Shown here: positions 1 through 30,605 of the stretch, in pieces
Layout: each line of letters opens with the position of its first letter
How positions within the stretch are numbered: the first letter of the stretch is position 1
DNA from: a virus
Strand: one strand, 5' to 3'
Length of the DNA: 30,605 bases
Virus record (IMG/VR): IMGVR_UViG_3300028809_000050
Location: 1-30,605 of that record
Position numbers and translations under genes: made by a program
The notes under the pieces: model-generated
Database searches by the model: none
Told to the model about the DNA's origin: nothing
Seen by the model: the letters and a program-made list of their open reading frames with translations, nothing else

Positions 1-94
1 CCCAGAAGACGGCGTAGATCAGCACGAACGCCGCCCCGGCCAACCCGTAAGCCACCGCATGCACGACGCCGAACCAGTACAGCACAGTGTACAT
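1..94 (-). CDS. Small membrane protein, 3' end outside window
   Basis: A GTG-free ATG start at 94-92 is preceded by GGAGG six bases upstream, and the frame stays open to the left edge (31 codons visible). The visible N-terminus is almost entirely hydrophobic (YWFGVVHAVAYGLAGAAFVL), which predicts a membrane segment. It is the last visible gene of the leftward operon and starts 2 nt after the stop of its upstream neighbour. Function unknown; a holin or small inner-membrane protein would look similar, but nothing specific supports that. Confidence 0.6.
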   Translation of the reverse strand, partial: MYTVLYWFGVVHAVAYGLAGAAFVLIYAVFW

Positions 95-96
95 CG

Positions 97-462
97 CTAC
101 CCTCCCACCGTCAGAGATTGATCTTCCAGTGCCGCCTGAGCGCGAAGAGCAACGGAGCATAGGGCTAGCGCTGGATTTGACGGATGTGGTAAATCCGCGT
201 GGAGGCCAGCGTCGAACTTTGCGAGCAAATCCTTGTCGCAATAGGCAACATCAGGCCCAACGCTCGCGTCTGATGATACGCTGCAATCGCCAGCGCTCCA
301 CCACCAGCCTTTCGGCACGGTCAAGATGGCGGCATCGAGAAATTCAGTAGGACACTTATGCGGAGTCGGCAGGTCCAGTGCAATGCTGATGTCCAGCCCA
401 AGGTCGCCATCCGGCCCTTCGGCCTTCTCGCACCGCTCAGCGAGTTCCAGAAGTTTGCTCAC
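97..462 (-). CDS. Phage ABA-sandwich-like protein, 121 aa
   Basis: GTG start at 462-460 with AAGGAA upstream. The N-terminus (LLELAERCEKAEGPD then DLGLDISIAL) and the WWW and DVAYCDKDLLAKF segments resemble the phage ABA-sandwich family of small early phage proteins of unknown function. The family assignment is from memory of its N-terminal pattern. It overlaps the upstream 53-aa gene by 4 nt (GTGA), which suggests translational coupling in the leftward operon. Confidence 0.75.
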   Translation of the reverse strand: MSKLLELAERCEKAEGPDGDLGLDISIALDLPTPHKCPTEFLDAAILTVPKGWWWSAGDCSVSSDASVGPDVAYCDKDLLAKFDAGLHADLPHPSNPALALCSVALRAQAALEDQSLTVGG

Positions 463-620
463 GCCGCCAGTTCCTTTTCCCGATGGGTGACGCGGAACAG
501 ACGAAGCCGGGTTCCTCGCTCAGCCATTTCGGCCATGCGGGCACGCGCACGAGCTTCATCACCGCAAGCAAGGACATCGCGTCCTGACAGCGATCTGAGA
601 ACGTACTCGGTCTGCATCAT
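459..620 (-). CDS. Small basic protein, 53 aa
   Basis: Two consecutive ATG codons (620-615) follow GGAGA. The product is Arg-rich and predicted helical (DEARARARMAEMAERG then LRLFRVTHREKE). Its stop overlaps the GTG start of the next gene in a GTGA junction, which is good evidence that it is translated. No family recognised. The 89 nt upstream hold an inverted repeat (634-669), so it may begin a sub-transcript. Confidence 0.6.
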   Translation of the reverse strand: MMQTEYVLRSLSGRDVLACGDEARARARMAEMAERGTRLRLFRVTHREKELAA

Positions 621-633
621 CAAGTCTCCATTT

Positions 634-669
634 GGGGGCAGTCCTTGGTCACCCGATTAGACTGCCCCC
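634..669. repeat. Perfect 10-bp inverted repeat between two operon genes
   Basis: GGGGGCAGTC (634-643) pairs exactly with GACTGCCCCC (660-669) around a 16-nt loop. It sits in one of only two sizeable gaps of the leftward operon (621-709). No T-run follows on either strand, so it is a poor intrinsic terminator. An mRNA-stability or processing hairpin, or a protein-binding site, is as likely. Confidence 0.6.
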
Positions 670-709
670 GGGATGGCCCGCGCGATGGGAGGGGACGCGG
701 GCGGGAAGG

Positions 710-1201
710 TTATGCGTCAGCCCGCGCTGCGACTTGGCAATCCACTGCGGTCTGAAGCATCTTTGCCCAGCTCTGCGGATTACCGCGCTGCAATTTGCTC
801 TCGGTCGCAACGTCGCGCAGGAACTCGGCGAGTGATAGCATCTCCGAATAACGGAGGTCGCCGATGCTCTTGAAAATGGCCTCTTGCTTGGCTTCTCGAC
901 TCATAGGGATTTCCTTGACTAGCTGTTCCGGTTTCAGGACGGGGTTGGCGGGGGCGGCCTTCGCACCAGATACAATGTGCGCTCGCTCTGCCCCGAGCCC
1001 GCGGATTTCCCGTCTCAGGAGCGCGATATGATTAGGCAGTGCGCGGGCATCGCTCGGCGTATTGGCGACGACCACGATGCGGCTTTCACCATTGAAATGC
1101 AGCACGACCTTAGAGTGCTTGCCTCCGTCCTCTTCGGTCATCGTGACGCCGGGCCAGCTTTCAAGCTCCCGAATAGTGGCGGCGTGGAATTCCTTGTTCA
1201 C
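710..1201 (-). CDS. Unknown phage protein with HicA-like N-terminal region, 163 aa
   Basis: GTG start (1201-1199) coupled to the upstream 50-aa gene by a GTGA overlap. The first 70 residues read as an alpha-beta-beta-beta-alpha unit: a helix (ATIRELESW), then GGKHSKVVLHF, RIVVVANTPSD and a helix ending in RREIRGLGA. The His29 context resembles the catalytic His strand of HicA-type dsRBD-fold mRNA interferases, but this is a fold-level guess. Residues 95-155 are helical (EMLSLAEFLRDVA). No antitoxin-like HicB gene is adjacent, so I do not call a toxin-antitoxin pair. Confidence 0.7.
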   Translation of the reverse strand: MNKEFHAATIRELESWPGVTMTEEDGGKHSKVVLHFNGESRIVVVANTPSDARALPNHIALLRREIRGLGAERAHIVSGAKAAPANPVLKPEQLVKEIPMSREAKQEAIFKSIGDLRYSEMLSLAEFLRDVATESKLQRGNPQSWAKMLQTAVDCQVAARADA

Positions 1202-1350
1202 CGCTCGGTGCCCTGTCCAGCAGCCTTGCGGCGCGCAGCAGAAGCGACAGATGCAGCGGTTCCCTTGGCAAGCCCTCGGGTATGCCGGTCCAGCTTGTCC
1301 CTCAGGGCTGCAAGCTCACTCGTCTTCACAATCGAATATCCGAACAGCAT
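1198..1350 (-). CDS. Small basic protein, 50 aa
   Basis: ATG at 1350-1348 with GGAG eight bases upstream, reading to a TGA that overlaps the GTG of the next gene by 4 nt. The product carries a helix (TSELAALRDKLDRHTRG) and an Ala/Arg-rich tail. No family recognised. It is supported mainly by the ribosome site and the coupled junction. Confidence 0.55.
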   Translation of the reverse strand: MLFGYSIVKTSELAALRDKLDRHTRGLAKGTAASVASAARRKAAGQGTER

Positions 1351-1360
1351 TGTAGCTCTC

Positions 1361-1687
1361 CTATCGAAGGTTCATGGCGGCGCGCTCGTCCGCTCGGGTG
1401 GTGCGCCACGCCTCGAAACGCAGGCGCTTGGCCTCCGCGCGGGCGCGGAGGGTTTCCGCCTCAAGGGCGGCGTTCTGCCAGTCAGTGCAGGCCAGCTCGT
1501 AAACCGGGTCAGCCTCGGCCATCTGCTCGCTCGCGCCAGCAGCGTTGCCAGCGTCCTTGTACTTGACGAACAGGATCGCCCTGGTGCGCTTGCGGCGCAG
1601 ATCCATCGCCTCGGCGTCGATCTTTGCTCGACCGGCGGCGACGAAAAGCTCCTCCGCTTCTTGAATGGCGCGTTCGATGTCAGCCAT
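1361..1687 (-). CDS. Helical, highly charged unknown protein, 108 aa
   Basis: ATG start (1687-1685) lies inside the end of the upstream HNH-type gene, with an 8-nt overlap reading ATGGCTGA. The sequence is nearly all helix with heptad-like Ala/Glu/Arg spacing (ERAIQEAEELFVAAGRAKID near the start; ALEAETLRARAEAKRLRFE near the end), consistent with a coiled coil. No catalytic motif seen and no function proposed. Confidence 0.7.
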   Translation of the reverse strand: MADIERAIQEAEELFVAAGRAKIDAEAMDLRRKRTRAILFVKYKDAGNAAGASEQMAEADPVYELACTDWQNAALEAETLRARAEAKRLRFEAWRTTRADERAAMNLR

Positions 1688-2060
1688 TGCGCTGCTCCCA
1701 TGCTCGCCCCATCGGGGTTGATAGCCATTCCAGCCAGTAGGCGGTCGTCACGTCGCGCCCGTCGAAGCCGTACTTCAACTGGAACTTGGGCCAGCCCAGC
1801 ACATCGGTTTGCTCGGCATGGGCGCCGTCGCACATCGGCATCGAAGCCTGATCGCTGACCTTGGTCGCGATGCCCTTGTTCCCGAACGGATCGAAATGAC
1901 ACGCACGCACCTTACCGGCGCACTGGTGGCGGGCTCCGTGGATCGTCGTCAGGAAGCATGGCCGCCCGCGAAGCCATTTCAGGAACGGCTCGCAACGCTT
2001 CCACGCATCTGCACGATGCGAGTTCTGCCTACGCGGCTTGAAGGCGGACGGCTTGAGCAT
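1680..2060 (-). CDS. Putative HNH-type nuclease (DUF968-like), 126 aa
   Basis: The start overlaps the ssb stop by 1 nt (TGATG). The arrangement RGRPC (Cys35), Cys47, ACHFDPFG (Cys54-His55), KVSDQASMPMC (Cys77) and His81 matches small phage HNH/DUF968-type nucleases, where Cys/His residues bind zinc and the central His acts on DNA. Such genes often sit beside recombination genes in lambdoid phages, and here it follows the annealing protein and SSB. Inferred role: processing recombination intermediates. The zinc/HNH pattern is visible; the exact family is inferred. Confidence 0.7.
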   Translation of the reverse strand: MLKPSAFKPRRQNSHRADAWKRCEPFLKWLRGRPCFLTTIHGARHQCAGKVRACHFDPFGNKGIATKVSDQASMPMCDGAHAEQTDVLGWPKFQLKYGFDGRDVTTAYWLEWLSTPMGRAWEQRNG

Positions 2061-2425
2061 CAGAACGGCACGTCGTCGTCAAGGTCTTGGCGGTGGCCGC
2101 TCTGTTGCGGCTCCTCACGACGGTCCTGCTGCTGCGCCTCGTGCGGCCATTCCACGTCAATGACGCGAACGTCATATTGCGGCTTACCCTGATACTCACC
2201 GATGGTGAGCTGACCAGCCACGGTGACCTTCATCCCCTTGCGGAGATAGCGGCTCACCGTCTCGGCGCGCTTGCCGAATACGGCGCAGCGGAACCACTCG
2301 CTCTTGGCGTCCCGATCGAAACCTTGCTTCACGGCGACAGAGAAGTTGCACACCTGATCGCCGCCGCTCAGCGACTTCAGCTCAGGGTCGCGGCCCAGGT
2401 TTCCTGTGATGGTCAATAGCTGCAC
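2060..2425 (-). CDS. ssb: Single-stranded DNA-binding protein
   Basis: A 121-aa SSB with one OB-fold (about residues 1-92: QLLTITGNLGRDPEL, the SEWFRCAVFGKRAE strand, GMKVTVAGQLTIGEYQGKPQYD) and a Gln/Glu/Asp-rich tail ending in DDDVPF, the acidic tip that recruits partner proteins in bacterial SSBs. I chose the GTG at 2425-2423 because the fold begins there and the annealing-protein gene stops 2 nt upstream; longer in-frame extensions only read through that gene. It coats ssDNA during phage replication and recombination and pairs naturally with the upstream annealing protein. Confidence 0.93.
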   Translation of the reverse strand: MQLLTITGNLGRDPELKSLSGGDQVCNFSVAVKQGFDRDAKSEWFRCAVFGKRAETVSRYLRKGMKVTVAGQLTIGEYQGKPQYDVRVIDVEWPHEAQQQDRREEPQQSGHRQDLDDDVPF

Positions 2426-2427
2426 GG

Positions 2428-3087
2428 TTAGGCTGCCTTCTGTTCGGGTTGGGGGAGGCGCTTTCGAAGGTGCTCGCTGGCGTCCTCGAACTGCGGAACG
2501 GTCATCTCTTTGAGGGAGGCGATCTTGTAATGCTCGCACATGACAACGGCATCGGAGCCGGTCCTCGCGATCAGGTCGGCGATGAGCGCCCATTGGCCGT
2601 CATCGATCACGGCGGCGGGCATGGCGTCCACGGCCTTTCCGGCGATACGATCAAGCTCGCGTTGGCCCTCGGCGGTCCACTTCGACCATTTCCCGTTGTA
2701 GAGTTCACAGCGAACCCAAGGGGTCTTCATGTCGTAGAGGTAACGGCCGATGCCCCACTTGACGGCGGCGCGCTTGAAAGCGTCGGAGATGCCACCCTTG
2801 TCGCCCTCGACATCGGTCTTTCCCGCACCATCCGACTTGGATACCCAGCCATCCTCCGTGCGGATGCGGATCGTGCAGATGACGCGGCCCAGCGGGGTTT
2901 CGACATAGCTGTCTTCCCACCCATCGGGGCCGCACACCTCGTCGAGACGGTTCATCACGTCCCGGGCATCGATATATGCGAGCGCCATAGCCTTGGGGGC
3001 GTTCGGGTCACGATTGCTGACCGCCTGCGCGCGCCAGCTAATCGCCTTGGGCGGGAACGGGGCGGAGAGTTTGGCAAACACGGTCAC
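2428..3087 (-). CDS. Rad52/22-family single-strand annealing protein
   Basis: 219 aa from a GTG at 3087 with GGAGGG upstream and a GTGA overlap with the previous gene. The Rad52/22 core is plain: an N-terminal segment with MALAYIDARDVMNRLDEVCG (residues 34-53), beta strands with VICTIRIRTEDGWVSKSDG, and the signature EGDKGGISDAFKRAAVKWGI followed by GRYLYD (94-119). This family anneals complementary ssDNA independently of RecA. The C-terminal about 60 residues are a variable helical region. With SSB and the HNH-type protein it forms the phage recombination module. Confidence 0.92.
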   Translation of the reverse strand: MTVFAKLSAPFPPKAISWRAQAVSNRDPNAPKAMALAYIDARDVMNRLDEVCGPDGWEDSYVETPLGRVICTIRIRTEDGWVSKSDGAGKTDVEGDKGGISDAFKRAAVKWGIGRYLYDMKTPWVRCELYNGKWSKWTAEGQRELDRIAGKAVDAMPAAVIDDGQWALIADLIARTGSDAVVMCEHYKIASLKEMTVPQFEDASEHLRKRLPQPEQKAA

Positions 3088-3785
3088 GCTGCCCTCCGGT
3101 CTTCTCGAATGTTGAAGCCCGGAATATTGCGCGCGCCGGTATGAACGTCGGTGCGGGCCTGAGCGAGAAGCCACAGCTTCAGGGCGTCTGGCTGGGTCGC
3201 CATGTAATGGCGTAGCGCAGCCTTGGCATCGATCAGTTCCGGTTCGTAGTAGGTACGCAGGCCAATGGCGCGTCCCTCGCCGGACGCTTGAGGGCGCGCC
3301 TTCTCCGCTCGGCTGGCAACGCGATCGGCGCGCTTGGCGTCGGCGAGCAAGGTTTCAGCCTCCTCGCGTGCGGCAAGGTTCGCGGGGTCGGCGAGCTTAT
3401 CTCGTGCCTCTGTGGCCCGCGCATCCGCTGCCAGGCGCGCCAATCGAGCCTCCTCGGCACGCTCCGCCTCGATCTGACGCAGCCACGGCGAAAGGGCTGA
3501 GCGACATGCTTCAACGCCTCGATCGCACTTGTCGAGCAGTGGCTTGTACTTGACTTGGACGGCCTTGGCGGCTTCGTCGTGCGGCCGCTTCTCCTCCGCG
3601 CGAAAGCTGTCTGCATCGCGACGGGCCTTGCGCAGCTTGTCCATCAAGTCCGCGACGGCATCGGCCTGCCCTTGGTTGGCAATCGCCTCCCCGTCGAGAA
3701 AGCCTTTGGCCTCGTCGTACAGGTCGTCGATATGGAGGCCGATCGCCTCGTGGGATGGCGGATTATTGTGACCGATCTCGGTCAT
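3084..3785 (-). CDS. MTEIGHNNPP-type coiled-coil phage protein, 233 aa
   Basis: Start chosen at ATG 3785, which gives the characteristic N-terminus MTEIGHNNPP common in alphaproteobacterial phages and an ATGA overlap with the upstream gene. Residues about 55-170 form a long Ala/Arg/Glu helix (LMDKLRKARRDADSFRAEEK, then EAERAEEARLARLAADARA). The C-terminus is more globular (LRTYYEPELIDAKAALRHYM). Immediately upstream of the annealing protein, it is a likely partner in recombination, but its biochemical role is unknown. Confidence 0.85.
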   Translation of the reverse strand: MTEIGHNNPPSHEAIGLHIDDLYDEAKGFLDGEAIANQGQADAVADLMDKLRKARRDADSFRAEEKRPHDEAAKAVQVKYKPLLDKCDRGVEACRSALSPWLRQIEAERAEEARLARLAADARATEARDKLADPANLAAREEAETLLADAKRADRVASRAEKARPQASGEGRAIGLRTYYEPELIDAKAALRHYMATQPDALKLWLLAQARTDVHTGARNIPGFNIREDRRAA

Positions 3786-4015
3786 GCCACGCGCTTTCGA
3801 TTGACGTTGCACGCGCCGGGAGCCTTGGCCTTCGCCAAAGCGTCACCAACGGACTGGGCCACGCCGATGCGTCCATCCATCAGCAAGACAGCGTAGAAGC
3901 ACGACAGGCGCTCGACCTTCTTGATGCCCTCACGCTCAAAAATGGCGGTCAGATTCACGTCGGTGATCGCGTCCAATTCCTTGGAGCAAGCGCGGATCGG
4001 CGTTACAGCGTTCAT
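3782..4015 (-). CDS. Unknown protein, 77 aa
   Basis: ATG at 4015 with GGAG upstream, coupled by ATGA overlaps on both sides. Contains an alpha/beta pattern (ITDVNLTAIFEREGIKKVER, then CFYAVLLMDGRIGVAQS). No recognised family. Position directly before the recombination module and the clean junctions support it as a real gene. Confidence 0.7.
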   Translation of the reverse strand: MNAVTPIRACSKELDAITDVNLTAIFEREGIKKVERLSCFYAVLLMDGRIGVAQSVGDALAKAKAPGACNVNRKRVA

Positions 4016-4116
4016 GCTTCAGCTCCGGGGTTGGAATTGGATGCGAACGTGTCGATCAGGCTCCAGATCGAAGCCACGACAGCCGCCACGAAAATGAGGT
4101 ACTGAAGGTTAGCCAT
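4012..4116 (-). CDS. Tiny single-pass membrane protein, 34 aa
   Basis: ATG at 4116-4114 with GGAG upstream, stopping in an ATGA overlap with the next gene. Residues 4-20 (LQYLIFVAAVVASIWSL) form one membrane segment followed by a short polar tail. It overlaps the end of the Lar-like gene by 8 nt (ATGGCTAA). Easily missed because of its length; ribosome site plus both junctions support translation. Function unknown. Confidence 0.6.
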   Translation of the reverse strand: MANLQYLIFVAAVVASIWSLIDTFASNSNPGAEA

Positions 4117-4423
4117 GGGGCTTCTCCGCTCGGGAGATGGCGGCGTCGGCTGCCGCCTCAGCGTCGATCCACTCGTCTGGATCGAACGTGTCGTGCGCGC
4201 GCTTGAGGGCCTTCAGCGCTTCCAGTAGATCAGTGTTCACGGATTCGGCGCGCTGGTTCCAGCAGCTGACGAGGTTTTCCTTACGCCCGAACTCAACATG
4301 ACTGGACGCTTGGCAGCCGGTGCACACAATAACGTCGCCACCGGCGTTGTTCGGCTCGTCATCACCGATGGTAAAGCGCGTGGCCTCCGCCCCACAGAAC
4401 GGGCATGGCTTAAGCTCACTCAT
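4109..4423 (-). CDS. Lar-like zinc-ribbon protein, 104 aa
   Basis: I chose ATG 4423, which begins MSELKPCPFCG, over upstream in-frame ATGs because AAGG lies about nine bases before it and the family starts there. Cys7-x2-Cys10 and Cys34-x2-Cys37 form a zinc ribbon, followed by a CWNQR motif (54-58), the pattern of the Lar/restriction-alleviation family. In Rac prophage, Lar modulates type I restriction; many phage relatives are unproven. Residues 60-104 form an extra helical tail. Likely an early protein; the restriction role is inference. Confidence 0.75.
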   Translation of the reverse strand: MSELKPCPFCGAEATRFTIGDDEPNNAGGDVIVCTGCQASSHVEFGRKENLVSCWNQRAESVNTDLLEALKALKRAHDTFDPDEWIDAEAAADAAISRAEKPHG

Positions 4424-4601
4424 GACCCGCATCCTTGATATCGGTGGGTCGCGGCCCAGTCGGCCCGACAAGCGTTTCCAGAGCGGCGCGAAAACGGTCT
4501 TCGCGATGTCGCGCTGCCATGCCGAGGTGATGCGTCAGGACCGGCGCCAGGAGGCGGACCAGCTCGTTGACTGCCATTTCCTTCGGGGTCATGTCACGCA
4601 T
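4416..4601 (-). CDS. Small helical protein, 61 aa
   Basis: A strong AGGAGGTG site lies five bases before the ATG at 4601-4599. The body is helical (TPKEMAVNELVRLLAPVLTH) with a Pro-rich end. It overlaps both neighbours by 8 nt (ATGCGTGA upstream, ATGAGTGA downstream). No family recognised. The good ribosome site makes it one of the better expressed small genes of the operon. Confidence 0.65.
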   Translation of the reverse strand: MRDMTPKEMAVNELVRLLAPVLTHHLGMAARHREDRFRAALETLVGPTGPRPTDIKDAGHE

Positions 4602-4728
4602 TGGACACCTCCTTGACGCGCGTTCTCCCGATCTCGGGCAAGCGCATGTTTGTTTCTGTGAACTTCACTGATTCGAGCAGGCGGGAGAGGCGGTCACAGC
4701 CTCCGCGCACTTGGGGGAGGGCGGTCAT
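4594..4728 (-). CDS. Small paralogue C1 (MTxLPxxxGGCxRxSR family), 44 aa
   Basis: ATG at 4728 in an ATGA overlap, stop in an 8-nt overlap with the next gene. The N-terminus MTALPQVRGGCDRLSRLLES is a clear relative of the 59-aa product at 6411-6590 (MTDLPHIPGGCERFSRMLAD), at DNA level too, whereas the C-termini differ. It is the last member of a duplicated gene set in this operon. Function unknown. Confidence 0.6.
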   Translation of the reverse strand: MTALPQVRGGCDRLSRLLESVKFTETNMRLPEIGRTRVKEVSNA

Positions 4729-5024
4729 GGCGCCCAACTCCCGTCTGCAAGCCACCCGTCCGGAATGGTCTCGTCACTCGGCGGCAAGTCCCAAGTCGAG
4801 CCGTCTCCATGATCGACGCACCCGGTGTCGGGTTCGCCTTCGATGCAGGTACAGGTCCGCATCGGTCCGTGCGGGGCCGTGCAGATGCAGGCCACCGAGA
4901 AAATCGTGTGCGCCTCGTCGCCGCCAGTCTCGACCGAGCCGGTACCGAAGCAATACTCGCAGTCCGGATCAGGTTCGACCTCGATCCAGTCTGACACGCT
5001 CTTGGGATTGGAGATTGTGGTCAT
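4725..5024 (-). CDS. Cys-rich, acidic probable zinc protein, 99 aa
   Basis: ATGA overlaps join it to both neighbours. CEYCFGTG (Cys22-x2-Cys25) matches a DnaJ-type CxxCxGxG zinc knuckle, and Cys46, Cys48, Cys58, Cys60 and Cys69 could supply further ligands. The C-terminal third is acidic and Trp-containing. Unlike in the second gene set (4.4-kb versus 6.4-kb copies), it is inserted between the B-type and C-type paralogues. Role unknown. Confidence 0.7.
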   Translation of the reverse strand: MTTISNPKSVSDWIEVEPDPDCEYCFGTGSVETGGDEAHTIFSVACICTAPHGPMRTCTCIEGEPDTGCVDHGDGSTWDLPPSDETIPDGWLADGSWAP

Positions 5025-5695
5025 GCGCCGGACCCTTCGGTTCCGGCCCTGCGGGCTTCAATCGCTGACGCGGGGACGACATAGCGCCAGCCCCCGCCCC
5101 AACGCTCGTTCAGACGCTGAAAGCGTGTCGCGCTGCGCTCAACGCGGTCAGTCAGCAGCAAGGTCGCGGTGCGCGTCTCTCGGTCGTGGCGAGCTTCGTC
5201 GGTGTCGTGGATTTCGCCGTCGAACCAGCAGCGGTTCAGCCCGAAGTCGAACCCGGCGACCAATTCCGGCCCGCTGGTGAAGCCTTCGATGATGACATGA
5301 TCGACGCGGTGCCCGAGCAGCTGACCGCTGCTAACGCATGCAATGTTGGAGACGGCGGCGTATTCCTCGAACCGCTCGTACTCGTTTTCGATGCGGTAGA
5401 GGCCGAACCTGGGATCGCTGTAAACGATGTTATGATCAGCCTCACTGGGCATTGCGCGCTCGGCCGCGATGTCGGAAAAGACGTCGATATCCTTAGGCTC
5501 CACGCCGAGCAGATAGTCGCGAACCGCACCGCCAGCGATGACGGAACCGACCGGCATGACGGCGAGGATCGCGCGCCACAGATCAGGCCCGTTTGCGCTA
5601 GGGATGAGCGCCTCTGGCTGAGACTGCGCAGCAGGCTCAGGGCGAAGCCCGCCAGCCCGGTCGCCGGAAGGCGAAGCGCCCTGATCCCGGCTCAT
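5021..5695 (-). CDS. Nucleotidyltransferase-fold protein inside duplicated cassette (B1), 224 aa
   Basis: Residues 50-73 carry the nucleotidyltransferase signature: GGAVRD (55-60) then KDIDVF (68-73, with Asp69 and Asp71 as metal ligands), as in tRNA CCA-adding/poly(A) polymerase-like enzymes. VDHVIIEGF and FDFGLNRCWFDG (about 131-159) fit later strands. It lacks the long RNA-binding C-domain of CCA enzymes, so it is a minimal phage version with unknown nucleotide and substrate. The first about 30 residues (GASPSGDRAG) and the end (ASAIEAR) match the otherwise different protein at 6587-6940, so the catalytic core looks like cargo placed between shared ends. Confidence 0.8.
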   Translation of the reverse strand: MSRDQGASPSGDRAGGLRPEPAAQSQPEALIPSANGPDLWRAILAVMPVGSVIAGGAVRDYLLGVEPKDIDVFSDIAAERAMPSEADHNIVYSDPRFGLYRIENEYERFEEYAAVSNIACVSSGQLLGHRVDHVIIEGFTSGPELVAGFDFGLNRCWFDGEIHDTDEARHDRETRTATLLLTDRVERSATRFQRLNERWGGGWRYVVPASAIEARRAGTEGSGA

Positions 5696-6051
5696 TCCCC
5701 ACCCCCACAGGTGTATTCACCTTGTCCTTGGATGCGAGAGAGGACGCCTTGAACGTCATTGCGGAATTGGCGGACAACGTTGTTGTGCCGTTCCGCAACC
5801 TTGTCGTGTTCGCGCCATTCCGCGTCGATTTCCGACTGCGCAGCATTGATAACAGCGTTCACCCGCTTTAGCAGGGAAACCAGCTCATCCCTCTCAGCTA
5901 ATAGCTGAGCAGTAGATGCTTCACGGTGGGCGGCGAAGGCTTGGACGGTGGGATGATCGTCATGCCGACCGCCTAAAATCCTTGCCGCAGATTGCGCGGG
6001 ATAGACCAATTGGCCAGCCACCACGCGATCAGCCTGGATCACCTTAGCCAT
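5692..6051 (-). CDS. Paralogue A1 (MAxVIQADR family), 119 aa
   Basis: Starts MAKVIQADR, has REASTAQL (43-50) before a long helix (LLAERDELVSLLKRVNAVIN and onwards), and ends RIQGQGEYTCGGGE. The start, the REAST block and the end recur in the product at 6933-7343, while the middle differs. ATG 6051 sits in an 8-nt overlap (ATGGCTAA) with the upstream gene, and its stop overlaps the nucleotidyltransferase start (ATGA). Probably a coiled-coil early protein; function unknown. Confidence 0.75.
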   Translation of the reverse strand: MAKVIQADRVVAGQLVYPAQSAARILGGRHDDHPTVQAFAAHREASTAQLLAERDELVSLLKRVNAVINAAQSEIDAEWREHDKVAERHNNVVRQFRNDVQGVLSRIQGQGEYTCGGGE

Positions 6052-6418
6052 GATCCTTACCTTTCATCGATTGGGGAGGGGCTTCACCGCGGGCTTTGGC
6101 GATAGCGGCGCGTGCAATGGCGCCATCGGTCGAGTTAGGCCCGCAGCGCTTCACGACTAGGTAAAGCGCCTCATACAGTTTAGGCGCAGCAGCGATCAGG
6201 TGGGCGTTGGCGTTGAGCTTGTCGTCGTCGCATGAGTTCGGCCAGTTCATATCGATTACGGCGGCGGCGAACCCGGCATGCGTTGGGCTTTCGACCACCA
6301 CCCATTGGCTGGCGATCTGGCCGTTGTCGGCATCCCCACCGTTGACGGTGATGTCGAGATCGCTGTCATCGTCGGTGATGATCGACCACGGCCCCGGCGT
6401 TGCTTTGAGATCACCCAC
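6044..6418 (-). CDS. Conserved phage protein of LKATPGPW type, 124 aa
   Basis: GTG start (6418-6416) in an 8-nt overlap GTGGGTGA. The beginning GDLKATPGPWSI, the later NANAHLIAAAPKLYEALYLV and ARAAIAKARGE are hallmarks of a family very common in temperate phages, often annotated only as hypothetical. No catalytic residues are evident; the early-operon location agrees with other family members. It stands between the two copies of the duplicated set. Confidence 0.85.
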   Translation of the reverse strand: MGDLKATPGPWSIITDDDSDLDITVNGGDADNGQIASQWVVVESPTHAGFAAAVIDMNWPNSCDDDKLNANAHLIAAAPKLYEALYLVVKRCGPNSTDGAIARAAIAKARGEAPPQSMKGKDHG

Positions 6419-6590
6419 GACGGTTCTCCTCGATCATCAGGCGAGCGCGTTCAGCAGCTCCACCGTTCATGTCTGCCTTGAATTGAGCATGTGCTTTCAG
6501 GAGGCTCTGGCGGTATGGCTCCATGGCCACGTCTGCGAGCATCCTGCTGAAGCGCTCACAGCCTCCGGGGATGTGGGGGAGGTCGGTCAT
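6411..6590 (-). CDS. Small paralogue C2 (MTxLPxxxGGCxRxSR family), 59 aa
   Basis: ATG at 6590 in an ATGA overlap with the B2 gene. Starts MTDLPHIPGGCERFSRMLAD like the 44-aa C1 product; the remainder (EPYRQSLLKAHAQFKADMNG, then ERARLMIEENRRG) is its own helical tail. Its stop overlaps the GTG of the next gene by 8 nt. Function unknown; the conserved GGC-x-R-x-SR block is the only shared feature. Confidence 0.65.
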   Translation of the reverse strand: MTDLPHIPGGCERFSRMLADVAMEPYRQSLLKAHAQFKADMNGGAAERARLMIEENRRG

Positions 6591-6940
6591 GCGTCACCTG
6601 CGAGAGGTTGGGCGTCTCCACCTGCGGTGGCCGCGCTTTCGTCCTGCGGATCGAGCCGCTGTGGCGTCTCGCCGCTTCGCGCTTCAATCGCTGACGCTAG
6701 AGCAGCGAGATACCGAGCTGTCAGGGATAGGGCCTCGGCGGCGTCAAAGTGGCCCCGATAGTAGCGATAGACTAGACTGCTAACGGATGGCTCCGGGCCA
6801 GCTTCGGAATATTCCGGCAACTGAGGCTCTATGCCGAACCACGCGCTAGGGATGGAAGCCGGGACGGGCGAGACCGCTTGCGGGCTCGACGCCGAAGGCG
6901 CGACAGCCCGGTCGCCGAAAGGCGAAGCGCCATTATCCAT
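6587..6940 (-). CDS. Paralogue B2, cassette ends without nucleotidyltransferase, 117 aa
   Basis: I chose ATG 6940, overlapping the upstream stop by 8 nt (ATGGATAA) with GGAGG upstream. The N-terminus MDNGASPFGDRAVAPSA and the later LASAIEAR (about 81-88) match the ends of the nucleotidyltransferase at 5021-5695, but the core between them is short, without NTase motifs (SLVYRYYRGHFDAAEALSLT). It is either a deleted or alternative-cargo version of the same cassette. Function unknown. Confidence 0.7.
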   Translation of the reverse strand: MDNGASPFGDRAVAPSASSPQAVSPVPASIPSAWFGIEPQLPEYSEAGPEPSVSSLVYRYYRGHFDAAEALSLTARYLAALASAIEARSGETPQRLDPQDESAATAGGDAQPLAGDA

Positions 6941-7343
6941 GGCCCACCTCCCCACATCTATATTCACCTTGAATACGGGTGAGGGTTTCAAAGGCGTCGG
7001 AGATTTCCTGCGGATACTTGAAGTTCGTGAAGCCGCCTTCGTCGTCGGCCCACTTCGCGCCGCACTGGTCGCAAATTGTCCAGATGTTGCCGCCGCGGTA
7101 CGTCTCTTCGTGGAAGCAGATGTTGCGCTCGTAGTGATCCAGCGCAGCCCGCAAGGATCGAGCCAGCACAGCCAAGTCAGCTTCTAGCTTTTCAGTAGAT
7201 GCTTCACGGAACTTGGTGATGGTCTCGACGAGCAAGCAGTTGTCCGCCTCGCCCGTCTCGATCTCGACAGCGGTGAAGTTGTGCTCGAAGTAGCGGGCGC
7301 ACGCTCCAGCGCGCTCACGATCCGCCTGAATAACCGTAGCCAT
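6933..7343 (-). CDS. Paralogue A2 (MAxVIQADR family) with zinc-like knuckle, 136 aa
   Basis: Starts MATVIQADR, carries KFREASTEKLEADL (45-58) and ends RIQGEYRCGE, all shared with the product at 5692-6051. Between them it has a helix and a possible zinc site: Cys76-x-His78 and Cys91-x2-Cys94 (ICDQCGAKW), absent from A1. It joins its upstream neighbour by TAATG and the B2 gene by an 8-nt overlap. Function unknown. Confidence 0.75.
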   Translation of the reverse strand: MATVIQADRERAGACARYFEHNFTAVEIETGEADNCLLVETITKFREASTEKLEADLAVLARSLRAALDHYERNICFHEETYRGGNIWTICDQCGAKWADDEGGFTNFKYPQEISDAFETLTRIQGEYRCGEVGHG

Positions 7344-7549
7344 TATTCCAGCACTCCCTTGGTCAAAGACCGAGGCGCGGCGATCAGGGCATAGGCCCGA
7401 GCCACAGCGCGATCATGATGAGCTTTCATTCCGGGCTGACCGGCGATGCGTCCCGCGACCACCAGTCCAAGACCTTCGGCCTCGTAATCCGCCATCGTCC
7501 AATCGGACTTGTCCGTGACGTAGGGATCGAGTGTGTCGAGCTTCGACAT
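7343..7549 (-). CDS. Unknown protein, 68 aa
   Basis: Start placed at ATG 7549 (MSKLDTLDPYVTDKSDWTMA) because the upstream gene ends five bases before it. The body has an Ala-rich helix (HHDRAVARAYALIAAPRS). It ends in a TAATG junction with the A2 gene. No family recognised. Confidence 0.65.
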   Translation of the reverse strand: MSKLDTLDPYVTDKSDWTMADYEAEGLGLVVAGRIAGQPGMKAHHDRAVARAYALIAAPRSLTKGVLE

Positions 7550-7553
7550 GGGA

Positions 7554-7817
7554 TCAGGACTCCCCGCCGATGTAGCGCTGGACAGCCAGACCGAGTTCGG
7601 TAGGATGCTGCACACAGGCAAACATGTTGCGGCCGAACCCGAGCGCCATCGGGCTGTCAGCGAGACCCTTCGCATGAAGGCTGTTGCGAGCCTTGGTCAG
7701 GGAGCCGTCGTAGTTGCCCTTGCCGTCCTCACGAAGCTGGCGCAACACGCGCGCCTCAGTGGGCGACAGCTTGCGGGCAATCTCGATTACGTCCCAATCG
7801 GTCTGTTCGATCGACAT
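7554..7817 (-). CDS. Small winged-helix-like protein, 87 aa
   Basis: Start at ATG 7817 (MSIEQTDWDVIEIARK) with AAAGGA eight bases upstream; an upstream in-frame ATG lacks this. The helices around LSPTEARVLRQLREDG and LTKARNSLHAKGLAD, followed by a strand-like GFGRNMFACVQHPTELGLAV, resemble a winged helix, so DNA binding is possible. No known regulator family matched by eye. It lies just downstream of the hairpin at 7853-7881. Confidence 0.65.
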   Translation of the reverse strand: MSIEQTDWDVIEIARKLSPTEARVLRQLREDGKGNYDGSLTKARNSLHAKGLADSPMALGFGRNMFACVQHPTELGLAVQRYIGGES

Positions 7818-7852
7818 TACGTGATCCTTTGGAGAAGCTGACTTCATCCTCG

Positions 7853-7881
7853 GGGTCAGGCAGGGGAGGGGCGCCTGACCC
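7853..7881. repeat. 9-bp hairpin in the leftward operon, with a third copy of one arm
   Basis: GGGTCAGGC (7853-7861) pairs perfectly with GCCTGACCC (7873-7881) over an 11-nt loop, and GTCAGGC appears again at 7891-7897 beside the stop codon of the first leftward gene. It occupies the 74-nt gap between the first and second leftward genes. There is no T-run on the minus strand, so it may be an attenuator or antitermination-controlled site rather than a simple terminator. Confidence 0.55.
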
Positions 7882-7891
7882 TCTGGGGAGG

Positions 7892-8113
7892 TCAGGCGAC
7901 TAAGGTTGCCGGGTCCGCAACTCGCTCGCGCAGGTCGCCGGGCTCGATCTCGTGATCCACGTAGTCCCACGATCCGCCCCACCACGTAGCGGCATACCAA
8001 CGTGTGCCGTCTCCGGGCACGCGGCGATCGAGCTTTACGAGGTCGCCTTCGTATTCGGTGAAGACCTGACCGGGGGCCAGCTCATCGCGGCGCTCGTACC
8101 AATCGATCTGCAT
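7892..8113 (-). CDS. First gene of the leftward operon: acidic, Trp-rich protein, 73 aa
   Basis: ATG 8113 has GGGAG about seven bases upstream. The product is beta-rich (GQVFTEYEGDLVKLDRRVPG, then TRWYAATWWGGSWDYVDHEI) and acidic, which looks like a small SH3-like barrel. It occupies the position of lambda N but is acidic rather than Arg-rich, so I do not call it an antiterminator. Expression is expected from the PL-like promoter at 8160-8189 under repressor control. Confidence 0.75.
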   Translation of the reverse strand: MQIDWYERRDELAPGQVFTEYEGDLVKLDRRVPGDGTRWYAATWWGGSWDYVDHEIEPGDLRERVADPATLVA

Positions 8114-8121
8114 GACATTCT

Positions 8122-8156
8122 CCCATCATACCGGCCCACTGTGGGCGGCTGATGGG
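8122..8156 (-). promoter_or_regulatory. Leader hairpin of the leftward operon overlapping the ribosome site
   Basis: Outer arms CCCATCA (8122-8128) and TGATGGG (8150-8156) enclose inner arms GCCCAC (8134-8139) and GTGGGC (8141-8146). In minus-strand RNA the downstream arm contains the GGG of the GGGAG ribosome site of the first gene, so folding would hide it. If transcription starts near 8153, part of the outer arm is lost. The inner palindrome could instead bind a protein. Confidence 0.45.
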
Positions 8157-8159
8157 CAC

Positions 8160-8189
8160 TGTATAATCACATTCAAATGTGGTTCGCAA
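8160..8189 (-). promoter_or_regulatory. PL-like early leftward promoter
   Basis: On the minus strand, TTGCGA (8189-8184) and TATACA (8165-8160) are separated by 18 bp, and operator OL1 fills the spacer exactly. Expected start near 8153, leaving a leader of about 40 nt before the first gene. Repressor binding at OL1 would block RNA polymerase. A TATAAT on the plus strand (8162-8167) has no good -35. Confidence 0.55.
8165..8184. promoter_or_regulatory. Repressor operator OL1
   Basis: AATCACATTCAAATGTGGTT is an imperfect palindrome with a perfect CACATT/AATGTG-like core. It matches the operator at 9319-9338 at 18 of 20 positions and lies 31 bp (start to start) from OL2. Confidence 0.75.
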
Positions 8190-8195
8190 GCACTA

Positions 8196-8215
8196 AATCA
8201 CACCAGCATGTGTTT
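8196..8215. promoter_or_regulatory. Repressor operator OL2
   Basis: AATCACACCAGCATGTGTTT keeps both half-sites (AATCACA and ATGTG) with a diverged centre. The same 31-bp spacing from OL1 is found between the two right-hand operators. A further half-site, TGTGATT, occurs at 8230-8236, just before the lipoprotein ribosome site. Confidence 0.65.
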
Positions 8216-8249
8216 TTCGTGCGCTACGGTGTGATTCGGGGAGGGGCCT

Positions 8250-8597
8250 ATGCGGCTACTAATGATAGTGACAGGGGCGCTGGCGCTCGCGGGGTGCGAA
8301 ACGCCCGTGGACACGGCTCGGCGAGCGGATGACAGGGCAGTAGATGCCCTTAACGAGGCAGGCCGCCTAAAGGACAAAGTTGCCGAGCTGGAGGCGGAAG
8401 TCGCCAACCTGAAAAGCGATCTTGAATCCTCCGACCGCTATCTCAAGGCGGTGGCGGCATCTTTGGATGAGGCGCGGGGAAACCACACGGCGCTGCGTAA
8501 AACGTTTAACGATAACGTTGATATTGGAAACCGCCGCGACAAAGCGCAGGAGCAGGACATAAACTGGTTGATGGCTCGTAACGGTGTCTACCGCTAG
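8250..8597 (+). CDS. Small lipoprotein with coiled coil, 115 aa
   Basis: ATG 8250 follows GGGGAGGGG. The N-terminus MRLLMIVTGALALAGC is a lipoprotein signal with lipobox Leu13-Ala-Gly-Cys16; processing would leave a lipidated Cys16 at the membrane. Residues about 24-75 form a heptad helix (ALNEAGRLKDKVAELEAEVA, then LKSDLESSDRYLKAV), like a miniature Lpp- or spanin-type coiled coil. It lies alone between the left operators and the repressor gene, pointing rightward. Candidates are a lysogenic-conversion/superinfection-exclusion lipoprotein or an o-spanin-like protein; the location away from lysis genes favours the former. Confidence 0.8.
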   Translation: MRLLMIVTGALALAGCETPVDTARRADDRAVDALNEAGRLKDKVAELEAEVANLKSDLESSDRYLKAVAASLDEARGNHTALRKTFNDNVDIGNRRDKAQEQDINWLMARNGVYR

Positions 8598-8599
8598 CG

Positions 8600-9265
8600 C
8601 TAGACCAGCCTAGGACGGTATCCGCCTAGCACGATCCCCTTCACCTCCACTTCGCGAATTCCCTCGCCGGGCTCGTCGAGATCGATAGGGGCCTGGTGAG
8701 CTGGATCCGTTGACTTCGGCAACAGCCACCTCCGGCCGTTCATGACGCGAAGCTCCTTGACGGTTGCTTCGATGCTGTCGTCGTGCCGGTGAGCATAGAC
8801 GATGACATGATCGCCGTCTTGCATTGGGCGGGCATCAAGCACGTCAACCCACACCACGACGGACCCATCCGGGTATTCAAGGTTCATCGACGGGCCGCGG
8901 ACTTCTAGGGCTTTCGCGACGCGCCGGAATCGATCGGGCACAGGCACATCAACCGAATACCACAGCGATTGATCCCATTGAACAGCTTCGCGAAAAACTC
9001 CCGCTTCTACATGGCCGGCGACCCATAGCGAGGACGGGCCGGGTGGTTCTGGCTTGTCCCCGCTCAAGCGCCAAACCGGAACCTGCTGCGTTCGGGCAAG
9101 CTTGGCATAGGTGGTGTGGTCCAAGGCGTCAGAATGGCCGTTGAGGAAGTTGTAGAGCGAGTTGGCCGCGACGCCTGATTGCTTAGCCCATGGCCCCGGC
9201 TTGAGCCCTTTTTCGGACATGAACTTGCGAAGTATCTCGCGGCGATCTTCCGGGGTGCGGGCCAT
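8600..9265 (-). CDS. cI: CI-like phage repressor, S24 peptidase family
   Basis: 221 aa from ATG 9265. Residues 5-60 form a helix-turn-helix (GPWAKQSGVAANSLYNFLNG). The linker has Ala88-Gly89 in GHVEAGVF, the expected self-cleavage site. The C-terminal LexA-like domain has catalytic Ser126 (VRGPSMN) and Lys170 (ATVKEL). RecA filaments on damaged DNA should trigger autocleavage and induction. An upstream ATG (9295) lies inside operator OR1 without a ribosome site, so I prefer 9265. It is divergent from the Cro-like gene and convergent with the lipoprotein gene; the two stop codons share the palindrome CTAGCGCTAG (8594-8603). Confidence 0.93.
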   Translation of the reverse strand: MARTPEDRREILRKFMSEKGLKPGPWAKQSGVAANSLYNFLNGHSDALDHTTYAKLARTQQVPVWRLSGDKPEPPGPSSLWVAGHVEAGVFREAVQWDQSLWYSVDVPVPDRFRRVAKALEVRGPSMNLEYPDGSVVVWVDVLDARPMQDGDHVIVYAHRHDDSIEATVKELRVMNGRRWLLPKSTDPAHQAPIDLDEPGEGIREVEVKGIVLGGYRPRLV

Positions 9266-9287
9266 ACGAGCGCGCCTAGCAGGTACA

Positions 9288-9307
9288 AACCCCATGCTGA
9301 TGTGATT
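9288..9307. promoter_or_regulatory. Repressor operator OR1
   Basis: AACCCCATGCTGATGTGATT retains a perfect right half (ATGTGATT) and a weaker left half. It lies 31 bp from OR2 and directly upstream of the repressor start, so it is well placed for autoregulation of the repressor. Confidence 0.55.
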
Positions 9308-9313
9308 TGTCGC

Positions 9314-9342
9314 TTGAAAAACACATTCAGATGTGGTTTCTA
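9314..9342 (+). promoter_or_regulatory. PR-like rightward promoter
   Basis: TTGAAA (9314-9319) and a weak TTTCTA (9337-9342) are 17 bp apart with OR2 exactly between them, the same geometry as at the leftward promoter. The expected start (about 9349) coincides with the ATG of the Cro-like gene. The -10 match is poor, so the call leans on the operator placement. Confidence 0.45.
9319..9338. promoter_or_regulatory. Repressor operator OR2
   Basis: AAACACATTCAGATGTGGTT differs from OL1 at only two positions. Together with OR1 it fills the CI/Cro intergenic region. Confidence 0.75.
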
Positions 9343-9349
9343 GCCGGTC

Positions 9350-9547
9350 ATGGTTATCAGCACCATCGAGCGCATCCGCGACCATCTCAAGAGCCCGGGC
9401 GTTACCAAGAAAGGTCTCGCCGAGAAGGCCGGGCTTCACCCGAACACTTTGCAGGGCATCGAGGACACGGGGTGGAACCCCAGCGCCGCGACGCTGATCG
9501 CCCTCGAACGTCACTTGCCGCCGGTCCCGACGGATGCCGCAGCATGA
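9350..9547 (+). CDS. Cro-like helix-turn-helix protein, 65 aa
   Basis: A small HTH protein (IERIRDHLKSPGVTKKGLAE, then KAGLHPNTLQGIED) in the classical Cro position: divergent from the repressor and first in the rightward operon. The ATG at 9350 has no visible Shine-Dalgarno site and lies where the promoter should start transcription, so the message may be leaderless. Expected to bind the same operators and oppose the repressor. It ends in an ATGA overlap with the next frame. Confidence 0.8.
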   Translation: MVISTIERIRDHLKSPGVTKKGLAEKAGLHPNTLQGIEDTGWNPSAATLIALERHLPPVPTDAAA

Positions 9548-9750
9548 TCCCCGCCGCGATCATCGTTCTCGCGGTCGCCTATGCCGTGCTGGTCGCGCTG
9601 GTGATGACAGGGCGTGCGCCTGAAGTGGGTACTAGATCCACTGATGGGGCTACTAGCCATCTCGCCGCGGCTGAGTGGCGCCATGCTCTGGAAAGGCTTC
9701 AAGAAGGTTCGCCCAGAACGTCTCCAGTTCGTGGAGAGCGGCGTGGCTGA
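9544..9750 (+). CDS. Possible small membrane protein, 68 aa
   Basis: The ATG overlaps the cro-like stop (ATGA). Residues 2-22 (IPAAIIVLAVAYAVLVALVM) form a convincing membrane segment, but the C-terminal 30 codons lie opposite the better supported minus-strand gene at 9653-9934. Either both are real and overlap tail to tail, or only one is. The ATGA junction and membrane segment are the evidence for translation. Confidence 0.45.
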   Translation: MIPAAIIVLAVAYAVLVALVMTGRAPEVGTRSTDGATSHLAAAEWRHALERLQEGSPRTSPVRGERRG

Positions 9751-9934
9751 CCACTTCGTTTCCCGGTGCTCGATCCACGGCTCGATCCCAGCCTTTGAGG
9801 CTGCTGCGCGACCAGTCCTTGGCGTATCCAGCTGGGTCGGATTGCTGCCTGCATACCCGGTGAACGATATCCGCCAGAAGATACCTGATCGCCGCGTGTT
9901 CGCCGATAGCCTGAGCGCGTGCCTCGTCCGCCAT
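9653..9934 (-). CDS. Unknown protein in a minus-strand insert, 93 aa
   Basis: ATG 9934 with GGGAGGG nine bases upstream, giving MADEARAQAIGEHAAIRYLL and a Trp-containing helical body (ALHELETFWANLLEAFPEHG). An upstream in-frame ATG at 10042 would add 36 basic residues, but its ribosome site abuts the start codon. It is oriented against the surrounding rightward early genes, which suggests a moron-type insertion. Function unknown. Confidence 0.65.
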   Translation of the reverse strand: MADEARAQAIGEHAAIRYLLADIVHRVCRQQSDPAGYAKDWSRSSLKGWDRAVDRAPGNEVVSHAALHELETFWANLLEAFPEHGATQPRRDG

Positions 9935-10028
9935 TTCGAATCCCTCCCGTCTGTTCCTCGCACTTCGGACGGTAAGGGCGCGCGCCACGGGGAGTCCATC
10001 CCTGCTGGCGCGCGTGAAACAGCGGCGG

Positions 10029-10157
10029 TCAAATCTGCTCATCCTTCCAGCACTGGTCGCACAGGTGGCCGCCTTGGGTTGGATTGCCGCACCGGCACAC
10101 GCCTGACTGCTGGATCCGGAACAGGCTGCACAGCCACTCAAGGAGCTTCGTCCACAT
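10029..10157 (-). CDS. Mini zinc-ribbon protein, 42 aa
   Basis: ATG 10157 has GGAGGG six bases upstream. The product begins with an amphipathic helix (MWTKLLEWLCSLFRI) and ends with a Cys pattern CRCGNP plus CDQCW (two CxC/CxxC pairs) that could bind one zinc. Its start codon shares the CATG palindrome with the plus-strand gene at 10156, so the two are divergent with overlapping start codons. Function unknown. Confidence 0.6.
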   Translation of the reverse strand: MWTKLLEWLCSLFRIQQSGVCRCGNPTQGGHLCDQCWKDEQI

Positions 10158-10353
10158 GACGGCCCTCCACTTCCTGATCGCTGGCTGTGCGTGGTTCGTG
10201 GTCGTCATTCTCGCCACTGCTGCTGGCTTCCGCTGGCACGCCATAAAGCCGACCGGCGAGCGTCAAAGCCAAGCACTGCCAAGCGACAGTGCCCAGAAGA
10301 CGCGGGTCAGGCCGGATCAAATCATCGTTCATCACAGGAGCGCATCTAAATGA
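10156..10353 (+). CDS. Small membrane protein, 65 aa
   Basis: ATG 10156 with AAGGAG about ten bases upstream. A membrane segment (FLIAGCAWFVVVILATAAGF) is followed by a polar, basic tail. The stop overlaps the next gene (ATGA), linking it to the rightward replication operon. No family recognised. Confidence 0.65.
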   Translation: MTALHFLIAGCAWFVVVILATAAGFRWHAIKPTGERQSQALPSDSAQKTRVRPDQIIVHHRSASK

Positions 10354-10811
10354 CGCACCGCAACAATGTCTGTCCTCCCGAGCCGCTCTCAAAGGACAAG
10401 TTTAAGCGGCTGCTCTCGATCGCATGGGGCCGGGTAGGGCCGTCGATGGGCCTCGCCACCATGGCCGGCAAGATGGACTTGAGCGACCCTAAGACGATCA
10501 GCCGCGCCATTGCCACGGACAATCTTCCCGAAGCGCATACGGTCCTGAACTCGCTTTGCGCCGACGAAACCGCGCTTCGGGAAGTCTTGGCATACTACGG
10601 GTTCGAGATTTGCCGCTCGCACCCTGACGCCGCCAACGACCTAATGACACTTTCCGGTCTTTGCGATGTCGCAGCCGAGCTGTCCGAAGCGCTCAAGGAT
10701 GGGAAGCGCATCCATTCCGAAACGCTCCGTGTCGCCGACAAGCTGCGGCCTCACATGCCCTCGCTGGTCGCCTTCCTCAAGGAAGCTGATGAACTGCGAG
10801 GTGCAGCATGA
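10350..10811 (+). CDS. Helical early protein of unknown function, 153 aa
   Basis: AGGAG precedes the ATG, and ATGA overlaps occur at both ends. It is predicted mostly helical; residues 16-60 (KDKFKRLLSIAWGRVGPSMG, then MDLSDPKTISRAIATDNLPE) could include a degenerate HTH, and the C-terminal half has LCDVAAELSEALKDGKRIHS. Its place, early and rightward, suits a CII-like or replication-regulatory role, but I see no defining motif. Confidence 0.7.
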   Translation: MTHRNNVCPPEPLSKDKFKRLLSIAWGRVGPSMGLATMAGKMDLSDPKTISRAIATDNLPEAHTVLNSLCADETALREVLAYYGFEICRSHPDAANDLMTLSGLCDVAAELSEALKDGKRIHSETLRVADKLRPHMPSLVAFLKEADELRGAA

Positions 10812-11116
10812 GCGCGCCATTTGCTCCGGGGGATGTGGTCGTCTGTGTGGATGCGTCGCCAGCACGCATAGCAATGTCGGACAAAGGCAAGCAGTTGGTC
10901 GCTCGCTACTGCAAAGTCGACGCTGTTTATCGCGTCGAAGCGGTAAGGTTGTCCTTGGGGCGACGCCCCGGCAAGCTCTGCCTTAAGTTCGTCGGGATCG
11001 ATAGCGAACCCTACGCGGGGTTCTCCGCAAGTCGCTTCCGCAAGATCGACGACGAAGTATCCGAGGATTTCCGCCAGCAGCTCAAGTCCCTCTCCAAACC
11101 AAAGGAGAGGGTATGA
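10808..11116 (+). CDS. Unknown beta-rich protein, 102 aa
   Basis: GAGGTG ribosome site; ATGA overlaps on both sides. The beginning, APFAPGDVVVCVD, followed by VYRVEAVRLSLG and CLKFVGIDSEPYAGFSASRF, reads as a small beta barrel of the SH3/KOW-like kind often seen in phage early proteins. Function unknown. Confidence 0.7.
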   Translation: MSAPFAPGDVVVCVDASPARIAMSDKGKQLVARYCKVDAVYRVEAVRLSLGRRPGKLCLKFVGIDSEPYAGFSASRFRKIDDEVSEDFRQQLKSLSKPKERV

Positions 11117-11289
11117 CCGATCGCGAAATCAATCTGCACTGCGCCCGCGTGTATCTGCGTGAAGCCCGAGTGCGGCGCAGTTCGCACCCGCAATTCTCCG
11201 CGACCTTGATCCAATGGGCAGGCAACGCGCGCCGCCGTGCGATGGCTGAACGCCCGGCGCAGGGTGATTTGTTCGGAGCGCGGACATGA
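11113..11289 (+). CDS. Small basic protein with C-terminal clamp-binding-like motif, 58 aa
   Basis: AAAGGAGAGG precedes the ATG. The protein is one or two Arg-rich helices (CARVYLREARVRR, then TLIQWAGNARRRAMAE) ending AQGDLFGART. QGDLF fits the bacterial beta-sliding-clamp binding consensus Q-x-[S/D]-L-F and is placed at a free C-terminus, as is usual for such motifs. Inferred: a clamp-interacting replication accessory or host-replication modulator. ATGA overlaps on both sides. Confidence 0.65.
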   Translation: MTDREINLHCARVYLREARVRRSSHPQFSATLIQWAGNARRRAMAERPAQGDLFGART

Positions 11290-11426
11290 TCCAGATCTAC
11301 GCCCCGAGCATCGTCCTCCGCGACCTCAAGGGCCGCGCCATCGCCATTCAGCCGCTCAAGCCCGTGGAAGCCCCCGGATGCCCGCGCTGGAACCGCATGC
11401 GCAGGTCAGTGGAGCGTGCAGCATGA
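11286..11426 (+). CDS. Small unknown protein, 46 aa
   Basis: Joined to both neighbours by ATGA overlaps. The sequence MIQIYAPSIVLRDLKGRAIA suggests a short beta hairpin followed by a basic tail. No recognisable family. The call depends on the uninterrupted chain of coupled starts. Confidence 0.55.
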   Translation: MIQIYAPSIVLRDLKGRAIAIQPLKPVEAPGCPRWNRMRRSVERAA

Positions 11427-11605
11427 TCGCCTCCCTCATCAACTGGTACCGACGCCACATCCACCGTCACCCCGCAGCAACAACGCGCCGGGTAGAGGCA
11501 GACCGTGCACGCGAAGCCCGTCTCCGCAAGGACAGCGAGCAACGCACACGCTGCCTGATGCTCGCCCAAGCCCTCGCACGCCAGCGCCAGGAGAGCATGG
11601 GGTGA
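11423..11605 (+). CDS. Small highly basic protein, 60 aa
   Basis: ATGA overlap upstream, GTGA overlap downstream. The N-terminus is short and hydrophobic (MIASLINWYRRHIHRH), followed by an Arg/Glu-rich helix (RRVEADRAREARLRKDSEQR). Nucleic-acid or membrane-peripheral binding is possible. No known family. Confidence 0.55.
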   Translation: MIASLINWYRRHIHRHPAATTRRVEADRAREARLRKDSEQRTRCLMLAQALARQRQESMG

Positions 11606-11955
11606 ACCACTTTCGGCGCAATAAATACGGCGCGCGTAAGTCGCACTGCTCAATCGGTCACGAGCATGACAGCGCTCGGGAAGCGAAGCGGTGCAATGAA
11701 CTGCGCGTCCTAGAGCGTGCGGGCGAGATCGTGAATTTCAGCCATCAGCATCAGTTCTGGTTCGTCATCGATGGCGAGCAACTGAAGCACAAGAACGGAC
11801 GGCGCGCGGGATTCAAGGTCGATTTCTTCTACACCGAAGCCAACACCCTCAAGGACATCGCAGAGGACAGCAAGGGCTACACGGTGCGCGACTATCCGCT
11901 GCGCTCAGCCCTGTTCCGCGCGCTCTTCCCTGAGATCGAACTGAGGGAGGTTTGA
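11602..11955 (+). CDS. DUF1064-family phage nuclease, 117 aa
   Basis: GTG start with AGGAG upstream. The N-terminal NKYGARKS and HDSAREAKRCNELRVLERAG, the Q-strand, KVDFFY (72-77), EDSKGY (88-93) and LFRALFP near the end are the standard layout of DUF1064. This family has a PD-(D/E)xK-like core; Glu27, Asp74, Glu88 and Lys91 are plausible metal/catalytic residues. Likely role: cutting branched or replicating phage DNA. It opens the replication gene group. Confidence 0.85.
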   Translation: MNHFRRNKYGARKSHCSIGHEHDSAREAKRCNELRVLERAGEIVNFSHQHQFWFVIDGEQLKHKNGRRAGFKVDFFYTEANTLKDIAEDSKGYTVRDYPLRSALFRALFPEIELREV

Positions 11956-11957
11956 GC

Positions 11958-11993
11958 ATGTCGGTCGTCTCTATCGAGGGGGCAAGCGTATGA
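11958..11993 (+). CDS. Possible 11-codon leader peptide
   Basis: GGGAGG lies seven bases before ATG 11958; the frame reads MSVVSIEGASV and stops in an ATGA overlap with the DnaA-like gene. It bridges the 34-nt gap between the nuclease and that gene. It may be a coupling peptide that delivers ribosomes to the next start, or chance. Confidence 0.3.
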   Translation: MSVVSIEGASV

Positions 11994-12280
11994 CGCCCCG
12001 CGTCGAGCGATACGCTGCGGAAGCGGCTGCGAAGTTTTCCACGGCGCCGGAGCGGTTCCTGCCAGCCTACGCGCTGGAGCGCGGAGATGCAGCCGCGCGC
12101 GCTGCCCGACGGGAAGTGATGTGCCGCCTTCGTGCAGACGGCTTCACGCTGAAGCAGATCGGCGGGTGGCTCCGAGTGGATCACACCACAGTCATTTACT
12201 GGACTTCGCCGGGGCGGAAGGGCCGCGCTCCGAGAACCGCGAAGGCGTTCCCTGCACCGGAACGCGGCCCGACCATCTGA
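11990..12280 (+). CDS. DnaA-domain-IV-like HTH protein, 96 aa
   Basis: The segment LRADGFTLKQIGGWLRVDHT followed by TVIYW (about residues 47-71) resembles the DnaA DNA-binding domain, whose signature has a DHTTV loop contacting DnaA boxes. No AAA+ domain is present, so it is a stand-alone DNA-binding module. Located just before the ParB-like and O-like genes, it may bind the phage origin or compete with host DnaA. The domain resemblance is visible; the target is inference. Confidence 0.75.
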   Translation: MTPRVERYAAEAAAKFSTAPERFLPAYALERGDAAARAARREVMCRLRADGFTLKQIGGWLRVDHTTVIYWTSPGRKGRAPRTAKAFPAPERGPTI

Positions 12281-12296
12281 CAAGGAGCAATATACA

Positions 12297-13160
12297 ATGA
12301 CTGCACTACTGAAAAAAGTGGATGTGCCGATCGGCACCCCGGCGTGGTTCATGCACGAGGTCGAGACGGCTCAGTCAGAGCCACGCATGCACATCGTGCA
12401 GCTCTCGCCTACTCTGGCCAAGACCATTCTCGACCTGAACCCGAACAACCGTTCAGTCCGCAACACAAAGGTCATCCAATATGCCTCGGACATGGCAGCG
12501 GGGAAATGGGCGCTCAATGGCGAGCCTGTCATTATTGCCAAGGACGGCAAGCTCAACGATGGACAGCACCGCTGCCTCGCCGTGATCGACAGCAACGCCA
12601 CCGTCCCGGTGATGATGCTGTTCGGGATTGATCGGGACACTCGTCTGACGGTGGACCAGGGTGTTGTGCGGGGCGCAGCGGACTTTCTCGGCATGGAAGG
12701 TGTGGCCAACCACGCACTCGTGGCGGCAATCGCGCGGATGGCCATCGCCTACGAGCATGATCACTTCACCAACCTGAATTTCGCAAATTACGTTACCAGC
12801 ACGGTTATTCGGGAGCGCGTCGCCAAGGATGCGTTGCTGGCCGACGCCGCGACTTTCGGCCACACTAACTATCATTATTCCAAGCGGTTCGCTGCGGCGA
12901 GCATCATCGGCTTCGCGTATTATGTGTTGACCAAAATCAACCGCGACGAAGCGCGTGTCTTCCTTGAGCGCGTCTGCCGGGGAGATGGCTTAAAGATCGG
13001 CGACCCCGCGCACACGCTGCGCGAGAAGCTCCTTGAGGGACGGATGCCTCGTGACCGCAAGATCGCGATGATCTTCAAGGCGTGGAATTACCATCGACGC
13101 GGCATGAAGGTTCGGGCCAACAACCTGTCCTCGACGCTGCCTTTTCCGGCGCTTGTCTGA
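12297..13160 (+). CDS. ParB/Srx-like domain protein, 287 aa
   Basis: AAGGAG lies nine bases before the ATG. NPNNRSVRNTKVIQYASDMA (48-67), GKWALNGEPVIIAKDGKLND (69-88) and GQHRCLA (89-95) match the phage ParB-like family with a DGQHR box in place of the GxxR/GERR motif, which in ParB/sulfiredoxin folds binds nucleotide. VDQGVVRGAADFLG (119-132) is also typical. The C-terminal 150 residues are helical and family-specific. No ParA is present, so partition is unlikely; a role in replication or transcription control is more plausible. Confidence 0.8.
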   Translation: MTALLKKVDVPIGTPAWFMHEVETAQSEPRMHIVQLSPTLAKTILDLNPNNRSVRNTKVIQYASDMAAGKWALNGEPVIIAKDGKLNDGQHRCLAVIDSNATVPVMMLFGIDRDTRLTVDQGVVRGAADFLGMEGVANHALVAAIARMAIAYEHDHFTNLNFANYVTSTVIRERVAKDALLADAATFGHTNYHYSKRFAAASIIGFAYYVLTKINRDEARVFLERVCRGDGLKIGDPAHTLREKLLEGRMPRDRKIAMIFKAWNYHRRGMKVRANNLSSTLPFPALV

Positions 13161-13846
13161 TGCAACAGCACAGCATTCGCGTCGATGACATCGTGATCGG
13201 GGAGCGTCACCGCACGCTCTCCGATGACGCCGTTGGGCGCCTGTCAGCATCGCTGAGGGAGATCGGGCTCCGGCAGCCGATCAGCGTCCGCATAGTGGAA
13301 GAGATGGTCGTCGACGGAGACCTGACCGCCGGTGTCCCTGTGCTCGTGGCTGGCGCTCACCGCCTCGCTGCTGCAAAGCTGCTGGGTTGGTCGCACATCG
13401 ACTGCATAGAGGTCGATGACGACGAAATCCAAGCCGAGCTTTGGGAGATCGCCGAGAACCTCCATCGCCTAGATCTCACCAAGGAACAGCGTGACGAGCA
13501 TATCCGCCGCTATGCCGAGTTGCTTGAGGCAAGAAAGGTGACCGAAATTCAGGTGCCGCAAAATGCTGCACCTGAAATCGGGTATGGCAAGCCACCGCCG
13601 CAAACTAAGGGGACGGCCCGCCAAATCGCGGACGAAACTGGCCTGAGCGTCGACACGGTGAGGCGAGCGCTCAACCCGAAGCCTGTGATGCTCAAGTCAG
13701 CGATTGAGCCGGAGACGGAGCAGGAGGCCATTCTGCGCGAGGCGAACGCGATCGTGTCAGCGTGGAACCGCGCGCGTCAGGAAGCTCGCGATCTCGCCCT
13801 TGAGCAGATCGACAGTCCTGTGTTCGACAGGAGCCGAGCCGCGTAA
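13160..13846 (+). CDS. ParB N-terminal-domain DNA-binding protein, 228 aa
   Basis: TGATG junction upstream, TAATG downstream. Residues 5-86 are a ParB/Srx domain: IRVDDIVIGERHR, SLREIGLRQPISVRI, then GAHRLAAAKLLGW (65-77), the nucleotide-binding box. TARQIADETGLSVDTVRRAL (152-171) is a helix-turn-helix. This is the compact ParB layout, found in phages without ParA. Second ParB-like gene in a row, next to the O-like replication gene; a specific DNA-binding regulator of replication or transcription is inferred. Confidence 0.85.
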   Translation: MQQHSIRVDDIVIGERHRTLSDDAVGRLSASLREIGLRQPISVRIVEEMVVDGDLTAGVPVLVAGAHRLAAAKLLGWSHIDCIEVDDDEIQAELWEIAENLHRLDLTKEQRDEHIRRYAELLEARKVTEIQVPQNAAPEIGYGKPPPQTKGTARQIADETGLSVDTVRRALNPKPVMLKSAIEPETEQEAILREANAIVSAWNRARQEARDLALEQIDSPVFDRSRAA

Positions 13847-14547
13847 TGGGCCTCAACGCCGCAGCCCTCCGCCTTCTCGCTGAGAAAGGCTTGACCGCAG
13901 CCGATATCGTTGAGCTGGCGGAGGCGCTTGAGGTTCGCAAAGACCCCGGCGCCGCTGAGCGCATGCGGCGGCACCGCGCAAAGAAGGCGGGCGAGCGTAA
14001 CGGCGTTACGCGTAACGTTACGGCGAACACCCCCCTTAATGATAATATATCTAATCCCCCCGTTGAACCTGATGAAGCTAACGCTTCATCGCCCCCTTTG
14101 CATATTCGAGTTTTGGAAGCTTGGAACGAAATGGCTGCGGCGAACGGGCTGCGGACATCCCGGAAGCTGAACCAGACCCGGCTCAAGCACCTTGCGGCGA
14201 GGGTCAAGCAGCACGGCGAGGAGGGGGTTTTCGACGCAATCCGGGCCGTGGCGCTGAGCGACTGGCACTGCGGACGGAAAGCCGGCAGCGACTGGAAAGC
14301 AAATCTTGGCTGGTTGCTGGAAAGCCCCGAGAAGTTCGATCGGCTGCTTGAGATCGGCGACGAGGCCAAATCGGTGCCTGCCAAGCCCGCTGCGAACATC
14401 GATCAGGCCGCCTACCTCGCTAGCCTCGCCGCTGGCGACAAGCCCTGGCTGAACTCGACGCCCCGCGCTGAGCCTGCCCGGAACAACGGACCCCCGCGAC
14501 CCATCGGCCAGCTCGTGGCCGGAATAGCGGGCAGCGTCCAACATTGA
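13846..14547 (+). CDS. O-like phage replication protein / helicase loader, 233 aa
   Basis: The N-terminal helical part (ALRLLAEKGLTAADIVELAE) is followed by a basic RMRRHRAKK patch, a polar linker (48-85) and a C-terminal domain with LEAWNEMAAANGL, TRLKHLAARVKQHGEEGVFD, a DWHCGRKAGSDWKANLGWLL segment and PEKFDRLLEIG. This C-terminal arrangement is typical of lambdoid replication proteins that recruit helicase. The linker is encoded by a repeat/AT-rich/hairpin cluster that looks like an origin, as in lambda gene O. TAATG junction with the ParB gene. Confidence 0.75.
   Translation: MGLNAAALRLLAEKGLTAADIVELAEALEVRKDPGAAERMRRHRAKKAGERNGVTRNVTANTPLNDNISNPPVEPDEANASSPPLHIRVLEAWNEMAAANGLRTSRKLNQTRLKHLAARVKQHGEEGVFDAIRAVALSDWHCGRKAGSDWKANLGWLLESPEKFDRLLEIGDEAKSVPAKPAANIDQAAYLASLAAGDKPWLNSTPRAEPARNNGPPRPIGQLVAGIAGSVQH
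13996..14090. other. Candidate replication origin inside the O-like gene
   Basis: Four CGTWACG elements in alternating orientation (13996-14002, 14004-14010, 14011-14017, 14016-14022; the last two fuse into the palindrome CGTAACGTTACG) are followed by an AT-rich tract (14036-14055) within otherwise GC-rich DNA, then a perfect 8-bp hairpin GATGAAGC-TAAC-GCTTCATC (14071-14090). Iterons, AT-rich tract and dyad in this order inside the replication gene repeat the design of lambda ori. No experimental support. Confidence 0.5.
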
Positions 14548-14560
14548 CCGGAGACCCAGC

Positions 14561-14809
14561 ATGACCCTCCCCAAAGAAACACCCATGATCGAGAGATGCG
14601 CGTTGGGTGCACACCATCATTGGGGCGCGTGGGGGCAGTTTATCCCAGTTTGGCCGGAACCTAGCCAGATATGGGCCACTTATGGCGTAACGCCGACAAG
14701 CTCTGGCGTCGAAGCTTATCGATGGCGGCGATGCGAATGTGGCGCGATGGAGCGCGAGGCACACAGCAATGGCGGGCGCAGACTCTTCAGTCGCGAGGAG
14801 GCCGCATGA
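14561..14809 (+). CDS. Unknown Trp/His-rich protein, 82 aa
   Basis: CGGAGAC precedes ATG 14561; a second in-frame ATG at 14585 is possible. The sequence holds HHHWGAWGQF and CECGAMERE, a pattern that could bind metal (Cys/His) but with too few ligands to name a family. ATGA overlap with the next gene. Confidence 0.65.
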   Translation: MTLPKETPMIERCALGAHHHWGAWGQFIPVWPEPSQIWATYGVTPTSSGVEAYRWRRCECGAMEREAHSNGGRRLFSREEAA

Positions 14810-15114
14810 CCCAGACCATGATCGAAGTGTGCGCGAAGGCGCTGTACGAAGAAGATGATCCTTGGTCCGTGGCATGGAAGTGGCCAAACTTGGATCCGCA
14901 ATGCGGAGGATCGGCCGATACATATCGCCGCCTCGCCCGCGCTGTCCTGACAGCCCTCCTAGAGCCTACGCCGGGGATGGTGGCGCGTGGAGTTCGCTAC
15001 GCAATGAACGTGCGGATCGGAAGCCCGGAAGACCCCCACTGGCCGGATTACATCCACAATATGTTTCGAGCCATGATCCAGACAGCCCTTACCGAAGGAG
15101 AAAGGCATGGCTGA
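14806..15114 (+). CDS. Conserved-type small phage protein, 102 aa
   Basis: GAGGAGG site before ATG 14806. The N-terminal helix MTQTMIEVCAKALYEEDD, then YRRLARAVLTALLEPTPGMV, RGVRYAMNV and a C-terminal MFRAMIQTAL recall a common phage family in which paired helices flank a PTPxM motif. Function unknown. It overlaps the next gene by 8 nt (ATGGCTGA). Confidence 0.7.
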   Translation: MTQTMIEVCAKALYEEDDPWSVAWKWPNLDPQCGGSADTYRRLARAVLTALLEPTPGMVARGVRYAMNVRIGSPEDPHWPDYIHNMFRAMIQTALTEGERHG

Positions 15115-15340
15115 GCGAACCGTCATCATCGCCAACGACGAACGCATCTGGAAGACCAGCGGGCGGCTTCGCCTCACCTTGGCGCTCGGCGTCTTCCAAA
15201 TCGCAATGTCGCTCGCCTCAGTCATTTACGGCGACGTGGAGCAGTGGAACGGCATGACGCTTGGGTGTGTAGCTGGTGCTGCGCTTATCCTCGCGACGGT
15301 CACGTACCTGCGCTGCCGCGTCCAGTGGAGGGGATGGTAA
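15107..15340 (+). CDS. Two-span membrane protein, 77 aa
   Basis: GAAGGAG site; 8-nt overlap upstream and TAATG downstream. Two hydrophobic spans: LRLTLALGVFQIAMSLASVI (about 21-40) and MTLGCVAGAALILATVTYL (about 50-68), with a short polar loop. Could be holin-like by size, but it sits with replication genes and far from a recognisable endolysin, so no lysis role is claimed. Confidence 0.7.
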   Translation: MAERTVIIANDERIWKTSGRLRLTLALGVFQIAMSLASVIYGDVEQWNGMTLGCVAGAALILATVTYLRCRVQWRGW

Positions 15341-15519
15341 TGGCACGCGGACGCCCCCCCCTGACGCGCGCTCGCGTGCTGACCTACTGGCGCAAGCATG
15401 GCCCGTGTCCGATTATGCAGATCGTCCGTGCCACTGGCGCCGAGCGTCGTCATGTCCAGCGGATCGTGCGTGCCGCAGAAAATGCGGGCCACATGAATTT
15501 TGCCGCATCCCCAGCCTGA
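15340..15519 (+). CDS. Small winged-helix-like protein, 59 aa
   Basis: Start at ATG 15340 (TAATG), giving MARGRPPLTRARVLTYWRKH then PIMQIVRATGAERRHVQRIV. The first part is AT-hook-like (GRPP with basic flanks); the second reads as HTH helices. A small DNA-binding protein just before the packaging genes, possibly a late regulator; inference only. Confidence 0.65.
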   Translation: MARGRPPLTRARVLTYWRKHGPCPIMQIVRATGAERRHVQRIVRAAENAGHMNFAASPA

Positions 15520-15546
15520 TTCCTGACGTGTATTTGGTACGGCGCT

Positions 15547-15879
15547 ATGGTCGCCGTCCAACCAAATCAAAATGGTGAGAAAAAGGACACCCGCATCAAG
15601 CCGGGTGAGGTGCGCAATCCTGCTGGTCGTCCCAAGGGCGCGCGCTCCAAGCTCGGAGAGGCCTTTCTCAAAGAGCTGGTAGCTGACTTCGAGCAGCATG
15701 GCGCGCAAGCGATTGTGACCGTCCGCGAAAACAAGCCGGACCAGTACCTGAAGGTAATCGCGTCGATCCTCCCGAAGGAAATCGACATTGGCGAGAACAT
15801 GGCCAGCGCGCTCAAGCAGAGCCGCGACGCTGCGACCGAGGCGTTCTTCCGCGCCATGAGCGAGGAGGCGTTGCATTGA
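15547..15879 (+). CDS. DUF5681-domain protein, candidate small terminase, 110 aa
   Basis: The GEVRNPAGRPKGARSKLGEA stretch (21-40) is the DUF5681 signature: a Gly-Asn-Pro-x-GRPKG, AT-hook-like basic region. The rest is helical (FLKELVADFEQHGAQAIVTV, then YLKVIASILPKEI). This family sits next to large terminases in many alphaproteobacterial phages, and a small-terminase role is commonly proposed. The start lacks a good ribosome site. Its stop overlaps the TTG of the next gene. Confidence 0.75.
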   Translation: MVAVQPNQNGEKKDTRIKPGEVRNPAGRPKGARSKLGEAFLKELVADFEQHGAQAIVTVRENKPDQYLKVIASILPKEIDIGENMASALKQSRDAATEAFFRAMSEEALH

Positions 15880-16076
15880 AGCGCTTTCCGACCTTCTTAG
15901 CGGTGTCCGAGGGATACCCACTACCGGTTGACCCTGTGACCAAAGCGCCGTGGTGGCGCATCAATATCCAAGCGATAGAAATATTGCCGGGGTATCAGCG
16001 CTTTGAAGCGGATACGCCGATGGATCGGCTCATCCCGGTACTAAGGTGGTTGCTACACGGGGGGATCCCCGGATGA
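15876..16076 (+). CDS. Unknown protein between DUF5681 and terminase, 66 aa
   Basis: TTG start (15876-15878) with GAGGAGG upstream and a TTGA overlap; ends in ATGA with the terminase gene. Contains VSEGYPLPVDPVTKAPWWRI and LIPVLRWLLHGG. No family recognised. Confidence 0.65.
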   Translation: MKRFPTFLAVSEGYPLPVDPVTKAPWWRINIQAIEILPGYQRFEADTPMDRLIPVLRWLLHGGIPG

Positions 16077-17542
16077 GCGCCGCGCACGCTCTCACAGCTG
16101 AGGACTTCGCGTTCTCACGTCTTATCGCCTACGCCGCCTACCAGTGGCCAGCGTACATGGACGCGCACCATCATCGCCTGATCGCGCGCCATCTCGAAAT
16201 GGTCGAGCGAGGCGAAATCACGCGCCTGATGATCACCATGCCGCCGCGGCACGGCAAGAGCATGCTGGCGAGCGAGTTCTTCCCGGCTTGGTATATGGGC
16301 CGTAACCCGGACCACTATGTCGTGACCGCGACCTACGCGCAGGAGTTGGCCGACGACTTCGGGCGCAAGGTCAAGAACCAGATCGAAGACCCGGCCTATC
16401 AGGCGATCTTCCCGGGCGTCGGCCTCGCAGACGACAGCAAGTCCGCCAAGCGCTTCCACATCGAGGGGGCGACTGGTGGGATCGAACACGCCACCACGCA
16501 GCGAGGGGCGTTCTATGCCGTCGGCGTCGGCGGCCCGCTTACCGGACGCGGCGCACACCTTCTGCTGATTGATGATCCTGTAAAGAACCGGGAAGACGCA
16601 GAATCCGAGGTCATCCGCAAGAAGACCAAGGACTGGTACACCAGCACTGCATACACCCGGCTGATGCCCGGCGGGCGCATCGTCATCATCCAGACGCGCT
16701 GGCATGAAGACGACCTGAGTGGGTGGCTTCAAGCTGAGCATGGTCACGAAGATTGGGCCGTTCTCAACCTTCCGGCGATCAGCAAGACCGGGGATGCGCT
16801 CTGGCCGGAGCAGTACCCGATCGATGCCTTGGAGCGGATCAAGCGCGCGCTTCCTTCTCGAGATTGGTCCGCGCTCTACCAGCAGGAGCCGTCTCCTGAG
16901 ACGGGCGACTATTTCAAGCGCGAATGGATCATTCCCGTTGACGTGATCCCGCCCAAAGAGTCGATGGCGATCTACGGTGGCTCGGACTACGCGGTCACCG
17001 CTGACGGAGGCGACTACACCGTCCATGCCGTGGTTGGCATCGCATCCGATGGGCGCATGTACCTGCTCGACCTGTGGCGTCAGCAGGCTTCCTCGGACGT
17101 GTGGGTCGACGCTTTCTGCGCACTGGTCCGCAAGTGGGGGCCTATCGGCTGGGCTGAAGAGACGGGCCAGATTAAGAGCGGTGTAGGTCCGTTCCTCGTC
17201 AAGCGCATGCTCGAAACCGCGTCGTACACTGCCCGTGAGCAGTTCCCGACGCGCGGAGACAAGGCCGTGCGGGCGCAGTCCATTCGTGGGCGCATGTCCA
17301 TGCAGGGGCTTCACGTTCCAGCTAATGCGCCTTGGCTGTCCGACCTCATTTCGGAGATGATGAGCTTCCCTGTCGGCGTCCATGACGATCAGGTCGATGC
17401 GCTCGGTCTGGTCGGTCAGCTCATGGACCGTATGAGCGAAGGGCGGTCGTCAAAGCCCGGCACGCCGATTGCTCACTCTGTCCCGCTGGTTCTCGATGAT
17501 GGCGTCATCGCGCCCCCGCTTACGATGGGGAGGCGGCGTTGA
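16073..17542 (+). CDS. terL: Terminase large subunit
   Basis: 489 aa from ATG 16073, chosen for its ATGA overlap. Walker A PPRHGKS (57-63), Walker B LLLIDDP (163-169), coupling region IIQTRW (205-210). The RNase H-like nuclease domain shows GSDYAV with Asp305, Glu362/363 in GWAEETGQ, and HDDQVDALG (437-445). It is the ATP-driven motor that packages DNA into proheads and cuts the concatemer. It docks on the portal encoded next; the portal TTG start overlaps its stop (TTGA). Confidence 0.95.
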   Translation: MSAAHALTAEDFAFSRLIAYAAYQWPAYMDAHHHRLIARHLEMVERGEITRLMITMPPRHGKSMLASEFFPAWYMGRNPDHYVVTATYAQELADDFGRKVKNQIEDPAYQAIFPGVGLADDSKSAKRFHIEGATGGIEHATTQRGAFYAVGVGGPLTGRGAHLLLIDDPVKNREDAESEVIRKKTKDWYTSTAYTRLMPGGRIVIIQTRWHEDDLSGWLQAEHGHEDWAVLNLPAISKTGDALWPEQYPIDALERIKRALPSRDWSALYQQEPSPETGDYFKREWIIPVDVIPPKESMAIYGGSDYAVTADGGDYTVHAVVGIASDGRMYLLDLWRQQASSDVWVDAFCALVRKWGPIGWAEETGQIKSGVGPFLVKRMLETASYTAREQFPTRGDKAVRAQSIRGRMSMQGLHVPANAPWLSDLISEMMSFPVGVHDDQVDALGLVGQLMDRMSEGRSSKPGTPIAHSVPLVLDDGVIAPPLTMGRRR

Positions 17543-19959
17543 CGCAAGACGAGGTTTCGTTCTCGGGCACCGAGGATCAGCGCCGCGACCGGGCAAGCGC
17601 TCCAATCCTCAACGCCCTGAACAAGGCGAAGGAGGACTTTCGCGACTGGCAGGACATTTGCCAGCTGATCGACGACGTTTATTCGCGTGTCGGTTCGTCC
17701 TACGATGGGCTTTACAAGCTGTACGGCGGGCAGGGCGCATGGGCTGATAGCGATCTGGACCTGTTCTGGGCCTCGATGGAGGTGCTTAAGCCAGCGACCT
17801 ATGCACGGCCCCCGAAGCCCGCTGTAAAGCCACGCTTCTCGGACAGCGACCGCGTCAAGCTGAAGACCGCGGAGCTACTGGAACGAGTTTCCGCAGCCGT
17901 TCTCGCGTTCACCGACATTGGGGACGTGATGTGCGAGATCCGTGATGATCTCCTGTTCACCAACCGCGGCGTTCTCTGGCTGCGCTACGAAAGTGACGAC
18001 AAGCAGAAGGTTTGCTGGGAGCAGCTTGACCGCCGCGACTTCCTGCATGAGCCGTGCCGCAAATGGTCAGAGGTCGGCTGGGTAGCCGGCGGCTTCTGGA
18101 TGACCTTCGACGAGATGAAGAAGCGCTTCGGCGGCAAGGATGGCTTGAGTGAGGATGTTCTTCACTCAGCCAAGTTTACCCGCAAGCGCGACGATCAATC
18201 GGACGGCTACGACAACGCGCTGACCCAGAAATGTCAGGTGTGGGAAGTTTGGCACCGCGCTGACGACAAGGTGTATTGGGTCACCGAGGGCATTGACGTT
18301 CTGCTGGACAGCGGGCCTCCGCATCTCAAGCTATCGAGCTTCTTCCCGTGCCCGCGCCCCGCCTACGGCACACGCCAGCGCCGTTCGCTGATCCCGGTTC
18401 CGGATTGGGATCGGTACGCGATCCACTTCCGCAAGATCAGCGACCTGACTGGCCGCATCTACCGGCTTCTCGATGACGTCCGCATGAAGGGCCTCATCCC
18501 GGCGGGCGGTGATGTCGGCGATGCGGTTGAGGCATTGATCCGAAGTGACGATGATCGCCTCCTGATCCCTGTTGCCGCTGCTGCCATGATGGAAGGCAAC
18601 GCGCAGGGCTTTGTCGTCTGGCTTCCGCTCGCCGAATTGGCGACGGCGATCCAAGGCCTGATCGAAGCCCGCGCGCAGCTCATTCAGGACTTCTACCAGC
18701 TCTCCGGCATCAGCGACATTATGCGCGGCGCGACCGAGGCTGAAGAGACCTTGGGCGCCCAGCAGCTCAAGTCGCAGTACGGTTCCGTCCGCGTCAAGGA
18801 CAAGATCGACGAGCTTCAGCGGATCGCCGCGGACGGGGTTGGCATCACTGCTGAGATCGCGGCTGAACACTTCAGCCAGAAGACCTTGCTCGACCTCGCA
18901 CAGATGGAAATTCCCACGCGCAAGGAGATCGAGAAGCGCGTCAAGGAGATCGAGAAGGGTGCTGAGGAAGAGCTGAAGGCGCTCAAGGACAAGGCATCCC
19001 AGATGGCCCAGCAGGCGCAGCAGTCCGGTCAGCAGATCGATCCAGCGCAGGCTCAGCAGCAGTTCGAGCAGGCCCAACAGGCAATAATCCAGAAATACGC
19101 ACCGATGCTGGAAGACGCCCAGCAGCAGGTCGCCATTGAAGACGTAATGAAGCTGCTCCGTGATGACCGCGCGCGCTCGTTCGCGTTCGAGATCGAGAGC
19201 GATAGCACCATCCTGACCGACGAGCTTCAGGAAAAGGCGTCGCGTAACGAATTCATGTCGGAATTCACGACGGCCTCTCAGGCTTTGATGGGAATGGCGT
19301 CGATGGGCGAGCAGGGTGCCAAGCTTGCCGGAGAAATGCTCAAGTTCGTCCTGGCGCCTTACCGGGCTGGTCGCCAACTCGATGGAGCGATCGATGCGTT
19401 CATCGAGGCCGCGCCGCAAATGGCAGCCGCCGCCAAGGGGCAGGAGGGTGACAGCGAAGCGCTGGCGGAAGCGAACAACAAGCTTGCCGAAGCCGAGATG
19501 GAAAAGGCCCGTGCGGCCATGGCAGGCGTGCAGGCCAAGGCCGCTCTCGATCAGGCCGAGAACCAGCGCAAGATCGTCGAGATGCAGCAAAAGGCGATGG
19601 AGGCAGAGCGTAAGCACGCAGCCGAGATCGCCAAGATTCAGATTACCGCCGCGGATGCGCAGGCGAAGGCCGACAAGGCCATTGCCGACATGGATAAGGT
19701 CCGCGCCGAGACTCTCAAAATCCTGAACGATATCAGGCTCGCCAACCAGCAGCAGGTGTTGGACGAGTTCGAATCCGTTGCTGACATCGATCTGCGCCAA
19801 GGCGATCAGGCGATGGCTGCGCAGGGGCAGGCCAGCGACGAGAGGTTCCGGGAGCAAGACGCCGAACGCGCTGACCGTGGCGAAGAGCGCGCCGACCGCG
19901 GGGAGGACCGTGCTGACCGTCAGCAGCAATTCAGCGAACAGCAGGAGACACGGCCATGA
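17539..19959 (+). CDS. Portal protein with long coiled-coil tail, 806 aa
   Basis: TTG start overlapping the terminase stop. The N-terminal half has portal-type sequence (YDGLYKLYGGQGAWADSDLD, then LTGRIYRLLDDVRMKGLIPA). It forms the dodecameric ring at the capsid vertex. From about residue 455 the protein becomes helical and Gln-rich (KRVKEIEKGAEEELKALKDK), and about 640-750 is a long Ala/Lys/Glu coiled coil, ending in an ERADRGE-type repeat (about 773-800). The length suits podovirus portals (P22 gp1 is 725 aa), whose C-terminal barrel extends into the capsid. Confidence 0.88.
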   Translation: MTQDEVSFSGTEDQRRDRASAPILNALNKAKEDFRDWQDICQLIDDVYSRVGSSYDGLYKLYGGQGAWADSDLDLFWASMEVLKPATYARPPKPAVKPRFSDSDRVKLKTAELLERVSAAVLAFTDIGDVMCEIRDDLLFTNRGVLWLRYESDDKQKVCWEQLDRRDFLHEPCRKWSEVGWVAGGFWMTFDEMKKRFGGKDGLSEDVLHSAKFTRKRDDQSDGYDNALTQKCQVWEVWHRADDKVYWVTEGIDVLLDSGPPHLKLSSFFPCPRPAYGTRQRRSLIPVPDWDRYAIHFRKISDLTGRIYRLLDDVRMKGLIPAGGDVGDAVEALIRSDDDRLLIPVAAAAMMEGNAQGFVVWLPLAELATAIQGLIEARAQLIQDFYQLSGISDIMRGATEAEETLGAQQLKSQYGSVRVKDKIDELQRIAADGVGITAEIAAEHFSQKTLLDLAQMEIPTRKEIEKRVKEIEKGAEEELKALKDKASQMAQQAQQSGQQIDPAQAQQQFEQAQQAIIQKYAPMLEDAQQQVAIEDVMKLLRDDRARSFAFEIESDSTILTDELQEKASRNEFMSEFTTASQALMGMASMGEQGAKLAGEMLKFVLAPYRAGRQLDGAIDAFIEAAPQMAAAAKGQEGDSEALAEANNKLAEAEMEKARAAMAGVQAKAALDQAENQRKIVEMQQKAMEAERKHAAEIAKIQITAADAQAKADKAIADMDKVRAETLKILNDIRLANQQQVLDEFESVADIDLRQGDQAMAAQGQASDERFREQDAERADRGEERADRGEDRADRQQQFSEQQETRP

Positions 19960-20162
19960 GCGGCGGAATTCCCGTCACCATCACGAACGCCGGTGCCCCG
20001 GTTACGAGCGTAGTCGGCGGCATGCCGGTCACGCTGGTCGGCGGCACCGCGGCGGCTGTGACGACAGGTCAAGTGGTCTCGATGGAAGTCAACGGCACCC
20101 CGGACGTCGAGGTCACATTCACCGTGGTCAACGGGGTCATCACCGAAATCACGCACGCATAG
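19956..20162 (+). CDS. Small beta-rich virion-region protein, 68 aa
   Basis: ATGA overlap with the portal gene. Gly/Val/Thr-rich (IPVTITNAGAPVTSVVGGMP, then VEVTFTVVNGVITEI), consistent with a beta-only surface or decoration peptide. No catalytic residue. Probably structural. Confidence 0.65.
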   Translation: MSGGIPVTITNAGAPVTSVVGGMPVTLVGGTAAAVTTGQVVSMEVNGTPDVEVTFTVVNGVITEITHA

Positions 20163-20172
20163 GAGAATTGAA

Positions 20173-20460
20173 ATGGCTGATGCGCGACGACTTGCAGAAC
20201 TCTCGATGCCGACGGAACTGGCGAAGGAAACCGCGTCCCAGATCGAGGGCGCTGTGGCCGCGATTGCCGCGATTACCCCGCTGACCGACAGCAGCGGTGG
20301 AACGGCGAACAACACGATTGCAGCTATTCCCGCTGCGACCGCGGCTTCGACCGACACGAGCGCTGCATCTCTTACCTCAACCAATGCGTCGATCAACGCG
20401 CTCAAGGACGGGCTTGCCGACCTTGCTGCGAAGGTCAACGCGATCATCGCCGCGGCCTGA
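20173..20460 (+). CDS. Probable head-fibre-like virion protein, 95 aa
   Basis: AGGAG lies seven bases before ATG 20173. Low-complexity Ala/Thr/Ser sequence with SSGGTANNTIAAIPAATAAS, then TSTNASINALKDGLADLAAK, a pattern I associate with small trimeric head-fibre or tail-surface proteins of phages (a beta patch followed by a heptad helix). Structural role inferred. Confidence 0.6.
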   Translation: MADARRLAELSMPTELAKETASQIEGAVAAIAAITPLTDSSGGTANNTIAAIPAATAASTDTSAASLTSTNASINALKDGLADLAAKVNAIIAAA

Positions 20461-20470
20461 GGAGGGCAAT

Positions 20471-20680
20471 ATGAGCAAGAAATCGGCAAAGACGCCCGCC
20501 AAACAGGCGCCGAAGCCTTACGGCAAGCCCCCGCGAGAACCCGAGGACGAGCTTTACTTCCAGCGCGGTCGGCACGCCCGTCGGGGCGGCATCAAGCGCG
20601 AAGACAGCCCCTATCTCGATCCCGCCGCCAAGGTGTGGCGCGAGGGCTGGGACTACGAAGACGAGGCGCAGGGGGGCTGA
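20471..20680 (+). CDS. Basic small protein, 69 aa
   Basis: GGAGGG lies four bases before ATG 20471. Starts with a Lys/Ala/Pro-rich tail (MSKKSAKTPAKQAPKPYGKP), then an acidic, aromatic body (EDELYFQRGRHARRGGIKRE). TGATG junction with the next gene. Could contact DNA in the capsid; function unknown. Confidence 0.65.
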   Translation: MSKKSAKTPAKQAPKPYGKPPREPEDELYFQRGRHARRGGIKREDSPYLDPAAKVWREGWDYEDEAQGG

Positions 20681-21063
20681 TGCCGCTCTACGACTTCCGC
20701 TGCGAGCAAGGGCACCGTTTCGAGCGGATGGTGCCGCTTGCCTCGTTCGCGGAGGTCCAGATTTGCGACTGCGGAGAGCCATCCCAGCGTGCGGTGTGCG
20801 CGCCGCATATCGTGTCCGACTGCATTGCTCCGATCAGAGGGGCTGATGGGAAGATGCACGACAGCAAGTCCGCCTACATGCGGTCGCTGACCCCTTCCGG
20901 AAACCCGAGGGGAGAGAGCTATCAGGTTCTCGGCGCTGGCGAGCAGATCGAGCCGGTCAAGCACAAGACCGACGGAAAGAAGCTGCGGGACGATATCGCC
21001 CGAAGCATCGCTGAAGTGAAGCAAGGCCGCCGCGCGATGCCGGTGGCGATCGACGGGGTATGA
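20680..21063 (+). CDS. FmdB-like zinc-ribbon protein, 127 aa
   Basis: MPLYDFRCEQGHRFERMVPL then ICDCGEPSQRAV is an FmdB-type zinc ribbon with ligands Cys8, His12, Cys29 and Cys31 (the usual second Cys replaced by His). The remaining about 85 residues are charged. Such proteins recur in podovirus structural operons between portal and scaffold; role unknown. ATGA junction with the scaffold gene. Confidence 0.8.
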   Translation: MPLYDFRCEQGHRFERMVPLASFAEVQICDCGEPSQRAVCAPHIVSDCIAPIRGADGKMHDSKSAYMRSLTPSGNPRGESYQVLGAGEQIEPVKHKTDGKKLRDDIARSIAEVKQGRRAMPVAIDGV

Positions 21064-22271
21064 CAATGGATAACCTGGCAACCATCGAACCTTCTTCGAC
21101 CACGCTGGACCCCGGCGCGGTCACACCCACGGCTGCGGGTGGCGGCTCCCCTAATATCCCCAATGAGGCGCCGTCGCTCCGTGACAGCATCGAGGCCGCC
21201 GTCAAGGAAGTCAGCCAGCCCGAAGCCAAGGAAGGCGAGGCCGCCAAGCCTGACAAGGACGCTGACCATGAGAAGGGCGAGGCGAAGCCGAAAGAGGGGG
21301 CAGAGAAGCCGCAGGCGGACAAGAGCGAGGAAAAGCCCAAGGAGCAGCCTAAAGCCCCTGAGCGCGCCCCTGACGGCAAATTCTCGGCAAAGCCTGAAGC
21401 AGACGGCACGGAGAAAGGCGAAGGCGGCAACCAGCCGACGCAGGTCAAGCAGGGCATCTCACAAGCTCCATCGCGCTTTCTCCCCGATGCGAAGGAAAAG
21501 TGGGCGAACACGCCACGCGCTGTTCAGCGAGACGTCGAGAACCTGATCCGTGAGCGCGAGGCGGACGTCGATCGTTACCGCGAGACCTCCGAGCGCTACG
21601 AGCGCGTCCGCGACTTCGATGAACTGGCGCGGTCGAATGGCCGTGAGCTGCGAGACAGTCTCGCTCAGGTCCACCAGTTTGAGAACATGATGCGCCAGAA
21701 CCCCGTTGCAGCGCTCAACATGGCGCTGATGGAGGTCGGCCCCCGCAAGAACGATGGGCAGCCTTACTCGCTGTTCGAAATCGCTCAGGCGGTCGTGCAG
21801 CAAGGACCGGAAGCCTATCAGCGGATGATGACGCAAAGCGCGCCGGCTGAGCAACGTGAAGATCCGCGTATTGCACAGCTTCAGCAGCAGTTGCAGCAAG
21901 TGAAGGTGCAGAGCCTGACTGAACAGGTAATCGAGCCGTTCAAGGCTGAGCACCCGCGCTATGAAGAGCTGCAAGACCATATTGCGATGTTTCTGCAATC
22001 TGGTATTATTCCAAAGACCTTGAGCCTGCATGATCGGCTCGCGGCGGCGTATGACATGGCTGAGCGGATTAACCCGTCTTCACATGTCGCGAGCCAAGCC
22101 TCGAACGATCCCGGCCCTGATCCAGATACCCGCCGCGCTGACGCTGACTTCAGCGGCTCCAAATCCATCAAATCCGCGCCGGGTTCCGTCACTCCAGATG
22201 AAGAGCCTGAACGCGGCGGTTCAATCCGCGAGCAGTTGGAGCGGGCTATCCGCAACCAGCGGCGAGCATAG
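21060..22271 (+). CDS. Probable scaffolding protein, 403 aa
   Basis: Directly precedes the capsid gene. Residues about 45-130 are Lys/Glu/Pro-rich and disordered (EGEAAKPDKDADHEKGEAKP), followed by long helices (REREADVDRYRETSERYERV, then IAQLQQQLQQVKVQSLTEQV) and a polar C-terminus ending EQLERAIRNQRRA. High charge, helix content and location fit a scaffold that chaperones capsid assembly and leaves before DNA entry. The start may be ATG 21060 or 21066. Confidence 0.8.
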   Translation: MTMDNLATIEPSSTTLDPGAVTPTAAGGGSPNIPNEAPSLRDSIEAAVKEVSQPEAKEGEAAKPDKDADHEKGEAKPKEGAEKPQADKSEEKPKEQPKAPERAPDGKFSAKPEADGTEKGEGGNQPTQVKQGISQAPSRFLPDAKEKWANTPRAVQRDVENLIREREADVDRYRETSERYERVRDFDELARSNGRELRDSLAQVHQFENMMRQNPVAALNMALMEVGPRKNDGQPYSLFEIAQAVVQQGPEAYQRMMTQSAPAEQREDPRIAQLQQQLQQVKVQSLTEQVIEPFKAEHPRYEELQDHIAMFLQSGIIPKTLSLHDRLAAAYDMAERINPSSHVASQASNDPGPDPDTRRADADFSGSKSIKSAPGSVTPDEEPERGGSIREQLERAIRNQRRA

Positions 22272-22289
22272 GGTTAGGGAAACGCCCAC

Positions 22290-23297
22290 ATGCCTATTAC
22301 CTCTCGTTTCGACGCGGGTCAGGCGCTCACGGTGTCCGTTGCCAATCGGCAGCGTCAGATTCAGGACATTGTGTACAATGCCACCCCGCTGACGCGCATC
22401 CTGAAGGATCAGGGGCGCATCATGGAGAAGCGCGCGAGCGGCCCGGAACTTCGTGTCCCGGTGATGTTCGACAAGCTTCAGGCCCAGTGGTTCACCGGCT
22501 ACGACAAAATCTCGATCATGCCGAAGGAGCTGATCAACTCGGCGATCTTCAACTGGTCGCGTGTCGTCGCCCCGTTCTCGCTGAACGGCACCGAGCTGCT
22601 GTACAACCGCGGCGAGGCCGAGTTCATCGACCTTGCGGCAACGTACATCGAGGCTGCTGAAATGTCGGCGAAGGAGACCTTCGAAGAGGGCCTCATCAGC
22701 GACGGTACGGCGGACGGCGGTCGCCAGATGCAGGGTCTCGGCGTGGCGGTTCCCATCGTCACCAACGCTGGCATCTATGGCAGCATCGATCGCGGCACCG
22801 TCGCCAACTGGCGGACCAGCTTCTACGACATTTCGAACGGCGACGTCTCGGGTTTCGCGACTTGGGACAGCACCACCGCTCGGGCCATCGTGTCGCAGAT
22901 CGCATTGGCACGCTCGCGTGGCGGTCGATATCCGGACCTCTGGATTTTCTCGTCCGACATGTGGCCCGCCATCGAAGCTTCGTTCGTTGCGCATCAGCGC
23001 ATCGTCTCGGAGCGACTGGGGCGCCTCGGCTTCTCCGGCTACACGTACATGACGGCGGCGGGTCCGGTGGATCTGGTCGCAGCCGGTGGCATCGGCAACG
23101 TCATGCCTGCGAACACCGCGTTCGGCATCGATACCAAGGGGGCGGCAATCTACACCTTCCCCGGTCAGGACTTCGTGCCGTTCCATCCGGGCAACGGCAT
23201 CCGCCCGGTCAATCAGGACGCAGTTGCGCAGGGGATCGTGTGGTCGGGCCAGTTCGTGGTCGAGAACCCGCTCTTCACCGTGCGCGTGCGCGTCTAA
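22290..23297 (+). CDS. Major capsid protein
   Basis: 335 aa, starting MPITSRFDAGQALTVSVANR. The N-arm (LTRILKDQGRIMEKRASG), the SLNGTELLYNRGEAEFIDLA spine helix region, and the C-terminal DTKGAAIYTFPGQDFVPFHP and VVENPLFTVRVRV strands fit an HK97-fold coat protein of the kind next to podovirus portals. Its place after the scaffold, and a strong terminator shortly downstream, support high-level expression. Sequence-level family name not assigned. Confidence 0.88.
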   Translation: MPITSRFDAGQALTVSVANRQRQIQDIVYNATPLTRILKDQGRIMEKRASGPELRVPVMFDKLQAQWFTGYDKISIMPKELINSAIFNWSRVVAPFSLNGTELLYNRGEAEFIDLAATYIEAAEMSAKETFEEGLISDGTADGGRQMQGLGVAVPIVTNAGIYGSIDRGTVANWRTSFYDISNGDVSGFATWDSTTARAIVSQIALARSRGGRYPDLWIFSSDMWPAIEASFVAHQRIVSERLGRLGFSGYTYMTAAGPVDLVAAGGIGNVMPANTAFGIDTKGAAIYTFPGQDFVPFHPGNGIRPVNQDAVAQGIVWSGQFVVENPLFTVRVRV

Positions 23298-23315
23298 CCC
23301 CAAGGAGACAGGATC

Positions 23316-23690
23316 ATGGTCGATACTCCTTTCCGCACCACCCCCAGCCTTGGGCCGGAGCTGACGCAAGTCCTCCCCGCCGCTCAGGGTTCGGCGTGGT
23401 ATGACATGCCGGTGGACACCTACGCCTCGACGGCGCCGGTGATCGCCAGCCCGCAGGAAGGCGATACGTGCTATGGCACGGACGGTCGTCTCTACATGTG
23501 GGTACGCGCTTCGGGCACGATTGCCGATGCGGCGTCCCCCGGTACGCAGATCGCTATCACCGTCACTGCCTACAACAATGTGACCGCCGCGACTGGCGCT
23601 GGCGGTTGGTACGCTCCCCCGACGGCGATTTACGGCACGGACCTCCTTGCCGGGGATCACTTCTGGGCGGCCAAGGGCACCGCGCCCTGA
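23316..23690 (+). CDS. Probable capsid decoration/accessory protein, 124 aa
   Basis: AAGGAG lies nine bases before ATG 23316. Beta-rich, Gly/Ala/Thr sequence (GSAWYDMPVDTYASTAPVIA, then GTQIAITVTAYNNVTAATGA). Located between the capsid gene and a terminator, so co-expressed at capsid level; this suits a decoration or cement protein. Family not recognised. Confidence 0.65.
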   Translation: MVDTPFRTTPSLGPELTQVLPAAQGSAWYDMPVDTYASTAPVIASPQEGDTCYGTDGRLYMWVRASGTIADAASPGTQIAITVTAYNNVTAATGAGGWYAPPTAIYGTDLLAGDHFWAAKGTAP

Positions 23691-23697
23691 TGGCCTT

Positions 23698-23736
23698 GGC
23701 CGGGTGGGTACGCTCACCCGGCCTTCGCTTTCCTTC
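23698..23736 (+). terminator. Strong intrinsic terminator after the capsid block
   Basis: GGCCGGGTG (23698-23706) pairs exactly with CACCCGGCC (23715-23723); the inner bases can extend the stem to 11 bp with a TACG tetraloop. A T-rich tail TTCGCTTTCCTT follows. It fills the 66-nt gap between the decoration-like gene and the next gene. T7 likewise places its terminator right after the capsid gene. Confidence 0.75.
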
Positions 23737-23756
23737 ATCCCGAGCGGAGCTGAGAA

Positions 23757-24461
23757 ATGGTTGAACTTGCCCAGATCGACATGACCGATGTGTCTGTCAC
23801 CCCGGTTTTCAAATACATCGAGCTCGAAAACGTCCCTCAGAGCGACATCAAGGGCTGCGAGGTCCGTCGTTCGCTTGAGGTGGTCGAAATTCACACCGCA
23901 GGCTCGCGCAACTCCATCCCGGTTTTCCCGGTCGATGCGCAGTGGCGGCGAGACGGTAACCGCGTCATCACCTATGCCGAGCGCTGGCCGGAGCAGTACC
24001 GCGCTTTCAAGGAGGGTGGCCCTCAGGAGGCGCTGGGAACCCCGCTGGAAATGCTGCGCGAACATGGCATCAAGCCGGAGCACATTTCACTGTGCCGCGC
24101 TCATCGGATCTACAGCATCGAAGCGCTTCACAACCTGAGCCACGATGGCATCAAGGCGCTCGGCATCCACGCGAACACGCTTCGCGGTGCCGCTACCCAG
24201 TTCATGGCCGGTCGCGACGGGTTTGCCCGAGTGCAGGCCGAGAACGAGGAACTGCGCGCCCGCCTCGCCCGCCTTGAAGGGATGGTCACGCCTCCGGTGG
24301 CCGAGCCGCCGTCGCATGATCCCGCGCCCTCGGATATCACGACCATGGGAGATGGTGAGATCAAGGACGAGATCGAAAGGCTCGCTGGTGCACGTCCTCG
24401 CGGCAATCCCGGCCGGGACACGCTTGAGCGGCTTCTGAATGAGGCTCGGTCGCAGGCGTGA
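23757..24461 (+). CDS. Virion-region protein with HhH-like and coiled-coil parts, 234 aa
   Basis: GGAG site before the ATG. Residues 1-80 are beta-rich. Residues 104-150 (GIKPEHISLCRAHRIYSIEA, then LGIHANTLRGAATQFM) look like a helix-hairpin-helix repeat; ARVQAENEELRARLARLEG (157-175) is a short coiled coil; the end (DEIERLAGARPRGNPGRDTL) resembles a HeH/SAP-like motif. First gene after the capsid terminator. Likely a head-completion or DNA-contacting virion protein; function unproven. GTGA overlap with the next gene. Confidence 0.7.
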   Translation: MVELAQIDMTDVSVTPVFKYIELENVPQSDIKGCEVRRSLEVVEIHTAGSRNSIPVFPVDAQWRRDGNRVITYAERWPEQYRAFKEGGPQEALGTPLEMLREHGIKPEHISLCRAHRIYSIEALHNLSHDGIKALGIHANTLRGAATQFMAGRDGFARVQAENEELRARLARLEGMVTPPVAEPPSHDPAPSDITTMGDGEIKDEIERLAGARPRGNPGRDTLERLLNEARSQA

Positions 24462-25162
24462 CTATTCTCACGGCCATGCAGTCAGCCGCGATCCGGCTGA
24501 TGGGAAGGCGTCCGGACACGTTCTTCGGCGCTCCCGCTGGCCGTGGGTTCGAGCTTGAGATCACGGACCTCATCAACGAGGTGGCTAAGGACATTCTCAA
24601 GTCGAACGACTGGCAAGGTCTGACTAAGTTCGCGACGATCACCGCGGACGGGACTGAAACTGTATTCGACCTTCCGAGCGACTATGACCGGATGCTGGTC
24701 GTGTCTGACATCACCGAGAACCAAGGGTGGTTCTGGGGCTATCAGCGGGTCACCGACCTTAACGACTTCGCCTATTGGGCGGGTCGCGGGTTCATGCCCA
24801 ATCCGGGCCTGTGGACGATCTACGGCGATCAGCTCCACTTCACCCCTGCACCCAGCACGAACGCGCAGTACCCCTATGTCTCAAAGAACTATGCCCGGGA
24901 CACTTCGACGCTGGCCCTGAAGGACAGCTTCACAGCGGACACGGACGAATTCCTCCTGCCCGAGCGCCTGTTGACGCTAGGCCTCGTCTGGCGCTGGCGG
25001 GAGAACAAGAAGCTCGACTGGACCGGAGATCAGGAGGCCTTTGCCAAGGCGATCAGCGAGTACGCGGTTAAGGACAAGGGTTCGCGCACATATCGGCGCA
25101 CGTCCAATCGGTGGCTGCCCGGCACCTATGCGGCGTGGCCGTGGACTCTCGGCGGGGTGTGA
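24458..25162 (+). CDS. Tail adaptor (T7 gp11-like) protein, 234 aa
   Basis: GTG start. The early helices (FELEITDLINEVAKDILKSN), DWQGL and the strand pattern ETVFDLPSDYDRM, followed by LYPERLL-like LLPERLLTLGLVWRWRENKK and a helix DQEAFAKAISEYA, match phage adaptor/tubular-tail-A proteins that form the ring between portal and nozzle. Its place before the large nozzle-like gene agrees. T7 homology is inferred from layout, not from an alignment. Confidence 0.75.
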   Translation: MTILTAMQSAAIRLMGRRPDTFFGAPAGRGFELEITDLINEVAKDILKSNDWQGLTKFATITADGTETVFDLPSDYDRMLVVSDITENQGWFWGYQRVTDLNDFAYWAGRGFMPNPGLWTIYGDQLHFTPAPSTNAQYPYVSKNYARDTSTLALKDSFTADTDEFLLPERLLTLGLVWRWRENKKLDWTGDQEAFAKAISEYAVKDKGSRTYRRTSNRWLPGTYAAWPWTLGGV

Positions 25163-25165
25163 CCG

Positions 25166-27535
25166 GTGTACGCACGGTCACTGAACCGCCCGAAGCAGCG
25201 TAAGGCGCAACCCAAGAACTTTCCGGCTCCGGTCGGCGGTTGGGTCAGTAATCGCGCCTTGGCCACCCCTGAAGCTGGCCCTGCTCAGGGCGCGTCCATC
25301 CTGGACAACTTCTTTCCCCGATCGACCGGCGTCGTTCTTCGCCGGGGCAAGCAGCTCTACGCAACGCTGGGAGACGGATCGCTCGATTCAACGGCGATCT
25401 TCTCGTACAACAATGGTACCAACCGGAAGCTGTTCGCGGCCACCGAGGACACGATCTACGAGATCACTTCCGTGCCGTTCCCCGACAATAGCGATATCGT
25501 GACCGACGATGGCGACCGTCTTGCCGACGGCGCTGGCAATTGGTTCGGCTGGTCTTCCACGGGCGACCTGATCGCGATGGAGGGCTTCACGGGTGGAAAC
25601 TGGATCGTCGTCCAGTTCGCCACCTCTGGCGGGGTGTTTCTCGTCGGGGTCAACGGAGAGGATGACGGGTTCATTTATGATGGGGCCGACTTCTGGCCGA
25701 ACTATGGCGGCGGTCTCTGGGAAATCCCCTATGACAATGAGACGACCCCGTTCACCGAAGGATCGGTCCTGACCGGTGCAACAAGCGGCGCTACAGCTCT
25801 TATCTGGCGGGTAGAGCCGACGCGGCTCATCGTCCGCGACGTTGCATACACCCCAGAGAACTGGACGCTTCCCTATGTCGGCGGCTCGGCTGCGTTCACT
25901 GTTGGAAGCACAATACGCGGCGAGACCTCCAAGGCTTCGGCGCGCATCAAGACGATCACGCCGGGCACCACCACATGGGAGCTGCCCTATGACGGGGGAA
26001 CTGGGGCGTTCGTCGCAGCGGAAGTCGTCACCGGAACGACAAGCGGTGCCACGGCGACCGTGGTTTCCGTAGCTGGAACGACAGCAAGCGGCACGCTGAC
26101 GGTCCAATCGCTGAGCGGGGTATTTCAGGATAATGAGGCGCTGACCGGGAGTATTGCCGGGGCTGCGTCCGTCAACGGTAAGGCAAGCGCGCCGATCCTG
26201 AGCGGCACACTGGCGATAGAGGGCTTGATCGGGTCATTCGTGCAGGGCGAAGCGCTGAGGGACGGGAGCGGCGGCCTTGCTACCGTGGCTGAGCCGCAGA
26301 CCTTTGTTGGCGGTGGGTCGTTTCAGGATAACGAGACGATCACCGATGCCGACGGCGGAGACGCGCTGGTCAATGGGGATTACGGCAATGTCGTTCCCGG
26401 CATGGCGTTCCCCAACAGCCTCACGACAGCCGATATGTCCTATGTCTGGGCGTACAAGAACCGGCTGTGGTTCATCCAGAAGAACAGCCTGAACGCCTAC
26501 TACGCGGACGGGGTGGATGCGATCGGTGGCACGGCGGTGCGGTTCCCTCTCGATGGCGTCTTGGGCCGCGGTGGCTCTCTTCACTTCGGTCAGAACTGGT
26601 CGCTTGAGGCGTCGGCTGAGGGCGGGTTGGCCGAACAATGCGTGTTCATGTCCACCGAGGGCGAGGCCGCCATTTATCAGGGGCTGTATCCTGTTGATGC
26701 GTCATGGTCGAAAGTAGGCGTCTATCGAACCGGCAAGCCCCTTGGAAACCGTTCCTTCATGCGCGGTGGTGGCGACCTTGCCATCTCTACCAGTGTCGGG
26801 CTCGTCCCGCTGTCCAAGGCGATCCAGCTTGACGTGACCTCGCTCAACATCGCGACCGTCTCTTACAACATCGCAGATGCGTGGTCGGAAGCGGTGGAGC
26901 TGCGCGGGAATGACGGCTGGCAGGCTGAATTGTGGCCCGAACTCAAGATGGCGATGATCGCCCCGCCCACCACGGCGGACGCTCCCGATCCCGTGGTGTT
27001 CGTCTCGAATACCGAGACCGGGGCATGGTGCCGCTTCACGAACTGGCGGATGCTGTGCGCGGACGTCTTCCTTGGACAGATGTTCTTCGGTTCCGAGAAC
27101 GGGAAGATCTACGTTGCCAACGCAACAGGCGCCGATGACGGGGTCGCGTACACCGGGGTCGTCCTCCCGCTCTATGAAGACCTTGGAAGCCCTTCGGCAC
27201 TCAAGATCGGCACGGTCGGTCGTGTGGTGACGCGGGCGAGCGCGGTGACGAACGAACTCGTCACGATCCAAGGCGACTTCAACGAGGCGATGCCGGTCGC
27301 TCCGGATGCGACAATCATCTCCGGCGTGGGAAATCTCTGGGGTACCGGCGTGTGGGGGCAATCGATCTGGGGCGGCGCCGCGGCCAAGATCATCAACCAG
27401 AACTATCACTCGGTCGGGCAGGCCGGGTATGTTTGCTCGCTGGCCTATCAGGTGACAAGCTCCAGCCTTCAGCCGCTCGACGTGGAGCTGGTCCGCTCCG
27501 AAATGCTCTACACCACTGCGGAACTCGTCAGTTGA
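25166..27535 (+). CDS. Tail nozzle (T7 gp12-like) protein with internal repeats, 789 aa
   Basis: GTG start. Begins with FPAPVGGWVSNRALATPEAG then ILDNFFPRSTGVVLRRG, the N-terminal style of podovirus nozzle/tubular-tail-B proteins. YNNGTNRKLFAATEDTIYEI and the later CRFTNWRMLCADVFLGQMFF suggest a beta-propeller-like fold. Residues about 190-400 hold six repeats (starting near 196, 244, 282, 320, 358 and 386) of the form F-x3-E/S-x-[VIL]-x4-SGAxA-x-V, the first three preceded by WELPYD-type segments. This block looks like an inserted surface domain. The hub would form the DNA channel end of a short tail. Confidence 0.78.
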   Translation: MYARSLNRPKQRKAQPKNFPAPVGGWVSNRALATPEAGPAQGASILDNFFPRSTGVVLRRGKQLYATLGDGSLDSTAIFSYNNGTNRKLFAATEDTIYEITSVPFPDNSDIVTDDGDRLADGAGNWFGWSSTGDLIAMEGFTGGNWIVVQFATSGGVFLVGVNGEDDGFIYDGADFWPNYGGGLWEIPYDNETTPFTEGSVLTGATSGATALIWRVEPTRLIVRDVAYTPENWTLPYVGGSAAFTVGSTIRGETSKASARIKTITPGTTTWELPYDGGTGAFVAAEVVTGTTSGATATVVSVAGTTASGTLTVQSLSGVFQDNEALTGSIAGAASVNGKASAPILSGTLAIEGLIGSFVQGEALRDGSGGLATVAEPQTFVGGGSFQDNETITDADGGDALVNGDYGNVVPGMAFPNSLTTADMSYVWAYKNRLWFIQKNSLNAYYADGVDAIGGTAVRFPLDGVLGRGGSLHFGQNWSLEASAEGGLAEQCVFMSTEGEAAIYQGLYPVDASWSKVGVYRTGKPLGNRSFMRGGGDLAISTSVGLVPLSKAIQLDVTSLNIATVSYNIADAWSEAVELRGNDGWQAELWPELKMAMIAPPTTADAPDPVVFVSNTETGAWCRFTNWRMLCADVFLGQMFFGSENGKIYVANATGADDGVAYTGVVLPLYEDLGSPSALKIGTVGRVVTRASAVTNELVTIQGDFNEAMPVAPDATIISGVGNLWGTGVWGQSIWGGAAAKIINQNYHSVGQAGYVCSLAYQVTSSSLQPLDVELVRSEMLYTTAELVS
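25727..26380 (+). repeat. Six-copy protein repeat inside the nozzle gene
   Basis: Repeats begin at Phe codons 25751, 25895, 26009, 26123, 26237 and 26321. DNA similarity is still visible, for example TTTCAGGATAATGAG (26123) versus TTTCAGGATAACGAG (26321), which indicates fairly recent duplication. Spacing in codons is 48, 38, 38, 38 and 28. Confidence 0.7.
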
Positions 27536-27927
27536 TCGTCGTCGGCGAGAAACCGGCTAAGTTCGTCTCGGATCGGATCGGATTTGGCTTGTGCCCGCCT
27601 TACTCCGCCATGGGGATCGAGCGGAAAGGTGAGATCGTCGCAGCAGTCCTGTTCAATAACTTCGAAGGCGCCGACGTCCACGTCTCGATTGCGGGTCAGG
27701 GATGGACGCCGGGCTTCATGCGCGCTGTTGGCCATTACGCGTTCAACCAGCTCGACTGCGAGCGAATGACCGCGATCACCGAGCAGCCGGCCATCTGCAA
27801 GATCGCCAAGCGGATGGGCGGCGAAGTCGAAGGAAGGTTGAGGAACCACTTCGGTCTGGGCCGGGACGGAATAATCATCGGAATCTTGCGCGCTGACTAT
27901 CGTTTTGGTAAGTTCGCCCGCGAATAG
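27532..27927 (+). CDS. GNAT-fold protein in the T7 gp13 position, 131 aa
   Basis: TTG start overlapping the nozzle stop (TTGA). IERKGEIVAAVLFNNFEGAD (29-48), a helix AVGHYAFNQLDCERMTAITE (65-84), QPAICKIAKRMGGEVEGRLR (85-104) and a final IIIGILRADYRFG follow the GNAT acetyltransferase layout (beta4-alpha3-beta5-alpha4). The acetyl-CoA pyrophosphate loop Q/RxxGxG/A is not obvious, so it may be a non-catalytic virion version. Order nozzle-this-ejection proteins equals T7 12-13-14. Confidence 0.7.
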   Translation: MIVVGEKPAKFVSDRIGFGLCPPYSAMGIERKGEIVAAVLFNNFEGADVHVSIAGQGWTPGFMRAVGHYAFNQLDCERMTAITEQPAICKIAKRMGGEVEGRLRNHFGLGRDGIIIGILRADYRFGKFARE

Positions 27928-27948
27928 GCGCGGCTGAACTACTTCACG

Positions 27949-27976
27949 CGCTTCCTGAAGCAAGGAAGCGTTTCAA
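27949..27976 (+). promoter_or_regulatory. Hairpin covering the ribosome site of the next gene
   Basis: CGCTTCC (27949-27955) pairs with GGAAGCG (27964-27970), loop TGAAGCAA. The GGAAG in the right arm is the only ribosome-site candidate for the GTG at 27977. TTTC follows, so a weak terminator is the alternative. Confidence 0.4.
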
Positions 27977-28762
27977 GTGGTCTCAGCGCCGAAAGCCCCC
28001 GATCCCTATGCGACAGCCGCCGCCCAGAGCGGCATGAACCGCGACACGGCGGTATCGCAACAGCTCATCAATATGACCGATCAGGTCAATCCTTGGGGCA
28101 ATGTCTCGTACACCCCGAACGGATCGACGAGCTACGTGGACTCGACGGGCAAGACGATCAGCATCCCACGATATACCCAGACGACCACCTTCTCGCCTGA
28201 GCAGCAGAAGATTTTCGATCTGACGCAGGGCGCGCAAACCAATCTCGCGGGGCTGGCGAAAGACCAGTCGGCAATGCTCCAGGACTATCTGTCGAAGCCG
28301 TTCGAATTCAACAATCAGGACGCCGCAGACTGGTCCTACGATTTGGCCTCGTCGCGCATCCTGCCCCAGCAGCAGCGCAACCAAGAGGCGCTTCGCACAC
28401 AGCTCATCAACTCAGGCATCCGACCGGGCAGCGATACCTACAACATAGCCATGGAGCAGCAGAATCAGGCCAACAGCGATCAGTTGAACCAACTGGCGCT
28501 GACCGGCCGCTCGCAGGCGTTCGGGGAGGCGCTGGCGGGGCGCAATCAGCCGATCAACGAAATCACTGCCCTCATGTCGGGTTCGCAGGTGTCCAATCCG
28601 GCATCCATGTCCGGGCCGACGCCTCAGGCTCAGGTTGGGGGCGTCGATTACACGGGTCTCGTGAACCAGCAGTATCAGGGCAAGCTGGCCAGCCATAACG
28701 CCATGCTCGGCGGCCTGTTCGGCTTGGCCGGAGGCCTTGGCAGCGCGTTCATCGGGAGATAG
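27977..28762 (+). CDS. Probable internal/ejection virion protein (gp14-like position), 261 aa
   Basis: GTG start seven bases after GGAAGCG. Polar and Gln/Asn-rich through most of its length (TTTFSPEQQKIFDLTQGAQT, then DTYNIAMEQQNQANSDQLNQ), ending in a hydrophobic Gly-rich helix (MLGGLFGLAGGLGSAFIG). Such a C-terminus could insert into the host membrane during ejection, as for small internal virion proteins of T7-like phages. Family known to me only as a common hypothetical protein of podoviruses. Confidence 0.7.
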   Translation: MVSAPKAPDPYATAAAQSGMNRDTAVSQQLINMTDQVNPWGNVSYTPNGSTSYVDSTGKTISIPRYTQTTTFSPEQQKIFDLTQGAQTNLAGLAKDQSAMLQDYLSKPFEFNNQDAADWSYDLASSRILPQQQRNQEALRTQLINSGIRPGSDTYNIAMEQQNQANSDQLNQLALTGRSQAFGEALAGRNQPINEITALMSGSQVSNPASMSGPTPQAQVGGVDYTGLVNQQYQGKLASHNAMLGGLFGLAGGLGSAFIGR

Positions 28763-28766
28763 CGGC

Positions 28767-29585
28767 ATGTGGCTAGGTCTTCCCCAAGCAGCGAACGCAG
28801 AGCGCGGTGCACTGGACCAGATGCAGACCGTCTCCGAGCCTTTCGTATGGGGTTCGGGCGGCTCCCGCATGACGCCCGAGGATATCGCGTTCCAGCGGCG
28901 ATTAGCGGCCTCCCAGCAGCAGATGGATTATTCCCCGGTCGGGCATTGGCTTCAGGGGGCGGCAAGGCTGGCAGACACGCTCGGGGGCGCTTTCCGAGAG
29001 CGCAGAGCCGACCGCGCCGCTGCGGAAAATGCAGCGGAAGGCGATGCCGTGATGCGTGCGCTCATGGGCGGTGGTCAGGGTTCATCGACGGAAGGCGTAA
29101 CCGCGGCGCTGCTCAATCCGTACATTCCAGATAATGTGCGGGATTTCGCCATGAAGCAGTGGGAGCGCGCTAATCCGAAGCCCCCGCAGCCGACCGACTT
29201 TCAGCGCAATTTCCAGTGGCTTCAGGGCATGAATCCGAGCTTCGCGGACAAATACCTACAGGGTCAGATCGATCCTGAGATCGTCGTGCCCACGCCTACG
29301 GGGCCGTATGTCGGGCCGCGTTCTCAGCTCTCAGCCACAATCGGGGAAGGAGGTGGTCAGCAATCTGGGCCGGTCGGCGGTACGCCGCCGCCTGCTCCCC
29401 AAGGCAGCTTCGCGGATATGAGCGGGGCGGGGGACTTGATCCGATCGATGGGGGCGAAAGGCTTTCTCGACTGGCAGCAGCGTCACGGAACGCCGGTCAT
29501 GGTCAGCGGCCCCGAGGACATGGCCAAGCTGCCTTCGGGAACCAAGGTCGTCAGCCCTGACGGGCGCACGGGAGTGAAGAAGTAA
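28767..29585 (+). CDS. Probable internal virion protein, 272 aa
   Basis: Start at ATG 28767 (MWLGLPQAANAERGALDQMQ); an upstream in-frame ATG lies inside the preceding gene. Helical first half (DTLGGAFRERRADRAAAENA), Pro/Gly-rich second half, and a basic end (GTKVVSPDGRTGVKK). TAATG junction with the next gene. Structural role inferred from location. Confidence 0.65.
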   Translation: MWLGLPQAANAERGALDQMQTVSEPFVWGSGGSRMTPEDIAFQRRLAASQQQMDYSPVGHWLQGAARLADTLGGAFRERRADRAAAENAAEGDAVMRALMGGGQGSSTEGVTAALLNPYIPDNVRDFAMKQWERANPKPPQPTDFQRNFQWLQGMNPSFADKYLQGQIDPEIVVPTPTGPYVGPRSQLSATIGEGGGQQSGPVGGTPPPAPQGSFADMSGAGDLIRSMGAKGFLDWQQRHGTPVMVSGPEDMAKLPSGTKVVSPDGRTGVKK

Positions 29586-30605
29586 TGGCTCAGGACTGGT
29601 TCGATCAGGCAACTACCGGATCTCCTGCGCCCTCGCCTCGTCAGGGCCGCATCGTTCGCGATCCGTACAAGGTTCGCGACGAAGGGCGTAAGGACGAAGA
29701 TCAGGAATTCGAACGCCGTCGCCTTGAGATGGAAGCGGCCCGTATCCGCCTGGCTCAGGAATCGGCGCGGCTAGATCAGCTCAAAACCCAGCAAGCTCTA
29801 ACGGATGCCAACAGGGGCACCATCCCTGAGGGGATGCAGATCGTAAACGGGCAACTTCAGGCGATCCCCGGCTTCGTGTCCGATAAGGATGCGCAGGGCC
29901 GCATCAATGCCCTGATCGGGCAAATCAACGAGGTGCAGGGGCTGTTTAACCGCGGCCCCGGAACAACGCGTGGCGTTGCTGGCATCCGTGATTTCGTTCC
30001 CGGCGGTGACAATGCGCGGTTCGACAAGGCGGCTGCCAGCCTTGAGGACATCGCCACTGCGGCCTTTAAGGTGCCGGGGATGGGATCGCAGTCGGATGCC
30101 GATGCGGCGCGGCTCGCCGCCGCTATCAAACCTAATCGATGGGCATATGATGAAGCAACTGAGCAGCAGCTTAAGGACGCGCGTCGGCGTGTAGACGAGT
30201 GGCTTAAGGTCAGGGGAATGCCGGGCGCTCAGTGGGAAGCGCCTATTTCCTTGGACGCGGTGCTGAAGCAGGCTCAAAAGGCGGACGATGCTGGCGCCTA
30301 CACGCCGCAATTTATCGCCGAGTATCGCGCGCGATTTGGCGAAGACCCGCCTCCCCTTGGGGGAACGGTAACAGACGATGGAGCGAACGGTTCGCCGCCC
30401 CCACCCGGCTCCTATGGCGATTCATACTTCGCGCAGGGAACGTCAGGCATCAACACTGGCATCGGAAACACCCTAGGAGCGCCAGTAGATATCCTGTCCA
30501 TGGGACTGAACCTGATCCCACGCGGCATCAACGCCCTTACCAATTCCGATTTGCCGCTTATCCAGAACCCGGTCGGTGGGGCGGATTGGTGGAACGGGGG
30601 TTTGG
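29585..30605 (+). CDS. Large virion/ejection protein, N-terminal 340 residues only
   Basis: ATG 29585 (TAATG overlap) opens a frame that is uninterrupted to the right edge. It begins with a charged, helical tail (EDQEFERRRLEMEAARIRLA, then ARLDQLKTQQALTDANRG), a helical middle (DARRRVDEWLKVRGMPGAQW), and from about residue 290 a segment GNTLGAPVDILSMGLNLIPR followed by a PVGGADWW-type end. Gly-x-Pro-Val-Asp segments of this kind are found in large ejection proteins of podoviruses as I recall; position equals T7 gp15/gp16. The 3' end is outside the window. Confidence 0.65.
   Translation, partial: MAQDWFDQATTGSPAPSPRQGRIVRDPYKVRDEGRKDEDQEFERRRLEMEAARIRLAQESARLDQLKTQQALTDANRGTIPEGMQIVNGQLQAIPGFVSDKDAQGRINALIGQINEVQGLFNRGPGTTRGVAGIRDFVPGGDNARFDKAAASLEDIATAAFKVPGMGSQSDADAARLAAAIKPNRWAYDEATEQQLKDARRRVDEWLKVRGMPGAQWEAPISLDAVLKQAQKADDAGAYTPQFIAEYRARFGEDPPPLGGTVTDDGANGSPPPPGSYGDSYFAQGTSGINTGIGNTLGAPVDILSMGLNLIPRGINALTNSDLPLIQNPVGGADWWNGGL

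Follow-up and report, generated by a model that had tools for sequence, protein, structure and literature searches.

Two genes in the phage DNA analysed here are probably gene cassettes that lie between inverted copies of a folded DNA element, and the cores of these cassettes are exchanged between the ends. We put the probability of this reading at roughly 0.7. The analysed DNA (hereafter the window) comprises positions 1 to 30,605 of the IMG/VR virus record IMGVR_UViG_3300028809_000050. The reading is built on properties demonstrated by sequence comparison, namely a conserved predicted fold, inverted pairing of its copies, an open reading frame that runs through both copies, core swaps at the borders of the element, and a tendency of the two ends of a cassette to differ in P1 and P2 type. 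Between such folded DNA ends, phages seem to exchange genes as whole units. Their genomes are single-gene mosaics, and the clean joints between genes are a long-standing question; the joints described here bear a recognisable, folded and countable mark.

On the minus strand of the window, the genes run in the order A2-B2-C2-D-A1-B1-X-C1. The first-pass annotation had described three gene types, A, B and C, occurring twice in the same order. The duplication was confirmed, but the triplet is interrupted by two additional genes, D (6044-6418) and X (4725-5024), the latter located between B1 and C1. The upstream neighbours A2 (6933-7343) and A1 (5692-6051) overlap with their ends the starts of B2 and B1, respectively. 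C2 (6411-6590) follows the B2 cassette, and its start is homologous to that of C1 (4594-4728); all four neighbours are on the minus strand. Self-comparison of the window aligned the B start and A end (5595-5724 with 6843-6971; 74% over 137 columns, E = 3e-12), the C starts (4674-4729 with 6536-6591; 79%, E = 3e-6) and the middle of the A genes (5880-5926 with 7163-7209; 79%, E = 4e-4). The A genes, which had been regarded as part of the same cassette system, carry no folded element. To judge from the comparison, the likeness of A1 and A2 is ordinary divergence after duplication, together with a zinc-knuckle segment common to other phages. A simple duplication may well account for the A and C neighbours.

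Two short blocks had been reported in the B genes, and both are present, including the mismatch count. The 28-nt block with one mismatch (5653-5680 and 6904-6931) is the outer portion of an 85-88-nt folded element (5595-5679 and 6843-6930). The identical 17-nt block (5055-5071 and 6681-6697) is the beginning of the same element on the opposite strand (6612-6697, with a decayed copy at 4981-5071). The window contains two cassettes, B1 (4981-5679), with a nucleotidyltransferase core, and B2 (6612-6930).

The open reading frame of B2 (6587-6940, minus strand) passes through both elements, beginning 10 nt ahead of the 5' element and reaching its stop codon just past the 3' element. The 5' element (6843-6930, plus strand, antisense to the gene), which holds the 28-nt block, scored 69.7 bits with covariance model R1 (E = 5.8e-12), and its minimum-free-energy fold as single-strand DNA agrees with the consensus fold. 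The 3' element (6612-6697, minus strand, sense), which holds the 17-nt block, scored 74.4 bits (E = 5.3e-13). The 145-nt core between them (6698-6842, minus strand) matched no PHROG or Pfam family. In B1 (5021-5695, minus strand, 224 aa), the 5' element (5595-5679, plus strand, antisense to the gene) scored 52.3 bits (E = 3.8e-8) with the same model. The B1 core (5072-5594, minus strand) matched PHROG 1614 (E = 1.5e-19) and PolyA_pol, PF01743 (E = 8.7e-6), and the whole core aligned with a complete gene of phage L002, which is itself without elements. The earlier distinction between a nucleotidyltransferase core in B1 and an unlike core in B2 is borne out by these comparisons. The 3' element of B1 (4981-5071, minus strand) is decayed (26.2 bits, E = 6.7e-4 in the whole record); its 5' half is near-identical to an element of locus L020, and its 3' half is lost.

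On the covariation evidence, the repeated gene ends are copies of a DNA element of about 85 nt with a conserved four-hairpin fold. In the predicted fold, a closing stem of 5 bp (P1) is followed by a core helix (P2) that contains an A.G mismatch; there are three hairpins on the inside and one on the outside, and most loops are small and of the GNA type. Two-sided compensatory changes were found in 24 of 26 pairs, and 18 of 23 pairs were compensatory among 18 seeds. In 143 distinct copies, 97.6% of the cells were paired, and the covariation was 0.610, compared with 0.147 after shuffling and at most 0.061 when slid. The element conserves pairing over sequence, the stems varying freely with compensation. 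Minimum-free-energy folds of single copies were only modestly better than those of shuffled sequences (z about -0.4 to -1.7). G-U and A-C cells were both rare and similar in number (27 and 19 of 3613), which points to an absence of both wobble tolerance and strand bias, and hence to selection that seems to operate at the DNA level or on both strands. The phage copies are GC-rich. Comparison of this stretch of the window and of 10 loci with Rfam 15 yielded no matching family, and literature searches by sequence fragment and keyword found no description of the element, which is previously uncatalogued.

A covariance model search detected 377 copies in 185 loci, a sample that is biased because the seeds and loci were picked by sequence pattern. 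In phages, neighbouring copies form inverted pairs around one gene: 69 of the 92 close pairs (within 600 bp) were inverted '-+' neighbours, against 23 expected (p = 1e-23), and inverted pairs enclose single swappable genes in more than 100 phage contigs. In 41 of 101 cassettes a single open reading frame spans both ends, often beginning just ahead of one copy and ending just past the other. The 5' copy lies within coding sequence in all three phases (22/11/8), and copies are found both sense and antisense to genes. The cargo is varied and includes integrases, DNA MTases, Fic, dCMP deaminase and the CBASS inhibitor Acb3, an anti-CBASS protein that forms one core. Among INPHARED phages, the consensus 5' element gave no match and the 3' consensus matched PP496355 only. 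No relatives of the window phage were found among viral contigs by means of its Rad52.

The same head or tail DNA borders different cores in L011, L012, L013 and L018-L021. The expectation from the first-pass annotation that several unrelated cores would lie between the same ends was thus realised in these loci, and also in same-site swaps. In the pair L096/L064, the elements are 91% and 97% identical, whereas the cores are 37% identical, against 36% for shuffled sequences. Shared flanks with different cores were also found in L128/L072, L044/L040 and L061/L074, and at one end of L124/L132. In the same-site swaps the junctions are at the inner edges of the elements. Conversely, L137/L107, L030/L110 and L074/L079 have similar cores with differing flanks, and the homology begins at the inner edge. 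Several swaps exchanged cores rather than whole units. The only candidate for an empty site (L051 compared with L047) is weak, with flank matches of 25-28 bp, and no target-site duplication was seen by eye in the flanks. The proposal that short gene ends serve as handles is supported as regards cassette exchange, but the handles consist of folded DNA elements, which are read in more than one frame, rather than of conserved protein ends. The evidence for exchange consists of sequence mosaics only, a pattern that could also arise from ordinary homologous recombination in repeats of any kind.

The two ends of a cassette tend to differ. With 5'/3' position controlled, the same P1 was present at both ends in 2 cassettes, against 10.2 expected (P = 0.0007), and the same P2 type in 20, against 36.3 expected (P = 0.0001). 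Between cassettes, the ends show no more than moderate likeness (mean score 0.58), and similarity was no higher within cassettes (0.578) than between them (0.585). Matching ends within a cassette, or an mRNA panhandle, were rejected on this lack of excess similarity.

In the mechanism that we propose, each cassette would be a gene body between two inverted elements of about 85 nt, folded as multi-branched hairpin DNA, with the outer (P6/P1) ends of both pointing outward. An upstream ribosome-binding site and a start codon would lie just outside one copy, and translation would proceed through both copies and stop just after the other. As one gene takes the place of another, unrelated one, the elements would remain at the junctions or set where these fall. 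The fold may be used as single-stranded or cruciform DNA in replication or recombination, and the differing ends may stop both ends of one cassette from recombining together. Candidate enzymes include phage annealing proteins (Rad52/ERF), a structure-specific nuclease, and a host or other recombinase acting in trans. The window encodes a Rad52-family annealing protein (2428-3174, minus strand; PF04098, E = 5.3e-21), a candidate for a role in the exchange, and also an SSB. In a survey of 19 element-bearing phage records, Rad52 was found in 3, ERF in 8 and RecT, above the cut-off, in none. One annealing protein for all was rejected on these counts, and the earlier suggestion that Rad52 drives the exchange is not supported as a general mechanism. 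A tyrosine recombinase was present in 12 of the 19 records, at least some of these probably being the phage integrase, and in none of the window's genes. No single recombinase was common to all 19 records. The Y1 HUH transposase (PF01797) was rejected as a mobiliser encoded in these records, being found in 0 of 19 while control genomes did give matches; a transposase supplied from elsewhere may still act in trans.

It is possible, though we consider it rather doubtful, that the elements are passive homology handles, that is, conserved repeats in which homologous recombination by a phage annealing recombinase (Rad52, ERF) or by host RecA exchanges the cores, a mode that has been proposed for the linkers between lambdoid phage modules. 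The junctions at the element edges, the Rad52 and SSB of the window, and the presence of Rad52 or ERF in 11 of 19 records would fit. Simple handles, however, need neither a fold, nor an inverted layout, nor avoidance of identical stems; pairing is conserved over sequence, ends as moderately alike as these are poor substrates for homology, and 8 of the 19 records, which are possibly fragments, have none of the three annealing families. A non-autonomous transposon, MITE-like or IS200/IS605-like, with passenger genes and a transposase elsewhere, would account for the inverted ends, the several copies per genome and the differing passengers. This is unlikely in view of the missing Y1 transposase, the ends of one cassette being no more alike than those of different cassettes, and the swaps that exchanged cores.

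The transcript of the gene includes the copies, which are close to its start and stop codons, as would be expected of structured mRNA ends controlling translation, stability or transcription (cis-regulatory or put/nut-like), the swaps being a by-product of mosaicism. We regard such RNA elements as quite unlikely, since G-U pairs are nearly absent and close to A-C in number, both orientations are found among the copies, the 5' copy is part of the coding sequence and is read in all three phases, and Rfam gave no match. Tandem duplication and divergence only, making B1 and B2 paralogues with diverged middles, agrees with the doubling of the A and C neighbours in the same order. For the B cores this is hardly credible: the cores do not share their history with the ends, the B1 core being a complete gene without ends in L002 and the ends occurring with other cores in unrelated phages.

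The folded cassettes resemble several known systems in part. Lambdoid phages have linker sequences between modules and undergo relaxed recombination by phage annealing proteins; there too, short conserved stretches lie at module borders and unrelated genes are exchanged. The present element, however, is dispersed and folded, occurs many times per genome around single genes, and has compensatory stems and heterotypic ends. Integron attC cassettes likewise hold single genes, and their bounding site conserves folded DNA structure rather than sequence. They differ in having one folded site in direct arrays, whereas the phage cassettes have two inverted copies, a multi-branched fold and a reading frame through both ends. 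The attC core RYYYAAC/GTTRRRY was found in 0 of 352 element copies on either strand, and an attC cassette reading was rejected on this and on the two inverted sites. Unlike IS200/IS605 elements, the 19 records have no Y1 transposase, and unlike terminal-inverted-repeat transposons, the cassettes have unmatched ends.

Related elements are found in IncN-type plasmid leading regions, Alphaproteobacteria and Bacteroidales. The plasmid and Bacteroidales copies are on the same strand, without inverted pairs, and inverted pairing is thus not universal. In Bacteroidales and Acetobacteraceae the copies are arrayed on one strand and separated by short genes, as in attC arrays. At slightly less than even odds, we propose a hitherto unrecognised gene-exchange system common to phages, conjugative plasmids and bacterial genomes. 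In such a system, single genes would be delimited by a folded site whose closing stem varies, the heterotypic ends would decide which way round a gene is inserted, and an enzyme that works on the folded strand would move genes, counter-defence genes among them, from one mobile element to another in exchange. The folded mark makes cassette exchange directly testable by breaking and restoring one stem. Reading between two elements would offer a homology-free route to short accessory genes, including new anti-defence genes, and phage accessory genes would be linked with the anti-defence leading regions of conjugative plasmids.

In those leading regions, Frpo/ssi sequences are single-stranded DNA promoters with a conserved fold (PMC11541004). 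They share with the element a conserved single-strand DNA fold and the plasmid neighbourhood, but the phage copies lie inside coding sequence, and no -35/-10 elements were noticed in them. PMC6289460, with reference to Delver and Belogurov 1997, describes the CUP repeats of the IncN leading region (R46/pKM101) as upstream sequences that ArdK regulates, and CUP-controlled genes include antirestriction genes. The plasmid copies of the element are on the same strand, in contrast to the inverted pairs of phages. Location in the CUP-controlled leading region holds for the R46 copies only; plasmid R46 carries three there, at 22080, 23791 and 26296, in long gaps adjoining stbC and around ccg/ard genes.

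A search with B1, one of the two cassette genes of the window, matched three contigs over only its first ~65 nt (94-100% identical), and unrelated reading frames lay behind these B1-like heads. Further phages carry the tail of the second cassette gene, B2, after unrelated cores. Past a one-base difference, two loci (L012 and L013) use a different frame for the shared head DNA. This fact indicates that DNA, not protein, is conserved in the heads, and the conserved protein ends proposed in the first-pass annotation were therefore not supported. Two gapped patterns, for the head and the tail, matched 91 and 38 viral DNA stretches, respectively. The aligned closing bases covary (GCGCA..TGCGC, GCGCT..AGCGC, GCGCG..CGCGC, GCGAT..ATCGC and GCGTC..GACGC), and the opposite strand of the head is organized like the tail. 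Both are the same element of ~85 nt, in one orientation or the other.

The consensus fold from 18 diverse copies has 23 pairs, 18 of which show compensatory changes. Two A.G mismatches are conserved. A covariance model, the E-values of which are rough, found 377 copies in the 185 loci searched, including 323 in 126 phage loci. Among 143 distinct copies, two-sided changes were present in 24 of 26 pairs, and covariation was 0.610 as against 0.147 in shuffles and collapsed in slid structures; these figures are biased in favor of the structure, since the alignment was fitted to it. G-U and A-C occupied only 27 and 19 of 3613 cells, respectively. Wobble is thus tolerated on neither strand, as would be expected if the element acts as folded DNA or if both strands are needed, and not if a single RNA strand were functional. 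The window copy at 6843-6930 gave the consensus structure when folded as single-stranded DNA; the energies of single copies were just modestly better than those of shuffles. No Rfam family matched. In two otherwise near-identical elements (L096 1281-1365 and L064 202-286), the outer hairpin block differs (CGGCTACGCCG vs CCCCTTCGGGG), with both strands altered, that is, with several compensated changes together.

The window, a 30.6-kb virus record, encodes a terminase, an SSB, Rad52 and a LexA-type repressor, and contains two cassettes. Cassette B1 (4981-5679), the 3' copy of which is decayed, encodes a nucleotidyltransferase; the core of cassette B2 (6612-6930) matched no family. The 28-nt and 17-nt blocks reported earlier as shared by the B genes were exact, and the similarity within the A, B and C gene pairs was significant. 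The minus-strand order A2-B2-C2-D-A1-B1-X-C1 is not a clean repeated triplet.

When flanks were compared, several locus pairs proved to hold different cores at one site, with similarity breaking off at the element's inner edge. In L096/L064, the left element (91%), right element (97%) and right flank (94%) are conserved around cores of 37% identity (36% when shuffled). The cores likewise fall to shuffled levels in L128/L072 (23% vs 22%; right element 99%) and L044/L040 (25% vs 24%; left flank 94%, left element 93%). L124/L132 shows a core swap at one end, and L061/L074 a swap involving two integrases. In the converse case, similar cores with homology from the inner edge lie in different flanks (L137/L107, L030/L110 and L074/L079; in the last, the flanks were outside the matching of that test). 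An element-free nucleotidyltransferase gene of L002, whose protein runs MNNGPELWDAILA...TGGGWKLVFGT, aligns with the entire B1 core; relative to that protein, the window protein has 34 extra residues at the head and 16 at the tail. The idea of different cores exchanged between the same ends was therefore right in substance, and the system is larger than proposed. The only empty-site candidate (L047 vs L051) is weak; it suggests that an incoming cassette adopts the following gene's start codon and supplies that gene with a new ribosome-binding site. Between flanks shared by L090 (6433-6892) and L011 (4984-5663) (51 bp, 98%; 40 bp, 95%), L011 has a cassette and L090 a different, element-free gene.

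Of 92 adjacent pairs of copies at most 600 bp apart, 69 were inverted with the outer hairpins facing outward (p = 1e-23 against one quarter). The minimum spacing of adjacent copies was 133 bp. In most copies, CC follows the outer end, giving the cassette border GGGCGC. A single ORF spans both copies in 41 of 101 cassettes; its start lies a short way upstream of the first copy, in many cases preceded by a Shine-Dalgarno-like site, and its stop just past the second. All three phases of the 5' copy are used (22/11/8); one dominates in the 3' copy (35/4/2), where TGA closes one alternative frame.

Unlike in a transposon, similarity between ends was no higher within a cassette (0.578) than between different cassettes (0.585). 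With 5'/3' position controlled, the same P1 closing stem occurred at both ends in 2 cases (10.2 expected, P = 0.0007), and the same type of the core helix P2 in 20 (36.3 expected, P = 0.0001). No such avoidance was found between same-strand neighbors. One straightforward explanation is that inverted ends, if identical, would recombine with one another and so invert or lose the core.

Fold, inverted pairing, read-through, junctions at element edges and heterotypic ends all emerged from comparison of sequences, for which loci were collected by sequence pattern, mostly from metagenomic contigs. During replication or recombination, the element may adopt its fold as single-stranded DNA or as a cruciform, and genes would be exchanged between the folded ends. 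Annealing by Rad52/ERF is a possible mechanism. No enzyme common to all 19 phage records, some of which are perhaps fragments, was found, and Rad52/ERF was present in only 11; the suggestion that Rad52 drives the exchange was thus not supported.

Most of the 73 cassette ORFs, some of which may be called on the wrong strand, especially in long cores, had no family assignment. The others include four integrases, several DNA methyltransferases, Fic, dCMP deaminase, RNA ligase, DUF1643, SPFH (Band_7), helix-turn-helix and radical SAM proteins. The core at L130:2184-3137 matches the CBASS inhibitor Acb3 (PF25187, E 4e-89). Other family-less cores may be counter-defense genes as well.

Scanning of genomes yielded 50 loci; most belong to Alphaproteobacteria and some to Bacteroidales. 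A Bacteroidales locus (L161, 922-3311) has four same-strand copies, each a few nt off a start or stop codon, alternating with one or two small genes; this array resembles that of an integron but is without attC. In Shinella (L147, 4962-6681), two same-strand copies flank a small ORF and one that by eye is phosphotransferase-like. Several Rhizobiales loci have similar single copies close to ParB-like genes.

With E up to 0.01, the consensus query matched 1081 plasmid records, of which 980 are conjugative. All copies in pCT14, PCN061p4 and R46 share one strand and sit in the leading region, with stbC, SSB, SprT-like, DUF932 and ard/ccg genes nearby; those of the IncN plasmid R46 (L212) are at 22080-22162, 23791-23878 and 26296-26383. 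The leading regions of L210, L211 and L212 have 3-4 same-strand copies, which lie in gaps adjoining stb, ccg and anti-restriction genes. CUP repeats are known from IncN leading regions (PMC6289460, citing Delver and Belogurov 1997), and leading regions are known for anti-defense islands and single-strand promoters (PMC11541004). A promoter role is unlikely for the phage copies, since these sit within coding sequence. The literature searched, which comprised few subscription papers and no bioRxiv text, held no prior description of the element; an earlier one may exist, especially for the plasmid copies.

The A genes, earlier placed in the same cassette system, do not appear to belong to it. The zinc-knuckle-like middle of A2 (6933-7343; ~aa 70-124) shares 58-72% identity with Stenotrophomonas, Xanthomonas and Aeromonas phage proteins and has no folded element. 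Gene D (6044-6418) matched PHROG 1273, a phage family of unknown function (E 2e-17). In Sphingopyxis phage VSN-002, whose genes include one for a telomere resolvase, one copy (L022, 5992-6076) lies antisense to the neighboring genes, in sequence that has no annotation.
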